Assembly (NCBI GenBank): GCA_002798255.1
Contig: NWQQ01000010.1
Span: forward strand, 1 to 64,000
Direction: 5' to 3'
DNA length: 64,000 nucleotides
From: Lysobacteraceae bacterium NML95-0200
Lineage (GTDB): Bacteria > Pseudomonadota > Gammaproteobacteria > Xanthomonadales > Xanthomonadaceae
A model generated the notes under the pieces. That model saw only the letters and a list, made by a program, of their open reading frames with translations. It did not search any database and was not told the DNA's origin. The position numbers and the translations under genes are program-made. Numbering within the stretch: the stretch's first letter is position 1; each line of letters begins with the position of its first letter. Positions 1 through 64,000 of this stretch are shown piece after piece.

Positions 1-192
1 CAGTTTGAACATGACCACCGGGTCGAGTGCCGGGCGGCCATTGTCTGCGCAGTACAGATGCGCCACATGGTCACGGATGAAGGAGAAATCCACCGTTGCG
101 TCGATCTTGCGCAACAGGTGGTCTTGGGGCACCAGCATCTCAAGCGTCACCATCTCAAGCTGCTGCTGCGCAGGCGTGGGCGCTTTCAGCAT
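1..192 (-). pseudogene. IS1182-family transposase, N-terminal 64 residues (cut by window edge)
   Basis: The minus-strand frame opens at an ATG at 192 and runs off the window. It reads MLKAPTPAQQQLEMVTLEML and continues through LLRKID, FSFIRD, HLYC and GRPALDPVV, which is the conserved start of IS1182-group DDE transposases. No stop or frameshift is visible in the part shown, so the gene may be intact beyond position 1. The element would mobilise itself by DDE chemistry. It sits just downstream of tRNA-Phe in a stretch full of other insertion-sequence debris. Confidence 0.75.
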
Positions 193-300
193 CTGTCTAT
201 GAAAACAACAAACCCAGGCTAAGGCCAGGGTTTGTCAGCAGTCTGAGCTTTCTGGAAGAAAGCTGCCGTGCTGGAATGTGAGCTTGAGTTTCTGCACGCA

Positions 301-328
301 ACAAAAAAGCTCCTGAAGTCAGGAGCTT
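301..328 (-). terminator. Rho-independent terminator after tRNA-Phe
   Basis: Read on the minus strand, an 8-bp stem (AAGCTCCT / AGGAGCTT) with a 6-nt loop is followed by a run of T residues. It starts about 10 nt after the tRNA 3' end and fits termination of the tRNA transcript. Confidence 0.75.
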
Positions 329-338
329 GTTAAGCACA

Positions 339-414
339 TGGTGGCCGGGGAGGGAATCGAACCCCCGACACGGGGATTTTCAATCCCCTGCTCTACCAAC
401 TGAGCTACCCGGCC
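339..414 (-). tRNA. tRNA-Phe (anticodon GAA)
   Basis: The minus strand folds into a complete 76-nt cloverleaf with encoded CCA. The acceptor stem is GGCCGGG/CCCGGCC, the D arm begins AGCTCAGTTGG, the anticodon loop is TTGAAAA (GAA, Phe), and the T loop contains GGTTCGATTCC. A promoter-like sequence lies upstream and a terminator downstream, so it is a monocistronic tRNA gene. Transposon remnants occupy both sides. Confidence 0.96.
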
Positions 415-428
415 AGTGCGAGCCGCAC

Positions 429-457
429 ATTCTACGCATACATTTTGCCGATGGCAA
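429..457 (-). promoter_or_regulatory. Sigma70-type promoter of tRNA-Phe
   Basis: On the minus strand TTGCCA and TAGAAT are separated by 17 nt, with the -10 box about 15 nt before the tRNA 5' end. The same box arrangement is seen before tRNA-Val in this window. Confidence 0.65.
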
Positions 458-499
458 TAGTCTGTATCCCGCCAATACATATATTGCATTGATACTCGT

Positions 500-1393
500 C
501 GATTTCGAGGAACCGCATGGGGGGGATCGTAATCCGAGGGTGTAGTGGGGTCTGGATTTGTTGAACCAGATGAGGTAATTGAGCAGCTTGTCGTTGAAGG
601 CTTTGATGTCCTGGAACAACAAGTCTTTGTGGAACTCGATGAACTCCTCCTGGAGGGTGCGGTTGAAGCGCTCGACCTGTCCATTCGTTCAGGGATGCTT
701 GACCTGGGTCAGGCGGTGCTCGGTGTCATGTTCTTGGCACACCCGGATGAAGATGTGCGCAAAGCTGTAGTGGTCACGGCTGCGGTTTGTGAACTGGATG
801 CCGTTGTCAGTCAGCGCCGTATGGATGTGGTAGGGCACGGTATCCATCAGCTTGCGCAGAAACTGCGCGGTCGCCATTTTGGTGGCGCGGCCATGCAGTT
901 GGGCAAAAGCAAACTTGGACGTTCTGTCAATGGCGACAAAGAGGTACAGCTTGCCCTCGGCGGTATGCACCTCGGCGATATCGACATGGAAGTCGCCGAT
1001 GGGATAACGCTTGAAGTGTTTTTTGACGGGCTTGTCAGTCTCCGGCTCAGGCAGCCGGGAGTGCCATGGCGCTTCCGGCAGTGATGCAGGGAAGAGCGGG
1101 TCAGATGCGGGATAGTGGGCTGCAAGGCATACAGACAGTCATCCAGCGGCAGCAGGGTGTGCTTGCGAAAGGCGACGATGGCGGCCATCTTCCTCGATGG
1201 ATAACACGGTCGAGCGCGGTTGCCTGGGTCCGGTGGGCAGGTCGGCCACCGAAGTGCGTTTCTTCCACTTGGCCACCGTCTTGGGATTGATGCCATAGCG
1301 CTTGGCGAGCGTTCTCAAGCGCTCCTGACTCTCTTGTATTGCCAGGCGAGTTGCCTCTGTCGTAGTGGCGCGTGCATGGAGTACCTGACCCAT
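500..1393 (-). pseudogene. IS481-family transposase, broken by frameshifts and a stop
   Basis: The N-terminal part (from ATG at 1393, MGQVLHARATTTEATRLAIQ) holds the helix-turn-helix ending KRYGINPKTVAKWKKR. It shifts frame near 1190 into a segment reading VAFRKHTLLPLDDCLYALQP, and shifts again near 1070 into the integrase core (HTAEGKLYLFVAIDRTSKFA, then LTDNGIQF). A TGA replaces the expected Trp of the HPWTNGQVERF motif near 688. The C-terminal part continues in another frame to about RPHYTLGLRSP near 500. At least two shifts and one nonsense change leave no route to a full product, so this is a dead element. The 3' limit is approximate. Confidence 0.8.
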
Positions 1394-1450
1394 AGTGCTT
1401 CCTTCCATTCGGGGGATAAGATGGGGCCATTAAAGCATGAGACCTTACAC

Positions 1451-2456
1451 CTAGTTCGACTTGTCGGTTGCCAGCGATTGCTTTCGTCTTGCCGGATTTT
1501 TCTTGACGACTTTAAGGACAAGGTTGTCCAAGGCAACCAGTTCCAGCTCGTAGCCCTTTTTGCTTCCGGTGCGGGCGATGATATCTCCCCATGCGTAGAC
1601 CTTCAGATAGTGATCCGGCTTCAATGCCTGCTCAATACGATCAGTCAGCAAAGCCCCACGCCGTGACTGTTTTAGGCGCTTGATGGGCAAGGAAATAGTC
1701 AGTGATTTATCGCCCGTCATTTCTGGAAAACGATCGCATCGATCCATGAAGTTTACGTAATAGTGAGTGGGGTTTTTTTCAGGCCAAGCCTTGACACGAG
1801 CACCGCCGTATACTACTCGCGTGCCGTTTTCTTCTTCGGATATGATGCTAATACGGAGACATAGCTGGTGGTAGGTGAGCATCCGCCCATTGGCTATAAC
1901 GCGGTGATTGCGGCGGTTCTCGACCTCAATGTTCGACCAGCAGTCGATTAGTTTTTCCAGGCGGGATGTGGTTGTGGCTCCTGTGCGAATGCCTGCTTGG
2001 TCACCATTCTCTTGTGTAGCGTCATTCGAAACGACTGCTGGTGGGCGCGCATTTGCTGATCCTACGCCCAAAAAGGTGTCGGAGTGGCGTGGCTCGAAGA
2101 TATCGACGACGTTCGTTGCCTTCGGACGTGGATGGCGAACCTCATCGCGATCCTCTCCACTTGGATTTTCCTCGGGCTTGCCCGCGTCGCTCATCATCCA
2201 AATGCATGTATCGATATGCGGGTGGTTCGCGTGTGATTTGAAGTGCGGCTGCTGGTACTTGTCGGACTCCTCCGCGTTCTTGTCGTAATTCACACCCTAC
2301 GACGAGCGGGTTGTTTGCGGCGCGGCATGTGTCGTCTGAGCAACGGAACTTGAAGCGATGCCGGCTGCCTACTGGTCGTGCGAAGTATTCCTCCTGCGCT
2401 TCGTATATTTCAACAATGCGCTGAAGTTCTTCGCAATACGCTTCAAAAATTTCCAT
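1451..2456 (-). pseudogene. Unknown protein with Cys/His cluster, broken by one frameshift
   Basis: An ATG at 2456 follows a good Shine-Dalgarno sequence (AAGGA, 8 nt upstream) and begins MEIFEAYCEELQRIVEIYEA. The frame breaks near 2291: a one-base excess after VVG moves reading into the frame that continues as NYDKNAEESDKYQQPHFKSH and runs to a TAG at 1451. Joined, the product would be about 334 residues. Around the break it has CSDDTC, HFKSHANHPHIDTCIW and further His residues, which suggests a metal-binding module. I do not recognise the family. The middle is hydrophilic and low-complexity and the C-terminal 150 residues look globular. The gene is probably inactive unless the shift is programmed or a sequencing error. 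Confidence 0.6.
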
Positions 2457-2479
2457 CGTTGGCTTCCTTATTGGCACGA

Positions 2480-2581
2480 TCAGATGGGGTGCTGACCGTT
2501 TTGGATAAATTGATCAAAGCTATCAAAGCTCTCTTCGTCCTGCCACAGCCGATCCCAAGTGCGTGGTTCGGTATTTTCCAG
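2480..2581 (-). pseudogene. C-terminal remnant of an unknown gene cut by the IS5-type element
   Basis: An open minus-strand frame of 33 codons ends in TGA at 2480. It begins directly at the IS5-type terminal repeat at 2583, so its 5' part is missing. The peptide is acidic and aromatic (TEPRTWDRLWQDEESFDSFD). The stop lies 24 nt upstream of the ATG of the frameshifted gene at 2456, as in a small operon. I infer that these are leftovers of a two-gene accessory operon truncated by the insertion. Confidence 0.4.
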
Positions 2582-2582
2582 T

Positions 2583-2796
2583 GAGAGCCCGTTCAAAATC
2601 TTCGTGCTAATTTGGCTATGCTCTTTGCATGAGAGCAAAATACCCAGGCGACATCAGCCCCGAGCAATTCGAGCATGTGCGCCCTTTGCTGGAGAGCGCG
2701 CGCAAAAGCACCCGCCCACGCACGGTTGATCTGTATGAGGTGTTCTGCGCAGTGCTGTCCTGGCGATTGTCCTCAAAAGACCTTGAACAGACTCTC
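2583..2796. mobile_element. IS5-type internally deleted element (MITE-like, 214 bp)
   Basis: The ends form 19-bp inverted repeats matching at 15 positions: GAGAGCCCGTTCAAAATCT at 2583 and, on the other strand, GAGAGTCTGTTCAAGGTCT ending at 2796. Inside lies only the first ~43 codons of an IS5-family transposase (from ATG 2629). The rest of the transposase is absent and the right end follows directly, so this is a non-autonomous deletion derivative. Its right repeat overlaps the stop codon of the neighbouring YgiC-like gene. No clear target duplication is visible. Confidence 0.65.
2629..2757 (+). pseudogene. IS5-family transposase N-terminal fragment
   Basis: The start codon opens MRAKYPGDISPEQFEHVRPL and continues with ARKSTRPRTVDLYEVFCAVL, the DUF4096-like DNA-binding start of IS5-group transposases. 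Homology stops at about residue 43, and the frame then runs into the element's right end and the neighbouring gene's antisense. No catalytic domain remains, so it cannot transpose by itself. Confidence 0.7.
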
Positions 2797-3976
2797 AGGC
2801 CACCAGCACGCCGCCGGTTTCTTCCAGAATCACATGCGGGATGAAGCGTGCGCTGTCGCGGGTGATGCGGCTGGCATCGGCGCGCAGCCCGAGGCCACAG
2901 GGGCGGTCGCCCACCACCCAGCTGCCCAGCACCACATGCTCGCCCTTGAATTCGGCCAGCGGCTGGAAAGCCTGGCGGATGCACGCGCCCTGATAGGGGC
3001 CGGGGGCGGATTCTTCGCGGCCATCGGGCAGGCAAATGCGGATATTCGCGCCCTCGCGCGAGTACAGCGGTTTCAGCACCCAGCCCGGCGCAAGCGGCTG
3101 GCGGCCATCGTCAAACTCGGCCAGCAATAGATTGGGATGCCCGGCATGCCGCTGCCACAGCAGCGGCAGGATGCCCTTGTTGCTCAGCACCGCCTTCCAG
3201 GCCGGCTCCAGTAGCTGCATTCCGGCGCTGGGCAGATACTGGCCAAACGGCTCGCGCATCAGGTCTTCCAGTGGATAGAGCTTGGCCAGCGTGCCGATGG
3301 CGTTGTCGGCAAGATCCGTATAACGACCATCGGCGCTGATGCCGATGTCTTCCATCGCCAGATGGCTGCATTCGATACCGGCTTGCAAGGCACAGTCACG
3401 CAGATAGTCGATAGTGCCCTGGTCTTCGCTGCTTGCGCGTACCGCTGCAAAGTACAGCGGCCGTTGCAGCCGTTTGGCAATCAGGCTGAAGGCTTCCACC
3501 AGGCTTTCGTAAATCGAGTTGTACTGGTCGGCCATCAGCGGGAAGGTGCCGCGCTGCTGCATGTCATCGAGCCACTGCCACTGGAAAAATGCCGCTTCAA
3601 ACAATGAGGTGGGCGTGTCGTAGTTCAGCTCCAGCAACTTGGCAGGCCCCGTGCCGTCATAGGCAAAATCCATGCGCCCGTACAGATGCGGCTCCTGGTT
3701 GCGCCAGCTATCCCGAATCCAGCCCCAGTAGGCCTCCGGAATATCCAGCTGGCGCAGCAGGCGCTCGTCCTTGACGATATCGCCCACCATGTCCAGCACC
3801 ATGTCGTGCAGCTCCCCGGTGGGTGCTTCGATATCGTTTTCTATCTGCTCAAGGCTGAACGCATAGCAGTGGCTCTCATCCCAGTAAGGTGCGCCGTCAA
3901 TGCTATGAAAGTCGAAACCGGCCGCCTCTGCCTTTTGCTGCCAGTCCGCACGCGGCTCAAGGTCAATGCGGCGCAT
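2795..3976 (-). CDS. ygiC: Glutathionylspermidine synthase-like ATP-grasp protein (YgiC family)
   Basis: The product has 393 residues, the usual length for the YgiC/YjfC branch of the glutathionylspermidine synthase preATP-grasp family. Recognisable blocks are the start MRRIDLEPRADWQQKAEAAG, GRMDFAYDG, the LLELNYDTPTSLFEA block, PLYSREGANI and the terminal SARFIPHVILEETGGVLVA. Such proteins are predicted C-N ligases; the substrate of this branch is not established and no amidase half is present. The start codon overlaps the upstream ygiB-like stop (TGATG), so the two are translationally coupled, as in E. coli ygiB-ygiC. Its stop codon lies within the terminal repeat of an IS5-type element, so the last residue or two may be element-derived. 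Confidence 0.85.
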   Translation of the reverse strand: MRRIDLEPRADWQQKAEAAGFDFHSIDGAPYWDESHCYAFSLEQIENDIEAPTGELHDMVLDMVGDIVKDERLLRQLDIPEAYWGWIRDSWRNQEPHLYGRMDFAYDGTGPAKLLELNYDTPTSLFEAAFFQWQWLDDMQQRGTFPLMADQYNSIYESLVEAFSLIAKRLQRPLYFAAVRASSEDQGTIDYLRDCALQAGIECSHLAMEDIGISADGRYTDLADNAIGTLAKLYPLEDLMREPFGQYLPSAGMQLLEPAWKAVLSNKGILPLLWQRHAGHPNLLLAEFDDGRQPLAPGWVLKPLYSREGANIRICLPDGREESAPGPYQGACIRQAFQPLAEFKGEHVVLGSWVVGDRPCGLGLRADASRITRDSARFIPHVILEETGGVLVA

Positions 3977-4515
3977 CAGCCACCACTGCTGCTGCGGTCA
4001 CTATCGCCGCCAAAACCGCCACGGCTGACGGTCGGCGCCTGATTGGGCTGCACCTGAATGGGGGCAGACGCGGCGCGCCCGATATTGCCCGCACGATACA
4101 CACCACGCTCATCGGCTCTGGCCGGGCGCTCCCAGCCACCGGCCTTGTTGCGGAATGCCGGACTGGACTGCAAGCCGGCCACCTTGTTGCCATTCATCAT
4201 CCGGCCCATCATGTAACCGGCCAGAATCGGCATGAACATCGAGCCTCTGCGCTCACTTTTCTCCTGGCATTGGCCTTCGCCATGCGCTTCCACGCAGGCC
4301 TCGCGCGTGGCATAGCGCGGAGCGTTTTGCTGATGGGATTTTTCAGCTTCCGCCAGGGCGCTCTGACAGCTTTCACGGTCGCCGGTTTGCTGCACGCAAG
4401 CCTCCACCGAGGTGTACAAGCCTTCTTCCACGCGCGGCTCGTCACTGCTGCAAGCCGACAGCCACAAAGGGCTTGTGCCCATCAAAACCAATGCCATGGT
4501 GCGCGAGCGTTTCAT
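3976..4515 (-). CDS. ygiB: DUF1190 / YgiB-family lipoprotein
   Basis: The product has 179 residues. The start at 4515 gives MKRSRTMALVLMGTSPLWLS followed by ACSS, a lipoprotein signal peptide with the lipobox Cys near residue 22. The mature part has the DUF1190 pattern: repeated short Cys motifs (YTSVEACVQQTGDRESCQ, then YATREACVEAHGEGQCQ), a GSMFMPILAGYMMGRMM segment and a Gly/Ser-rich tail. It overlaps the YgiC-like gene by its stop codon and is divergent from the Fur-controlled receptor operon. Its role is unknown; partnership with the ATP-grasp protein is inferred from conserved pairing. Confidence 0.85.
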   Translation of the reverse strand: MKRSRTMALVLMGTSPLWLSACSSDEPRVEEGLYTSVEACVQQTGDRESCQSALAEAEKSHQQNAPRYATREACVEAHGEGQCQEKSERRGSMFMPILAGYMMGRMMNGNKVAGLQSSPAFRNKAGGWERPARADERGVYRAGNIGRAASAPIQVQPNQAPTVSRGGFGGDSDRSSSGG

Positions 4516-4626
4516 ATGCCATCCAAGAACGAAATGAAAGGCGATTTTTTCATGCCCATACAGCTGCTTCAAGCAAGGGCATTTGCTGTGGCGGGGAGTC
4601 TTATGTGCTTGACGAATGCTTATTTT

Positions 4627-4645
4627 ATTAATGAGAATTGTTATC
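4627..4645. promoter_or_regulatory. Fur box upstream of TonB receptor operon
   Basis: The stretch TAATGAGAATTGTTATC matches the 19-bp Fur consensus at about 14 positions. It lies about 20 nt before the likely GTG start of the receptor, in an AT-rich patch. It predicts iron repression of the receptor operon and could also touch the divergent ygiB promoter. Confidence 0.75.
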
Positions 4646-4665
4646 TTTATCATTGGAAGCCTGCC

Positions 4666-6876
4666 GTGAATCCGACACATACCAACTCTCAATTGCGCCC
4701 CCTTGCCCGGCTTATCCCGCTGTTGATGTTCGGCTGTGCCAGCCCGCTGGCCATGGCGCAGCAGCCGCAAGCGCCGCAGCGCGATACGCCGCAGTCGGCA
4801 GAAACGCTGGATGTGATTGAGGTACACGGGCAGGCAGAAAGCTATGCGCCCCCGGCCAGTAGCGCCGCCACCGGGCTGGAAATGAGCCTCAAGGACACGC
4901 CGCAGTCGGTCACGGTCATCACCCAGCAGCGGCTGCGCGACCAGCAAATCCAGACTATTCATGAGGGGCTGCAACAGGTCAGTGGCTTGACCATCCAAAA
5001 CTATGACGATAACCGCAGTGATATCGTGGCGCGCGGATTCAAGGTTGAAAAATATCAGCTTGATGGCAATCTGTTGGTTTCCGATAACGCCGAGCCGCAC
5101 TTGAACCTCTCGGCCATGTATCAGCGTATCGAAGTCACCAAGGGCGCCACCGGCCTGCTCTCCGGCACTGGCGACCCTTCCGCCACGGTGAATTTGGTCC
5201 GCAAACGTGCCGATAGCAGCGAATTCAACGCTGAGTTGGCGGCCAATTTGGGCTCCTGGAAAAGCCGTGGCTTCACTCTGGATATGGCCAATGCGCTGAA
5301 TGCCGATGGCAGCGTGCGCGGACGCGCGGTGCTGGCGCAGCAGCGCGGCGAGAGCTTCATGGACTTGAAGGATGAGCGGCTATACAGCCTGTACGGCATT
5401 GTCGAGGCCGATATTGGCAACGCTACCCGGCTCAGCCTGGGACTGGCGCATGATGACAAGCGCATTACCGGCTCTTTCTGGGGCGGGCTGCCGCTCTTTT
5501 TCAGTGATGGCAGCCGTACCCACTGGCCGCGCAGCAAAACCACCGCCACGCACTGGAACCGCTGGGATACCCGACAGACCAATGCCTTTGTAGAGCTGGC
5601 GCATACCTTTGCCAGCGGCGTGCAATGGCGCACTGCGCTTAATTACACCAGCAAATACGAAAAGTCCAATCTGCTCTGGGTCACCGGCTCGCTTGACCGC
5701 CAGACCGGACTGGGGCTGCAAGGCGAGCCTTATCTGTGGGCAGCCAAACCGGAGAATCTCGATTTCAATACCGGGCTGACGATACCGTTCCAGATGTTGG
5801 GCTTTGCGCAGCAAGCCAATATCGGTCTGCACTACAACCGTTATGCAGGGGGTTGGCAGGGCGGCGGAGCAGGCGATCACCTTTTGAATGCAGGTGAAGC
5901 CAGCGGCGATGTGATCGGCAATTTCTTCAACTGGGATCACAACAGCCCGGCACCGCTCTGGGGCAAGCTGCCAACTGGTTCGATTTTCACCACCACACAG
6001 AAAGCCATCAGCTTTGCCAGCCGCCTGCAACTGGCCGAGCCGCTGAAGCTGATTCTGGGTGGCCGCTATACCCACTGGCAGCAAGATAATGAACAGGCGG
6101 ATTGGACGCCGCAAGCCTATGTACAGCGCGAAAAGGTGTTTGTGCCCTATCTTGGGGTGGTGTACGACCTGACCCCCAATTTGGCCGCCTATGCCAGCTA
6201 TACCAGCATGTTCAAACCGCAAGAAAACAAAGACCGGCATGGCCGCTATCTTGACCCGGTGCGCGGCAACAGCCAGGAAATCGGCCTGAAATCCAGCTGG
6301 TTGGACGAGCGGCTGTTTGCCACGCTGGCGCTGTACCAGACCCGGCAGGACAACTTCGCCGCCCCGGATGAAGGGCATTTCGTACCCGGCACCACCGATA
6401 TCGCCTCGCGCGCGGTCAAGGGCGCCAAGGTGCGCGGCTATGAGCTGGAGGTCAATGGCAGTCCGCTGCCGCACTGGAATATCAGCGCTGGCTGGTCGCA
6501 GTATTCGGCCAAAGCGCCGGACGGCAGCCATTTGAGTGTCAACCAGCCGCGCCGCAGTTTCAAGCTGTTCAGTACCTACACTTTTGCTGAACGCCTGCCG
6601 GGCTTGAAGCTGGGCGGCGGGCTGAACTGGTACAGCCGCCCGCCGGCGGAAGTGGAAAACCCCGGCACCGGCCGGATGGAAGCCGTCGGCCAACCGGCTT
6701 ATGCGGTTGTTGACCTGATGGCGCGCTATCAGGTGAACCCGCGGCTGGGACTGCAACTGAATATCGACAATGCACTGGACAAGCATTACTACACCCAAGG
6801 GTCGTGGCAGCTTGAAAATCTGGTGTATGGCGCGCCGCGCAGCTTCCGGCTCAGCCTGGACTACCGCTTCCACTAA
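4666..6876 (+). CDS. TonB-dependent siderophore receptor
   Basis: From the GTG at 4666 the protein has 736 residues, the normal size for FhuE/PupB-type receptors. Residues 1-30 form a signal peptide (RPLARLIPLLMFGCASPLAM-AQ). A likely TonB box (ETLDVIEVHG) follows, then the plug domain (LKDTPQSVTVITQQRLRDQQ ... RIEVTKGATGLLSGTGDPSA) and a 22-strand-type barrel ending in an aromatic residue (LDYRFH). It imports a ferric siderophore across the outer membrane using TonB. An ATG-led extension upstream is possible, but it would cross the Fur box and shift the signal peptide inward, so I prefer the GTG. It leads a four-gene operon; ligand unknown. Confidence 0.92.
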   Translation: MNPTHTNSQLRPLARLIPLLMFGCASPLAMAQQPQAPQRDTPQSAETLDVIEVHGQAESYAPPASSAATGLEMSLKDTPQSVTVITQQRLRDQQIQTIHEGLQQVSGLTIQNYDDNRSDIVARGFKVEKYQLDGNLLVSDNAEPHLNLSAMYQRIEVTKGATGLLSGTGDPSATVNLVRKRADSSEFNAELAANLGSWKSRGFTLDMANALNADGSVRGRAVLAQQRGESFMDLKDERLYSLYGIVEADIGNATRLSLGLAHDDKRITGSFWGGLPLFFSDGSRTHWPRSKTTATHWNRWDTRQTNAFVELAHTFASGVQWRTALNYTSKYEKSNLLWVTGSLDRQTGLGLQGEPYLWAAKPENLDFNTGLTIPFQMLGFAQQANIGLHYNRYAGGWQGGGAGDHLLNAGEASGDVIGNFFNWDHNSPAPLWGKLPTGSIFTTTQKAISFASRLQLAEPLKLILGGRYTHWQQDNEQADWTPQAYVQREKVFVPYLGVVYDLTPNLAAYASYTSMFKPQENKDRHGRYLDPVRGNSQEIGLKSSWLDERLFATLALYQTRQDNFAAPDEGHFVPGTTDIASRAVKGAKVRGYELEVNGSPLPHWNISAGWSQYSAKAPDGSHLSVNQPRRSFKLFSTYTFAERLPGLKLGGGLNWYSRPPAEVENPGTGRMEAVGQPAYAVVDLMARYQVNPRLGLQLNIDNALDKHYYTQGSWQLENLVYGAPRSFRLSLDYRFH

Positions 6877-6936
6877 CCGGCACTGCCCCGGCCAGCAATG
6901 GCCGGGGCAGACCGCCCGCCACCTGACGGCCTGACC

Positions 6937-7236
6937 ATGCCACGTTCTGTTCATCTGGGGCTGCGCGTCATCGCTGCCATCCTGGGCGGCTATGCCTGTG
7001 CTTTTGGCTTGGCCGCCGCCATCGCTGCCAGCGCCCATGTGGGCTCAGGGCTTGGCTTTCATGAGGCCGAGCAGCTCGGTCACCTGCTCGCCTTGCTGCT
7101 GTATCCGGCACTGATGCTGTGGACGCTGGCCACGCCCCGCCTGTTACGAGCCTTCTTGCTGCAAGCGGGCAGCGCCGGGGGGCTGATGCTGCTGGCGCTC
7201 TGGCTGCAAAACCTGATGCTGCACGGCGGAGCATGA
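6937..7236 (+). CDS. DUF3649-type small inner-membrane protein
   Basis: The product has 99 residues and three hydrophobic stretches (HLGLRVIAAILGGYACAFGL; LGHLLALLLYPALMLWTLA; a C-terminal LLQAGSAGGLMLLALWLQ). This fits the DUF3649 family found beside TonB receptors and PepSY proteins. The ATG at 6937 gives the membrane helix immediately. Its TGA overlaps the next gene's ATG (ATGA), which implies translational coupling. A role in siderophore-iron handling at the inner membrane is inferred from context only. Confidence 0.75.
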   Translation: MPRSVHLGLRVIAAILGGYACAFGLAAAIAASAHVGSGLGFHEAEQLGHLLALLLYPALMLWTLATPRLLRAFLLQAGSAGGLMLLALWLQNLMLHGGA

Positions 7237-8936
7237 CCTGTATGAAACCGCATCCATACGCTTTTGCCAGCTTCCGCCAGGCCATGGCCTGGGTGCATAC
7301 CTGGCTTGGGCTGGTACTGGGATTTGTACTGATGGTGTGCTTTTTTTTCGGCACGCTGTCGGTATTTGACCGCGAAATCGACCGCTGGGCGGTGCCCGCC
7401 ACCCGCTTTGCCGCTCAGCCCATGCCGGACTTCCAGACCCGGTTATGGCCGGCCTGGCAGTCGCTGTTGCCCAGCGAGGCCGACTATCAGGCCGAAGCGC
7501 CACGGCTGCACGACCCGGCCAAGGGGCCGCTGCCACCACGCAGCGCCCTGCAAGCCGACCAGTTCTGGGCCTACACCACCCACCGCGACCCGGTGGTGCA
7601 AATCGGTGCGCGTTTTGTGTTGCCCAGCGCCCGCGATGATGCCGATGACTATCTCTATGCCAGCGCCCAAATCGACCCGCGCAGCGGCAAGGTGCTGCCC
7701 GATGCTGCACTCAATATCGGCAGCGACTGGTTCTACCCGATGCACTACCACCTCAACTGGGCATGGCTGAACCTGGGCTATTGGCTGGTCGGTCTGGCCG
7801 GGATGGTGATGCTGCTGGCGCTGATTTCCGGGGTAATCCTGCATCGCAAGCTGTTCCGTGAACTGTTTACCTTCCGTCCCGACAAGCAGCGGCTGCGCAG
7901 CCTTCTGGATTTGCACAATCTGAGTGGCGTGGTGGCACTGCCGTTTCATTTGTTTTTCGCCTTTACCGGGGTGCTGATTTTTGCCGCCTGGCTATACCTG
8001 CCGGTCGGCCATAGCCTGTTGCAACCGCTGCATGACCAGCACGCCGTACACGAAGCATCCGCCAGTGGGCTGCCGCACCAGCGCAGCGGCAAGGCGCAAA
8101 CCCATATCGCCCCGGTCACGGCGATGGTGCAGCAGGCCAAACAACGCTGGGCCGAGCGTGGCATGCCCGGCGAAGTTGGCCTGCTGGAGCTGCATCATGT
8201 CGGTGATGCCGATGCCTATATCAGCATCCATCGCGCTGGCAGCGACCGGGTGGCGCTGGTCGGGCAGGCGCTGCATTTCAAGGCCAGCAGCGGCGCATTG
8301 CTGCATGAGGCGCCGCCGCAAAACCCGGTGGCCGCCGTACATGAATACCTCAGCGGCCTGCATTTGCAGCATTTTCGCCATTGGCTGCTGCGCTGGCTGT
8401 ATCTGCTTGGCGGGCTGCTCGGCTGTATCTGCATCGCCACCGGGTTCTTGTTCTTTGTGGAAAAACGCAAGCAGCAGCATGCCCGCCAGGGGCGGCAAGG
8501 TAGCCGGGTGGTGGACGCGCTGGCCATCACCGCGATCACCGGCATGGTCTTGGCTGCGCTGGCAATGCTGGTGATCAACCGGCTGCTGCCAGAAAACTTC
8601 ACGGCGCTGGGCTGGCAAGGCGATGCCTGGCAGAAAGCGGCCTTCTGGGGGCTGTGGCTGGCAGCCGGGCTGCATGCCTGGCTGCGCAGTGCGCCGCTGG
8701 CACAAGGCCGCCCGAACCCGGCCTGGCGCGAGCAGTGCCTGCTCGTGGCCGTATTGGCACTGCTGGCAGTGGCGCTGAACTGGCTGAGCACCGGCGATCA
8801 CCTTCTCAAAACGCTGATAACCGAGCGTTATTGGCCGGTGGCCGGGGTGGACATGGCACTGCTGTTGAGTGCGTTGACGGCATTGTGGACAGCAAGACGG
8901 TTGGGTGAAAGAACCCGCCGTGCGGAGGGCGAGTGA
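7233..8936 (+). CDS. PepSY-associated transmembrane protein (PiuB/PepSY_TM family)
   Basis: The product has 567 residues. The N-terminal helix (VHTWLGLVLGFVLMVCFFFG followed by TLSVFDREIDRW) is the signature of PepSY_TM iron-uptake factors. Further helices include LVGLAGMVMLLALISGVILH, LPFHLFFAFTGVLIFAAWLY, LYLLGGLLGCICIATGFLFF and three C-terminal helices, with periplasmic PepSY-type regions between. Such proteins are thought to act as inner-membrane ferric-siderophore reductases or assistants. Start codons at 7233 or 7242 are both possible; 7233 overlaps the upstream stop and is preferred. It shares the Fur-controlled operon. Confidence 0.85.
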   Translation: MTCMKPHPYAFASFRQAMAWVHTWLGLVLGFVLMVCFFFGTLSVFDREIDRWAVPATRFAAQPMPDFQTRLWPAWQSLLPSEADYQAEAPRLHDPAKGPLPPRSALQADQFWAYTTHRDPVVQIGARFVLPSARDDADDYLYASAQIDPRSGKVLPDAALNIGSDWFYPMHYHLNWAWLNLGYWLVGLAGMVMLLALISGVILHRKLFRELFTFRPDKQRLRSLLDLHNLSGVVALPFHLFFAFTGVLIFAAWLYLPVGHSLLQPLHDQHAVHEASASGLPHQRSGKAQTHIAPVTAMVQQAKQRWAERGMPGEVGLLELHHVGDADAYISIHRAGSDRVALVGQALHFKASSGALLHEAPPQNPVAAVHEYLSGLHLQHFRHWLLRWLYLLGGLLGCICIATGFLFFVEKRKQQHARQGRQGSRVVDALAITAITGMVLAALAMLVINRLLPENFTALGWQGDAWQKAAFWGLWLAAGLHAWLRSAPLAQGRPNPAWREQCLLVAVLALLAVALNWLSTGDHLLKTLITERYWPVAGVDMALLLSALTALWTARRLGERTRRAEGE

Positions 8937-9235
8937 TGACAGCGGCGCTATGGCATGGGCTGACCCTGGCCGCCTGCACACTGGGCATGGCCTGGCTGGC
9001 GCTGGGCATGGCCGTGCATTGGCAGCAAGTCCGCGGCGCACTGCCTGCCCCGCCGCGGCTGCGGCGGTTGCGGCTACAGGGCTGGCTGGCATTGGCGGCC
9101 GGACTGGGCTGCGCGCTGGCGGCCGACCATCCGGGCATGGCCATGCTGGTATGGCCGCTGGCACTGGCTGCAGCGGCATTTATCGTCGCCATGCTGTTGG
9201 CCTTCCGCCCGCACTGGCTGCGGCCGCTGGCTTAG
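8936..9235 (+). CDS. DUF3325-type small membrane protein
   Basis: The product has 99 residues with three membrane segments (LTLAACTLGMAWLALGMAVH; LQGWLALAAGLGCALAA; AMLVWPLALAAAAFIVAMLL), and it fits DUF3325, the usual last partner of PepSY/DUF3649 siderophore operons. The ATG shares its A with the preceding TGA (TGATG). A GTG one codon upstream is also open. A bidirectional terminator follows. No biochemical role is known. Confidence 0.75.
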   Translation: MTAALWHGLTLAACTLGMAWLALGMAVHWQQVRGALPAPPRLRRLRLQGWLALAAGLGCALAADHPGMAMLVWPLALAAAAFIVAMLLAFRPHWLRPLA

Positions 9236-9275
9236 AGCCTGTTCCTAATCTTCTCCCCGGTCTGCCGGGGCATAC

Positions 9276-9300
9276 AAAACCCCGCCAGCGGCGGGGTTTT
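9276..9300. terminator. Bidirectional terminator between siderophore operon and mdh
   Basis: A GC-rich stem (CCCCGCC/GGCGGGG) is flanked by A4 on the left and T4 on the right, so it can stop both the plus-strand operon and the minus-strand mdh transcript. A smaller GC-rich inverted repeat lies at 9255-9270. Confidence 0.85.
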
Positions 9301-9325
9301 GCCGTTACTCGTTGAGCTGTGAAGG

Positions 9326-10315
9326 TCAGCCCAACAAATGCGCCACACCGGCGCGCTCTTCTTCCAGTTCGGCCAGGGTGTCGGCCATTTCGGCGCGGCT
9401 CAAATCATCGCTGATGTCCAGCCCCTGCACGATGGTGTATTCACCGTTTTCGCAGGTCACCGGGAAGCCGTAAATCAGGCCTTCGGGGATGCCGTAGCTG
9501 CCATCGGAGGGCACGCCCATGGTCACCCATTTGCCATTGCTGCCCAGCGCCCAGTCGCGCATGTGGTCGATGGCGGCATTGGCGGCGGAAGCGGCCGAGG
9601 ACAGGCCACGGGCTTCGATGATGGCCGCGCCGCGCTTGCCGACCACGGGAATGAAGGTATTGGCATTCCAGTCGGCGTCGTTGATTTTGTCCTTCAGCGA
9701 AGCGCCATTCACGGTAGCGAAGCGGTAATCGGGATACATGGTCGGGCTGTGGTTGCCCCAGACCACCAGTTTCTCGATATCGGCCACCGCCACGTCAGCC
9801 TTGTTGGCCAGCTGGCTGAGGGCGCGGTTGTGGTCCAGGCGCAACATCGCGGTGAAGTTCTTGGCCGGCAGGTCGGGGGCGGACTTCATGGCGATATAGG
9901 CATTGGTATTGGCCGGGTTGCCGACCACAATCACCTTGACATTACGGCTGGCGACCTTGTTCAGCGCCTTGCCCTGCACGGTGAAGATTTCGGCATTTTT
10001 CAACAGCAGGTCCTTGCGCTCCATGCCCGGGCCGCGCGGCATGGCGCCGACCAAAAGCGCGTAATCGGCATCCTTGAAGGCCACTTCCGGGTCATCGGTG
10101 CCCACCATGCCGGCCAAGAGCGGGAAGGCGCAGTCTTCCAGTTCCATCATCACGCCCTTGAGCGCTGCCTGGGCTTTTTCCAGCGGCAGCTCCAGCATTT
10201 GCAGGATGACCGGCTGGTCCTTGCCGAGCATTTCGCCCGAGGCGATGCGGAACAGCAGAGCGTAACCAATTTGACCAGCAGCGCCGGTCACGGCAACACG
10301 GACGGGTTTCTTCAT
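9326..10315 (-). CDS. mdh: Malate dehydrogenase
   Basis: The product has 329 residues. It starts [20 protein letters not shown], with the Rossmann GAAGQIG motif. It has the mobile-loop arginines in [15 protein letters not shown], the NAD-contact [10 protein letters not shown], the substrate-binding [11 protein letters not shown] and the catalytic His in [12 protein letters not shown]. This is the cytosolic-MDH-like (group 2) type typical of Xanthomonadales and many beta-proteobacteria, not the short E. coli type. It oxidises malate to oxaloacetate with NAD+ in the TCA cycle. It stands alone between two intergenic gaps. Confidence 0.97.
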
Positions 10316-10380
10316 GACAAAAATCCTCGTGGGTAGAAAACAACATGCAGACTGGCTGGCGGCCAGCTGCTCATAAACAC

Positions 10381-10740
10381 TCAGTACACGCGATAACCTT
10401 GCGGGTGCAGCAATGTTTGCAGGCGCGCGGTGTTATAGCCATGCACGACTTCTTGGCCGATAACGGTCACCGGCACGCCGCGCGCGCCCAGTACCTGCAT
10501 CGCCGCCTGGCCTTCGGGGCTGTCGATATTCAACGCCTGATATTTGACCCCGGCACGCTTGAAATCGCCGCGCTGCTTGCGGCAATAGCCGCACCAGTCG
10601 GCATACAGCATGACGATGCCATCGCTGCCGGTGCGGTTGCGCGGGTCGTGCTCGGCCAGTTTGGCGCCTGCCGACCGGTTGGCGAAGTGCAGCACGCCGC
10701 CAACCAGGGCAATCACCAATAGCAACCACAGGGCGCGCAT
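10381..10740 (-). CDS. Glutaredoxin-like membrane-anchored protein
   Basis: The product has 119 residues. An N-terminal signal-anchor ([17 protein letters not shown]) precedes a thioredoxin/glutaredoxin fold with the redox motif CGYC ([13 protein letters not shown]), the cis-Pro loop RGVPVTVIG and the C-terminal [11 protein letters not shown] helix. It is probably an exported or periplasm-facing thiol oxidoreductase. It lies 5 nt downstream of the aminotransferase gene on the same strand, so the two are co-transcribed. Substrate unknown. Confidence 0.82.
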
Positions 10741-10745
10741 CAGTC

Positions 10746-11945
10746 TCAGGCCATTTCTGCAAAGAATTCGCGGATGCGCTCCATGCCCGGCGCCAGCTGC
10801 GGGGTCGGGCAGGTATAGCTGATGCGCATTGCACGCGGCTCACCAAAGGCCGAGCCCGGCACACAGGCCACGCCCTTGCTTTCCAGCAATGCGGCGCACA
10901 GTTCCATATCGTTGTTCACCGGCTTGCCGTTATGCGATTTGCCAAAATAGGCGCTGACATCCGGGAACACATAGAACGCGCCCTGCGGACGCGGGCAGAC
11001 GATGCCGGGGATGGCATCGAGCACGGCCAGCACCTGATCGCGCTTTTGGGCAAATTCGCGGCATTTTTCCTGCGGGACATCCTGCGGGCCGGCCAGTGCT
11101 GCCACGGCGGCGGCATTGATGACTTCCGGCAGGCTGGTGATGTGGTTGGAGTTCATCGTGGTGATGGCATTGGCGACCACTTCCGGGCCTGCGAGCAGCC
11201 CCACGCGCCAGCCCGGCATGCCATAGCTCTTGGAGAGCGAATCGACAAAAATCACCCGGTCTTTCAGCTCCGGGCGCACATGCACGAAGTTGTGATAACC
11301 CACGCCGTCAAACACCATCTGGTTGTAGAGGTCGTCGGCAATGATCCAGGTGTCGGGATACTTGGCGATGACATCGGCCAGCGCTGCGATTTCCTCGCGG
11401 CTATACACCATGCCGGTGGGGTTGGAGGGGTTGTTGAACAGCAACATGCGCGGCTTCTTGGCCAGCGCTGCATCCAGTTGCGCCGGGGTCAGCTTGTAAT
11501 CCTGCTCGGCCGGGCAGGGCAAAAGCTCAATCTTGGCATTGACGATTTCGGCGATATCGACATAGCTGGTCCAGTACGGCGTCGGGAAAGCAATGGTGTC
11601 GCCTTCATCCAGCAGCGCTTCGGCCAGGTTGTAGAGGATGTGCTTGGCGCCCACGCCCGTGGCGCAGTTGGCGCGGGTATAGCCGTTCAGCCCCAGGCGC
11701 TCAAGATGCACCAGGAAGGCATCCAGAAGCTCCGGCGCGCCCCGGTTGCTGCCGTACTGGCCACTGTCTTTTTTCAGCCAGTCAGCCACCGCCTGATAGA
11801 CATGCTCGCCGGGCAGGAAATTCGGTACGCCGATGGAAAAACTGATGATGTCGCGGCCTTCGGCCTTCATTTGCTTGGCCTTTTCGGCAATCTGCATGAT
11901 GGCGCTGGGCTTGGCGCGGCCAATGCGCTGGGCGAGTTGGGGCAT
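10746..11945 (-). CDS. PLP-dependent class I/II aminotransferase (aspartate type)
   Basis: From the ATG at 11945 the product has 399 residues. It has the fold-type I pattern: the IGVPNF substrate loop, the YGSNRGAPELLDAF segment, NNPSNPTGMVYSREE with its conserved Asn, DDLYNQMVF with the pyridine-binding Asp, the Schiff-base lysine in VDSLSKSYGMPGWRVG, and the C-terminal Arg in MRISYTC. It transfers amino groups between amino acids and 2-oxoglutarate; aspartate is the likeliest donor. An upstream in-frame ATG at 12029 is open but lies over intergenic-type sequence. It precedes a glutaredoxin-like gene. Confidence 0.9.
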   Translation of the reverse strand: MPQLAQRIGRAKPSAIMQIAEKAKQMKAEGRDIISFSIGVPNFLPGEHVYQAVADWLKKDSGQYGSNRGAPELLDAFLVHLERLGLNGYTRANCATGVGAKHILYNLAEALLDEGDTIAFPTPYWTSYVDIAEIVNAKIELLPCPAEQDYKLTPAQLDAALAKKPRMLLFNNPSNPTGMVYSREEIAALADVIAKYPDTWIIADDLYNQMVFDGVGYHNFVHVRPELKDRVIFVDSLSKSYGMPGWRVGLLAGPEVVANAITTMNSNHITSLPEVINAAAVAALAGPQDVPQEKCREFAQKRDQVLAVLDAIPGIVCPRPQGAFYVFPDVSAYFGKSHNGKPVNNDMELCAALLESKGVACVPGSAFGEPRAMRISYTCPTPQLAPGMERIREFFAEMA

Positions 11946-12212
11946 GTCGAGTCTCTTTTCAGGAAATGAAGTCAGGAAGGGGCGAAGCACGCTGCCCGAA
12001 GGCAGCACAAAGCCCGGCGATTTTACCACGCGGCAGCTGCTCGGCCTGGTGCCGTGCAGCCATCATGACGCCTCGGGCAGGCGTAGCCAGCACAATCCCG
12101 GCATCTTGTTGCCCAGCGGGGTTTTTTCAAGCCAGGGAATCGTAAGCTTCCCCAATTGCCAGACACTGCATAAGTAGAACTTTCTGGCCTGATTCCCCAG
12201 CCAGGAGTTTTC

Positions 12213-12477
12213 ATGAAGAAGTCCCGTTTTACTGAAACCCAGATCGTCTCCATCCTCAAGCAAGCCGATGCCGGTGTCCCCGTCAAGGACATCTGTCGGC
12301 AGTCCGGCATCAGCATGCCGACTTCACAAGTGGAAGTCGAAGTACGGCGGCCTTGAGGCTTCCGAGCTGCGCCGGATCAAGGATCTGGAAGCGGAGAATG
12401 CCAGGCTCAAGCGGCTGTATGCCGAGCTGGCACTGGACAACGCAGCGATGAAGGATTTGATCGCAAAAAAACTGTAG
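12213..12477 (+). pseudogene. IS3-family transposase orfA, frameshifted
   Basis: The ATG at 12213 opens MKKSRFTETQIVSILKQADA, the helix-turn-helix start of IS407-like orfA. Near 12321-12328, where family members read roughly PTFYKWKSKYGG, two bases appear to be missing and the frame moves. The second part (KWKSKYGGLEASELRRIKDL ... AMKDLIAKKL) is intact and ends in TAG at 12477. Its heptad leucines form the coiled coil used for multimerisation. The break probably inactivates this copy unless the shift is suppressed. Confidence 0.75.
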
Positions 12478-12500
12478 GGCCGGCGCAGAAACGCGAGGCG

Positions 12501-13325
12501 GTGCGGTATCTGACCCAGGTACACGCCCGCCCCCTGAGCCGGTCCTGCGAATGTGTCAGCTTGTCACGAGCCGCCTGGTATCGACCGCCGCTGCACTGGA
12601 CAATGCGCGATGCCGAGATCATCGCGGCACTCACCGCGCAGGTTGCCACACGTCCCAGTCGCGGCTTTTGGAAGTGCTGCCAGGTCTTGCGGCGTGCGCG
12701 GCCGGACTGGAATCACAAGCGGATTTACCGGGTCTACACCGCCATGCAGCTCAACCTGCGGCGCAAAGCCAAACAACGATTGCCCAAGCGCGAGCGTGTG
12801 CCGCTGTACGTTCCGAAGCGGCCGGACATCGTCTGGTCGGCGGACTTCATGGCCGATGCGCTGGCCTGTAGCCGCCGCTTCCGAACCTTCAACATCGTCG
12901 ACGACTTCAACCGCGAGGCCATGCATATCGAAGTGGATACCTCCATCTCCTCGGCGCGCCTGATCCGGGTCTTCGAGCAGCTCAAGCAGAGTCACGGCCT
13001 GCCGCAAGTGCTGCGTACCGACAACGGCCCCGAATTCCTGGGCGAAGCCTTCGTGAACTGGGCCAAGTTCAACGGCATGTCTCTCCGCTATATCCAGCCC
13101 GGCAAGCCAAACCAGAACGCCTACATCGAACGCTTCAACCGGACGTTCCGAGAGGAGGTTCTGGATCAACACCTGTTCACCCGCCTCGACGATGTGCGCG
13201 AAGCCGCCTATGGATGGATGCTCGAATACAACCAGGCGCGTCCCCACGACGCACTCGGCCATCTCGCCCCCGCCGAATACCGCAATCACCTCGCCGGAAG
13301 TTCTACTTTTGAAATGTATGCTTGA
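12501..13325 (+). CDS. IS3-family transposase orfB (DDE integrase core)
   Basis: The product has 274 residues from the first internal ATG. As a fusion it would be read from about 12471 after -1 slippage on A7C (TVGPAQKREAVRYLTQ). It has the HTH_21 region, and the rve integrase core with the D,D(35)E residues in WSADFMADAL, LRTDNGPEFLGEAF and KPNQNAYIERFNRTFREEVL. The frame itself is intact up to TGA at 13325. Productive transposase requires fusion to orfA, which is damaged here. Confidence 0.88.
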   Translation: MRYLTQVHARPLSRSCECVSLSRAAWYRPPLHWTMRDAEIIAALTAQVATRPSRGFWKCCQVLRRARPDWNHKRIYRVYTAMQLNLRRKAKQRLPKRERVPLYVPKRPDIVWSADFMADALACSRRFRTFNIVDDFNREAMHIEVDTSISSARLIRVFEQLKQSHGLPQVLRTDNGPEFLGEAFVNWAKFNGMSLRYIQPGKPNQNAYIERFNRTFREEVLDQHLFTRLDDVREAAYGWMLEYNQARPHDALGHLAPAEYRNHLAGSSTFEMYA

Positions 13326-13435
13326 CGGGGAAGCTTACGCCCTCTTTTGGGGCACATAGTGGCATGGCTTTTTCGATACCCCCACCGATACCCCCACACT
13401 GATCGGGATTGAGGGAAACCCTTTGAAACACTCAG

Positions 13436-13467
13436 AAACGAAAAAACCCGCACGTGGCGGGCTTTTT
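13436..13467 (-). terminator. Terminator downstream of tRNA-Leu
   Basis: On the minus strand the stem CCCGC-CACGT-GCGGG is followed by TTTTTT. It lies about 45 nt beyond the tRNA 3' end. Confidence 0.75.
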
Positions 13468-13510
13468 AGGGGGTTTGGGGTTGTTCCTGAAACCTCTTGA
13501 AACGTCCTTG

Positions 13511-13595
<85 letters not shown>

Positions 13596-13608
13596 AGGTG
13601 GAGCGCGA

Positions 13609-13637
13609 ATTATGGGGATGGTTTTTCTGGCTGTCAA
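13609..13637 (-). promoter_or_regulatory. Sigma70 promoter of tRNA-Leu
   Basis: The minus strand shows TTGACA, a 17-nt spacer and CATAAT, ending 13 nt before the tRNA 5' end. It is a near-consensus promoter. Confidence 0.8.
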
Positions 13638-13705
13638 CACAATTTTGAAAAAATTTCTTTATGTCTTGACGCGCGCTTGTCACTGGCTTGTGCGAGCATG
13701 GCCGG

Positions 13706-16111
13706 ATGAAGAAAACAACACGCAAAAAAGCCGCCGCCGCTGCAGTCACCCGCAAGTCGCCTGCCAAGAACAAGAAGGCAGCCCCCTGGATGCCTGATAC
13801 CGTGGTAAATGCCACGGGCAAACGCAAGACGGCGAAAAAGGTGCCGGTAGGCAAAAAGTCTGCAAGCCGCGCCATGGCCGGGCGCGACCCCAATTACCAG
13901 CGCGAGGCTGAACGCTATGCCGAGCCGATTGCCAGCCGCGATTACATTCTGCAAATCCTGCACGATGCCGAAGGCCCGCTGGATGCCGATACGCTGGCCG
14001 GGATGCTGAGCCTGACCGCTGCTGACCGGCGCGAAGCCCTGGACAGGCGGCTGGGCGCGATGGTGCGCGATGGCCAGCTTTTGCAGAACCGGCGCGGTGG
14101 TTTCGTGCCCGCCAGGCAGTTGAGCCTGATAGCCGGTACGGTGATTGCCAACCCGGAAGGCTTCGGTTTTCTGCGCCCTGATGGCGGCGGCAGCGAAGAT
14201 GTCTTTTTGCCACCCAATGAAATGCGCAAGGTGCTGCATGGCGACCGGGTGATGGTGAGCATCACCGGCATGGACAGGCGCGGCCGGGCCGAGGGCATGA
14301 TTGCCGAAGTGCTGGAGCGGCGCATCACCCGGCTGGTGGGACGTTACGATGAAGAGGCCGGAGTGGGGTTCGTGGTGCCGGACGATGCCCGCATCCAGCG
14401 CAATGTGATGGTTCCGCAGAATGAGCGCAATCAGGCCAGGCCCGGGCAATTGGTGGTGGCCGAAATCACCCAGCCGCAGGAAGGACGTCGCCCGCCGATT
14501 GGCCGCATTGTGGCGGTACTGGGCGATAAATTGACGCCTTCGCTGGTGGTGGAGGCGGCCATTCACGGTCACGACATTCCGCATGAGTTTCCGCAGCAGG
14601 TGCTGGATGAAGCCGCTGCGGTACCGCTGCAAGTGAGCGCGGCCGAGCGCGAAGGCCGGGTGGATTTGCGTGAGCTGCCGCTGGTCACTATTGATGGCGA
14701 GGATGCCAAGGATTTTGATGATGCGGTGTACTGCCAGCGGCTCAAGGGCGGCTGGCGGCTGGTGGTGGCGATTGCCGATGTTTCGCACTATGTGCGTCCC
14801 GGTGCGCCGCTGGATGTGGAGGCTGAAACCCGCGCCACATCGGTGTATTTCCCCGGCTTTGTGGTGCCGATGCTGCCGGAAGTGCTGTCCAACGGCATCT
14901 GCTCGCTGAATCCGGATGTGGAACGGCTGTGCTTTGTCTGCGACATGCAGCTCAATAATCGCGGCGAAGTAAAGGCCTCCGAGTTCTACCGGGCGCTGAT
15001 GCGCTCACATGCACGGTTGACTTATACCGAAGTCTGGAATGCAGTGGGCGATGGCATCCCCGAAGATGCGCGCGCGGCAGCGCTGGCAAAAATTGGTGAC
15101 TTGCTGCCACACATCCAGCATTTGCAGCAGATGTATCAGCAGATGGCCAAGGCGCGGCAGGCGCGTGGCGCCATCGAGTTCGAGTCCGGCGAAGTGCGCT
15201 TTGTGCTGGATAACCGTGGCGAAGTGGTGCAGGCCGGGATGTTGCAGCGCAATGATGCGCACAAGCTGATTGAAGAGTGCATGATTGCCGCCAATGTCGA
15301 GGCCGCCAAGTTCGTGCAGCGTGCCGGGATTGCCGCACCATTCCGCATCCATGACCGTCCGCCGGAGCAAAAATACGCCGATTTGCAGGAGTTTCTGAAA
15401 GAGTTCAAGCTCTCCATGCCGCCCTGGAGCCGGGTGCATCCGCGGGATTTCACCGCGCTGATTCACAAGGTGCGTGAGCGTGCCGATGCCGCGCTGATTG
15501 AATCAGTCCTGCTGCGCAGCCAGTCGCTGGCGGTGTATTCGCCCGAGAATATCGGCCACTTTGGCCTGGCGCTGGACAGCTATGCGCACTTCACCTCGCC
15601 TATCCGCCGTTATCCTGATTTGCTGTTGCACCGGGCTATCGCCCATGTATTGCAGGGCGGCAATGCCGACAACTTCCGCTATGGCGAGCGCGACATGGCG
15701 CGGCTTACCCTGCAATGTTCCGAGCGCGCCCGGCGCGCGGATGAGGCCGAGCGCGAAGTGGATGAGCGTTATCGCGCCGCCTGGATGGAGCAGCATGTCG
15801 GCGGCGAGTTTGAAGGTGTGGTGAGCGGCGTGACCAGCTTCGGCCTGTTCGTGGAACTGAGCGAATCCAAGGTCAACGGTTTGGTACACGTCACCCAGCT
15901 GCCATATGACTATTACCAGTTTGATGCCATCCGCAAAACCTTGACCGGCGAGCGCCGCGGCCGCGAATTCCGGCTGGGCGACAAGGTGCGCGTGCAGGTG
16001 CTCAAGGCCAGCCTTGAAGACCGCAAAATCGATTTCCGCTTGCTGGAAGAAATGGACAGCGAAAAAGCCCGGCGCGGGCAGCCGGCACGCCGATCCAAAC
16101 AAAAATATTGA
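13706..16111 (+). CDS. rnr: Ribonuclease R
   Basis: From the ATG at 13706 the product has 801 residues. It begins with a Lys/Ala-rich tail (MKKTTRKKAAAAAVTRK), then a winged-helix RNase R segment (SRDYILQILHDAEGPLDADT) and cold-shock domains. The RNB catalytic domain has aspartates in TIDGEDAKDFDDAVYC and the block SPIRRYPDLLLHRAI. A C-terminal S1 domain follows (GVVSGVTSFGLFVEL ... GLVHVTQL). It is a 3'-5' exoribonuclease that degrades structured RNA and takes part in rRNA and mRNA turnover. rlmB follows after 35 nt, the conserved rnr-rlmB pair. Confidence 0.96.
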   Translation: MKKTTRKKAAAAAVTRKSPAKNKKAAPWMPDTVVNATGKRKTAKKVPVGKKSASRAMAGRDPNYQREAERYAEPIASRDYILQILHDAEGPLDADTLAGMLSLTAADRREALDRRLGAMVRDGQLLQNRRGGFVPARQLSLIAGTVIANPEGFGFLRPDGGGSEDVFLPPNEMRKVLHGDRVMVSITGMDRRGRAEGMIAEVLERRITRLVGRYDEEAGVGFVVPDDARIQRNVMVPQNERNQARPGQLVVAEITQPQEGRRPPIGRIVAVLGDKLTPSLVVEAAIHGHDIPHEFPQQVLDEAAAVPLQVSAAEREGRVDLRELPLVTIDGEDAKDFDDAVYCQRLKGGWRLVVAIADVSHYVRPGAPLDVEAETRATSVYFPGFVVPMLPEVLSNGICSLNPDVERLCFVCDMQLNNRGEVKASEFYRALMRSHARLTYTEVWNAVGDGIPEDARAAALAKIGDLLPHIQHLQQMYQQMAKARQARGAIEFESGEVRFVLDNRGEVVQAGMLQRNDAHKLIEECMIAANVEAAKFVQRAGIAAPFRIHDRPPEQKYADLQEFLKEFKLSMPPWSRVHPRDFTALIHKVRERADAALIESVLLRSQSLAVYSPENIGHFGLALDSYAHFTSPIRRYPDLLLHRAIAHVLQGGNADNFRYGERDMARLTLQCSERARRADEAEREVDERYRAAWMEQHVGGEFEGVVSGVTSFGLFVELSESKVNGLVHVTQLPYDYYQFDAIRKTLTGERRGREFRLGDKVRVQVLKASLEDRKIDFRLLEEMDSEKARRGQPARRSKQKY

Positions 16112-16146
16112 GAGAGCCGCCACGCGCAAACCCCTACAATGTCGCC

Positions 16147-16893
16147 ATGAGCAAAACATCGCAATGGATCGTCGGCATCAATGCCGTGGCCTCGGCATTG
16201 GAGCACGACGCGCAGAATGTGCGCGAAGTGCTGGTTGAATCGGGCGGGCGCAATGCCCGTTTGACTGACATCGAAGCCCAGGCGCGCCGCCAGGGCATCG
16301 ATACCCGCCGGGTGGCGCAGCAGGCACTGGATGGCGTGGCCGGTGGCTTGCGTCATCAGGGCGTGGTAGCCCGCTATCAGGCCGCCCGCACTTGGGCTGA
16401 GCATGAACTGGCAGCACTGGTCGAGCAAGCCGAAGGCCGAGCACTGCTGCTGGTGCTCGATGGCGTGCAAGACCCGCACAACCTGGGCGCCTGCTTGCGC
16501 TCTGCAGCGGCGGCCAATATCACCGCCGTCATCATTCCGCGCGACAAGGCCGTGCAGGTCAATGCCACGGTACGCAAGACTTCCGCAGGCGCGGCTGACC
16601 GCATCCCGGTGGTGGCCGTCACCAATCTTTCCCGTACCCTGCGCGAGCTGCAAAAACAGGGCGTATGGATTTATGGCCTGGCAGGCGAGGCCGAGGCTTC
16701 ACTGTATTCGCTGGACTTGCGCGGCAATATCGCCCTGGTGCTGGGCGGCGAGGGCGACGGCCTGCGCCGCCTGACCCGGGAGAACTGTGACCAACTGGTG
16801 AAAATCCCCATGCCCGGCGACATGGAAAGCCTGAATGTCTCGGTCAGCGCCGGGATTGCCCTGTTTGAAGCGGTGCGGCAGCGGTTGGGCTGA
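16147..16893 (+). CDS. rlmB: 23S rRNA (guanosine-2'-O-)-methyltransferase RlmB
   Basis: The product has 248 residues. An N-terminal substrate-binding domain (WIVGINAVASALEHD) precedes a SPOUT methyltransferase with the three family motifs: VQDPHNLGACLRSAAAA, ALVLGGEGDGLRRLTRENCD and PMPGDMESLNVSVSAGIALFE, which form the trefoil-knot SAM site. It methylates G2251 (E. coli numbering) of 23S rRNA. It is probably co-transcribed with rnr. Confidence 0.95.
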   Translation: MSKTSQWIVGINAVASALEHDAQNVREVLVESGGRNARLTDIEAQARRQGIDTRRVAQQALDGVAGGLRHQGVVARYQAARTWAEHELAALVEQAEGRALLLVLDGVQDPHNLGACLRSAAAANITAVIIPRDKAVQVNATVRKTSAGAADRIPVVAVTNLSRTLRELQKQGVWIYGLAGEAEASLYSLDLRGNIALVLGGEGDGLRRLTRENCDQLVKIPMPGDMESLNVSVSAGIALFEAVRQRLG

Positions 16894-16896
16894 CGC

Positions 16897-17529
16897 TCAG
16901 TGCGCTAACGGCCACTGGTTGGCGATAGTGCAGAACAGTTTTGCGGTCATTTCGGCGTCGTATACGGCCGAATGTGCCTCACGGCTGTCCCACTCCATGC
17001 CAGCGGCCTGCACCGCGCGTGCCAGTACGGTTTGCCCGTAGGCAAGGCCTGCCAGGGTGACGGTATCAAACACGCTGAAGGGATGAAACGGATTGCGCTT
17101 GTGCCTGACGCGCGCCACTGCGGCGTTCAGGAAATTAAGGTCGAAATGGGCATTGTGGCCGACCAGAATTGCCCGCTGGCAGCCGTGTTTTTTGACGGCC
17201 GCGCGCACCGGTGCAAATACATGGTCAAGCGCTTCTTTCTCCGGCTTGGCAAGGCGGAACGGATGGTCAAGCTGGATGCCGGTGACCGCCAGCGATTTGG
17301 GGTCGATTTCGGTGCCGGGGGCAGGCTCCAGATGGGCGCATGAGGTTTGCCCAAGGACAAGCTGGCCGGACTCGTCCAAATCCAATGGTACGGCGGCGAT
17401 TTCCAGCAGGGCATGGCGATTCCAGTCAAAACCACCGGTCTCGACATCGACGACTACGGGCAGGAAGCCGCGAAAGCGGCGCGCCATGGAGGGAAAGGGC
17501 GGGGTAGCGGGCGCAATATCTTCAGACAT
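16897..17529 (-). CDS. rnt: Ribonuclease T (DEDDh exonuclease)
   Basis: From the ATG at 17529 the product has 210 residues. The DEDDh residues are in [24 protein letters not shown] and [14 protein letters not shown]. Substrate-side blocks such as [14 protein letters not shown] and [20 protein letters not shown] match RNase T. It trims the 3' CCA of tRNA and matures stable RNAs. It is convergent with rlmB (3-nt gap between the stops). An upstream in-frame start is open but gives a tail with no similarity to the family. Confidence 0.92.
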
Positions 17530-17674
17530 GGGTAAAGTGTAACGGCTGTGCTGGCAAAGCCGCTGGCACACCAGTATCATTTCCAAAAGCCGGTCGGGGT
17601 GCTTCCCGCTCGGCTTTTATCGCGTATGGCGGCATGAAAAAGTGTCCGGCTGCCATATTGGCGGCCAGATCAAA

Positions 17675-17727
17675 TTTTCGGAGAGCAAGATGAGTCAGTC
17701 AGTCGTGGTATTGGGCGCACAGTGGGG
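17675..17727 (+). repeat. Upstream copy of the purA 5' end (53-bp perfect direct repeat)
   Basis: This segment repeats 17868-17920 without a mismatch. It includes the purA ribosome binding site, the ATG and the first 12 codons. Between the copies lie 140 bp of unrelated GC-rich sequence. Together with 17590-17674 this fills the gap between the RNase T gene and purA. Confidence 0.95.
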
Positions 17728-17731
17728 GTGA
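17690..17731 (+). other. 13-codon leader ORF, a truncated copy of PurA
   Basis: The duplicated start region has its own GGAGAG ribosome binding site and reads [13 protein letters not shown], then TGA. It is identical to residues 1-13 of PurA. It is translatable by inspection, so it may act as an upstream ORF or simply be a duplication scar. Confidence 0.5.
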
Positions 17732-17849
17732 GCGCTGTAGCTTGCGCATCACCGATGCGCGCAGCGCGAACGCCGGCGGCAGGACAGCCGCTGGCCGGGT
17801 GAGTTGGCGAGGCAGGAGCCGAGCCTAGTCACCGAACGTCGCCCCATAG

Positions 17850-19184
<1,335 letters not shown>

Positions 19185-19222
19185 GCTGGTTTCAAAAGAG
19201 CGAAAAAAATTGCAAAAAACAC

Positions 19223-19251
19223 TTGACGCACTGCAATGAACTGCCCATAAT
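19223..19251 (+). promoter_or_regulatory. Sigma70 promoter of tRNA-Arg
   Basis: TTGACG, 17-nt spacer, CATAAT, ending 16 nt before the tRNA 5' end. Confidence 0.8.
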
Positions 19252-19267
19252 CTCGCTTCTCCACAGC

Positions 19268-19344
19268 GCGCCCGTAGCTCAGTTGGATAGAGCACCAGGC
19301 TACGAACTTGGGGGTCGGAGGTTCGAATCCTTCCGGGCGCGCCA
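19268..19344 (+). tRNA. tRNA-Arg (anticodon ACG)
   Basis: The 77-nt cloverleaf has encoded CCA: acceptor GCGCCCG/CGGGCGC, D arm AGCTCAGTTGGATAGAGC, anticodon loop CTACGAA (ACG, Arg; A34 normally becomes inosine) and T arm GGAGGTTCGAATCCTTCC. It has its own promoter and terminator. Confidence 0.96.
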
Positions 19345-19353
19345 TTTATCCCA

Positions 19354-19384
19354 AAGCCAACCCTTCGCGGTTGGCTTCTTTTTT
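19354..19384 (+). terminator. Terminator of tRNA-Arg
   Basis: Stem AAGCCAACC / GGTTGGCTT with a short loop, followed by TCTTTTTTG. It starts 10 nt after the tRNA. Confidence 0.85.
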
Positions 19385-19463
19385 GCCTGAAATCCGAACA
19401 AAAACAAGCCAGGCCATTGCGGACTGGCTTCAGAGTCTTGGAACGGGTTTTCTTCGTGTGTTT

Positions 19464-20711
19464 TCAGGGTAGCAATACGGTGTCGAATGTGCGCTCATTG
19501 CCCTCATGGGCAACGGCGGGCAGACCCAGCAGCCTCATCAACAGCGGATAGACATCTACATTGTTGAACACGGGCAGGGTGGTATGAGGACGAAATGCCG
19601 GGCCATGGGCAATGAAACTGGCGTGCATCGATGGCAAGGCTGGGTCATAGCCATGCGAGCCGCGCATCCTGGGATTGTTCTTGCGCGTTTCAAATTTTTC
19701 GTCGGTCAGTGCATCCCAACCTTCGTCCATTTGGCAGACGACTTCCGGTACACGCGGATGTTGGCCGTAAGTCCAGCGTGCGGGCAGTTCATTTTTGCGC
19801 CAGCATTGGTAATGCTCATGACGGCCAAGCAAGTGTTGCTCGGCCTGGGCGCGGGTCGCGGGTTTGAGTGCAAAGCCCACCACCTGGCCGGTTGAAATCA
19901 CTTCCACCCAGTCGGGTGGTACCATTTCAGCCACGGCAATGGCTTGACCGGGCGGGACTTCGGCGAAGCCGTGGTCGGAAACCACGATGATATTGGTTTC
20001 ATCCAGCTGTTTATTCTGTCGCAGGCGTGAGAGCAAATGGCCGATGGCTGCATCACTGCTGCGACGCTCACTGTGCGCCTGACTGGAGTTCGGGCCATGG
20101 CTATGCGAGGCGTGATCGACCTTGTCAAAGTACAGGGTGGCGAATGCGGGGCGCTTGTTGGCCGTCAGCCACTCGGCCACTTTTTCTGCGCGCCACTGTG
20201 CACTACGGCTGCTATCAAAGGGCAGCCAGACCTGCGGACGAATGCCATGAATGGCCGCTTCGCTGCCGGGCCAGTACAGGGTGGCAGTGCGCAGTCCGGC
20301 CTTCTCGGCGCTGACCCAGACCGGCTCCCCCTCCCACCAGAGGCCATCCTGCACCGCCTTGCGCAAATCTGGCCGGAATTCGCCCAGCTCAGCATCATGC
20401 ATGCTGTTATGGACAATGCCATGGCGGTCAGGCATTACGCCGGTGACCAGGGTGTAATGGTTTGGAAAAGTCAGCGAAGGGTAGGCAGGACGCATGCCCT
20501 CGGCACGTACGCCTGCTTCGGCAAGTTGCCACAGGTTCGGCATGTCCCGGGCGTTGATGTCTTGCGGGCGCAACCCATCAATGGAAATCAGCAGCAATGT
20601 GGGTTGAGCAGGCTGATTCCGGGATTCCGTCTGAACCGGGTGATGTAAGCAAGAAGTGGAAACCGAGGCCAGTGTCAGTGCAAGCAGGCAAGAAAGGGCT
20701 TTGTTATTCAT
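19464..20711 (-). CDS. Ectonucleotide pyrophosphatase/phosphodiesterase (NPP, alkaline phosphatase fold)
   Basis: The product has 415 residues. The N-terminus (ALSCLLALTLASVSTSC) is a lipoprotein signal with a Cys near residue 21. Metal-site motifs of the NPP family are present: ISIDGLRPQD, the nucleophile Thr in YPSLTFPNHYTLVTG, DKVDHASHSHGP, VSDHGFAEV and GSHGYDP. It probably hydrolyses nucleotide pyrophosphate or phosphodiester bonds in the envelope, like Xanthomonas NPP. It is monocistronic and convergent with tRNA-Arg. Confidence 0.88.
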   Translation of the reverse strand: MNNKALSCLLALTLASVSTSCLHHPVQTESRNQPAQPTLLLISIDGLRPQDINARDMPNLWQLAEAGVRAEGMRPAYPSLTFPNHYTLVTGVMPDRHGIVHNSMHDAELGEFRPDLRKAVQDGLWWEGEPVWVSAEKAGLRTATLYWPGSEAAIHGIRPQVWLPFDSSRSAQWRAEKVAEWLTANKRPAFATLYFDKVDHASHSHGPNSSQAHSERRSSDAAIGHLLSRLRQNKQLDETNIIVVSDHGFAEVPPGQAIAVAEMVPPDWVEVISTGQVVGFALKPATRAQAEQHLLGRHEHYQCWRKNELPARWTYGQHPRVPEVVCQMDEGWDALTDEKFETRKNNPRMRGSHGYDPALPSMHASFIAHGPAFRPHTTLPVFNNVDVYPLLMRLLGLPAVAHEGNERTFDTVLLP

Positions 20712-20848
20712 GGACTCAATTTTAGTGCCGCTGTTTTATGTGAAGTCGATCACAGTCAAAATAAGGCCTGAAGCCAAGGAAATGGTTTGCATCTTTATCC
20801 TGTGCGCTTGGTTAAAGTGTTGCTGTATCGATAAAGCAGGAGTCAGTA

Positions 20849-21172
20849 ATGAAAAAGCAGATTCTGGTTTTGAGCATCAGCCTTGTACTGGCACCCCTGG
20901 CAATGGCTGAAGGGGCGCAGAGAGCTGGGCGTCCGCTGCAAGCACAGACAGATGCGCAGAGGCAGGCGGATGAATCTCGTCATTGCCTGCGACATACCGG
21001 CTCGCGCATTCACAGCAGGCGCATGCAGCGGCAGCATGGCAGTGGCCGTAAAGCTGGCAGCAAAGATTGCGCGATGCTGGCAGGCCGTGCCTATAGCCGT
21101 GAGGATATTGAGCGCACCGGCGCTTTCGACCTGCATGATGTCCTGCGCAGGCTGGATCCAGCTATCCATTGA
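20849..21172 (+). CDS. Small exported protein, conserved Xanthomonad type
   Basis: The product has 107 residues with a clear Sec signal peptide (MKKQILVLSISLVLAPLAMA). The mature part is basic and has two Cys (SRHCLRHTGSRI ... KDCAMLAGRAY) followed by YSREDIERTGAFDLHDVLRR. The SRE-D-RTG motif resembles small periplasmic proteins I associate with Xanthomonadaceae. Function unknown. It is transcribed toward hutU but about 70 nt away. Confidence 0.65.
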   Translation: MKKQILVLSISLVLAPLAMAEGAQRAGRPLQAQTDAQRQADESRHCLRHTGSRIHSRRMQRQHGSGRKAGSKDCAMLAGRAYSREDIERTGAFDLHDVLRRLDPAIH

Positions 21173-21244
21173 GACTTCCAGGACTTTGAGTCTGATGCGC
21201 ACAGGCTGCGATAATGACGGCTTCCTTATCCATGAGGCCAAGCC

Positions 21245-22921
21245 ATGTCTGCATCCAATCGCCATGACCCTTCCCGCAAGATTCGCGCGCCGCGCGGTGC
21301 CGAGCTCAGCTGCAAAAGCTGGCTGACCGAGGCGCCGTTCCGCATGTTGCAGAACAATCTGGATGCGGAAGTGGCCGAGCGCCCGGAAGATCTGGTGGTG
21401 TACGGCGGCATCGGCCGAGCCGCACGCGATTGGGCGAGCTACGACCGCATTCTGGAAACGCTGAAAACCTTGAATGATGACGAAACCCTGCTGGTGCAGT
21501 CCGGCAAGCCGGTCGGTGTATTCCCGACGCACCCGGATGCACCGCGCGTTCTGATCGCCAATTCCAATCTGGTGCCGCATTGGGCGAGCTGGGAGCATTT
21601 CAACGAGCTCGACCGCAAGGGTCTGATGATGTACGGGCAGATGACCGCCGGCAGCTGGATCTACATCGGCAGCCAGGGCATCGTGCAGGGCACCTATGAA
21701 ACCTTCGTGGAGATGGGGCGCCAGCATTACGGCGGCGACCTCAAGGGGCGCTGGATTCTGACCGCCGGTCTTGGCGGCATGGGCGGCGCGCAGCCTTTGG
21801 CCGCTTCGCTTGCCGGCGCGTGCAGCCTGAATATCGAATGCCGCCAGTCCAGCATCGACTTCCGCCTGCGCACCCGTTATGTCGATGAGCAGGCCGACAA
21901 TCTTGATGATGCCCTGGCGCGCATCGCCAAATACACGGCGGCTGGCGAGGCCAAATCCATCGCGCTCTTGGGCAATGCCGCGGAAATCCTGCCCGAGCTG
22001 GTGCGTCGCGGCGTCAAGCCCGATTGCGTCACCGACCAGACCAGCGCCCATGACCCGGTGCATGGTTATTTGCCGATGGGCTGGACGCTGGAGCAGTGGT
22101 TAACCGAGCAAAAAGCCAACCCGGAAAAAGTGCGCGATGCGGCCAAGAAGTCAATGCGCGTGCATGTCGAGGCGATGCTGGCCTTCCATGCGCAGGGCAT
22201 CCCGACGGTGGACTATGGCAACAATATCCGGCAAATGGCCAAGGACGAAGGCTGCGAGAATGCCTTTGACTTCCCCGGTTTCGTGCCGGCCTATGTGCGA
22301 CCGCTGTTCTGCCGCGGCATCGGCCCGTTCCGCTGGGTAGCGCTTTCCGGTGACCCGGAGGACATTTACAAGACCGATGCCAAGGTCAAGGAACTGATTC
22401 CCGATGATGCCCATCTGCATCGCTGGCTGGACATGGCGCGCGAGCGCATCAGCTTCCAGGGCTTGCCGGCGCGTATCTGCTGGGTCGGCCTTGGGCTGCG
22501 TCACAAACTGGGTCTGGCCTTCAACGAAATGGTGCGCAAGGGCGAGCTGAAAGCGCCCATCGTGATTGGCCGCGACCATCTCGACAGCGGCAGCGTCGCC
22601 AGCCCCAACCGCGAAACCGAGGCGATGATGGATGGCTCCGATGCCGTGTCCGACTGGCCGCTTCTGAACGCCATGCTGAATGTGGCCGGTGGCGCCACCT
22701 GGGTCAGCCTGCACCACGGCGGCGGCGTCGGCATGGGCTATAGCCAGCATTCGGGCGTGGTAATCGTTTGCGATGGCAGCGAGGCCGCCGACAAACGCAT
22801 CGCCCGGGTGCTGTGGAACGACCCCGGCACCGGGGTGATGCGCCATGCCGATGCCGGTTATGACATCGCCCGCCAATGCGCCCGCGAGCAGGGGCTGAAG
22901 CTGCCGATGCTGTTGCTGTAA
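21245..22921 (+). CDS. hutU: Urocanate hydratase
   Basis: The product has 558 residues, the standard length. Recognisable blocks are [20 protein letters not shown] near the N-terminus, the NAD-binding [32 protein letters not shown], and the active-site Cys region [15 protein letters not shown]. It converts urocanate to imidazolone propionate in histidine degradation using tightly bound NAD+. No other hut gene is visible within the window, so here it stands alone. Confidence 0.96.
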
Positions 22922-23408
22922 GCGTCCGCTTGGCTGCCAGTGGCGGGCGCTGCCCAGTGACTTTCGTCACTGAGTGCAACGGAGTGCTAACCGCACTTGT
23001 GTGTTGCAAGTGTGGTTTGAGCCGGGTGCAAGCCCTGCTATATGACAACGGATTCTTCCGGGAGAATATCTCAATGTGCAGATAGTCGGCGCAGCGAGCT
23101 GCATACCTCCAGCGTCATGTCAAAACGCTGGATTGTTGAGTGCAGTTCCGCATGGTTGGAGAAGCACCGCAGGTTTTGGAAGAGGTGCGAGGGCAAGTTT
23201 AATGCCAGCCTGCAGTTCATCCATCTGCCCTTCCAGGCGGTATTGCTCAAAAAACTTGTGAGCGAGCTCTTGGGGGGCTTGCAGATACCCCCAGTACGGT
23301 TGACCCTGGGGGTTATCCCGGGTCCAGGTCTCTTTTTTAAAATTCAGCTTTCGCGCAGCCTTTGCAATCAACCACAATATACGGCTGAATTCTTCGGGGC
23401 TGCAGGAA
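22922..23408. other. Intergenic region at the left edge of the accessory island
   Basis: These 487 bases separate hutU from the first giant NTPase gene. A short hairpin (GTGAC-TTTC-GTCAC) near 22960 could end hutU. The only coding-like content is the minus-strand frame at 23120-23377. I see no tRNA, no integrase and no direct repeat shared with the right edge at ridA. Confidence 0.5.
23120..23377 (-). CDS. Possible short protein or 3' remnant at the island's left edge
   Basis: A minus-strand frame of 85 codons from a TTG reads like a real protein (WLIAKAARKLNF, KKETWTRDNPQGQPYWGYLQ, HKFFEQYRLEGQMDELQAG) and ends in TGA at 23120. It stays open upstream to about 23416, overlapping the start of the giant gene, but with no ATG. 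It could be a small gene with a TTG start, or the surviving C-terminal part of a gene cut when the island arrived. I do not recognise the family. Confidence 0.35.
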   Translation of the reverse strand: MWLIAKAARKLNFKKETWTRDNPQGQPYWGYLQAPQELAHKFFEQYRLEGQMDELQAGIKLALAPLPKPAVLLQPCGTALNNPAF

Positions 23409-26400
23409 ATGCCGATTCACATTAGCGATGCGCACAAGAGCTGGCTGAATCAGACTTTTTGGGACTGGCAAAATTCTCGTTTCAGGCCGCTGCTGAGGTT
23501 GCAGAATCATGCTGAAGAAGGCGGCGGCGAGCCGCGCTGGCTGCTATTTTGCGACTATCTGGTCAAGGCTTGGATGGATGGGCAGTCGGGTGACAAATTG
23601 CAGCAAGCCCTATATGGAACAGCTTCGCAATTGTGGGGGGAGGAGCCTGCCAAGCTTAAGTCATTGGTAGAGGAGTGGTTTCTTAACGCGCCCGGTGAAA
23701 TCATCAATCGCGCCATTGCGGTGGCATCGTGGATTGGACAGCAACATGGCTTGCCTGCGCTTTTTCCTGAGCAGTTACCCGAGCTGCAACTAGCGGAGCA
23801 GGCGGCATTGGGCGCTTATCTGCGGGGTGAGCGTGTTTCGCGTGGCCAGGTGCGAATGCCGGTGATGTTGCTCAATAGCCTGGTGCCCGCAGACGAGCAA
23901 GGAAGGCGGGCACAGTTGCGGCTGACCCCGGTTGCTGTGCCAGCAAAAGCGCATGGGCGGCTGTTCCGCGCCCCGGCGGCGTTGTTGTTGAGCCTGCGTG
24001 CGGAGGGGGATCACAGCTTTGAAGCGGGGCTTGGCAAGGTCGAGCGACTGCTTGCCCGTTGTTTGAAAACCCCACAGTCACAGGATGATGGCTGGGCACT
24101 GCTGTGGTCGTTGCATCCTGAGCCGATGACCCTGGACAGGGGCGATGTCAACAGGCCACATGAGTGGTTTATGCACGCTGTGACTGGCGCTTCGGCAACC
24201 GGGGCTTTTGTGCTGGCGGGTTTGCATGCACTGCAGCAGCAGCTTGACGTAGGCCTGCCGGGGATGCGCCTTGTGCGGCAGCAACTACGCGAAATCAATC
24301 TGTCCAGTGTGGCCATTAGTGCACAATTGTCAGGCGATGATCCGCCTGAAACTAACCCCTTGTCCTGGCGCTGGCAACGCATTAGCGGGCTGGATGCGAA
24401 GTTGGGCAGTTTCGTGCGAGATAGGGCGTTGCTTGCGGACTCACAAAGCCAAGTATCCATGGTGCTCGTTGCCAGCGAGCAGGCGTATGCCGCTGATGGA
24501 GATGCGCTAAAACCAGTGCCGGTTGAAACCATTGCCGAAGCGCTTGAAGTTGCACATAGACAAGCCAATCCTGCCTTGCCGGATGCAGCTGAAGCGTTGC
24601 GGAGGTTTTTGTTGGCGCAGGACTTGCCAGACGCAGGGCAAACCAGGACACCGCTGGCACCGGCTGAATTGATTGACCCACTGCGTGCGGAAACGCTACG
24701 TGGCGATAGGCTGCAATGTGAGGTGGAGCCCGGCAGCTCCAATGCGATTGCCTGGTACCTGCTGCGCTGTTATGCCCGCTGGGCAGGTGGCGAGCATCTG
24801 CTATGGGGCGAGCCTGCACGCCTTGCCGAGGATTTTTTTCCTGTTCACTTAAAAGTAGAGTCGGACGAAAAATTTGATGATGAACCTGATGAATTGGAGT
24901 TTGAGGAGGAACCTGATGAATTGGAGTTTGAGGAGGAATGTGTAAATAAGTCAGAAGATGAAATTGAAGAAATTCTTATTGCAAGAACAGAAGCTATTCA
25001 AGCAAGAACAGAAGCTATTCAAGCAAGAATAGAAAGAAAAAAGAAGCGCATTGAAAAAAAGATTGGACGGTTTTTAAGGTTTGTAAGGCAAAATCCGCGA
25101 AGCCTGCACGAGTTGTTGGATATCGAACTCATGTTGCAACAACCACCGGTCTGGGTACTGGCTGCATCGCCAGCGGCAGGCAAGACCACGATGCTGGCCG
25201 AATTCCAGCTATTCCATGCTTATAAAGCCTTGCGTCAATACGCAAGCGATGGGCATTTTGGCGTGGTGCCGCTATGGGTTCCGGCACGCGAACTTGATGC
25301 GGATGTGCTAGCCGGACAAGGGCTCGGCGGAGCCATTGACCACTGGCTTGAGTACAACTGGCCGGAACTGGGCAAGTTGTCGTCGTTGCTGAAATGCCAA
25401 TATGCACGAGTCCAGATATTGCTTGATGGCATCAATGAGCTGCGTTGCGCGCCGGAGCAGCGTAGCGTTTTGCTGAATAATTGGCTTTTGACGCATTTTC
25501 CGGCCAGCCACACCCATTGTCCGCCATTGCTGACAGTGCGTACCTTGGAGTTGATCAGGCCACCGGGGGCGAAAGTGGCGCATTTGCAGCCCTGGGATGA
25601 AGAGCTGCGCCAGCATTATGTTCAGCAACGCTTGCAAGCATCGCCCCAATACCTGCAAAGAATGCTGGCAGAGCTGGAAGCCGATGCGCGTGCCGCCGGA
25701 GGCGCGCCAGAGAAAATGCTCTATGCAAGCCCGGGCATGCTTTCGCTGGCCTGTACCCTGATGAGCCAGGGCTTGCTGGGCAAAGCCAACGGGCAGCAGC
25801 CCATTACCCGGGCACGGCTGCTGTCCACCCTGGTCTGGTCGCGCTTGCAGGCCGAAATTGGCCGATTGCATCCGGATGCAGGGCTACTGGGATGGGAGGA
25901 GCAGCAGCGTTTGCAAAACCTGCCCCAAAGCCTGCAAGAAGGTGATTGGTGGCCGCCGGCGCAGCCCGGTGTTTTATGGGCGGCGCTGGCAAGACAGGCC
26001 AAGCAGATGCAGTTTGACCTTGAGGCCGCTATTGAGCTGCCAGAGCGAGATTGGTGGCCTGGCGAGCATGCTGCCTGGCAGCGGAACGCTTTGAGCCAGG
26101 CATCTGCACAGCTGGGGCTGGTACAGCGGCGGCGTGGACGTGATGAGCATGGGGGACGCTTTTGCAACTGGCTGCGCTTTAGTCACCAGCTTTTGATGGA
26201 GTTTTTTGCCACTTATGAGCTGACACCTGATACCTTGCCGGAGGATATTGCTGTCCCCGGGATGCGTCCGGTAGAAGGAGATTTTGCCGAGTGGGAAAAA
26301 GCGGATCGCAAGCCAGCAGAGGATGGAAAGCCCGTGCGCTGGGAGGGGCATTACTCGCTGCCGGAAGCGGCCATTTCCCCCCATGAAGAAACCATCAAGC

Positions 26401-27572
26401 TGGCAGTGCAGTTACATGGGCACCCGGAACGTTGGGTTCAACGCCTGCTGGAGGCAGGCAATCCGCCGCTGGCCGCCCGCGTGGCGCTGGAGAACTGGGC
26501 AGCTTTTGGTGAGCCACTATACCCGCAGGAAGATGTGCTAGGCCCCTGGCGGCCAGAGCGTAGCCCGGAAAATGGCGGGCATGGCACGCACCCGGTGCTT
26601 AACAAGCTGCGCCAATGCCTGCATGAGCGCATGTATAACCGTGAGGTGCATATTTCCCAGCGTATTGAGGCCGGAAACCTGCTGGGGCAACTGGGTGGCT
26701 CACCGCTTTTCGAGATTGCTGGCAAGGCTTTGGTACTTAAATCACGCTACTGGGCGCGCGTGCCGTTGCCGGGCAAGGATGTGGTACAGCAGACGCAAGC
26801 GGATGATGAAGCATTTTTTATGGTGTCTGGCTTTCTTTTGACCAATGCGCAGTACATCTGTTATTTGACATGTTGTTTTTTTGATGATCTGGATTCTTCT
26901 GGGCATAATGGTTATGTGCTTGATAAAAGCCTCATTATTAATTTCTCTTCTAGGAAAGGGTTTTTGGGTCTTAACCCAGTCAGGGGGCTAAGTGCGCATA
27001 TGGGGGATGTCTATGCTAGGTGGGAGCTTTCACAGCGACAGATGGCAATAATTGGACAGGAGAGAGAGTTAGTGTTTTCGAGAGGTATCGGAAAACTGCG
27101 CTTGCCAACTTTGAATGAATGGAACTTGGCCGCCTGTAATTTTTCTGGTGGAAACAATTGGGCCTTCGCGCATACGCAAGGAAAGCCTGCTGGTAGCTAT
27201 ACTGGGTTCAGTGATGTGAGTCCATGGGACTTTAATTGTAATAGGATTTTGGATGGATGCTCTCCTGTTGGTGTTTTTGTTGAAAGTAATGCAGGTCATG
27301 GAGATTCAGCATTGCGGGATATGGCGGGAAATGTTCATGAAGTTACTGTGACACCTTGGTTATGGAGTGGTGGGGCTGGAGTTGATGGTGCGAAACTTTG
27401 TTTTATGTCTTGTGGAGGGTATTGGGGGTGTTCATTTTCATTCTGTTTAAGGAATGGGTTTGATGGTCGCATATTTAATTATTCAATGGAACGTGGGGGC
27501 AGTGGTGTGCGACTTTTGGCTGATTTTGGTAGGTCGCCGGAATTTCAATCTGCGCCATCTTGGGGAGGGTGA
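23409..27572 (+). CDS. Giant Lon-like S5 / NACHT NTPase / FGE-sulfatase-fold protein (copy 1)
   Basis: The product has 1387 residues. Residues ~140-340 resemble the Lon S5-fold protease domain: TGASATGAFVLAGL (Ser262), then RISGLDAKLGSF (Lys331) at the place of Lon's Ser-Lys dyad. A charged low-complexity linker (~490-560) with two short tandem repeats precedes a NACHT/STAND-type NTPase: Walker A ASPAAGKTTML near 585, Walker B VQILLDGINEL near 667, then helical and winged-helix-like regions (FSHQLLMEFFATYEL). The C-terminal ~270 residues are a formylglycine-enzyme/C-lectin-like module (LRLPTLNEWNLAA, LRDMAGNVHEVT, GGSGVRLL). It is soluble, with no signal. It leads the plus-strand arm and is paralogous in layout to the protein at 34807. 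Role inferred: sensor/effector ATPase. Confidence 0.8.
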   Translation: MPIHISDAHKSWLNQTFWDWQNSRFRPLLRLQNHAEEGGGEPRWLLFCDYLVKAWMDGQSGDKLQQALYGTASQLWGEEPAKLKSLVEEWFLNAPGEIINRAIAVASWIGQQHGLPALFPEQLPELQLAEQAALGAYLRGERVSRGQVRMPVMLLNSLVPADEQGRRAQLRLTPVAVPAKAHGRLFRAPAALLLSLRAEGDHSFEAGLGKVERLLARCLKTPQSQDDGWALLWSLHPEPMTLDRGDVNRPHEWFMHAVTGASATGAFVLAGLHALQQQLDVGLPGMRLVRQQLREINLSSVAISAQLSGDDPPETNPLSWRWQRISGLDAKLGSFVRDRALLADSQSQVSMVLVASEQAYAADGDALKPVPVETIAEALEVAHRQANPALPDAAEALRRFLLAQDLPDAGQTRTPLAPAELIDPLRAETLRGDRLQCEVEPGSSNAIAWYLLRCYARWAGGEHLLWGEPARLAEDFFPVHLKVESDEKFDDEPDELEFEEEPDELEFEEECVNKSEDEIEEILIARTEAIQARTEAIQARIERKKKRIEKKIGRFLRFVRQNPRSLHELLDIELMLQQPPVWVLAASPAAGKTTMLAEFQLFHAYKALRQYASDGHFGVVPLWVPARELDADVLAGQGLGGAIDHWLEYNWPELGKLSSLLKCQYARVQILLDGINELRCAPEQRSVLLNNWLLTHFPASHTHCPPLLTVRTLELIRPPGAKVAHLQPWDEELRQHYVQQRLQASPQYLQRMLAELEADARAAGGAPEKMLYASPGMLSLACTLMSQGLLGKANGQQPITRARLLSTLVWSRLQAEIGRLHPDAGLLGWEEQQRLQNLPQSLQEGDWWPPAQPGVLWAALARQAKQMQFDLEAAIELPERDWWPGEHAAWQRNALSQASAQLGLVQRRRGRDEHGGRFCNWLRFSHQLLMEFFATYELTPDTLPEDIAVPGMRPVEGDFAEWEKADRKPAEDGKPVRWEGHYSLPEAAISPHEETIKLAVQLHGHPERWVQRLLEAGNPPLAARVALENWAAFGEPLYPQEDVLGPWRPERSPENGGHGTHPVLNKLRQCLHERMYNREVHISQRIEAGNLLGQLGGSPLFEIAGKALVLKSRYWARVPLPGKDVVQQTQADDEAFFMVSGFLLTNAQYICYLTCCFFDDLDSSGHNGYVLDKSLIINFSSRKGFLGLNPVRGLSAHMGDVYARWELSQRQMAIIGQERELVFSRGIGKLRLPTLNEWNLAACNFSGGNNWAFAHTQGKPAGSYTGFSDVSPWDFNCNRILDGCSPVGVFVESNAGHGDSALRDMAGNVHEVTVTPWLWSGGAGVDGAKLCFMSCGGYWGCSFSFCLRNGFDGRIFNYSMERGGSGVRLLADFGRSPEFQSAPSWGG
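24885..24938 (+). repeat. 27-bp tandem repeat x2 in the giant NTPase linker
   Basis: Two perfect copies of a 27-nt unit encode PDELEFEEE twice, in an acidic AT-rich linker between the Lon-like and NACHT parts. Confidence 0.9.
24981..25022 (+). repeat. 21-bp tandem repeat x2 in the giant NTPase linker
   Basis: Two perfect copies of a 21-nt unit encode ARTEAIQ twice, with a partial third copy, leading into a Lys/Arg-rich helix (RIERKKKRIEKKIGRF). Confidence 0.9.
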
Positions 27573-27714
27573 ATGTTTTGGCTTTGCAGTCAGAGTCATA
27601 GCCGCTTGACAGGGGCATGGGATGTCTTGATGATAGCCCTTATGCTGTGTTGCAGCATGGGATGAAGATTCGTGAAAAGGCTTATACGTACACTGGTACG
27701 AGAGGGGAATAGAT

Positions 27715-29286
27715 ATGCCGAATGAAGAAAATCTGCATCAGCGCGATGGTGCGCAGCTCAACGATTTGAATGCAGAAGGCGGTTTGCCGGAGGGGCAGCA
27801 GATGAATGACTTGAGGTGGCTGAATGGCGATTATGGCTATCCTTTCCCCATGGGGCCATTGATTCCGTTGCCTAATTTGAAGCACCCCCCGCTCTGGCCG
27901 GGGCTGCTGAAAAAAGACTTGAACCGTCCTGAAGCAGCGGCGCAAGTGGTATACGAAGTCTATCGTAATCGTGTGAATGATGAAGACCCCATAAGAAAAG
28001 GAAAGGAAACTTTGGGGGCGCTTATGGATACGGCGTTCAATAACTTTCTCAAGCATGCAGACCCAGAAATGAAATTGCAGGGGGCAGAGCCTGCTTTGGG
28101 CTTACTTGAGGAGTGGAAGGGAAAAATTAAAAATAATATAGAAAGGAATTGTTTTTCGGATCTTTTAGGCAGTCGGCTGGAATCTAATATTCGTGGTCTT
28201 CATAAAAGGGGGCGCCCTCCCTTGGTGTTTTCGATGGACTACTATCCGGCTATTGGTGATAAGTTCGATTTTAATAACTCGCGTGGTGTAAGGGTCAATG
28301 GGTGGCCTAAATGTTATGGCCAAGAAACGCAGGAGCATATGAGCGGCTTGCTGGATAAGCCTGATGGCATATGGACGGTCATGGCGTTGCTGTTTAACAA
28401 GTTGCTGCATGCACATATGGGGTGGTTAGTTCCTGATGGAATCTGGGCTGACCGCAGGGAGCTTTATTACACGCATGTTCTTCGGCTCCTGGAGCGTTGT
28501 GCTCGGCAAGTAGTTGAAGCAGAGGCTCATCCGCTGGCAGGGACGGCTGCGGCTATCTGGATGAACTTTAGACGTATGAAGGGGTTAATTGTTGTAGATG
28601 AAAAAGCTCCTGTCATTGACTCGCAAGATGAAAAAGCTCCTGTCATTGACCCGCAAGATGAAAAAGCTCCTGTCATTGACCCGCGAGATAAAAATCTACC
28701 TGACAGTCTGCATATGGATTCTGCAATGTGGGTGGACAGGAGCTTGGGAGAGGTGCGGGAAATTTTCCAGTGGTGGATGGAAAACAATGGGGGAGAAAGA
28801 AATGAATTGAAGGAAGTGGAAGGATTGATGCAGGATGTGTCTTTCTTGGCCTGGGAGGTCGCCAGTTACTATACTGACCCCTTTGCAATCGGAGGCTTGG
28901 GTATTGAGCTGCCCTCAATTCAGGTAGTGATAGAGGATACGCGTGAAAGAGTTGGCGAGGTTGCGGAATCTAAACAGAATGATGGAGCGTCGGGTGAAAA
29001 AAAGAAGGCCAAGAAAAAAGGTGTCGAGAAATTCGCTAGCGACCATGAAAACGCAAGAAAAGGATTGGCTATCCTGAAAAATTTTAGTGATTATGATAAT
29101 CTTTCGAGAAAAAAACGGGAGAAGTTGAATCATTTGCCGCAGAGGTTCCGAGAGTGCCGGATAGTTGATTTGGATATTTGGTTGGTGCGTTTAGCGCAAC
29201 TGAAAGTCTGTTACGAAAAAATCCATCAAATGCTGTCGAAGTATGGTCTGGATAAGTTCCAGGCCAGGCAGGGAGAGGGGCAATGA
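27715..29286 (+). CDS. Unknown island protein with 10-residue repeats and Lys-rich tract
   Basis: The product has 523 residues; I recognise no family. The start has a GAGGGGA ribosome binding site 7 nt upstream. Residues ~295-325 hold three tandem copies of a DEKAPVIDPQ-type decapeptide. The C-terminal third has a Lys-rich patch (SGEKKKAKKKGVEKF) and a helical end. There is no signal peptide or membrane helix. A weak promoter-like TTGACA-17-GATGAT lies at 27606-27634 in the 142-nt gap from the giant gene. The last codons overlap the next start (ATGA at 29283), so it is coupled to the 391-residue gene and probably works with it. Confidence 0.7.
   Translation: MPNEENLHQRDGAQLNDLNAEGGLPEGQQMNDLRWLNGDYGYPFPMGPLIPLPNLKHPPLWPGLLKKDLNRPEAAAQVVYEVYRNRVNDEDPIRKGKETLGALMDTAFNNFLKHADPEMKLQGAEPALGLLEEWKGKIKNNIERNCFSDLLGSRLESNIRGLHKRGRPPLVFSMDYYPAIGDKFDFNNSRGVRVNGWPKCYGQETQEHMSGLLDKPDGIWTVMALLFNKLLHAHMGWLVPDGIWADRRELYYTHVLRLLERCARQVVEAEAHPLAGTAAAIWMNFRRMKGLIVVDEKAPVIDSQDEKAPVIDPQDEKAPVIDPRDKNLPDSLHMDSAMWVDRSLGEVREIFQWWMENNGGERNELKEVEGLMQDVSFLAWEVASYYTDPFAIGGLGIELPSIQVVIEDTRERVGEVAESKQNDGASGEKKKAKKKGVEKFASDHENARKGLAILKNFSDYDNLSRKKREKLNHLPQRFRECRIVDLDIWLVRLAQLKVCYEKIHQMLSKYGLDKFQARQGEGQ
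28597..28686 (+). repeat. 30-bp tandem repeat x3
   Basis: Three near-identical 30-nt units encode DEKAPVID followed by SQ, PQ and PR. They stay in frame, so copy number could vary without breaking the protein. Confidence 0.92.
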
Positions 29287-30458
29287 ATACGAAGCTTACT
29301 GATGAATCCATCGCCGCGATGATGCGCAAGCCGGAGCGTTTTTTGCTGGTGGGGCCGGATGAGGGCTGGTGTAAGCAGGCGCGCGCAAAGTTGCAGAAGT
29401 GTGCTGAGCAATTGCCGGGGTCATTTCTGGCCTGGCGGTTGGAATACAAGCTGTTGTGTGTTTTGCCGGTAGATGCTTTGGAGGGGGTATTGCAGCAGGT
29501 ACTGGAGCTAGGCGAAGGCCAGCAGCCGAATGTGCTGCGCATATGGACGACGCAAAGCCGGCAGGCGTGGCGTGATTTTGCCAAGGATAGTAAGGCTTTG
29601 AGCATGCTGGCAGCCCGGGAAGCAACGCTGTCGCTGATTGATGCAGATAAGCTGCCGCTGGACGAAATTGCGGAGGCCGCCAATCAGCCCGATGTTCTGG
29701 CGCGGCTGAACTGGTTGCTGGAGGGGCGTACTTGTCCCGTATCTCGCGAGTGGCTGGCGTTGGCGCCATTGCCAGAATTGACTAAAGAAAAGAACGCCGC
29801 CATGGCGCAAGCAGGCGATGCCTGTTACAACGCTTGGGCGCAGGCGTTGTTGGACAGCTATGGCGCTGATGTGCTTGAAGAACTGTGGGGGCTATCTGCA
29901 GATACGGAGGGTGAAGATACAGCGGAAGACGAGGCTGTTGGTGAGGATGTGCCGCCTGCTGGCATTCCTGTAAAAGCGCCTGTAGCTATTGTACCAGGCG
30001 GTTTGGCGGACTATCTTTCTTCTTATTCAGCCAATGACTTTAATTATGATGAAGAGCTGCCATTGGCGGCTGCCAGTCATCCTGGGCAGCAGATGGAGAA
30101 GCGGCCTGTTCGGGTATGGGAGCTGGAATCTGCTAAATCGCATGGGATTCAGATTCTGAAGGCGTATATCGAAGACAAAACTATAGAATTTGAGGCGTGT
30201 GTTGATGGCCGGGCTTGGGAGGGGCAGAATTCTTGGGAGACGCGAGAAGCCCCTATTTGTCTGGTTCTGCTGTTGCCGGGCCCTGCTCGGCCGGTAGTGC
30301 TCAAGCGTAGCGATAACCGGAAAGAGCCCGGTATCATGCGCTTTACTTGGCCGGTTGCCGCCTGGCCAGAGGGCTGGTTGGAGTGGCTGAATGCCCCCTT
30401 GGGCGGCTGGTCAGAGCTTAATGCGAAACTTTCCGATGCTCAGGTGGCCGTGATGTAA
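29283..30458 (+). CDS. Unknown island protein, acidic linker type
   Basis: The product has 391 residues; family not recognised. The N-terminal ~195 residues look alpha-helical (FLLVGPDEGWCKQARAKLQK, MLAAREATLSLIDADKL). A Glu/Asp-rich linker (DTEGEDTAEDEAVGEDVP) separates them from a C-terminal ~130-residue Trp-rich domain (VRVWELESAK, RFTWPVAAWPEGWLEWL). Its ATG overlaps the preceding stop by 4 nt. A strong terminator about 75 nt downstream suggests the first transcript of the plus arm ends here. Confidence 0.7.
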   Translation: MNTKLTDESIAAMMRKPERFLLVGPDEGWCKQARAKLQKCAEQLPGSFLAWRLEYKLLCVLPVDALEGVLQQVLELGEGQQPNVLRIWTTQSRQAWRDFAKDSKALSMLAAREATLSLIDADKLPLDEIAEAANQPDVLARLNWLLEGRTCPVSREWLALAPLPELTKEKNAAMAQAGDACYNAWAQALLDSYGADVLEELWGLSADTEGEDTAEDEAVGEDVPPAGIPVKAPVAIVPGGLADYLSSYSANDFNYDEELPLAAASHPGQQMEKRPVRVWELESAKSHGIQILKAYIEDKTIEFEACVDGRAWEGQNSWETREAPICLVLLLPGPARPVVLKRSDNRKEPGIMRFTWPVAAWPEGWLEWLNAPLGGWSELNAKLSDAQVAVM

Positions 30459-30532
30459 GTTAGCGGTATCAGTGCTACTGTGCTGGCCGGAAAAGGATGT
30501 GGGAAGCGGTTCCGGATGGCACGATAAAGCAG

Positions 30533-30572
30533 GCGTGAGTGCAGGCAAGACTTGTACTCACGCTTTTGTTTT
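30533..30572 (+). terminator. Terminator splitting the plus-strand arm
   Basis: A perfect 8-bp stem (GCGTGAGT / ACTCACGC) with a 15-nt loop is followed by TTTTGTTTT. It lies in the 273-nt gap 30459-30731, which otherwise holds no convincing gene. It implies that genes from 30732 onward have their own promoter. Confidence 0.7.
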
Positions 30573-30731
30573 GCGCTGTTTTTGGGCAGTTTGCGATGGC
30601 CTGTGTGCCGGGTTTGTATGCCGGGTGGCAGGTCAGTGCACCAGAAACTTTGTTTTCCCCGGAATTGTCGCCCTCCAGGTCAGGACTTTTCGTTTCAATA
30701 AACGGGCAAATCCATGACACAGGAGATTCAT

Positions 30732-30962
30732 ATGGCACGCAAACCCGATAAGCCGACACCTGCGCCGAGCTGCCCAGACGATGCCGACCAGTTGCAACTG
30801 CCGGAGGGCTGGGAGCTTTCCGATAAAGGTGATGAAAGGGAGATTCAAGAGCATCTTGAGGAAAACTGGCAGTTGAAAGAAGCAGAGAATGCGCTCAACG
30901 CTGCGGAAAGCGAAAGCGATATTGTTGCTGCGCGTGATTTGATTCGTGTGTCTTCTTTCTGA
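30732..30962 (+). CDS. Small acidic island protein (76 residues)
   Basis: The start has a clear AGGAGA ribosome binding site 6 nt upstream. The product begins MARKPDKPTPAPSCPDDADQ, and the rest is acidic and helical (KGDEREIQEHLEENWQLKEAENALN). It has no signal or known domain. It sits 11 nt before the AAA/M41 gene, so co-expression is likely. It could be an adaptor or regulator of that protease; that is inference. Confidence 0.65.
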   Translation: MARKPDKPTPAPSCPDDADQLQLPEGWELSDKGDEREIQEHLEENWQLKEAENALNAAESESDIVAARDLIRVSSF

Positions 30963-30973
30963 GGAGAGCCAGA

Positions 30974-33900
30974 ATGAATAGTTTTTCAAGTTCCCGGAGA
31001 GGTCAGGCAGGGCGATGGCTTTCAGAAGTGCAACGTGCGCCTGAGCTTTTTGAAATGCTTAAACGGGTCACATTGATGCGCGACCCTGGAGCCAGTAGCG
31101 CCAATCGTAATGACATTATCGAAGCGTTGGGGTTTTTCTGTTGCCAGAAAGAGCATCTTGAGATAATCCGGGATATTTGCGGGTGGCAGCAGAAGAGGCG
31201 CGTGGAAATGAATCCTGCTAGTGAAGAAGCGTTGCGGTCGTTGCTGGCAATGCCTATGCCGGACAATTCCAAGCTGTCGCTGGCGACGGAAGATCGTCCA
31301 TTGATTGCGCGTTTGCTGGCAAAAAATCCGCCGCTGAAGCTCCGTTACCCGGATATTTACAGCGGTTGGCAGCTCTCTCATTTTTTTGACAAATTGCATC
31401 AGGCCGGCTGTTCTGTGCCAGGTCAGGAGCATGTGGCCGAAGCGGTGGCTGCCGATCTTGCCCTGCAACTGGTAAGTACGGAGCAAAAAGGTAGTGTGCG
31501 TTGCCTGCTGCATGGTAAGGAGGCTTGGGGAAGCATGGCATTAGCGCGGGCACTGGCCGATGCATTGGTCAGCCACCAGGGGTATCGGGTGCTGGAGATT
31601 GATTGTTCGGCGTATCGCCATGAAGGCGAAGCGGCCTCCTGGGATGGTTCAAAATCTTATTGGTCGGGCTCTTCGCCGGGAGAGGTTACCAGCTTTATCA
31701 GCCAGCATCCCAAGGCGGTGATTGTCTTTCGCCGGATTGATGAGACTTTGCCAGCAGTGATGGCAGCGCTGCGCCCAGCATTGGGCGATGGGCAGATGGT
31801 GGATAATTTCGGCTTGAATTCTCAGGGCTCAAAATCCAGAACCGATGATCGCAAAGGTAAATCTGGGCGGAAGGGCTGCGATGCGGACATGATCATTAAT
31901 ACTCGCCAGGCAGTATTCATTTTTACTGCCGAATATGGCAGCGACTGGCTGACACATCCGCAGGTCGATACCATATTAGGAGATACGCCGGCGCAGCGCA
32001 GTGCCAATCTTGTGGGGGAGTTGAAGCATGCTACGCGGGAGTATCGCGGAGAATATATCCGCAGGTTCGATGTGGCGGTTTTGCAGGCGCTGTCAAACCA
32101 CCATCATTTGCTTAGCCCTGTTTCCTGGAAAGTTTTGCATGCACATGCCGTCCGGCAGTGGTATGAAGTGCGGCAGCAGGTGCGGCAGCAGTTGGGGCAA
32201 ACCGTATTGACTGCTTCTGCCGAAGTGCTGGATGACCTTGTCAGCCTGTTGTTGCTAAGTCATGGCGCAGAGGTATCGCTGGCGCACGCACAGCCTGAAG
32301 CTTTGTATCGTGCGGCTTTCCAGCCATTGCAGATTCAGCGCATGAAACAGGCGCTGGGGGCGGTCACTACTGCCATGCCGCTTGAAGTGGGGCTGACACC
32401 CGCTGCACAGGAGCAGTGGCGCAAGTTGCAGGCGCAACTGGGCGCTGACCCGGTGGCGACGTTGCGGCGGCGGCGGATGTTTGTGCGATTGCAGTTTTCT
32501 GCCCGGCAGGCAAGGAATGGGCGAGCTACTGTCGCCTGGTGTGTAGAGCAGGTGTCACTGGAGCCAGTGCGCGTCCTGGCGGACTATACCGGTAGTAGCG
32601 GCATGGTCAGCCGGATACCGGATGAGCGTTTCGCTGATGTTTGCGGGCATGAGGACGCCAAACAGTATCTGCGCTCGGTGATTGCCCAGTTGAAAGCGCC
32701 CGGGCAACTAGCCAAGTTGGGGATTCAGCCGCCGCGTGGCGTGATGCTGTATGGACCGCCGGGAACCGGCAAGACATTGTTGGCGCGCGCCTTGGCCGGA
32801 GAGGCGCAATTGCCATTCATCAGCATCATGGGGACAGAGCTGCTTAATCCGGAGGCTGTGCGGCGGGTTTATGAAGTGGCACACCGTAATGAACCCTGCG
32901 TGATTCATATTGATGAGGCTGATGCATTGGGATGTCGTGGCAAACAAAGCCCGGTGCATGATGCAGCCATCAATTTCCTGCTGGGGAAGATTGATGGTTT
33001 TTCATCGCCTACCGGGATATTTCATGTATTGACCAGCAATCGTCCGAATGAGCTGGATGCGGCACTGTTGCGCCCGGGACGTATTGAAAACAGTTTCCTG
33101 GTTGGCGCTTTGGACAGGCAGGAAAGGCAGCAACAGTTGGACAAGTTCTGGCCATTGCTGCAGGTGTCTGATGCGCAGATGGCCGAGGTGCAGGAGGCGC
33201 TTCTGGAGCAGACCCAGGGCATGACGGGAGCCGAGTTGAAGCAGTTGTATGCAGAAGTGGTGCGCTATGCACTGGGTGAGCGTCTGGGGGCGGATGCCGA
33301 TGATGCGCTGTCTGTGCCGAAGCTGGCGCCGGAGACAGTTTTCTCGATAGTGGGACGGCTACGGTTTGGTGATGCGCTTGATTATCGCCTTGATGAAAGT
33401 ATTCGTCGCCGTATTGCAGTGCATGAGGCTGGACATGCTTTGCTGCAGTGCTTGCTGTTGCCGCAGTTGCCGATTTCCCAGGTCACCATCGTGCCGCGCC
33501 AGCAGGCAGCCGGTGCTGTTATCAGCAGAACGGAACAGCAGGATTATCCGGAAGAGACTGCTTCTGTGATTGGCAACCGCTTGGCAGTGTTGCTTGCCGG
33601 TCGTGCGGCAGAAATCATGCTGTATGGCCCCCAGGGCGTTAGTAGCGGCGCCTTGGGTGACTTGAAAAATGCCAGTGATCTGGCTCACAAGGCGGTTACT
33701 GTCTATGGGCTTGATGCAGAGCTGGGATGCCTGTCGCTGCCGACGTTGGGTAATGCGCCGAGTGAAAGCCTGCGCCAGCAAGTGGAGCAGCGGGTGCGAC
33801 ATTGGCTGGAAACGGCTGCTGGCAATGCGCTGAGCCTTTTGAATCAGTACCGACACCTGCATCAGGCCATTGTACAGGCATTGCTACAGCGGGAAACGCT

Positions 33901-33979
33901 GTATGGCTCTGAAATTTCTCAATTGTTCGCCGACTCCGGCGTGACACTTCATCCTCAACTGTCTGGAGAACAGCCATGA
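30974..33979 (+). CDS. Degenerate Clp-type AAA + FtsH-type AAA + M41 metalloprotease fusion
   Basis: The product has 1001 residues. Residues ~150-430 follow the layout of a Clp AAA+ module (PGQEHVAEAVAADLAL, VLEIDCSAY, FISQHPKAVIVFRRIDE, AVFIFTAEYGS), but the Walker A is degraded (HGKEAWGSMALA). Residues ~545-790 are an intact FtsH AAA module: Walker A GPPGTGKT (594-601), Walker B CVIHIDEADAL, and second region SNRPNELDAALLRPGRIEN. Residues ~800-1000 are peptidase M41 with zinc motif HEAGH (817-821) and the Asp ligand in GALGDLKN (~896). FtsH's membrane helices are absent, so it should be a soluble ATP-dependent protease. It follows an AGGAGAG ribosome binding site and overlaps the next start by ATGA. 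Confidence 0.88.
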   Translation: MNSFSSSRRGQAGRWLSEVQRAPELFEMLKRVTLMRDPGASSANRNDIIEALGFFCCQKEHLEIIRDICGWQQKRRVEMNPASEEALRSLLAMPMPDNSKLSLATEDRPLIARLLAKNPPLKLRYPDIYSGWQLSHFFDKLHQAGCSVPGQEHVAEAVAADLALQLVSTEQKGSVRCLLHGKEAWGSMALARALADALVSHQGYRVLEIDCSAYRHEGEAASWDGSKSYWSGSSPGEVTSFISQHPKAVIVFRRIDETLPAVMAALRPALGDGQMVDNFGLNSQGSKSRTDDRKGKSGRKGCDADMIINTRQAVFIFTAEYGSDWLTHPQVDTILGDTPAQRSANLVGELKHATREYRGEYIRRFDVAVLQALSNHHHLLSPVSWKVLHAHAVRQWYEVRQQVRQQLGQTVLTASAEVLDDLVSLLLLSHGAEVSLAHAQPEALYRAAFQPLQIQRMKQALGAVTTAMPLEVGLTPAAQEQWRKLQAQLGADPVATLRRRRMFVRLQFSARQARNGRATVAWCVEQVSLEPVRVLADYTGSSGMVSRIPDERFADVCGHEDAKQYLRSVIAQLKAPGQLAKLGIQPPRGVMLYGPPGTGKTLLARALAGEAQLPFISIMGTELLNPEAVRRVYEVAHRNEPCVIHIDEADALGCRGKQSPVHDAAINFLLGKIDGFSSPTGIFHVLTSNRPNELDAALLRPGRIENSFLVGALDRQERQQQLDKFWPLLQVSDAQMAEVQEALLEQTQGMTGAELKQLYAEVVRYALGERLGADADDALSVPKLAPETVFSIVGRLRFGDALDYRLDESIRRRIAVHEAGHALLQCLLLPQLPISQVTIVPRQQAAGAVISRTEQQDYPEETASVIGNRLAVLLAGRAAEIMLYGPQGVSSGALGDLKNASDLAHKAVTVYGLDAELGCLSLPTLGNAPSESLRQQVEQRVRHWLETAAGNALSLLNQYRHLHQAIVQALLQRETLYGSEISQLFADSGVTLHPQLSGEQP

Positions 33980-34530
33980 CCGATACTGCCAATACCACGG
34001 CTTCCATTCCTTTTTTTACTGCAGATGACCTGCCGGATGATTTGATTGGGCGGCTGTGCGCGAAAATAGCTCCACCTGCTTTGACCCGTGATGTGGATGT
34101 GCCTGCATTTGTGCGTCTGGTGTGCGCTTCCATGAGCTTGAGCGCCGTAGAGAAATTGCGGGTTTTTGACAGGCTTGTGGTTTTGTCGCCATTTCAGATT
34201 GACAGCCTGATTGACGTATTCAACGACGAGCGGGGGCAATTTGCCAAATTGGTAGAGAGCGAATGGACGATTGTTGCCAGCCTTGCAGCAAAAAATTGGC
34301 TGCAGCTTTGCATGCTTGCCGACTACATGGGAGCGGGTTATCCGGACGAAGCGACTGAACGCGAAGCACTGCGGCAGATGCTGTTGCGCAAATTTGCTGA
34401 TGGAGCGCATCAAGAATTGCTCGAAAGTGCTTTGGAATCCAGTGTTTGGAGCAAGCATGTGTTTTCGGCACTGACAGAATTGCCAGGCAATGCAGATGCT
34501 CTGATTGATGAATTGCCGGATACGTTCTGA
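33976..34530 (+). CDS. Unknown helical island protein (184 residues)
   Basis: The start overlaps the stop of the AAA/M41 gene (ATGA). The sequence is mostly helical and mildly acidic (PALTRDVDVPAFVRLVCASM, SAVEKLRVFDRLVVLSPFQI, LRQMLLRKFADGAHQELLES), without signal, membrane helix or motif I can name. Tight coupling suggests a dedicated partner or adaptor of the protease. Confidence 0.7.
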   Translation: MTDTANTTASIPFFTADDLPDDLIGRLCAKIAPPALTRDVDVPAFVRLVCASMSLSAVEKLRVFDRLVVLSPFQIDSLIDVFNDERGQFAKLVESEWTIVASLAAKNWLQLCMLADYMGAGYPDEATEREALRQMLLRKFADGAHQELLESALESSVWSKHVFSALTELPGNADALIDELPDTF

Positions 34531-34536
34531 GTAGCC

Positions 34537-34761
34537 ATGGGCAGCCTGTTTGATGTTTATCGCCAGGGCTATCAGTTGGGGGTGGCCGATGCACAGGCCG
34601 GCCGCCGCCGCCGTGCCCGTTGGGAGCTTTGGCTGTTGCGTCCGTTGAACTGGTTGCCGGGGGTGGATGCGAACAGTTTTGTGGCCGGTTACATCGAAGG
34701 TTATAGCGAAGGATTGCGCTTGAGGCTCTGGCAGCAGCATTTAATACCACCACTGCATTGA
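34537..34761 (+). CDS. Small island protein (74 residues)
   Basis: It begins 6 nt after the previous stop. The product has a Gly/Tyr-rich start (MGSLFDVYRQGYQLGVADAQ), an Arg cluster (AGRRRRARWELWLLRPLNWL) and a matching end (VAGYIEGYSEGLRLRLWQ). The QGYQLGVADAQAG and EGYSEGLR parts look like a short repeated G-Y-x-x-G helix. Function unknown. Confidence 0.6.
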   Translation: MGSLFDVYRQGYQLGVADAQAGRRRRARWELWLLRPLNWLPGVDANSFVAGYIEGYSEGLRLRLWQQHLIPPLH

Positions 34762-34806
34762 GGCAAAATGCGAGGCGTTCTGTCTCATCTGTCATAAGGA
34801 TGCAGT

Positions 34807-37800
34807 ATGTCGCGCATATCCATATCCCCCTTGCAGCTCACGAATTTTTTGCAGCAGTGCAGAGAGAAAGAACCACAGCAGTTGCAGGCGTTGCAGGCGG
34901 AAATCAAGCAATGGCAGCAAAGTGATGATAGTCATACTCGGGAACTTTCCCGGCTGGTACGTGAATGCGTACAGGCGTTGGGGATAGAGTTGCCGCACAT
35001 GGAGCCGGTGGGCGCTCGCCTAGATGAGGATGCACAGCGCATTGGATGGCAGAAAAACCTGACGGCACAAGGCTGTCAGGTTTTGCGTGAGGAGCAGGCC
35101 GGCCGGCAGCCTGAAGCCTTTGTGCCGCGCCAGAAGCAGGCTGGAGTTGCGGCAACACGGTGGCCGGAAGCTGAACATGTCAAAGTGCCGATTTTCTTTG
35201 TGGCAGAGAAAGACGACACACAACTGGGAGTCAATGGCTGGTTGAAATTGTGGCTATGGCCTTGTGAGGGCGCACAACTGGAGCTTTTACCCAGTGTGTT
35301 GCAGCGACTGGTTCCATCGCTAGCGTGCTGGGACGATGGCTTGAAGCAGGTGCAAGCCTGGCTCAGGCAGCGCCTGCAAGGGCGGGCGGGGGATTGGCGG
35401 AACCATGCGCTGGTGTGGGAGGTTGGGGTAGCTGATTTCGGGGGCATATCCTCATTGCAGGGCAATAGTGCCAGTGCAGTTTTTGCGCTGGCGGGTTTAT
35501 GGCTGGCGCGTGGCGATGCGCCGCAGCCCTGGAGGCAGTGGTTAAGTTATCTGCGGCAGGAGGATTGGCGTAATAAAGTGCGCATCACTGCCGCCATATG
35601 TTGCCCTGAAAATGAGGATGGGAACGACCTTGCCGTCGTCGGTGGTGTTGAGCATAAACACCCGGCTCATTGGGTACTGAATCAAGGCGGTAGCAATACC
35701 AACCCGCCGCCCTTGCGTGTGGCTCAGGGGCAGACCTACGGCGAGCACGAGAATATCGCGCCAGCGCCGCTTGAGTACGCCAATACCCTTGAGCTGCTTG
35801 AGGCATTGGCAGTTAGTGCCCGCAATTTGAGCGAGCCACTGGGCGCTTTGCTGGGCAGTTTGCAGCCTGCACTGCCCGATTTTGCGCCAGTTGAGAATGG
35901 TGCGACGGCTGGTCATCTACCGAAACTGGAGCCGGACTGGCAGGCGCCCAATGACGAGGGATGGCGGCAATGCATCCGCAATGCGGCTGCGGATAACGGG
36001 TTGCCGACCAGTCTGGAGGCTTTTGCCTTGAAACGCTGGGCGACCCTGGCACGGGAGCAGCATGAGGGTGGCTCGGTCAGTTGCCTGTTTGTCAATTTGC
36101 AGGTGGAAAGACAGCATGCGTCACAGCCGCAAGTGCATTATTCGCTGGATGCGCTGTTGGCCGAATACGAGCAGGACAGTAAAGCCCCCGCAACCGGGAT
36201 ACAGGCGCTGATGATTGCCGGAGCACCGGGTGGCGGCAAAACCTGGCTGCTGCGCCGCTTTGAACAAGCCTGCATGGAACGGCTGCTGTGGTTGTTGGAT
36301 GAGCAAGGCCATTCACGCTGTTTGGACAGACCTCTGGATGTACCCCTGTATGTATCGCTCAGTGGCCTGCCTGTTGGGGCGAAGTCAAGCGAGGAAATCG
36401 TGGATTGGTTCCGCAGACGGGTGCTGGGCTGCATTGGCGAGGGTGATCCACCGGAAAGCCGCCTGAAAACCCGGCTGTACGAGCCGCACAAGGAGCCGGG
36501 CTTGCGCCTGCGCATCATTCTTGATGGCTTGAATGAAGTCAAAGTGGAAGGCACAAATACACGTAATGCTCGCGTCAGGCAAGTGGTGCAGGCGCTGTGG
36601 GAGGCGTTGCGGCCGGGTTTGCCGATGCTGCTGGGGACACGCACTCACCATGCTTATCGGCTTGACTATGCCAATGAGTTGGGAGTGCCCTTTACGGTTG
36701 CAAACGCGCACCTGCAACCTTGGGAGGCAACGCAGATTGAGGGCTATCTGCGCAAGCGCTGGGCGAAGGATAAATATGCGCCTCTGCGCCAGAAGATTGC
36801 GTCATGGGTGCAGCGCATTGCAGGACCTGGTACGGAAGGGCAGCGGCTGCGCGAAGTGCTGAGCCTGCCCCTTTATCTGCGCATCCAGTGTGAATTGCTG
36901 GAAGCTGGTGCCACGCGGCTTTGGGACAGCCGCACGCAGTTGATGTCGGGCTTGCTGTGGCGCAATTTGCATAGGGAATTCATTCAAAACACAAGCCCGG
37001 ACAGGCAAGACGGGGGACTGCTGACAGCGCAGGAGCGCGCAATCGCCGATGACTTTCAACAAAAACTGGATACTATTCCGCCAGCCTTTCCGCGCAGTGG
37101 ACGCCTGCTGCAAGGGTTGTTTGCACTGGCCTGGGAGATGTGGCTGGCGCATCCGGACAAACCCGCAGATGCGCGGGGGACGGTAGAGCTGCCGCTGTAC
37201 GACAACGGACAGCAGGGGCGGCTCAGTGTGTCGGGAGTGCTCCGTAAGCTGGCGTGGGTTCAAAAGAAACAGTTTCTGCAGGGCAAGCTCGCGCTTCGCC
37301 AGAAAGGTTATTCAGACGATGAAATCAATGAAACCTGGATTCAGGATTGGCTGAATATGGCAAAGGAGCTGGGCTGGCTAACGATAGATGAGGCGAGCCA
37401 AACCGCACGCTTTGCCCACCAGGCCTATGGTGAATTCCTTGCCAGCCAGCAATTGTTCTGGAAACCCCGGCATGCGGGCTTTACGCAAACGCCGCAGCCA
37501 AAAGATTGGACGGAAGAGGAGCTGAATGAACTGGCACAGCGACTGGCACCGCCGCCACTGGAGCGGAGTTTTATTGAAGAACTGAATGCCCAGTACGACG
37601 AACTGGCGCGCCGTTGGCAAAACGTGCCGCAGGAATTGCTGGATGCTGGGTTGGAGCGTGGTCTGAGATTGCCAAAAAAGGTGGTGAAAAAATTACTTGT
37701 GCGCTGGGGGTGGGGCATTGATGAAATTCGGCAGGAAATTTATATTTTAAATAAAGGCGGGCGAGCAATAATTTCCGAGCAAGGTGAGGACTGGGTGTTG

Positions 37801-39300
37801 AGTTTGCGCCATTATGGTGATTGGTTGAAGGCGCGTGGTGAGCTTTGGCGTTGCGATGATGGTGATTGGAGTCTTCAACCTTTGGCTTGGGGGTTGATGT
37901 GGCTTTATGTTTATAAGTGGACAGGGCTTGGGCCTTATTCAAGGTTGGCAGGAAGGATATTGGAGGTGCATTGGGGAGAGAGGCAGTTTCAAGAATTGGT
38001 GAGTAATTTCTACACGGGGCTTCCAATAAATTTATTGGGCTCACTGGATGAAATCATGCTGTTGGCGCTTGATGGGTTGCCGGATTCACTGCCATGGCTG
38101 CAGGCGCTGCTACAGATGGCGTGTCATATGACCCTTGCTCTGGAGGGTGATAATAATAAAAATGTATCAGATAATTTGAAAAGTCTCAGGCAAACTGGGT
38201 GCTGGGCTTTACTTTCGCGTGCTTTGCAGCAGGAAGAAGGAAAGCTCGACCAGCTGTATGCCAATAATCCAGAGGAGTTGGCCGCATGGAAGCGAGGCGT
38301 GGCGCGACTGCTGCTGGCGGTCAACCAGTCGGCAGATCCGGACTTGGCCGTGGCTGGATTGCCACAAGCGCCGGGCAGCACGCAAATACCTGGTATTACC
38401 GAAGTGGCTGCGCATGACCTGCGCTATCGTTTGCAAGCGGGGGAACTTCTGGGAGTACAGGGGCAGTTGGGGACAGATGCCGGTGATCATCTGCGTTATG
38501 AAACGGTTAATTTTGGCGCGGCAGATGGCAAGCAAATTTCCGGTGTGAGACTGAAGCGGGAGCACTGGTGTGTGATTCGCCCGCAGGCGCAAGAGTTTGG
38601 AGATATGGGGCCATTTTTAATGGCGCATTATCCTGTTACCATAGGCGAGTTTGATGCATTTAAGGCTATTGGTTGCTATAATTTAATGGGTCGGGATCAG
38701 GAGGTGGATTTATGTTGGTCGAATTTACTTCCTGCGTGTGGAGTTTGTTGGTATGAAGCAACTGCTTATGCACATTGGGCGGCAGCAACATTGTATGCGG
38801 ACTGGTTGCCCGAGTTGGCGGAAGAGTTAGGAGCTCCTGTGTTGACGTTAAGGCTTCCTACTGAGAGTGAGTGGCAGTATGCCATGCGTGGTTCGGATGC
38901 TTTGATTGATGGGGTGCTGGCAAGCCAAAAAAAATCAATTTTGCCTTTGTTGTTTAATAGTGAAGATTCAGGTGTAGATGGTGTGGCGCCTGTTGGTAGT
39001 TTTCCCGCAAGCTGCACGGCCAGTGGTATTTATGATGGCCTTGGCAATGTGTGGGAGTGGTGTGCCAACTTTACATCCGGTGATATTTATGATGATCCGG
39101 GAAGTATAGTATTGGAGTTTTTGAATAATTTTGGATGTGTAGCTTTAAATGATGAAAGCCGATCTTTGTGTGGTGGCGGTAATTTAAGTCAGGCATTGCG
39201 TTGTCGGGTTAATCGTAGAGTCATGCTGTCTCCCAAGGAGCGTAGCTCATTTGAAATAGGCTTCCGCCTGGTCATCGCCGAGCCGCTTCCTGTGCAATAA
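34807..39300 (+). CDS. Giant Lon-like S5 / NACHT NTPase / FGE-sulfatase-fold protein (copy 2)
   Basis: The product has 1497 residues. Residues ~130-300 resemble the Lon S5 fold with LQGNSASAVFALAGL (Ser221) and LAVVGGVEHKH (Lys284) at the Ser-Lys dyad positions. A NACHT-type NTPase follows: Walker A GAPGGGKTWLL near 471, Walker B LRIILDGLNEV near 567, and a TRTHHAYRL sensor-like segment, then a helical region with FAHQAYGEFLASQQLF. The C-terminal ~270 residues are an FGE-sulfatase/C-lectin module (MAHYPVTIGEFDAF, LRLPTESEWQYAMRG, YDGLGNVWEWCANF, FEIGFRLVI). Base composition falls to AT-rich in this last part. It ends the plus arm before a strong terminator. Probable sensor/effector ATPase, from domains and context. 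Confidence 0.82.
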   Translation: MSRISISPLQLTNFLQQCREKEPQQLQALQAEIKQWQQSDDSHTRELSRLVRECVQALGIELPHMEPVGARLDEDAQRIGWQKNLTAQGCQVLREEQAGRQPEAFVPRQKQAGVAATRWPEAEHVKVPIFFVAEKDDTQLGVNGWLKLWLWPCEGAQLELLPSVLQRLVPSLACWDDGLKQVQAWLRQRLQGRAGDWRNHALVWEVGVADFGGISSLQGNSASAVFALAGLWLARGDAPQPWRQWLSYLRQEDWRNKVRITAAICCPENEDGNDLAVVGGVEHKHPAHWVLNQGGSNTNPPPLRVAQGQTYGEHENIAPAPLEYANTLELLEALAVSARNLSEPLGALLGSLQPALPDFAPVENGATAGHLPKLEPDWQAPNDEGWRQCIRNAAADNGLPTSLEAFALKRWATLAREQHEGGSVSCLFVNLQVERQHASQPQVHYSLDALLAEYEQDSKAPATGIQALMIAGAPGGGKTWLLRRFEQACMERLLWLLDEQGHSRCLDRPLDVPLYVSLSGLPVGAKSSEEIVDWFRRRVLGCIGEGDPPESRLKTRLYEPHKEPGLRLRIILDGLNEVKVEGTNTRNARVRQVVQALWEALRPGLPMLLGTRTHHAYRLDYANELGVPFTVANAHLQPWEATQIEGYLRKRWAKDKYAPLRQKIASWVQRIAGPGTEGQRLREVLSLPLYLRIQCELLEAGATRLWDSRTQLMSGLLWRNLHREFIQNTSPDRQDGGLLTAQERAIADDFQQKLDTIPPAFPRSGRLLQGLFALAWEMWLAHPDKPADARGTVELPLYDNGQQGRLSVSGVLRKLAWVQKKQFLQGKLALRQKGYSDDEINETWIQDWLNMAKELGWLTIDEASQTARFAHQAYGEFLASQQLFWKPRHAGFTQTPQPKDWTEEELNELAQRLAPPPLERSFIEELNAQYDELARRWQNVPQELLDAGLERGLRLPKKVVKKLLVRWGWGIDEIRQEIYILNKGGRAIISEQGEDWVLSLRHYGDWLKARGELWRCDDGDWSLQPLAWGLMWLYVYKWTGLGPYSRLAGRILEVHWGERQFQELVSNFYTGLPINLLGSLDEIMLLALDGLPDSLPWLQALLQMACHMTLALEGDNNKNVSDNLKSLRQTGCWALLSRALQQEEGKLDQLYANNPEELAAWKRGVARLLLAVNQSADPDLAVAGLPQAPGSTQIPGITEVAAHDLRYRLQAGELLGVQGQLGTDAGDHLRYETVNFGAADGKQISGVRLKREHWCVIRPQAQEFGDMGPFLMAHYPVTIGEFDAFKAIGCYNLMGRDQEVDLCWSNLLPACGVCWYEATAYAHWAAATLYADWLPELAEELGAPVLTLRLPTESEWQYAMRGSDALIDGVLASQKKSILPLLFNSEDSGVDGVAPVGSFPASCTASGIYDGLGNVWEWCANFTSGDIYDDPGSIVLEFLNNFGCVALNDESRSLCGGGNLSQALRCRVNRRVMLSPKERSSFEIGFRLVIAEPLPVQ

Positions 39301-39330
39301 GCGTCCAGAAGAATGGCTTTCAGGGGGTGT

Positions 39331-39566
39331 TTGACAAACAAGGCACTTTCCCCACTTTTGTTGGTTCGGTGATCGGAGCTTGTGGCTATCATGGTCATTG
39401 CCTGGACTGATGAGTCCCCATCCCCCGTATAGTCTGTAGACCTGCAGATGGCGGCAGGGAAGTCAATAAAATGCCGCCGACCTCCTATGGGTGTATCTGC
39501 ACGCCTTACCAAGTCAGCAGAGAACGGCACGGATACTGATCCGCATGCCATCGGCCAGCAGGTGGC
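39331..39566. repeat. Imperfect direct repeat, copy A
   Basis: The most similar core (39436-39565) contains GTAGACCTGC, ATCTGCACGCCTTA, GTCAGCAGAGAACGGC and GGCCAGCAGGTGG in the same order as copy B. Weaker similarity (ACTTTCCCC...TTTTGT...GGACT) extends leftward to about 39331. Confidence 0.8.
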
Positions 39567-39578
39567 GCGTTTGACAGC

Positions 39579-39616
39579 AAGCCCCCGTCTCAAGTGTGAG
39601 GCGGGGGCTTGGTTTT
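39579..39616 (+). terminator. Terminator-like hairpin after repeat A
   Basis: Stem AAGCCCCCGTCTCA / TGAGGCGGGGGCTT-type pairing with a short loop, followed by GGTTTTGG. A strong hairpin with a modest T tract. Confidence 0.6.
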
Positions 39617-39675
39617 GGGGGGGCGGCATAGGGATGGTGTGGAGATGCGCGCGGATTGGGAGACGCTGTTGTGAG

Positions 39676-39896
39676 GCGACAAAATGACGCTTTCCCCTTT
39701 TTTGTCGCGCCTGCGGTAGGTGTTTGCAACTATCCTTGTCCGGACTAATGAAAACCAACCCCAACATTGTCCGTAGACCTGCGGATGGCGGCAGGGGTAA
39801 GTGCCGCCTATACTCCGAAGGCGTATCTGCACGCCTTATCAGGTCAGCAGAGAACGGCGCGGATAGTGATCCGCATGTCACCGGCCAGCAGGTGGT
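39676..39896. repeat. Imperfect direct repeat, copy B
   Basis: The core 39773-39895 matches copy A at most positions with a few indels. The two copies are about 335 bp apart. Confidence 0.8.
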
Positions 39897-39930
39897 GGAT
39901 TTCAAATCACCCCCCACGCTTTGTGGACTT

Positions 39931-39977
39931 CACCCCAAAAGTTGGACATCCAATCCAACCTTTGGGGTGCTTTTTTT
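39931..39977 (+). terminator. Terminator of the plus-strand arm
   Basis: A long stem (CACCCCAAA.GTTGG / CCAACCTTTGGGGTG) is followed by C and T7 on the plus strand. It lies just before the 3' end of the convergent Clp-like gene. Confidence 0.85.
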
Positions 39978-39996
39978 GCCGGCTTTCAAGAGAGCT

Positions 39997-41796
39997 TCAA
40001 GCGACCCTGAAGCGTACGCCATCTGTCCCCATGCCGACCCGGATGGTTCGTCCATTGGGCGCTGTTTCAAAAAGATAATCCGATAGCGGCAGGATGAGCA
40101 GGCGCTCCAGATGCTGCGCCAGGCCACGGCCACCGAGCAGCAGCGACTCGGCATCATTGCGGGCGCTGGTGACGATATGCTCGACTACGTCATTGCCAAC
40201 CTGCAAATGGATGCTGTGGCTAGTGGCGCAGCGTGCGGCCACATTGCGCAAGAATTTGCGGGTAACGCCGTGCAGGTCGCGCAGAAAATCAAAGACGATG
40301 ATGTTCTGTGCGCCTCCCAGACGCCCCAGCAATTCTGGGCGGCCAAGACGGTTGACGAATTCATCACGCACTGCATCGCGTACTGCGGCCTGCATGTCGG
40401 CAAACGGGGTGTCATAGTCAAAGCGGGGGCGGCGCACGATATTGCCATCGCTCAAGCGGACTTCTTCGTACATGCCGAGGTTGCTGGTAAACACGATCAT
40501 GCTCTGCCCGAAGTAGGCCGTATGCCCTTGTCCGCTGGTGAGGCGGCCATCGTCCAGCACGCCAAGAAAGGTATCGAGCAGGCGCGGTGCGGCTTTTTCG
40601 ATTTCGTCCATCAGAACCAAACTATTGGGCTTTTTGCGGATGCCTTCGGTCAGCTCGCCGCCGTTGTCATGGCCGATATAGCCGGGAGGGGCGCCAATCA
40701 GGCGCGCCACGGCGTGCTCTTCACGCAGCTCGCCACAGTCAAAGCGCAACAGTTGCTCCTGGCCATACACCACCTCTGACAGTGCCTTGGCCAGTTCGGT
40801 CTTGCCGGTGCCGGTGGGGCCTGCAAAGAAGAAAATGGCGCGCGGGGTCTGCGAGCTGCGCCCTTGATGCGCACCGGACAGGCCGGAGACCGACTGGCGC
40901 AAGCGCGCGAGGACGGAGGAAATCGCCTGGTCTTGCCCCAGAACCCGCTGCTCAAGCTTTTGCGGGGCTTGGCGCACGGCGTTGCGGATGATTTGCCCGG
41001 TCCACGGGCTGTGCGTGGTGCCCAGGGTGAGCGAGACGGCGAGTTCTTCGAAGTCCTGGAGCCGCTGAGGCTTCTGGTCTTGTGCGACTTTCAGCAGGGC
41101 ATCGACCTTGTCCAGCGGCCAGCCTTCGGTGCAGCCGCTGACGGTATTGGCCAGCTCGTCGGCTGAAGCGCCGCAAGCTGGCGCCAGTCTGGGGGTCAGC
41201 AACATGGCATAGGCATGGCGGTCGTCGCGGTCGGCCTCCGGGATGTTGATATGCTTGACACGTGGCGCCTGCGCCAGCGGCTCGGGGAGGTCGTCGGGGC
41301 GGTGGCAGCGCAGAACGATCAGTTTGCCAAGCGGCAGCTCGCGTGCCAGATATTCCAGTAGCTGCAATAGCACAAAGAATTGCTGATGCGGTGCATGCGG
41401 GTCTTCGAACAACAGATGTGCATCAATCACCAAGACCTGCGGCGCATTGACCGGGGCTGCTGGCAACTGGGCAAAGGCATTGAGTACTTCTGCCAGGGGG
41501 CGCCTTGCGGGCTGTCCGGTGGCTTTGGGTAGCTCGCCGGTGGCGACGGGCGGTTTGATGTCGGTATTCAGGCCGAACAGCTCGACCGTGCCGGCGCTGG
41601 GGTCAAAGCGCCATTGGGCGCTGGCATTGACCGAAGTCTGGATCAGTCTTTCCAGGGTGATGGGGCGGTAGCCATTGCCGTTACTACGCGGGGTGATGAA
41701 GCGGTCGTAACAGCGCTCGCCGATCAGGCAAATCACCGAATTGGCGCGGACGGCCAGGCTGATGTTTTTGGCAAGGGTTGCGGTCGTGCTTGTCAT
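39997..41796 (-). CDS. Clp-type AAA+ unfoldase (single active module)
   Basis: From the ATG at 41796 (AAGGA 7 nt upstream) the product has 599 residues. The N-terminal ~230 residues resemble a degenerate NTPase (VLVIDAHLLFEDPH as a Walker B-like strand, no P-loop). The C-terminal half is a ClpA/B D2-like AAA+: GQDQAISSVLARLRQ, Walker A AGPTGTGKTELAKAL near 326, LIGAPPGYIGHDNGGELTE, Walker B LVLMDEIEKA near 398, VFTSNLGM and a C-terminal small domain ending VGMGTDGVRFRVA. No ClpP-binding loop or N-domain is evident. It is the last gene of the minus arm. It probably remodels a protein of this system. Confidence 0.87.
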   Translation of the reverse strand: MTSTTATLAKNISLAVRANSVICLIGERCYDRFITPRSNGNGYRPITLERLIQTSVNASAQWRFDPSAGTVELFGLNTDIKPPVATGELPKATGQPARRPLAEVLNAFAQLPAAPVNAPQVLVIDAHLLFEDPHAPHQQFFVLLQLLEYLARELPLGKLIVLRCHRPDDLPEPLAQAPRVKHINIPEADRDDRHAYAMLLTPRLAPACGASADELANTVSGCTEGWPLDKVDALLKVAQDQKPQRLQDFEELAVSLTLGTTHSPWTGQIIRNAVRQAPQKLEQRVLGQDQAISSVLARLRQSVSGLSGAHQGRSSQTPRAIFFFAGPTGTGKTELAKALSEVVYGQEQLLRFDCGELREEHAVARLIGAPPGYIGHDNGGELTEGIRKKPNSLVLMDEIEKAAPRLLDTFLGVLDDGRLTSGQGHTAYFGQSMIVFTSNLGMYEEVRLSDGNIVRRPRFDYDTPFADMQAAVRDAVRDEFVNRLGRPELLGRLGGAQNIIVFDFLRDLHGVTRKFLRNVAARCATSHSIHLQVGNDVVEHIVTSARNDAESLLLGGRGLAQHLERLLILPLSDYLFETAPNGRTIRVGMGTDGVRFRVA

Positions 41797-41832
41797 GATT
41801 TTCCTTATCAAAGGGTTTGATGGTGAACAACA

Positions 41833-43251
41833 TCACAGTGGCCGAGCCCTCGCCCTGAGGGCGGGTTTGCGCGCTCGACCAATCTGCCGACCGTCTCTCA
41901 ACTCATGCATCTGCCTTTGTATCTTCGGGTTGGGTTCATTGCCGGTGGCAATGGCAGCATTCAGGCGGTCGCAGGCTTCTGCGATTTTGCTGTTCTCGTT
42001 GATGGCGCCGACCGGAGCGTTGGTCTTCAACTCGAAACTGTGCACGACGCCCTTGTCGGTGTCGTGCTCTGCCAGCTCGAACCAGGTATGTTTATCGACA
42101 TTGACAATGGCGCCTTGCTCGGTATCCAACACCTGCATGCCATGTGCCTCCAGCGCAGCAATCAGGCTGGCGTTGGACAGCCGGTTGTTCAGGCGCTGTT
42201 GGATATCGCGGCGCAGTTGCGCAAACTCGCTCTCGAAGTCTTGGGTCATGTATTCCAGGCCACCCAGAATGGCCTGCAAGTGTTGGCTCAGCCGTTCCCA
42301 GCGGCCATGCAATTCCGGGTCGTCATACACACCTTCGGGCGGCGCCAGCAACATCTGCCGGGCGCGCTCAATATCGGCACGGCGGCGCGATTCGCGACCG
42401 AGGTAATCGTGAAGGGTGGGGCGCCAGTCACGATGCGGATTATCTGCTGCCATGGCCCGTGCTGCCTCAAGGTAGTGCTGCATGCTGCCGGGCAACTGCG
42501 CCCACTGCAGGCGGTGGGCGCCCAATGCCTGCTGAAGCGAGGCATTGAAGCGCGCCAGTGCGGCATCGATTTCCGCTTGACTGTGGGCAGCAAGTGCTGC
42601 CTGGGCATCAGGTATGTCGCCGATAGCAGGGCCGCTGGTTTTGCGCGCTTGGGCAAGGTGTTGTGCCTGCTGGCGCAGCCTGGTAAGGCTCTCGGATTGT
42701 CGTTTGAGCACGGCTTCGCAGGCGGCGAGATAAGACTCCACCTCCTCAAGCTCGGCTTCACGGCTTGGTCGAGGCGGAAAAGCTTCCCGCGGTGCAACAT
42801 GCCCCAGCCGCTCCGCGAGTGTTTGGCAAGCCTCCTTGTTCAACAGCTGCTGTGTCTCAATGTCCTGAGAGCGTTGCCAAGCGCGAGCTTTAGCCTGGCG
42901 ACGCTTCAGCAATGCTTCAGCGTGCTGGATAGCACGGTTGGCTTCGCGGTCGAAGCCATCAATCTGGCCGCGGATGGTGCTAAGGTAGACATTCAAGGCT
43001 TCCAGCGTGGCATCGGGTGGTGGTGCTTGCCAGACCAGGCCAGTGAATTTGAGGTCAGGCAGCCGCGTGGCAGCCTCATCAAGCCTCTCTTGGATTTTCT
43101 GATAGCGACATTCCTCGGCCTGAATCTGGGTGCGTGCCTGATGGGTAAGCCATTGGATTCGCGCCTGCCGTACAGCTTGTTCGGCGAGGCGAACAGCAGT
43201 TGTCGTAGCTGCTTGAGTGGGGGTTGACGTGGTGACTTTGCCGGTGGACAT
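41833..43251 (-). CDS. Coiled-coil island protein
   Basis: The start at 43251 (MSTGKVTTSTPTQAA) has an AAGGAG ribosome binding site 9 nt upstream; a further-upstream ATG at 43284 lacks one. The product has 472 residues, mainly long amphipathic helices rich in Ala, Gln, Arg and Glu (RQARIQWLTHQARTQIQAEE, KRRQAKARAWQRSQDIETQQ, DFESEFAQLRRDIQQRLNNR). The C-terminal ~100 residues look globular (EQGAIVNVDKHTWFELAEHD) with a basic tail. No membrane helix. It lies between the pseudokinase and the Clp-like gene and could be a scaffold. Confidence 0.72.
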   Translation of the reverse strand: MSTGKVTTSTPTQAATTTAVRLAEQAVRQARIQWLTHQARTQIQAEECRYQKIQERLDEAATRLPDLKFTGLVWQAPPPDATLEALNVYLSTIRGQIDGFDREANRAIQHAEALLKRRQAKARAWQRSQDIETQQLLNKEACQTLAERLGHVAPREAFPPRPSREAELEEVESYLAACEAVLKRQSESLTRLRQQAQHLAQARKTSGPAIGDIPDAQAALAAHSQAEIDAALARFNASLQQALGAHRLQWAQLPGSMQHYLEAARAMAADNPHRDWRPTLHDYLGRESRRRADIERARQMLLAPPEGVYDDPELHGRWERLSQHLQAILGGLEYMTQDFESEFAQLRRDIQQRLNNRLSNASLIAALEAHGMQVLDTEQGAIVNVDKHTWFELAEHDTDKGVVHSFELKTNAPVGAINENSKIAEACDRLNAAIATGNEPNPKIQRQMHELRDGRQIGRARKPALRARARPL

Positions 43252-43328
43252 CGGTTTGACTCCTTTGGGCTTGGGTAAGGCCATATTGGCGAATCAGCCG
43301 CATGATGTGGCGAACAAAACTGGGGAAA

Positions 43329-44984
43329 TCAGCTGGTTTCTTGACCTGAAAATGCGCCGCGCAAATCGGCCTCATAGAGTTGTTTCAGTTGGTCAAAGTT
43401 CGGCGGCTTGCTATTCAATGCCTTTTGCGCCAGTGCCACTAGTGAGGCTTCGGCATGCAGGTCGGAAAAGTCCAGGTCGCGCCAAGTGCGCGGCAAATCC
43501 GGGCAAATCTGATGAGTGAGGTAAACCAGAACCCAATCGGCTGAGTGCTCGCCGCGATGCAGGACTTCGCGCATCTGCGCCGCCAGTCCTTTCCAGGCGG
43601 TTCCATCTGCCCAAATCAAGATTTCGCCGAGCCTAAGGATAGCCTCATCCCAATTCGCTGGCTGTTTACAGTGAGGCAGGAGATCTTCTAGTCGAAAGAA
43701 ACTCTGGCCTGCAAAATCGATTGCGGTTTTTGCCGAACCGGGCATTAGTTTGGACCAGGCGGGTGCCTCAGGCATCGCCTCTGCCGAGTTGGCTCCAAGT
43801 CCTTCCAGCATTTGCGCAAGGCTCCAGCGCTCTTCAGCCTGCGGGTACAGGCTGCCCATTAACAGCCGTGCCAATACCGGGCTTGAGATGGCTTTGAACG
43901 GAATTCCGCCCGTCCGGATATCGTCCAAAGAGGGCGGCTGACCAAACAACGCAGAGGCCAGTAATTGACCAATGGAAAACACCAGTGACTGTGGCGCCAA
44001 TGACAGGCGCGCCTTGATTTCCGGCGCGACCCACGGCACAGGCAACAGGGGGGAGCGTTCAAAGTCCGCACGATAGACCGTTTTGCTGCTGCTGATGTCA
44101 GCAGGCATCCATAGCCCGCCCAGGCGGGTAATGCGCAGGCGGCCATCGGTGCTGCGCTGCACGATATTCGGGTCAAGCGAGATGGGTAGCACGCCACTGG
44201 CAATGCAGGCGTGCAGCAGGCCGGACAGTCCCGGCAACAGGCTCAGGGCGCGCTCTTCGCTGGCGGATGAGTTGGCCAGCCACGAGTTGAGCAAAGTCGT
44301 GGCATCGCTTGCCTCGACCAGTTCATAACTGGCAATCACGCCATGACCGCGGTTCAAGGTACCGAAGGCATACAGCCGGGCATAAATATCGTGAGGGTGT
44401 TCCAGCAAATGCTCATAGCTGGGAACATCGGTCAGCACACCCGAGGCATAGACGCACAGCTGCGCATTGGCACCCGGGCGCTGCACTGGCCAGACATCAA
44501 TGCCGTGTTTAGTGACCGGTGTGCCACTGATCTGCCAGCCTTGTGCCAGCAGCTCTTCGGGTAACTGCAGTTGATTGGATTGCTTGGATCCCTGGTTCTT
44601 GAACATCTCTCCAATTCGCTCGGCAAGACTGGACTCGGGGCGCGTTTCTGTGGGCGTAGCTGTGCTAGAGCCAGTTGCCGTGCTTGCAGTTCCGAAAGGC
44701 GGCGGGGATACTGACCCCAATCCTTCTGTCAAAGTCTGTCCTGCCGGCGTGGTCGAGGTGGGGGCGTGACTGTCCGGGGGCGTTTGCCAGGTACCATCAA
44801 CCGGCTCTTGTGGCGGGAATCCGGGGGTGTCATCGTCCTGTGGCGTGGATGATTCACCCATGGGATGGGTATCGGTCATGGCTGCCTCTGGCGCTATGGC
44901 CAGGGTTACCAGGAGTGTTGTGTCATCCGGGCAAAAATCCTCACTATCGTCAAACTGCTGCTGGCAGATCGGGCATTGCTTCAT
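43329..44984 (-). CDS. Zinc-ribbon plus pseudokinase protein
   Basis: The product has 551 residues. It opens with a zinc-ribbon-like motif (CPICQQQFDDSEDFC) at residues 4-18. A Pro/Thr/Ser-rich linker runs to about 120. Residues ~165-400 follow a Ser/Thr-kinase layout: the catalytic-loop region reads LPISLDPNIVQRS in place of HRDxKxxN and TRLGGL replaces DFG, with VPWVAPEIKARL as the APE-like segment. The lost catalytic residues point to a pseudokinase. The C-terminal ~130 residues are helical. The radical-SAM gene lies 3 nt upstream, in operon arrangement. Confidence 0.7.
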   Translation of the reverse strand: MKQCPICQQQFDDSEDFCPDDTTLLVTLAIAPEAAMTDTHPMGESSTPQDDDTPGFPPQEPVDGTWQTPPDSHAPTSTTPAGQTLTEGLGSVSPPPFGTASTATGSSTATPTETRPESSLAERIGEMFKNQGSKQSNQLQLPEELLAQGWQISGTPVTKHGIDVWPVQRPGANAQLCVYASGVLTDVPSYEHLLEHPHDIYARLYAFGTLNRGHGVIASYELVEASDATTLLNSWLANSSASEERALSLLPGLSGLLHACIASGVLPISLDPNIVQRSTDGRLRITRLGGLWMPADISSSKTVYRADFERSPLLPVPWVAPEIKARLSLAPQSLVFSIGQLLASALFGQPPSLDDIRTGGIPFKAISSPVLARLLMGSLYPQAEERWSLAQMLEGLGANSAEAMPEAPAWSKLMPGSAKTAIDFAGQSFFRLEDLLPHCKQPANWDEAILRLGEILIWADGTAWKGLAAQMREVLHRGEHSADWVLVYLTHQICPDLPRTWRDLDFSDLHAEASLVALAQKALNSKPPNFDQLKQLYEADLRGAFSGQETS

Positions 44985-44987
44985 GGT

Positions 44988-45617
44988 TTACATCTCCGTA
45001 TTGTCCATATTGAGGGTGGCGAGCGCGGCAGGCATTTCACGCGAAGGGATGCCGACAAGCAGCAGCTCGCCGGGGCGTTGCTGTTTGATTTGCATTTGAT
45101 GCAAAGGCCAGTCTTGCCAGCCAGCATACAGGCGCTCTGCGCGCGGGGTGAGCAAGTGGACGGTCTGGTTGCTGCTGCCTGCCAGAGAGGTAGGCGGCAG
45201 GTCACGTGCATAAGGCCCTGCAATTACCACATCACATAGGCCAATCAGTTCTGCGTGGTATTTGCCTAGCTTCCGCCAGGTCAAGGCGCTGTACAGCACC
45301 ACTTCGGCCTCGGGAAGAGCCTTACGGAAGCACTTAAGCAATACCACCAGCGCTGCGGACTGGTCGGTCGGCTCGCCGCCGGTGATCGTCAGACCCGCCA
45401 GGCGCGGCAGACGCTTTAGCCACGCCAGCAGTGCATCGACTGTGGTCAGCTCGCCGCCATCGGCATTCCATGTGCGCGGAGAGGTGCAACCCGGGCATTT
45501 GACGTGGCTACACCCTTGTGTGACCAGCAGCGCGCGGTCATTGGTCGCACCGAGCACCCCAGCTTTCAAGCCATAATGTACGGTGTTAAGACGCAGGGTT
45601 GCCGAATTAGCGTTCAT
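44988..45617 (-). CDS. Radical SAM activase-like protein (NrdG/QueE-like small form)
   Basis: From the ATG at 45617 the product has 209 residues. The 4Fe-4S motif is TQGCSHVKCPGC (Cys36, 41, 44), a CX4CX2C spacing instead of the standard CX3CX2C. The SAM-binding GGEP motif is in TITGGEPTDQSA, and the chain has the size of an NrdG-type activating enzyme. It would reductively cleave S-adenosylmethionine to a 5'-deoxyadenosyl radical. There is no anaerobic ribonucleotide reductase nearby, so the target is probably a protein of this cluster. Its start overlaps the upstream gene's end by 11 nt. Confidence 0.8.
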   Translation of the reverse strand: MNANSATLRLNTVHYGLKAGVLGATNDRALLVTQGCSHVKCPGCTSPRTWNADGGELTTVDALLAWLKRLPRLAGLTITGGEPTDQSAALVVLLKCFRKALPEAEVVLYSALTWRKLGKYHAELIGLCDVVIAGPYARDLPPTSLAGSSNQTVHLLTPRAERLYAGWQDWPLHQMQIKQQRPGELLLVGIPSREMPAALATLNMDNTEM

Positions 45618-46242
45618 ACGCCAGATCCTCTTCCCAAGTGGGGAGCTGCAATGTTTCGCGGTGCTCCAGGACCCGCCCATTGCGGGTGAGCAGCGTAAAC
45701 ACCACCTCGCCGTTGTCGGCGGGCAACTCTATGTATCTACACTCGGTCTCATTTTCGATATAGCGTGTCAAAGGACGACGCATGAAGACATCGTCCGCTC
45801 GAATCCTCACGTAAGCCACACTATTTAGCTCGTATTCCAGCCTGACCGGCTGTCCCCACAGGGGATTTTGGGGTTTTATCCGCACACGTATGACTTCGAT
45901 GGCTTCCGGCGAGTTAGTCATAGCTGGAGCTTCAAAGAGCTCGTCAAGGTCTGGAAGCGCCAACAAGGCGGGTAGCATTGCGGTTAATAGGCGCAGTTCC
46001 GGCGTACTGAAATCACTCATTTCACCGCGGACGATGGCTCGTTCTTCCAGCGCCTGCCAACTATCGGCGGAAAGTTTTTGCATAACGCCAGCGCGATCGT
46101 GATCCCCCAAGGCGGCGTAGGCGAGCATAAGGTTCTCGCTGGGCACCTGGCTGGGCTGAAGGCCGCGGTGCGTCACCTGCCTCCCCAAAGCCTGCTGTTT
46201 TTCCACGGCGGCATAGAAGCGATCAATTATGGCTGCAATCAT
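45607..46242 (-). CDS. Unknown island protein (211 residues)
   Basis: The start overlaps the preceding membrane-protein stop (ATGA-type, 46239-46242), and its end overlaps the radical-SAM start. The N-terminal ~100 residues are helical (MIAAIIDRFYAAVEKQQALG, LPALLALPDLDELFEAP). The C-terminal ~100 residues look like a beta-sandwich (VIRVRIKPQNPLWGQPVRLE, VVFTLLTRNGRVLEHRE). No signal or known motif. Confidence 0.68.
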   Translation of the reverse strand: MIAAIIDRFYAAVEKQQALGRQVTHRGLQPSQVPSENLMLAYAALGDHDRAGVMQKLSADSWQALEERAIVRGEMSDFSTPELRLLTAMLPALLALPDLDELFEAPAMTNSPEAIEVIRVRIKPQNPLWGQPVRLEYELNSVAYVRIRADDVFMRRPLTRYIENETECRYIELPADNGEVVFTLLTRNGRVLEHRETLQLPTWEEDLAYER

Positions 46243-47378
46243 GGCTGGCGCCCTCCGTTTTCAGAAGAATCAGCTTTCTCAGGAATAGCTCCCTCTTTTT
46301 TTTCAAAAAAGCGCCGATACGATTCTTCGCGCATAAGGGCGCGGATCGAGCGAGCTCTTTCTTGCCGGCGCAAGGACTCCAGATCGTCAATTTGTTGTAC
46401 CAAACTGAACAGGTTGTCGCCCGGCGCAGATTGCGAACGCCACGCCAACCCTTCTGGCAGGAGAGCGAGTAGCATGTAGAACAACACGATAAAACAAGAG
46501 GTTGCCGTCATTGCAAAGCTGGTGGCGAACATAAGGATCACTAGCACTCCGAATCGCTCCACCGCTCCGCTGTGCATTTTGACGGCCTCTGCTTTGATTT
46601 CACGATCAATGGAAGCGACCTCTTCCTTGGCCTTATCCAGCTCGTCTCTGGAAATCAGAGATGCATAATGGGCAAGCTGAGATTCTTTTGCCTCAAAGTC
46701 AGCTTGATGCTGCTTTGCCTTTTGAATATGCCCGCCATATTTGGGTCCTTTTCCATCGACAGCTTTGATGCCATCCATTTCGTAGCCTTCGGCTTCAACC
46801 TCAGCATTCGATAAGCTCTTTTGATGCTCCGCCTTGAGCGTGGCAATTTCGTTGCTGAGTCTCAACACCTCTGCCTCACGCTGCTGCCAATCATTCAAGG
46901 CACGCTGTAAACCTTGCCTAGCTTGGATCAACCGATCTTTGTAGCGAGCATCATTCTCCAGACTGGCGCGGGTGGCATTCACCCGCTCGAGAAGCATGGC
47001 ATCGATGTCGTCTTTAAGAGGCCCCATGACCGCGAGAAAGGCGCACATGGACATGATGGCGATGATGGTGATGCGGAAATAACGGGCTCGCCTGGTCATT
47101 TGTCGTTCGCGAATAATCTCGCGGGTGTTGCCGACCTCCAAAAGAAACATGATGAATGCACAGGCAGCCGAGAAGGCAAAAGCTGAATGCCAAGGCTTCA
47201 ACAAGAGGTTGATAGAAAATTGATAAACGCCATATTGGAATGCCATGCAGCTAATCAATATCGCAATGCCACGTTGTACCAAATCTTGGGTGGCCTGCGG
47301 GGCGGAAATAAAGATTTCATATTGCTCATCCGTATATCTGAAAATCGTTTGAACAATAAACCGTTGCAACCATTCCAT
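46239..47378 (-). CDS. DUF4407-like membrane protein with coiled coil
   Basis: From the ATG at 47378 (GGAGA 9 nt upstream) the product has 379 residues. Three hydrophobic segments lie at about 37-60, 64-82 and 101-120. A long coiled coil (~130-290: RLIQARQGLQRALNDWQQRE, EIATLKAEHQKSLSNAE) follows, then two more helices (VLVILMFATSFAMTATSCFI, LFYMLLALLPEG) and a charged tail. This is the DUF4407 layout. It probably anchors the system at the inner membrane. It is paralogous to the N-terminal part of the fusion protein upstream (shared YQFSINLLLK / LFSSNLLLK block). Confidence 0.75.
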   Translation of the reverse strand: MEWLQRFIVQTIFRYTDEQYEIFISAPQATQDLVQRGIAILISCMAFQYGVYQFSINLLLKPWHSAFAFSAACAFIMFLLEVGNTREIIRERQMTRRARYFRITIIAIMSMCAFLAVMGPLKDDIDAMLLERVNATRASLENDARYKDRLIQARQGLQRALNDWQQREAEVLRLSNEIATLKAEHQKSLSNAEVEAEGYEMDGIKAVDGKGPKYGGHIQKAKQHQADFEAKESQLAHYASLISRDELDKAKEEVASIDREIKAEAVKMHSGAVERFGVLVILMFATSFAMTATSCFIVLFYMLLALLPEGLAWRSQSAPGDNLFSLVQQIDDLESLRRQERARSIRALMREESYRRFFEKKEGAIPEKADSSENGGRQP

Positions 47379-47419
47379 AATTGATTCTCCATCGACTAAA
47401 AGGTGATTGTGGAACTGTC

Positions 47420-48016
47420 CTTGATGCTGGAGCTCCTTGGGATAGAGCTTGGCAGATTGCGATTGGATACGGCTCGATATTTCAGGGGAAATACGCATTA
47501 GCCGATGCCAAGTTGCACGCAGGTGGGGATGTCCCAGTGTTGTTGGGACACTGTGGCATTGCGCCTTGCGTTCTTCAGGCATGAACAAGCAAGCCCCAAG
47601 GGGGCGCGCGGTTATGACGGCTATCCCTTGGGGCTTGGTTTGTTGGTGGTAGTGTGGGCTAACTCAGGCGGCTTTGCGGGTAGCGGTCAGCTTGATTTCC
47701 ACTTTCCAGCCGGGATGGGCGAGTTTGGCCTCGATGCAGGCGCGCGCCGGGGCGCGGCCGGGAGCGGTCCAGGCATCCCAGACTTGATTCATGCCGTCGT
47801 AGTCAGCGGCCATGTCCGCCAGATAGATGGTGGCTTCAAGAATATGCGCCTTGTCCGAGCCGCAGCGTTCGAGCAGGGCGTCGATCTGTGCCAGCACGCT
47901 GCGGGTTTGCGCCTGAATATCAGCGCTGGCGTCTTCCGGCACCTGCCCGCCCAGAAAAACGAAACCATGGGCAACAGTGGCATCGCTGTAGCGCGGCTCG
48001 GGGTCGATGTAGTCAA
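47420..48016. repeat. Tandem-duplicated unit, copy 1: ridA coding part, terminator and spacer
   Basis: This stretch is closely similar to 48877-49463 at an offset of about 1446 bp. It covers ridA codons 2 to stop, the downstream hairpin and the spacer before the next DUF4407-like gene. Differences are mainly single substitutions and one indel. Confidence 0.9.
47590..47637 (-). terminator. Terminator-like hairpin after the RidA fusion gene
   Basis: CAAGCCCCAAGGG pairs with CCCTTGGGGCTTG across a 22-nt loop, 27 nt past the stop of the fusion gene. The sequence is repeated after the true ridA. Confidence 0.7.
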
Positions 48017-48830
48017 TCTCGGGGAGATGATGGATGTGACTATTAAGCTGGGCTGGATGCCTTGTTGAGTACAGCATCCAAGGGAGTGCGCTGATGACCA
48101 GATAGATCATTGCAGTAACAAGCATCACCAGAATGTTTGAGGAGCTACTGGAGAATTGGCGCATCATCAATTCCAGCCTTCCAGGGATAGTGGCACTGAT
48201 GCGGCTGGCCTCTCGTTCAATTCCATGCTGGATTTCATCAAGATGTTGTTGGGCAACCTGGATTTTTGTTGCTGCCCCATCGATTTGGGCATCCAGAAGT
48301 TTGACCCTTTGTACATGCTCTTCATATATCGCGCCGCGACCTGTCAGTTCAATGCTCTCCAGTTTGAAAAGCAGTTGATGGCGTTCGGCGTGCAAATCAA
48401 ATAGCTCGTCTTCGGCCTCTTCAATGGCTCGCTCGGCTGTTGTCAGGCGTGAATAATAGTGAGGTCTAGTTTTCAATTGCAGCTCAGCCAGCTGTTTGAA
48501 GTCCAGTGCCTGTGTAGTGGCGACTATTTTCAGCGGTTGAATGGCAACAAAAAACGCAGAGGCCAGCATGAGCATGGTAATGGCAGTGAGAAGCCAGCGG
48601 GTATGCTTGCTTGTACGTCTGTTGCGCGAGAGCTTGTAGAAGTTGACCATCTCAAGTATTGCCAGCATAAGGGCGCAGATGGTGGCAAACCCCAAGCTCC
48701 AGTTAAAGGATTTCAACAACAGATTTGATGAAAACAGAAATGCACCGTAAGCAAATGCCAGGCCGGTAATACATACAACGAAGCTGTGAAGTACCAGCTC
48801 CAGGGGGAATTTCTGAATAAGCTTTTTCAT
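47664..48830 (-). CDS. DUF4407-like membrane protein fused to a complete RidA domain
   Basis: From the ATG at 48830 (GGGAG upstream) the product has 388 residues. Residues 1-270 are a DUF4407-like region: helices at VVCITGLAFAYGAFLFSSNL, ICALMLAILEMVNF and WLLTAITMLMLASAFFVA, a coiled coil, then LVMLVTAMIYLVISALPWML. At about residue 272 it joins RidA exactly at its second codon (EIDYIDPEPRYSDATVAHGF) and continues to the RidA end with the Arg-containing ARACIEAKLAHPGWKVEIKL. The RidA part is nearly identical to the separate ridA at 49110. RidA hydrolyses reactive enamine/imine intermediates; whether the fused domain is active is unknown. Confidence 0.88.
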   Translation of the reverse strand: MKKLIQKFPLELVLHSFVVCITGLAFAYGAFLFSSNLLLKSFNWSLGFATICALMLAILEMVNFYKLSRNRRTSKHTRWLLTAITMLMLASAFFVAIQPLKIVATTQALDFKQLAELQLKTRPHYYSRLTTAERAIEEAEDELFDLHAERHQLLFKLESIELTGRGAIYEEHVQRVKLLDAQIDGAATKIQVAQQHLDEIQHGIEREASRISATIPGRLELMMRQFSSSSSNILVMLVTAMIYLVISALPWMLYSTRHPAQLNSHIHHLPEIDYIDPEPRYSDATVAHGFVFLGGQVPEDASADIQAQTRSVLAQIDALLERCGSDKAHILEATIYLADMAADYDGMNQVWDAWTAPGRAPARACIEAKLAHPGWKVEIKLTATRKAA

Positions 48831-48876
48831 GTTGTGCTCCCACAATTGTGACGAGGTGGCCGGTGGTATCCCTGAT

Positions 48877-49463
48877 ATTGCAGCTCCTTGGAGGAGCTTT
48901 TCATATTGCTGGCGCGGCGTTGGTCACAAAACAGGGGAAATGCCTTGGCTGATGTCAAGTTGCACGCAGGCGGGGATATCCCAGTGTTGTTGGAGCACTG
49001 TGGCGTTGTGTCGTGTGTTCTTCAGGCATGAACAAGCAAGCCCCAAGGGGGGCGCGGTTATGATGGCCATCCCTTGGGGCTTGGTTTGTTGGTGGTAGTG
49101 TGGGCTAACTCAGGTGGCTTTGCGGGTAGCCGTCAGCTTGATTTCCACTTTCCAGCCGGGGTGGGCGAGTTTGGCCTCGATACAGGCGCGTGCCGGGGCG
49201 CGGCCGGGAGCAGTCCAGGCATCCCAGACTTGATTCATGCCGTCGTAGTCGGCGGCCATGTCCGCCAGATAGATGGTGGCTTCGAGAATATGCGCCTTGT
49301 CCGAGCCGCAGCGTTCGAGCAGGGCGTCGATCTGTGCCAGCACGCTGCGGGTTTGCGCCTGAATATCAGCGCTGGCGTCTTCCGGCACCTGTCCGCCGAG
49401 AAAAATCAGGCCATGGGCAATCGTGGCATCGCTATAGCGCGGTTCGGGGTCGATGTAATCAAT
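48877..49463. repeat. Tandem-duplicated unit, copy 2: ridA coding part, terminator and spacer
   Basis: Partner of 47420-48016. This copy contains the free-standing ridA with its own start codon and is presumably the ancestral position. Confidence 0.9.
49037..49083 (-). terminator. Terminator-like hairpin after ridA
   Basis: The same CAAGCCCC.../...GGGGCTTG stem as at 47590-47637, 27 nt beyond the ridA stop. Confidence 0.7.
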
Positions 49464-49466
49464 CAT
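49110..49466 (-). CDS. ridA: RidA family reactive-intermediate deaminase
   Basis: The product has 118 residues, typical for the YjgF/YER057c/UK114 fold. It has HGLIFLGGQVPEDASADIQA, the QTRSVLAQIDALLERCGS helix, LADMAADYDGMNQVWDAW, and the C-terminal Arg/Glu block PARACIEAKLAHPGWKVEIK. It hydrolyses 2-aminoacrylate-like enamines. It lies 50 nt downstream of the M2 peptidase gene on the same strand. A second, nearly identical copy is fused to a membrane protein just downstream. Confidence 0.93.
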   Translation of the reverse strand: MIDYIDPEPRYSDATIAHGLIFLGGQVPEDASADIQAQTRSVLAQIDALLERCGSDKAHILEATIYLADMAADYDGMNQVWDAWTAPGRAPARACIEAKLAHPGWKVEIKLTATRKAT

Positions 49467-49516
49467 GGGTTTCTCCAAAGAGGCAGGCTCCCATGTGCGG
49501 GAGCCTGCTGTTTGCA

Positions 49517-51415
49517 TCAGTTCGGGGCTTGCCAGCCGCATTGCTGGCCCTGGTTTTGCTCCTTCAGCCAGGTTTGCAGCGGGGCGAAGTATTCCAGTAC
49601 CGCGCTGGCATCCATTTGCTGGCCGCCAGTCAGTTCTTGCAGGGTGTTTTGCCAGGGTTGGCTGGCGCCCTTGGAGAGCATTGCCCAGTAACGCTGGCCG
49701 GCATCTTTGTTGCCATAGAAGCTGCACTGGTACAGCGGGCCGTTATGGCCGGCGGTATCGCATAGCGACTTGTAGAACTGGAATTGCAGGATGTGCGAGA
49801 GAAAGTAGCGCAGGTACGGGGTATTGCCGGGAACGTGATATTTGGCGCCGGCATCGAAGTATTCCTCGCCGCGCGGGTTGACCGGCGCCACGCCCTGATA
49901 CTTGGCCTTGAGATTCCACCAGGCGGCGTTGTACTGGCCGGGCTGGATGGTGCCGTCGAATACGCCCCAGCGCCAGCGGTCAATCATCAGGCCAAACGGC
50001 AGGAAGGCGACTTTTGCCAGCGCCATGCGCATCTGTGAGTTGATGAGCGCCTGTTGGCTTTGCGACTGCTTGCCGACAAGGCCGATGGATTGCAGGTAGT
50101 CCGGGGTCATCGCCAGCACGATAACATCACCGATGGCCTCGTGGAAGCCGTCATGGGCGCCGGCCTGGAACAGTGCCGGTTGCACGTTGTAGGCCAGGTC
50201 GTAATAGATATGTCCCAGTTCGTGATAGATGGTGGTGAAGTCTTCCTCGTTGGGCTTGATGCACATCTTGGTGCGCACATCGCCCTGCATGTTCATGTCC
50301 CAGGCGCTGGCATGGCAGACCACATCGCGGTCGCGCGGCTTGATGAACTGGCTGTTCTGCCAATAGCTTTCCGGCAGTTTGGGGAAGCCAATCGAAGTGT
50401 AGAAATCTTCGGCGCGGCGGGTCATGTCCTGTGCAATCCTGAGTCTGGCCGCCTGCTCGATGTCATCGGCGCTGCGTCCGGCGGGCCTGGCCTGTTCGGC
50501 CTTCAGCGCGGCCTGGTACTGCGCTTCCAGGGTGCTGCTGATGTCGAGGCTGCCTGCGCCGGGGTAGGGTTCCAGCACATCCCAGAGATTGCCCCAGTCC
50601 TGCTGCCACATATTGCCCATCAGGTGCGCGGGCAACAGGTCGCCTGCGACGCTGCCCTGGCCGGGGTACTTCGTTTCCAGCTTGTTGCGGGCATAGCAGT
50701 GCAGCTCCTCGTATAGCGGTTTGACCTGTGCCCACAGGCGGTCGGTTTCGGCGGCGATTTCTGCGGGCTTCATGTCATAGCCCGAGCGCCATAGCTCACC
50801 GACATTGGTAAAACCAAGGTCGTTTGCGCCCTGGTTGGCCAGCTCGACAAATCGCTGGTAATCCTTGCGCATCGGTGCGGCCACGCCATGCCAGCCCTGC
50901 CAGGCATCCAGCTGCGCGGTGTAGTCACGGCTTCCGCGCAATACCTCTTCCAACTCGCCCAGTTGCCGGCAGGTTTTGGCCTCACCTTCGCCCTGGCAAT
51001 AGCTGCCCGCACCGTAGGCGCCCTCCAGGCGGGTGGCAATCTGGGTCAGCTCCGAGAGTGCGGCCGGGTCTTTGGGCGGCGGCATGGTGGCCGAAAGTTT
51101 CAGCAGGGCAATGGTGCGCGCACTTTCGGCAGACATCGGTTTGCCTTCGTACTGCTTGGCTGCCTCAATCCACTGATTCAAACGGGTCAGCCAGTGCTCA
51201 TTGCTCTTGGCGGCCAGCATCTGCGTGTCTTCACCAATGTAAGTGGATGCCAGCCACTGCGGTACGGTGATTTCCGGATACATCGCCTTCATCTCGGCAT
51301 TGATGCGGGCGACGAACTGGTCGGCGTTTTCACGGGGCGCCTTTTGTGCGGCCAGTGTGCCGGGAACAAGGCTGGTGGCAATGGCAAGGGAAAGCAGCGC
51401 GTGGCGAAGTTTCAT
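49517..51415 (-). CDS. M2 family peptidyl-dipeptidase (ACE-like)
   Basis: The product has 632 residues with a signal peptide (LRHALLSLAIATSLVPGTLA-AQ). The zinc site is IYHELGHIYYD, with the third ligand Glu in GFHEAIGDVIVLA. Other M2 blocks include DFYTSIGFPKLPESYW, KMCIKPNEEDF, NPRGEEYFDAGAKYHVP and YLRYFLSHILQFQFYKSLC. It should act in the periplasm, removing C-terminal dipeptides as in the Xanthomonas ACE homologue. ridA follows in the same direction. Confidence 0.95.
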   Translation of the reverse strand: MKLRHALLSLAIATSLVPGTLAAQKAPRENADQFVARINAEMKAMYPEITVPQWLASTYIGEDTQMLAAKSNEHWLTRLNQWIEAAKQYEGKPMSAESARTIALLKLSATMPPPKDPAALSELTQIATRLEGAYGAGSYCQGEGEAKTCRQLGELEEVLRGSRDYTAQLDAWQGWHGVAAPMRKDYQRFVELANQGANDLGFTNVGELWRSGYDMKPAEIAAETDRLWAQVKPLYEELHCYARNKLETKYPGQGSVAGDLLPAHLMGNMWQQDWGNLWDVLEPYPGAGSLDISSTLEAQYQAALKAEQARPAGRSADDIEQAARLRIAQDMTRRAEDFYTSIGFPKLPESYWQNSQFIKPRDRDVVCHASAWDMNMQGDVRTKMCIKPNEEDFTTIYHELGHIYYDLAYNVQPALFQAGAHDGFHEAIGDVIVLAMTPDYLQSIGLVGKQSQSQQALINSQMRMALAKVAFLPFGLMIDRWRWGVFDGTIQPGQYNAAWWNLKAKYQGVAPVNPRGEEYFDAGAKYHVPGNTPYLRYFLSHILQFQFYKSLCDTAGHNGPLYQCSFYGNKDAGQRYWAMLSKGASQPWQNTLQELTGGQQMDASAVLEYFAPLQTWLKEQNQGQQCGWQAPN

Positions 51416-51513
51416 GGCAAGGCTCGTGGTGGAAAGTCCGCTAGTTTAGGAGGCAGAACATGGGTTTGCATACCGAAGTACGGCTACACTGCGGACAGTT
51501 TTTTCAAGTATTG

Positions 51514-52401
51514 ATGATGACATCTATTCATAAAGGCGTATTTCTTGGACTTGCCGCCTATGCGGCGTTTTCTTTCAGTGATGCCTTCATCAAACTGTTG
51601 AAAGGCGGCGTGCCGCTATGGCAGCTGATGTTCATGGGCGCGTTGCTGGGGCTCCTGGCGCTGCCCTGGGTCAAGCAGCCCGGCGAGCACTGGCTAGACT
51701 TGTTGCGTCCGCGTCTGCCCGGAATATGGCTGGCGCGCATGCTGTTTGCCGCCATCAATGCCTTTGGTGCCTTGCTTGCCTTCACCCATTTGCCGATGGC
51801 CGAGGCGTTTGCGCTGATTTTCCTGATGCCGATTTTCGTCACCCTGCTTTCGGTGCTGGTGCTCAAAGAGCAGGTGGGCTGGCGGCGCTGGCTGGCGGTG
51901 CTGGCCGGTTTTGCCGGGGTGCTGGTGGTATTGCGCCCTGGCTTTCGTGAACTGCATTGGGGGCATGCAGGCGCGGTTGCCTGCGGGCTGGCCGGGGCGG
52001 TCGGTGTGGTTCTGGTGCGACTGGCGGGGTGCCGCGAGCATCGTCTGACCCTGTATGCCACCCCTTTGCTCGGCAACCTGCTGATTGCCGGGATGCTGAT
52101 GCTGCCGCAGATGATGCTGCCCACTGCGCAGCAATGGGGCTATGTGCTGGGCTACGGATTGCTGGCAGCGCTTGGTACCGTGCTGCTGCTCTATGCCACG
52201 CTGGCGACTGAGGTGAACCATGTCGCGCCCACCCAATACAGCCAGATGCTCTGGGCGGTGCTGCTGGGCGCCTGGTGGTTCGATGATCGAGTGGATGCCC
52301 TGACCTGGCTGGGTATTGCCATGATTATCGCTGCGGGTCTGTTTACGCTTGTCCGCGAGCGGCATGTCGGCAGCTGGTGGCATCGTATAAAGCCATCGTA
52401 A
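51514..52401 (+). CDS. EamA/DMT-family transporter
   Basis: From the ATG at 51514 the product has 295 residues with ten predicted helices in two EamA repeats (GVFLGLAAYAAFSFSDAFIK, GALLAFTHLPMAEAFALIFL, VLAGFAGVLVVLRPGF; then MLWAVLLGAWWFDDRVDALT and LGIAMIIAAGLFTLV). It resembles RhaT/YdcZ-type drug/metabolite exporters. A second ATG lies at 51517. It is divergent from the M2 peptidase gene. Substrate unknown. Confidence 0.88.
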   Translation: MMTSIHKGVFLGLAAYAAFSFSDAFIKLLKGGVPLWQLMFMGALLGLLALPWVKQPGEHWLDLLRPRLPGIWLARMLFAAINAFGALLAFTHLPMAEAFALIFLMPIFVTLLSVLVLKEQVGWRRWLAVLAGFAGVLVVLRPGFRELHWGHAGAVACGLAGAVGVVLVRLAGCREHRLTLYATPLLGNLLIAGMLMLPQMMLPTAQQWGYVLGYGLLAALGTVLLLYATLATEVNHVAPTQYSQMLWAVLLGAWWFDDRVDALTWLGIAMIIAAGLFTLVRERHVGSWWHRIKPS

Positions 52402-52527
52402 CCGACTGATTTTTCGGACTGTTGAGGAGGGCGGGCATGTAATGTGCGCGTAATTTTCCTCCCAAGCGCCTCGCATTTTATAATCCGCCCCTCATCCAAA
52501 AGTGATTTGACCGACGTGGGCAAAGAT

Positions 52528-52767
52528 ATGGCCGAACTCAAACGCATCCGCTGGCGTTGCCGTCGCGGGATGCGTGAGCTTGACCAGTTGTTCGAGCGCT
52601 ATATTGACCGTTGCTGGGCGGGGGATTCCGAGGCGCAGCGGGCGCTTTTCCTACGCCTTCAGGATTGCGAAGACGACAAACTGTGGCGGTGGTTCATGGG
52701 CCATGAGGAGGCCAGTGATGCCGAAATCGCCACACTTGTCCAGCGCATCCGCGACTTGCCGCCTTGA
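52528..52767 (+). CDS. sdhE: FAD assembly factor SdhE
   Basis: The product has 79 residues with the signature [14 protein letters not shown] near residues 10-23, which contacts SdhA for covalent flavinylation of succinate dehydrogenase, and the helical [17 protein letters not shown]. The start at 52528 gives [11 protein letters not shown], the family N-terminus. It overlaps the following YgfX-like gene by about 50 nt, matching the E. coli sdhE-ygfX pair. Confidence 0.93.
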
Positions 52768-53161
52768 GTGGCGGCCATCGGGCTTTGTAAAGGTTTGGCT
52801 GTTATCGCTGGCGGTGCTTGCGCCATTGGCGCTATGGATGTCGGCGCTGCCGCGCGTTGCTTTGCTGCTGTTGATGCCGCTGGCTGCTGTTTCAGCCGGG
52901 CTTGCTTTGTGGCGTTACCGCAGGCGGCCGCGTTATCGCCTGCGGGTGCATGCCGATGGGCATTTGTGGGTGGATGATGTGCTGATTGAGCACTGGCGGC
53001 TTGAATGGCGTGGGGCGCTGGCATTTTTGTACTGGCGTGAGCAGCACACCGTGGCTTTGGACTTTTGGCCCGATACCTTGCCTCGCCGCTTGCGACGTGA
53101 ACTGCGACTGGCTTCGCCGCCCGCGAGTGCTGTATCGGCAGCGGCAGGAATGGCAACATAG
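52718..53161 (+). CDS. YgfX/CptA-like membrane protein
   Basis: The product is about 147 residues from the ATG at 52718, which lies inside sdhE in another frame. After a short start comes RLEWRPSGF, the family's conserved patch. Two membrane helices ([37 protein letters not shown]) and a small soluble domain ([20 protein letters not shown]) follow. In E. coli YgfX partners SdhE and was reported as an inhibitor of cell division. The exact start is uncertain. Confidence 0.75.
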
Positions 53162-53186
53162 CGCACCGTTTTCTGGAAGGACTTTC

Positions 53187-54431
53187 ATGTTCAAACCGCT
53201 GCCCATTGCCATCGGTCTGCGCTATTTGCGCGCCAAGCGCCGTAACGGATTCATCTCGTTCATTTCGCTGGCTTCGGTGCTGGGTATCGCCATCGGCGTG
53301 ATGGTGCTGATTACCACGCTGGCGGTCATGGGCGGGTTTCAGCGCGAGATTCGTGACCGCATGTTGCAGATGGTGTCGCATGCCACGGTGGCCGCCGATG
53401 GGCCGCGGATGGATAACTGGCAGGAGGCGATCAGTCTGGCGCGTGCCGATGCCCGCGTGGCCGGTGCGGCGCCCTATGTGGATACCCAGGGCTTGATTCA
53501 AGGGCCGCAGGAGCAGCCGGCAATGATTCGCGGCATTGACCCGATACAGGAAAAGTCGGTGTCAGTGATTGACGAAAAAATGCACCAGGGCCGCCTGGAG
53601 TCGCTGCGCGCGGGCGATTTCAACATCATTCTGGGACGCGAGCTGGCCACCTGGCTGAATGTGGGCATAGGCGACAGCGTGGTGGTGATGACTTCGAAAG
53701 TCCGCGCCACACCTGTGGGCGCGGTGCCGCAGACCAAGCGCTTTACCGTGTCCGGGCTGTTTGAGGCCGGATATAACGAGCTCGATCGCGGCTTGGCGCT
53801 CATCAATATCCAGGATGCGCAGCGGGTGCTGCGGATGGGCGATGCGGTGACCGGGGTGCGGCTGAAAATGCATGACATGGACGAAGCTGGCCGGGTATCG
53901 GTGGACCTGGCCTTGAAGCTCGGCGGCCCGTACCGGGTTAGCGACTGGATGTATGAAAACGCCAATATGTTTCAGGCGATGAAACTTGAGCGCACCATGA
54001 TGGGCATTTTGCTTTCGCTGATCATCGCCATGGGGGCGTTCAATCTGGTGTCTTCGCAGGTGATGCTGGTCACCGACAAACAGGCCGATATCGCCATCCA
54101 GCGCACCTTGGGGATGAGTCCGGCACAGGTGATGCAGATTTTCATGGTGCAGGGCAGCCTGATTGGCCTGATTGGCACCGTGCTCGGGGTGGTGGGCGGC
54201 ATCGTGCTGACCCTGAACCTTGAACGCATCCTTGGCCTGATTGAGTCAGCTTTTGGCGTGACCTTGCTGCCTGCCGATGTGTATTACATCACGGGCCTGC
54301 CCACCGAGTTGCGCAGTATGGATGTCATCACCATCGCCTGCGTGGCCTTGCTGATGGCTTTTGTCGCCACCTTGTATCCAGCCTGGCGTGCGGCGCGCAC
54401 CGCCCCTGCGGAGGCATTGCGTTATGAATGA
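53187..54431 (+). CDS. lolC: Lipoprotein-releasing ABC transporter permease (LolC/E family)
   Basis: The product has 414 residues. The N-terminal [20 protein letters not shown] and [20 protein letters not shown] blocks, a periplasmic domain (~45-260, with the mating-loop-like RGIDP segment) and three C-terminal helices ending [19 protein letters not shown] fit LolC/LolE. Only one permease gene is present, so it may form a LolF-type homodimer. It extracts outer-membrane lipoproteins for LolA. It overlaps lolD by 8 nt. Confidence 0.94.
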
Positions 54432-55149
54432 GAAGCTTTCATCAACTGCCGGCGATATCGTGCTCCGTGCCGAGCGGCTGGCCAAGGTATATGCCGAGGG
54501 CAAATTGAAGACGCCGGTGTTTGAGGGACTTGACCTCACCGTGCGCCAGGGCGAAACCGTCGCCATCATCGGTGCATCCGGGGTGGGCAAGAGCACTTTG
54601 CTGCATCTTTTGGGCGGGCTGGATACGCCCAGTATGGGGGAAGTCTGGGTGGCCGGGCAGCGCATGAGCGTCTTGAGCGATGCCGCGCGCGGCAAGCTGC
54701 GCAACAAATCCTTGGGGTTTATCTATCAGTTCCACCATCTGTTGCCGGAGTTCACCGCACTTGAGAACGTGATGTTGCCGGTGTTGCTCTCTGGCATGGA
54801 TATGGCCTCTGCCCGCGAGCGTGCAGAAGCACTGCTGGCGCAGGTTGGACTTGCGCATCGGCGGGAGCACAAGCCGGGCGAGCTTTCCGGTGGCGAGCGC
54901 CAGCGAGCCGCGGTGGCGCGGGCGCTGGTCAACAAGCCTGCCTGTGTGCTGGGTGATGAGCCTACCGGCAATCTGGATGAGAAAACCGCGGCCGTGGTGT
55001 TCGACCTGATGCTGGCGCTGAACCGCGCCGAGCGCACCAGCCTGGTGCTGGTGACCCATGACCGGCGGCTGGCACGGCGGCTTGACCGGGTGCTGGAGCT
55101 GCACGAAGGGCGCTTGATGGAAGTTGCCCCCGAGGATTTGGGGGCTTGA
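54424..55149 (+). CDS. lolD: Lipoprotein-releasing ABC transporter ATPase LolD
   Basis: The product has 241 residues. Walker A is [18 protein letters not shown], the signature is [16 protein letters not shown], Walker B is [12 protein letters not shown], and the H-loop is LVTHDRRLA. The [20 protein letters not shown]-loop block is LolD-like. It drives the permease encoded just upstream. comEC begins immediately after its stop. Confidence 0.96.
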
Positions 55150-57507
55150 ATGAATACGGCAAGGACGCCGTTGCTTTCACCGGCCAGTGTGGCCGCACTC
55201 TTGTTGGGCATGCTGGCTGCCAGCCGATTACCGGCCTTGCCGCCTGGCTGGGTGATTGCGGCTTTGCTGCTGACAGGTGCCGGGCTGTGGTTGCGCTTGC
55301 AGGACTGGCGCCGCTGGCTGGGGGCGCTGGTTTTGGGCTTCGCACTGTTGATATTGCAGGGAAGCTTGCGGCTTGCGGCACAACTGCCTGTCGAACTTGC
55401 AGGCAGCGACTTGCTGGTTCGCGGCCGGATAGTCAGCCTGCCGGTGCATGAGGCACGCCGCAGCCGCTTTCATTTTCAGGTGGCCGACAGCGCCGATATG
55501 CCTGCCGGCCTGCGTGGCAAACGCTTGCGTCTGGGCTGGTATGACGGCTTTGGCAAGGCCGATGAAAACGCGCTGCCTGCTGCACGTTTCCGGTTGCGTG
55601 GCGGTGAAACATGGCAGCTCAAGGTACGCCTGAAAAGACCGCGTGGCCTGCACAACCCCGGTGGTCTGGACAGTGAACGGCAGATGCTGCTGGAAAACAT
55701 CGCCGCACAAGGCACGGTGCGCGACTCCGGTAGCAATCAAAGGCTGGCAGCGGGCAACGGTATTATCGCCTGGCGCGAGGCGATGGCCGCCCGCATCAAG
55801 GCCGGTACGCCAGAGGAGGGCGCGCGTTTTGTGGCAGCACTGGCCATTGGCGATACACGCGGCTTGTCGGATGCCGACTGGCAGGCGCTACGGGCGACCG
55901 GCCTTACGCATTTGATTGCCATTTCCGGCTTTCATGTCGGCATGGTCGGTCTGGCTGCTGCCGGGCTGATGTTTGCCGTTTGCTGGCTACTGCCCGGCCT
56001 TACCCGTTATTGGCCGCGCCGGGTCTGGATGCTGCTGGCTTCATCCGCCGGTGCCTTTGCCTATTTGCTGGCAAGCGGCGCATCGTTGCCCACGGTACGC
56101 ACCGTATTGATGATTGTCTTTGTGACCGGAGCGATGCTGTTGCGCAGGCAAACCAGTATTGCGCAATCGGTTGCATTGGCGCTGGCTGCGATGTTGCTCC
56201 TTGAGCCACTGTCTATTTTGCAGCCGGGATTTTGGCTGAGTTTTGGCGGGGTGGTATGGCTGGCCTGGGTATTGCAGTCGGCCAAGTCCGGGCATATCCG
56301 GCAATTTTTGCTGGCGCAAGCGGTGGCAACCCTGGGTCTTTTGCCGCTGACGGCGGTGTTCTTTGCACAAGCCTCCATCGCCGGGCCGTTGGCCAACCTG
56401 CTGGCGGTGCCATGGTGGAGCCTGATAGTAGTGCCGCTATCGATTCTCGGGGTGCTGGCGGAAATGCTGTCAACAGGGGGCGGACAGGTCTTCTGGACAC
56501 TGGCCGCGCAGGCTTTCGAGCCTAGCTGGCAGTTGTTTGCGAAGATGGCCGCATCGCCCTGGGCATTGGCAAGGTTGCCGGAGGCTACATGGTTTGCCTT
56601 GCCATTGGCACTGCTTGGTGCATTCGTGCTGATGCTGCCGCGCAGCGTGCCGGGCAGATGGCTGGCGAGCGTTTTACTGCTGCCGCTGCTCTGGCCCTGG
56701 GTGCCGCGACCGGAAATGGGCGAAGTCGACATCGTGCAGCTGGAAGTCGGGCAGGGCACGGCCATTTTGCTGCGTACTCGCCAACATGATTTTTTGTATG
56801 ACACAGGCCCCGCCGCGCCGGGCGGCTTCAATGCCGGTGAAAGCGTGGTACTGCCAGCCCTGTATGCACTGGGTGTGCGCAGGCTCACCGCCATCGTCAT
56901 CAGCCATGCCGATGCCGACCATGCCGGTGGTTTGTCAGCCGTACAGGCCGCCTTTCCCGAAGCCCTGCTCTGGGCGCCCCCCGGTGCCGGGCTTGCCGGT
57001 GCCCGCGACTGCACCCGGGACAGTCACTGGCAGCACGATGACGTGGCGTTTGATTTCCTGCACCCGGTGGCGCATTTTCCCTATCTCAAAAACCAGTCCA
57101 GTTGCGTGCTGCGCCTGCAAAGCCGATACGGCAATGCGCTCCTGACCGGCGATATCGACCGGCTGATTGAAGCGCGCCTTGTGCGCACCGTGCCGGATGC
57201 GCTGCAGGCCGACATCATCACCGTGCCGCATCATGGCAGTGCAAGCTCATCCAGTCCCGCCTTTGTGCAGGCCACTCGCCCGCAACTGGCTCTGGTATCG
57301 GCAGGGCAGGGCAACCGCTTCGGCCATCCCCGTCAGGAAGTGCTGGCGCGCTGGCAGCAGGCGGGCGCACAAACGCCCATCAGCCATGAACACGGCGCAA
57401 TCTACGCACGCCTTGCCGCCGATGGTATCCGCTGGCAGGGTGAGCGCCAGCACATGCCGAGATTTTGGGATGCCGTTGCGCTGGAAAAGCCCCGGAACAA
57501 TGAATAG
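55150..57507 (+). CDS. comEC: DNA internalization competence protein ComEC/Rec2
   Basis: The product has 785 residues. N-terminal helices and a DUF4131 OB-like domain precede the competence domain (LTHLIAISGFHVGMVGLAAA, many helices to about residue 500). A C-terminal metallo-beta-lactamase domain begins near 520 with SHADADHAGG, LLTGDID and VPHHGSASSSS. It forms the inner-membrane channel for single-stranded DNA uptake. It starts directly after lolD, the usual Xanthomonad order. Confidence 0.93.
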   Translation: MNTARTPLLSPASVAALLLGMLAASRLPALPPGWVIAALLLTGAGLWLRLQDWRRWLGALVLGFALLILQGSLRLAAQLPVELAGSDLLVRGRIVSLPVHEARRSRFHFQVADSADMPAGLRGKRLRLGWYDGFGKADENALPAARFRLRGGETWQLKVRLKRPRGLHNPGGLDSERQMLLENIAAQGTVRDSGSNQRLAAGNGIIAWREAMAARIKAGTPEEGARFVAALAIGDTRGLSDADWQALRATGLTHLIAISGFHVGMVGLAAAGLMFAVCWLLPGLTRYWPRRVWMLLASSAGAFAYLLASGASLPTVRTVLMIVFVTGAMLLRRQTSIAQSVALALAAMLLLEPLSILQPGFWLSFGGVVWLAWVLQSAKSGHIRQFLLAQAVATLGLLPLTAVFFAQASIAGPLANLLAVPWWSLIVVPLSILGVLAEMLSTGGGQVFWTLAAQAFEPSWQLFAKMAASPWALARLPEATWFALPLALLGAFVLMLPRSVPGRWLASVLLLPLLWPWVPRPEMGEVDIVQLEVGQGTAILLRTRQHDFLYDTGPAAPGGFNAGESVVLPALYALGVRRLTAIVISHADADHAGGLSAVQAAFPEALLWAPPGAGLAGARDCTRDSHWQHDDVAFDFLHPVAHFPYLKNQSSCVLRLQSRYGNALLTGDIDRLIEARLVRTVPDALQADIITVPHHGSASSSSPAFVQATRPQLALVSAGQGNRFGHPRQEVLARWQQAGAQTPISHEHGAIYARLAADGIRWQGERQHMPRFWDAVALEKPRNNE

Positions 57508-57544
57508 CCTCTCAATTTTCGTAGGCCATACGGGCTTGCTGTCC

Positions 57545-57572
57545 TTGCATCAGCAAGATTAGCTGCTATAGA
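57545..57572 (+). promoter_or_regulatory. Promoter of rplU-rpmA
   Basis: TTGCAT, 16-nt spacer, TATAGA(AT), about 65 nt upstream of the rplU start. The leader between them has an inverted repeat around CCATGTCGGGCATGG that may matter for regulation. Confidence 0.6.
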
Positions 57573-57636
57573 ATCGCCAGCCCCTTGTCCATGTCGGGCA
57601 TGGGCGACCACAATAACTACAGAGGAATGCTTGGTC

Positions 57637-57945
57637 ATGTATGCAGTACTGGTTACTGGCGGTAAGCAATACCGCGTAGCTCAGGGCGACACCCTGCGCG
57701 TTGAAAAGCTGGACGTTGAGGCGGGCAGCGAAATCAAGTTCGACAACATCCTGATGCTGGGTGATGGCGAAGGCGTGAAATTGGGCGATGCGCTGAAGGG
57801 CGCTGCCGTTTCCGCCAAGGTGGTGGGGCACGGTCGCGCCGACAAGGTGAAGATTGTCAAGTTCCGTCGCCGCAAGCACCACCGCAAGCAGATGGGTCAC
57901 CGTCAGCACTACACTGAAATCGAAATCACCGGCATCAACGGTTAA
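57637..57945 (+). CDS. rplU: 50S ribosomal protein L21
   Basis: The product has 102 residues: [20 protein letters not shown] at the start and [20 protein letters not shown] near the end, both diagnostic of bL21. It binds 23S rRNA in the large subunit. It precedes rpmA by 12 nt. Confidence 0.98.
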
Positions 57946-57957
57946 GGAGAAAGACTC

Positions 57958-58215
57958 ATGGCACACAAAAAAGGCGTAGGCTCCTCGCGCAACGGCCGCG
58001 ATTCCAATCCGAAGTACCTGGGCGTCAAGATTTATGGCGGTCAGGCGATTGAAGCTGGCAACATCATCGTGCGTCAGCGCGGCACCCAGTTCCATCCGGG
58101 GCCGGGCGTTGGTCTTGGCCGTGATTACACCCTGTATGCGCTGCAGGACGGCAAGGTGGAGTTTTCTGTCAAAGGTCCGCTGAAGCGCCGTACCGTAAGC
58201 GTCGTGGCAGAATAA
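57958..58215 (+). CDS. rpmA: 50S ribosomal protein L27
   Basis: The product has 85 residues: [35 protein letters not shown] and GRDYTLYAL are all bL27 hallmarks. Its N-terminal tail reaches the peptidyl-transferase centre. A terminator follows at once. Confidence 0.98.
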
Positions 58216-58236
58216 GCCACCGCAAACCGGCTTTGG

Positions 58237-58262
58237 CAAACCCCGCTGCGGCGGGGTTTGTT
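58237..58262 (+). terminator. Terminator after rpmA
   Basis: Stem CAAACCCCGC / GCGGGGTTTG with a 4-nt loop followed by TT. obgE, 36 nt on, may be read through or have its own promoter. Confidence 0.75.
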
Positions 58263-58291
58263 ATTTCTGTCGCCACTCACACTTTGCATAA

Positions 58292-59338
<1,047 letters not shown>

Positions 59339-59473
59339 GCGGTAGCCTCCTGTTTGCTGTTACTGTAGGCAAGATAACTTGCGGCTGTTTCATAAATGGC
59401 TTGTCTTCATGTCGAGTAATAGGGGACACCGGGCACTGGAAAACTTGTCCCAGTTCGGTTTTAATCGTGATGT

Positions 59474-59495
59474 GGCGCACAAAATTTTGTGCGCC
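59474..59495 (+). terminator. Hairpin after obgE
   Basis: A perfect 11-bp palindrome (GGCGCACAAAA/TTTTGTGCGCC) 135 nt past obgE and 43 nt before the MBL-fold gene. The T tract is within the stem, so termination is plausible but not certain. Confidence 0.45.
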
Positions 59496-59537
59496 AGTTT
59501 GTTGATGCTGTTGGGCCGCTGACCATGTCCGGTAGTG

Positions 59538-60395
59538 ATGGTGCAACAAGATATTTATGATGCAGGGGCTTCGGGAAAAATGCGCTCCGGAACGGTATTG
59601 TTTGAGAACGAAAATCATCTTTGTGTGGTATTCAATGATTTGGTACCCGGGGAGGATGGGGTTCAGGCCAACCAGTTTTTGGTGGTTGACCATGGCCAGG
59701 CGGCGTTGATTGATCCGGGCGGTGACCTGCTTTATACGCCGCTTTGGCTGGCCATTACCGGGTACGCGCAGTTGCAGGATATTCGCTGGATTCTGACCTC
59801 GCATCAAGACCCGGATGTTGTTGGCGCTGTGGGGCGCTGGCTCGCCAATACCCCGTCACAAGTGGCTTGCTCCCAGCTGTGGGGGCGTTTTGTTCCGCAC
59901 AATGTGTCCAATTACCAGCAGGGGGAGCTGGGAGAAGACCGCTATTACCTGATTTCTGATGGTGGCGGAAAAATGCCGCTGGGAAAATCTGCCATGTATG
60001 CGTTGCCGGGGCATTTCATGCATTCGGTAGGCAACTTCTGCTTTTACGATCCTGTAAGCCGTATTCTGTTTTCCGGGGATATTGGCTCTTCCTTGATTCC
60101 CAATAACGAGAAGTACCAGTTTGCCTCCAGCTTCGAACAGCATGTCAAGCGCATGGCGGGCTTTCATCGCCGTTACATGACATCTAACCGGGTGTTGAAG
60201 CTGTGGGTGAGCATGGTGCGCCAGCTGAACCCGCTGATGATTGTGCCGCAGCATGGCTTGCCTATGAAAGGCAGGGAAATGAGTGCCTTCTTGTCCTGGC
60301 TTTATGACCTGGAGTGTGGGGTAGATCTTTTGAAGCCGGAGCATTACTCGCTGGGAATACTGAAAGCCGCAGGCGTGCCCCTGAACAAGATCTAA
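59538..60395 (+). CDS. MBL-fold protein of the ODP (diiron oxygen-binding) type
   Basis: The product has 285 residues from the ATG at 59538 (a GTG precedes it by one codon). It has the flavodiiron/ODP metallo-beta-lactamase pattern: GDLLYTPLW, ILTSHQDPDVVGAV in place of HxHxDH, YALPGHFMHSVGNFCFYDP, ILFSGDIGSSL and the late His in IVPQHGLPM. Such domains bind O2 at a diiron site and act as sensors. It is monocistronic between hairpins. Confidence 0.78.
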   Translation: MVQQDIYDAGASGKMRSGTVLFENENHLCVVFNDLVPGEDGVQANQFLVVDHGQAALIDPGGDLLYTPLWLAITGYAQLQDIRWILTSHQDPDVVGAVGRWLANTPSQVACSQLWGRFVPHNVSNYQQGELGEDRYYLISDGGGKMPLGKSAMYALPGHFMHSVGNFCFYDPVSRILFSGDIGSSLIPNNEKYQFASSFEQHVKRMAGFHRRYMTSNRVLKLWVSMVRQLNPLMIVPQHGLPMKGREMSAFLSWLYDLECGVDLLKPEHYSLGILKAAGVPLNKI

Positions 60396-60401
60396 ATGCA
60401 A

Positions 60402-60431
60402 AACAATGCCCGGCTTTGGCCGGGCATTGTT
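60402..60431. terminator. Bidirectional terminator between the MBL gene and dksA
   Basis: The stem AACAATGCCCGG / CCGGGCATTGTT is nearly perfect and lies between two converging genes. Confidence 0.7.
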
Positions 60432-60478
60432 CATCAGGTCAGCCGGGGACTTGAGAGCGAAAATCCGGGGCGGATGGC

Positions 60479-61192
60479 TTAATCCCCCAGCTGCTTGCGG
60501 CGGATTTCCCAACGCTCTTGGGCGTCGATGGTGCGCTCCGCCTCGGGACGGGCTTCAAGCCGTTCCAGGCCGATTTCTTCGCCGCTATCCACGCAATAGC
60601 CGTAGTCGCCGTCATCCACGCGGCGAATCACGCTGTCAATTTTGCTGATCAGCTTGCGGTAACGGTCGCGGGTGCGCAGCTCCAGGGCGTTTTCCGTCTC
60701 GCGGCTGGCGCGTTCGGCTTCATCACCGATATCGCGCACTTCGTCCTTCAGGTTTTCGATGGTCTGCTTGGACTCTTCGACAAGCTCCTCGCGGCGTGCC
60801 ACCAGTTTTTGGCGGAAGTATTCCAGCTGCAGTGGGTTCATGTATTCTTCGTCTGCGGAAGGCTTGTAGCCCTTGGGCAGAAGCGGGCGGCCGGTGGCCT
60901 CATCCGTTTTGAACTTGACGGCCTTGCCCTTGGGTTTGGGCACTTCCACTTTTTTATCGGCATCGACCACCACGCGTAGCACCTTGGCCGGCTTTGCAGG
61001 TTTTTTTGCCGGTGTTGCTGCAGCCTTGCGTGTGGCTGCCTTCTTGACGGTAGCTTTTTTGGCTGCAGTTTTCTTGGCGCCTGTACTTTTGGCGCTGTCC
61101 GTCTGCGCAGCAACGGCTGCCTTTTCAACTGCCTTGCCAGCTTTTACAGTAGCCTTGGTTTCGGTTTTCTTGACGGTTTTCTTGACTGCCAC
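60479..61192 (-). CDS. dksA: RNA polymerase-binding transcription factor DksA (long N-terminal tail)
   Basis: From a GTG at 61192 (AAGGA 8 nt upstream) the product has 237 residues. The first ~95 are a histone-H1-like Lys/Ala/Thr tail ([20 protein letters not shown]). The DksA core follows: [20 protein letters not shown], the coiled coil with the DEAERASRE tip at about 170, and the globular end [20 protein letters not shown]. The four-Cys zinc finger is reduced to one Cys. It binds the RNA polymerase secondary channel and works with ppGpp. It is divergent from yidD. Confidence 0.9.
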
Positions 61193-61288
61193 TTTCGTTT
61201 CCTTGAACTTCCCGGAACCGGGAAAGCGAGGCTTTATAGCCCAGCTGTCCGGCTCCTGCAAGCATATCGCCTGTTCATTGTCATCGTG

Positions 61289-61537
61289 ATGGCCCGTTTT
61301 CTCATTTTTTTGCTGCGCAGCTATAAACTGTTCATCAGCCCATTGCTTGGACAGCGTTGCCGGTTTGCGCCCAGTTGCTCGGAATACGCAATGACGGCGA
61401 TTGACCGCTTTGGCTCGCTTAAAGGCTGCTGCATGGCGGCCTCCCGGCTTGGTCGCTGCACTCCGCTGCATCCTGGCGGCTATGATCCGGTACCCCCTGC
61501 ACCTGAATCCGTATCCAACGAAAAGGAGACCTCATGA
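61289..61537 (+). CDS. yidD: Membrane protein insertion efficiency factor YidD
   Basis: The product has 82 residues: [40 protein letters not shown] and [13 protein letters not shown] carry the invariant YidD residues. It helps YidC insert inner-membrane proteins. Its stop overlaps the pyrC start (ATGA). Confidence 0.95.
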
Positions 61538-62880
61538 CATCCACCCTCGTTAAAAATGCCCGCTTGGTGAACGAAGGCCGCGAGTTCGAGGCCGACCTGC
61601 GTATCGAAGGCGAGCGCATTGCGGATATGGGGACTGCGCTTGCTGCACGCGCTGGCGAGCAGGTGGTGGATGCCCAGGGGCGCTGGCTGATGCCTGGCAT
61701 GATTGATGACCAGGTGCACTTCCGCGAACCGGGGCTTACCCACAAGGGGGATATCGCTAGTGAGTCCGCGGCTGCGGTGGCCGGGGGCATTACCAGCTTC
61801 ATGGATATGCCCAATACCAATCCGCCGACGCTCGACAGTGCCGCGCTGGAAGCCAAATATGCCCTTGCCCAAGGGCGTGCCTGGGGCAATTACGGCTTTT
61901 ATCTGGGCGCCAGCAACGACAATATCGAGGCCATTCGTGCTCTCGACCCGAAAGCCAGCCCCGGCATCAAGGTGTTCATGGGTGCTTCCACCGGCAATAT
62001 GCTGGTGGATGATGCGGAAATCCTCGATGCCATCTTCCGCGATGCCCCCACCCCCATCATCACCCATTGCGAGGACACGCCGACCATCGATGCCCTGATG
62101 GCAGCGCATCTGGCGCAATATGGCGATGCGCTTGGCGCTGACTTTCATCCCGCCATCCGCAGCCGCGAGGCCTGTCTGAAGTCGAGCACACTGGCGGTGG
62201 AACTGGCACGCCGCCATGATGCCCGTCTGCATGTGCTGCATATCTCCACTGCCGATGAGCTGGCCTTGTTCGAGGCCGGCCCTTTGCTGCGTGCCGATGG
62301 CAGCAAAAAGCGCATCACTGCCGAGACCTGCGTGCATTTTTTGCATTTCGCCCGTGAGGACTATGCTCGGCTTGGCAACCAGATCAAATGCAACCCTGCC
62401 ATCAAGGAGGCCAGCGACCGCGACGCGCTGATTGCCGCCCTGGCAGATGACCGTATCGATGTTCTGGCCACCGACCATGCTCCGCATGGCTGGGAGGAAA
62501 AACAGCAGCCCTATGCCAAGGCGCCCAGCGGCCTGCCGCTGGTGCAATACGCGCTGCTGAGCGCGCTCGAACATGTCCACAGCGGCCGCCTCAGCCGCAG
62601 CCAGATCGTGCAGAAATTCGCTCACGCACCGGCACAGCTGTTCGATGTGGCTGAGCGCGGCTTCCTGCGCGAAGGCTATTTTGCCGACCTTGTGCTGGTA
62701 GAAGATTCTCCGCTGACCGTGCAGCGCCAGGATGTCCTTTCCAGATGCGGCTGGTCGCCGTTTGAAGGGCATACCTTCAAATCACGCATCGCCGCTACCT
62801 GGGTCAATGGGCAAATGGTCTGGGATGGCCAGACCCTGGTTGGACAGCCCAAGGGTCGCAGACTGGAGTTTGCCCGATGA
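61534..62880 (+). CDS. pyrC: Dihydroorotase
   Basis: The product has 448 residues. The metal-site blocks are [16 protein letters not shown], the carboxylated Lys in [30 protein letters not shown] and [27 protein letters not shown] is also typical. It cyclises carbamoyl-aspartate to dihydroorotate in pyrimidine synthesis. The N-terminal QVH in place of HVH is usual for this subgroup as I know it. It overlaps yidD before it and the lipoprotein gene after it. Confidence 0.93.
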
Positions 62881-63284
62881 ACATGACAGCCGTTTTGGTG
62901 CCTGCCTGCCTGCTGGTCGCTTGCGCTGCGCCGCAAAAACAGGAAAGCACAACGCCCCCCCATTGGGCAGTACAACGGGATACCGCCATGCCTTCTTCGC
63001 CAAAACCCCTTCCGCCCGAGCTGCGTCCGGTGCTGCCCGGCACGCCAGTCCCCGGCAGTCGTATCAGTGTTCCCCGCACGGTCAAGGCGGGGGAGGCGCT
63101 CGAGGGGCGTGTCCCGGTGGGTAGCCAGGTGACGGTTAACGGACAGGCAGTTGCCGTGGATGAAAACGGCCAGTTCAGTTACCCGGTGGAAAAATCGGCC
63201 AATGGTAGCCTGGATGTCCGCATCAAACGCCCGGCACCCGACACCCGGCCAGCGATGCCGCTGCGGGTACAAATCGTCCGTTGA
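62877..63284 (+). CDS. Putative lipoprotein with a beta-sandwich domain
   Basis: The product has 135 residues. The signal peptide is [20 protein letters not shown], with a lipobox Cys at about residue 16. A Pro-rich segment precedes a small beta-rich domain (ALEGRVPVGSQVTVNGQAVA, DENGQFSYPVEKSANGSL) resembling Big/FixG-type 'added domains'. It overlaps pyrC by ATGA and shares its operon. Function unknown. Confidence 0.7.
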   Translation: MNMTAVLVPACLLVACAAPQKQESTTPPHWAVQRDTAMPSSPKPLPPELRPVLPGTPVPGSRISVPRTVKAGEALEGRVPVGSQVTVNGQAVAVDENGQFSYPVEKSANGSLDVRIKRPAPDTRPAMPLRVQIVR

Positions 63285-63327
63285 AGCAGAGTTTTTTTAC
63301 AGAGAGGCCATGAAATGGCCATAAAAA

Positions 63328-63349
63328 AACCACATGGCGCCATGTGGTT
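63328..63349 (-). terminator. Terminator of tRNA-Val
   Basis: A perfect 11-bp palindrome (AACCACATGGC/GCCATGTGGTT) is followed on the minus strand by a T7 run. It lies 21 nt after the tRNA and could also stop the convergent pyrC operon. Confidence 0.8.
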
Positions 63350-63370
63350 ACTTTGGTTCCACCTGAAAGG

Positions 63371-63445
63371 TGGTGGGCGGTACAGGGTTCGAACCTGTGA
63401 CCCCTACCATGTCAAGGTAGTGCTCTACCGCTGAGCTAACCGCCC
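63371..63445 (-). tRNA. tRNA-Val (anticodon GAC)
   Basis: The 75-nt minus-strand cloverleaf has encoded CCA: acceptor GGGCGGT/ACCGCCC, D arm AGCTCAGCGGTAGAGC, anticodon loop TTGACAT (GAC) and T arm ACAGGTTCGAACCCTGT. It has its own promoter and terminator. Confidence 0.96.
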
Positions 63446-63456
63446 GAAGGAGGCGC

Positions 63457-63485
63457 ATCTTAAACGTCTTGCAGCAGCTTGGCAA
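63457..63485 (-). promoter_or_regulatory. Sigma70 promoter of tRNA-Val
   Basis: On the minus strand TTGCCA, a 17-nt spacer and TAAGAT end 11 nt before the tRNA 5' end. Confidence 0.65.
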
Positions 63486-63550
63486 GTAGCTTGTGATTGG
63501 CGCGCGGGTAATTTTCGGTTAGTTTTGCCTGCCCTTGATTTGGAGCCTGC

Positions 63551-64000
63551 ATGACTACCGCAGCAACGCCGCGCCCGCTTGCCATTGTTTCCGCCTTGTT
63601 GGCGGTGTATGTGATTTGGGGCTCTACCTATCTCGCCATTCATTTTGCGCTGCAAGGGGGGTTCGCCCCGTTTCTTCTGGGAGGCTTACGTTTTCTGATG
63701 GCCGGGGGCTTGATGTTTGCCGTGCTGAGGTGGCGTGGGGTGGCCGCACCCACGCCTGCGCAATGGCGCAATCTGTGGGTGATGGGCGCTTTGCTGCTGG
63801 CATTGGGCAATGGCATGGTGAATTACGCCGAGCAGACCGTGTCATCGGGTTTGACGGCTGTGGCAGTCGCCTCATCGCCGATTTGGATGGGGGTGTTTGC
63901 ACTGCTGCGTGGCGAGCGTCCCAACTCAATGGAATGGCTGGGTGTGGCGGTCGGTTTTGTCGGCGTGTTATGGCTGAATGTCAACGGTATGCGTGGCGGC
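63551..64000 (+). CDS. EamA/RhaT-type transporter (5' part, cut by window edge)
   Basis: The first 150 codons are visible. MTTAATPRPLAIVSALLAVY and VIWGSTYLAIHFALQGGFAP are the YedA-like EamA start, followed by FLLGGLRFLMAGGLMFAVLR, LWVMGALLLALGNGMVNYAE and SSPIWMGVFALLRGERP. About half of a ten-helix drug/metabolite transporter is present and the frame is open at 64000. Confidence 0.9.
   Translation, partial: MTTAATPRPLAIVSALLAVYVIWGSTYLAIHFALQGGFAPFLLGGLRFLMAGGLMFAVLRWRGVAAPTPAQWRNLWVMGALLLALGNGMVNYAEQTVSSGLTAVAVASSPIWMGVFALLRGERPNSMEWLGVAVGFVGVLWLNVNGMRGG

Follow-up and report, generated by a model that had tools for sequence, protein, structure and literature searches.

A DUF4407-like membrane protein joined in frame to a Rid domain in a Lysobacteraceae genome, and a tentative account of its origin

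How a Rid domain came to continue a DUF4407-like membrane protein in one reading frame is the question raised by a locus of Lysobacteraceae bacterium NML95-0200, lying in a window of 64,000 nucleotides (contig NWQQ01000010.1, positions 1 to 64,000). The original prediction answered it with a recent tandem duplication of a unit made of a DUF4407 gene and ridA. The intact fusion is real, is found in one genome and is built from known parts. The original interpretation is partly supported: the repeat, the fusion, the open frame and the replaced tail hold, but comparison of the copies with each other and with relatives points to a history that differs from the simple unit duplication first proposed. 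The locus is of interest as a well-preserved case in which recombination has apparently built a new protein architecture, with source and recipient genes, their junction and an imported allele that informs the order of events all within about 5 kb.

The fused gene and its distribution

All genes of the locus lie on the minus strand, where an M2 peptidase gene (49517–51415; Peptidase_M2, 669.7 bits) stands upstream of a free ridA-like gene (49110–49466; 118 aa; Ribonuc_L-PSP, 97.7 bits). These are followed by a spacer with a terminator-like hairpin (48831–49109, hairpin 49040–49053) that forms the leader of the fused gene (47664–48830), by a second copy of spacer and hairpin (47379–47663, hairpin 47593–47605) and by gene B, of which that copy is the leader. 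B (46239–47378, ATG start at 47378) encodes a stand-alone protein of 379 aa that scores above the Pfam cut-off for DUF4407 (PF14362; 37.5 bits, cut-off 31.3). No match at gathering score was obtained in an Rfam search of 46000–52000, and no sigma-70-like promoter in 47380–49520, which includes both spacers (shuffled sequences give a mean of 1.2).

The membrane part of the fusion, A (48018–48830, residues 1–271), reads without a stop into codon 2 of ridA (47664–48017, residues 272–388, 117 aa), forming a single frame of 388 aa with a predicted mass of 43.6 kDa, close to the 43 kDa expected from the sequence beforehand. At the junction (48012–48022), sequence comparison places codon 271 of A (GAG) beside codon 2 of ridA (ATT), so that the fusion reads GAG ATT where the free gene, at 49466, reads ATG ATT. 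Likeness to a ridA leader ends at this point, the fusion agreeing with the leader of the relative G006 at 6/12 bases and then at 8/30. Residues 275–384 match Ribonuc_L-PSP (PF01042; E 7.6e-27, 94.2 bits, cut-off 27.3), and the domain sits where B continues past the region that aligns with A; the usual tail of the DUF4407-like protein has thus been replaced, as anticipated. Among fusion codons 241–300, ATG, GTG or TTG occurs only at 241, 252 and 297, which makes a separate full Rid product from the fused copy unlikely. The free and fused Rid proteins differ at 4/117 residues, in agreement with the near-identity originally noted, while G+C content is 48% in A against 63% in the fused ridA. The name ridA is used loosely here, given that both copies score below the cut-off of TIGR00004, the archetypal RidA family (55.7 bits for the free copy and 52.1 for the fusion, cut-off 106.25); they are presumably Rid2/YoaB-like.

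Sought in relatives, A was found only in its own genome, being present in one of 17 congeneric genomes (0/16 of the other congeners) and in one of 398 genomes of the phylum. This Rid protein occurs at E 1e-25 in 95 of 227 genomes of the family, with two copies only in this genome, and DUF4407 is detected at E 0.001 in 21/198 family genomes, passing the cut-off only here. In named genomes, 34 confirmed loci match the fusion from residue 256 or later only, that is, in its Rid part, in a scan by short exact peptide patterns that may miss distant relatives of A. A candidate origin of A as a gene of mobile DNA was rejected, since viral contigs, plasmids and phages gave no match to it; B likewise has no match in plasmids, and neither protein matches PHROGs at E 0.01. 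No paper on a fusion of Rid with a membrane protein came up in a term search of the open-licence literature.

Repeat structure and mixed ancestry of the two ridA copies

The direct repeat of about 0.6 kb comprises ridA, the terminator-like hairpin and the spacer, and its previously described offset of about 1446 bp, spacer included, is borne out. It is made up of a block of 300 nt at 96% (47595–47894 and 49041–49340, spacing 1446), a block of 110 nt at 88% (47495–47604 and 48942–49051, spacing 1447) and an end piece of 23 nt at 83% (47418–47440 and 48869–48891). In successive windows of 40 columns, beginning at the junction and running to the starts of A and B, the identical columns number 37 and 32 at the beginning of ridA, 38–40 across ridA and the hairpin (38–39 over the end of ridA and the hairpin), then 33 and 35 and finally, with gaps, 24, 28 and 22. 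When the two leaders are compared alone, one in 2000 shuffles scores equally high. A dispersed repeat was considered as the source of the spacer and rejected, full copies being found only at its own locus among 17 congeneric genomes: the search returned the two local copies and three short, weak matches (in G015, G014 and G004, E 0.02–0.09).

A mis-assembly, or a contig mixing two strains, might be suspected in a draft genome of 46 contigs with a repeat that exceeds short-read length, yet it is very improbable here, as the copies differ at 18/336 compared ridA sites and in the spacer, contamination is 0.14 and the junction sits inside an open frame. Furthermore, a simple duplicate made in assembly is hard to reconcile with copies that are not identical and carry different alleles at their 5' ends.

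The free and fused genes agree at 254/261 bases over codons 27–113 but at only 64/75 bases over codons 2–26. The high identity noted originally is therefore not uniform, and it conceals the mosaic described below. In its simple and recent form, duplication of a unit of DUF4407 gene and ridA is rejected on the divergence of the cargo. Proteins A and B are 23% identical (64/282, E 1e-15, with A residues 11–251 aligned), and set against the near-identity of codons 27–113 this indicates that the split between the cargo genes is far older than that between the ridA copies. The fall in spacer identity towards the gene starts likewise points to a conserved flank with divergent cargo and not to one whole-unit duplication. 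A high-identity repeat need not, then, amount to a simple tandem duplication.

Comparison with relatives suggests that the two copies have partly different ancestries. This Rid protein is present at an identity of at least 83% in four of 17 congeneric genomes (G000, G001, G006 and G010), the other 13 giving weak matches. In codons 2–26, the free copy agrees with G001 at 75/75 bases and the fused copy with G006 at 72/75. In codons 27–113, both copies are of a third sequence type, with 235–236/261 bases shared with G001 and 229–230/261 with G006, which themselves agree at 238/261. The breakpoint between the free and fused copies falls at codon 26 and is as strong in 8/5000 permutations; the single-pair tests are weak (219/5000 for the free copy with G001, 432/5000 for the fused copy with G006).

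The first 26 codons of the free gene belong to a tract of about 2.1 kb that also takes in the M2 gene (49384–51494), ends within the free ridA near codon 26 and is 98% identical to G001 against a background of 87%. Over 49391–51395 the identity is 98.1%, and the flanks of the tract stand at 88.6% and 89.5%. A nearby 4-kb control is 87% identical to G001, 89% to G006 and 82% to G010, and the 986-bp flank past M2 reaches 93% to G006 as compared with 89% in the control, so identity varies along the locus. Since the free copy has its first 26 codons within this tract, the two ridA 5' ends appear to derive from different lineages: the M2 gene and the first codons of the free ridA have the appearance of DNA imported from a G001-like source, while the 5' end of the fused copy is G006-like and native-looking. 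The case for a mosaic rests on combining the ridA breakpoint with the M2 tract. In its own right, a tract so close to G001 amid flanks of 89% is a sign of homologous exchange between species within the genus. The 3' ends of ridA also differ among species, and the G001 DNA past the ridA stop (L021, about 8300–8600) resembles what we take to be the start of an IS3-type transposase.

Possible routes to the fusion

The origin that is tentatively favoured is the stacking of a second M2–ridA–cargo haplotype onto the resident one by homology-facilitated illegitimate recombination. The site next to ridA would carry alternative cargo of the DUF4407 family behind a common flank of ridA, hairpin and leader, with M2–ridA–leader–B as the resident state. 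An incoming haplotype, M2–ridA–leader–A, would have been taken up and placed in front of the resident one, with homologous sequences pairing on the M2/ridA side and an illegitimate in-frame join at the opposite end. The join would have linked codon 271 of A to codon 2 of the resident ridA, at the cost of the tail of A and of the ridA start codon; the resident ridA would have become the C-terminal domain of A, and the incoming ridA the present free enzyme.

Several observations are in keeping with stacking. The cargo genes are far more divergent (23% protein identity) than the main part of ridA (254/261 bases), and the spacer declines gradually towards the gene starts. The foreign-looking piece lies on the free side and the native-looking one on the fused side, as indicated by the G001 and G006 matches and the M2 tract. 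The junction is sharp and one-sided, with homology on one side only, although other routes give a similar pattern. The Rid domain has also been kept, as judged from the base differences between the copies (7/8 synonymous), from model confidence (pLDDT 76–94) and from its likeness to NMB1025 (TM 0.91). Against stacking, the 3' part of the free ridA and its spacer are like the fused copy and not like G001, which implies a haplotype that was already mosaic or was converted later. Moreover, the mosaic is explained equally well if the free copy received an import following a duplication unrelated to it, the permutation tests on single pairs are weak, and identity varies along the locus anyway (93% to G006 past M2). 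No strain carrying only A or only B at the site turned up in a search of one genome per species. Competence, as it might be signalled by DNA uptake sequences, receives no support, the presumed Neisseria-type variants giving one match and the presumed Pasteurellaceae-type motifs two in about 136 kb.

The main rival to stacking is local copying, which we consider unlikely. It supposes that A and B, with leaders homologous to each other, stood side by side beforehand, and that a copy of the ridA–hairpin–leader segment upstream of A entered the gap between A and B, anchored in the leader and joined illegitimately at the tail of A, the M2 gene and the free ridA start being replaced later by a G001-like allele. 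The one-sided junction, the alignable leaders of A and B and an import tract that stands by itself all agree with it; the anchor, however, would be a poorly matching leader (22–28 of 40 columns), and two separate events would be required.

Less probable again, and third in order, is an old duplication of a ridA–leader–DUF4407 unit, along the lines of the original prediction, after which A and B diverged and gene conversion kept the ridA copies alike. The shared order of the two units, the homology of A and B and the peak of near-identity in mid-ridA would all be accommodated, but a fusion as old as the 23% divergence should recur, and A is seen in 1/17 congeners and 1/398 phylum genomes, with two Rid copies in 1/95 of the family genomes that have this Rid protein.

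Whatever its origin, the Rid domain could be a functionless by-product, an in-frame passenger that is yet to be lost, and this is a possibility to be taken seriously, considering that a join is in frame by chance one time in three, that the fusion is seen in one genome and that a free Rid copy is still there. Retention of the conserved arginine speaks against it, and so does, weakly given the few changes on the fused branch, the excess of synonymous differences between the copies: over codons 27–118, seven of the eight base differences are synonymous (2.5 expected, P 0.0018). The changes assignable to the fused copy are three only (codons 25, 72 and 102), all synonymous, and with so few of them selection on the fusion itself is no more than suggested; gene conversion could also keep the fused copy intact.

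Protein features, island context and likeness to known systems

A has no DUF4407 match in Pfam up to E 0.1, and its tie to that family runs only through B. Hydropathy gives four segments in each protein, at positions that do not all match, those of A being 8–26, 41–59, 79–97 and 233–251. Positive charges in A number three at the N-terminus, six in loop 60–78 and one in loop 27–40, a distribution that by the positive-inside pattern suggests a fusion with both ends in the cytoplasm and a long helical stretch (98–232) outside. In a monomeric structure model, the Rid region has a pLDDT of 76–94 by blocks over residues 281–388, with an overall pTM of 0.35; the membrane part is of low to middling confidence, and no fold is claimed for A. 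The best Foldseek match is NMB1025 (3kjj; TM by target 0.91, 57% identity), and the best 50 of 859 matches are all Rid-fold proteins. R363 of the fusion is invariant among 18 aligned sequences and, by its position, would be the arginine needed for imine hydrolysis, corresponding to Arg105 of E. coli TdcF, given in the portion of PMC4433059 on this residue as the conserved arginine of imine-hydrolysing Rid proteins. Rid proteins are typically trimers according to the same portion, and a trimer formed by the fusion, its active sites shared between subunits as in the Rid family, would bring together three membrane parts or draw in free Rid subunits. If made, the fusion would place Rid subunits, on their own or mixed with free Rid, at the inner membrane, and would thus be a natural membrane-tethered Rid protein.

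A and B lie in an island whose putative extent, 22919–49109, follows from the limits of synteny with congeners, which reaches to about 22918 from the left and to the ridA stop from the right. Its genes encode two proteins with FGE-sulfatase domains, an FtsH/M41-like protease, a ClpB-like ATPase, an NrdG-like radical-SAM protein and several proteins with no Pfam match. In the segment 40000–47370, DNA matches occur in 15/16 other congeners and cover only the ATPase motif region (about 40473–40849) and a few short pieces. In G006 and G010, ridA is followed by a convergent gene (in G006 a major-facilitator transporter by Pfam) and then by a large gene, which in G006 encodes glycine dehydrogenase. 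Among 398 genomes of the phylum, a 551-aa island protein matches only weakly, three times apart from itself (E 3e-4 to 5e-4). Relatives of the ClpB-like ATPase at E 1e-60 are present in six of these 398 genomes in addition to its own; the radical-SAM protein is also present at four of the six loci, and neither A nor B has a match at any of the six at E 1e-3, two of these loci being short contigs.

Some further observations concern the island as such. The ClpB-like ATPase (39997–41811) and the radical-SAM protein (44988–45680) recur together in four other genomes (L090, L091, L092 and L093), and in three of them (L090, L092 and L093) the pair has as its neighbour a protein that begins with a CPxC-type motif. 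Just inside the left edge, 23071–23272 is a dispersed repeat of about 200 bp that recurs at 71–76% identity in another five contigs of this genome and is also present in G001 and G006. The island, whose tested parts are missing from congeners, recalls NTP-dependent conflict systems, with no vWA match. It is doubtful, though conceivable, that the flank of ridA serves a multi-gene, conflict-type island as a site for exchanging cargo, with different DUF4407 membrane proteins taking turns behind ridA, and that stacking recruited Rid, a housekeeping enzyme of metabolite repair, as a cytoplasmic effector or trimerising module of the membrane component of the island.

Of the known systems with which the locus can be compared, the FtsH ternary conflict system consists, in the section of PMC7159879 describing it, of a MoxR ATPase, a vWA partner and a further protein in which the FtsH-type ATPase domain occurs twice. 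The FtsH/M41 protein of the island resembles the last of these in having a weaker second AAA region, but the other island ATPase is ClpB-like (with a weak AAA_5 match as well), and no vWA match was obtained among the island proteins scanned. Like the Rid/YjgF/UK114 family (PF01042), the fusion has a whole Rid domain and what by position would be the conserved arginine (R363); unlike it, the domain is attached to a membrane protein, while the multi-domain Rid proteins named in the available part of PMC4433059 are tandem Rid repeats. With respect to DUF4407 (PF14362), B passes the cut-off and A aligns with B, whereas A carries a Rid domain in place of the tail of B. PD-T4-2 protein B (PADLOC PDLC04030) seems to end in a Rid-like stretch as well, since positions 182–287 of its 294-position profile match fusion residues 280–379 (E 2e-14), but the profile has no match to the membrane part, and the corresponding entry of PMC10952713 lists PD-T4-2 with DUF262 and HEPN domains. 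For Vibrio type VI effector-immunity arrays, stacking by homology-facilitated illegitimate recombination has been proposed (PMC5361080, in its account of these arrays). As portrayed in that account, those modules share with the stacking proposed here a conserved upstream flank, divergent cargo and a displaced resident copy kept downstream; they differ in that immunity genes pile up and intermediates are known, whereas here a flanking metabolic gene has been doubled and fused, with no intermediates seen.
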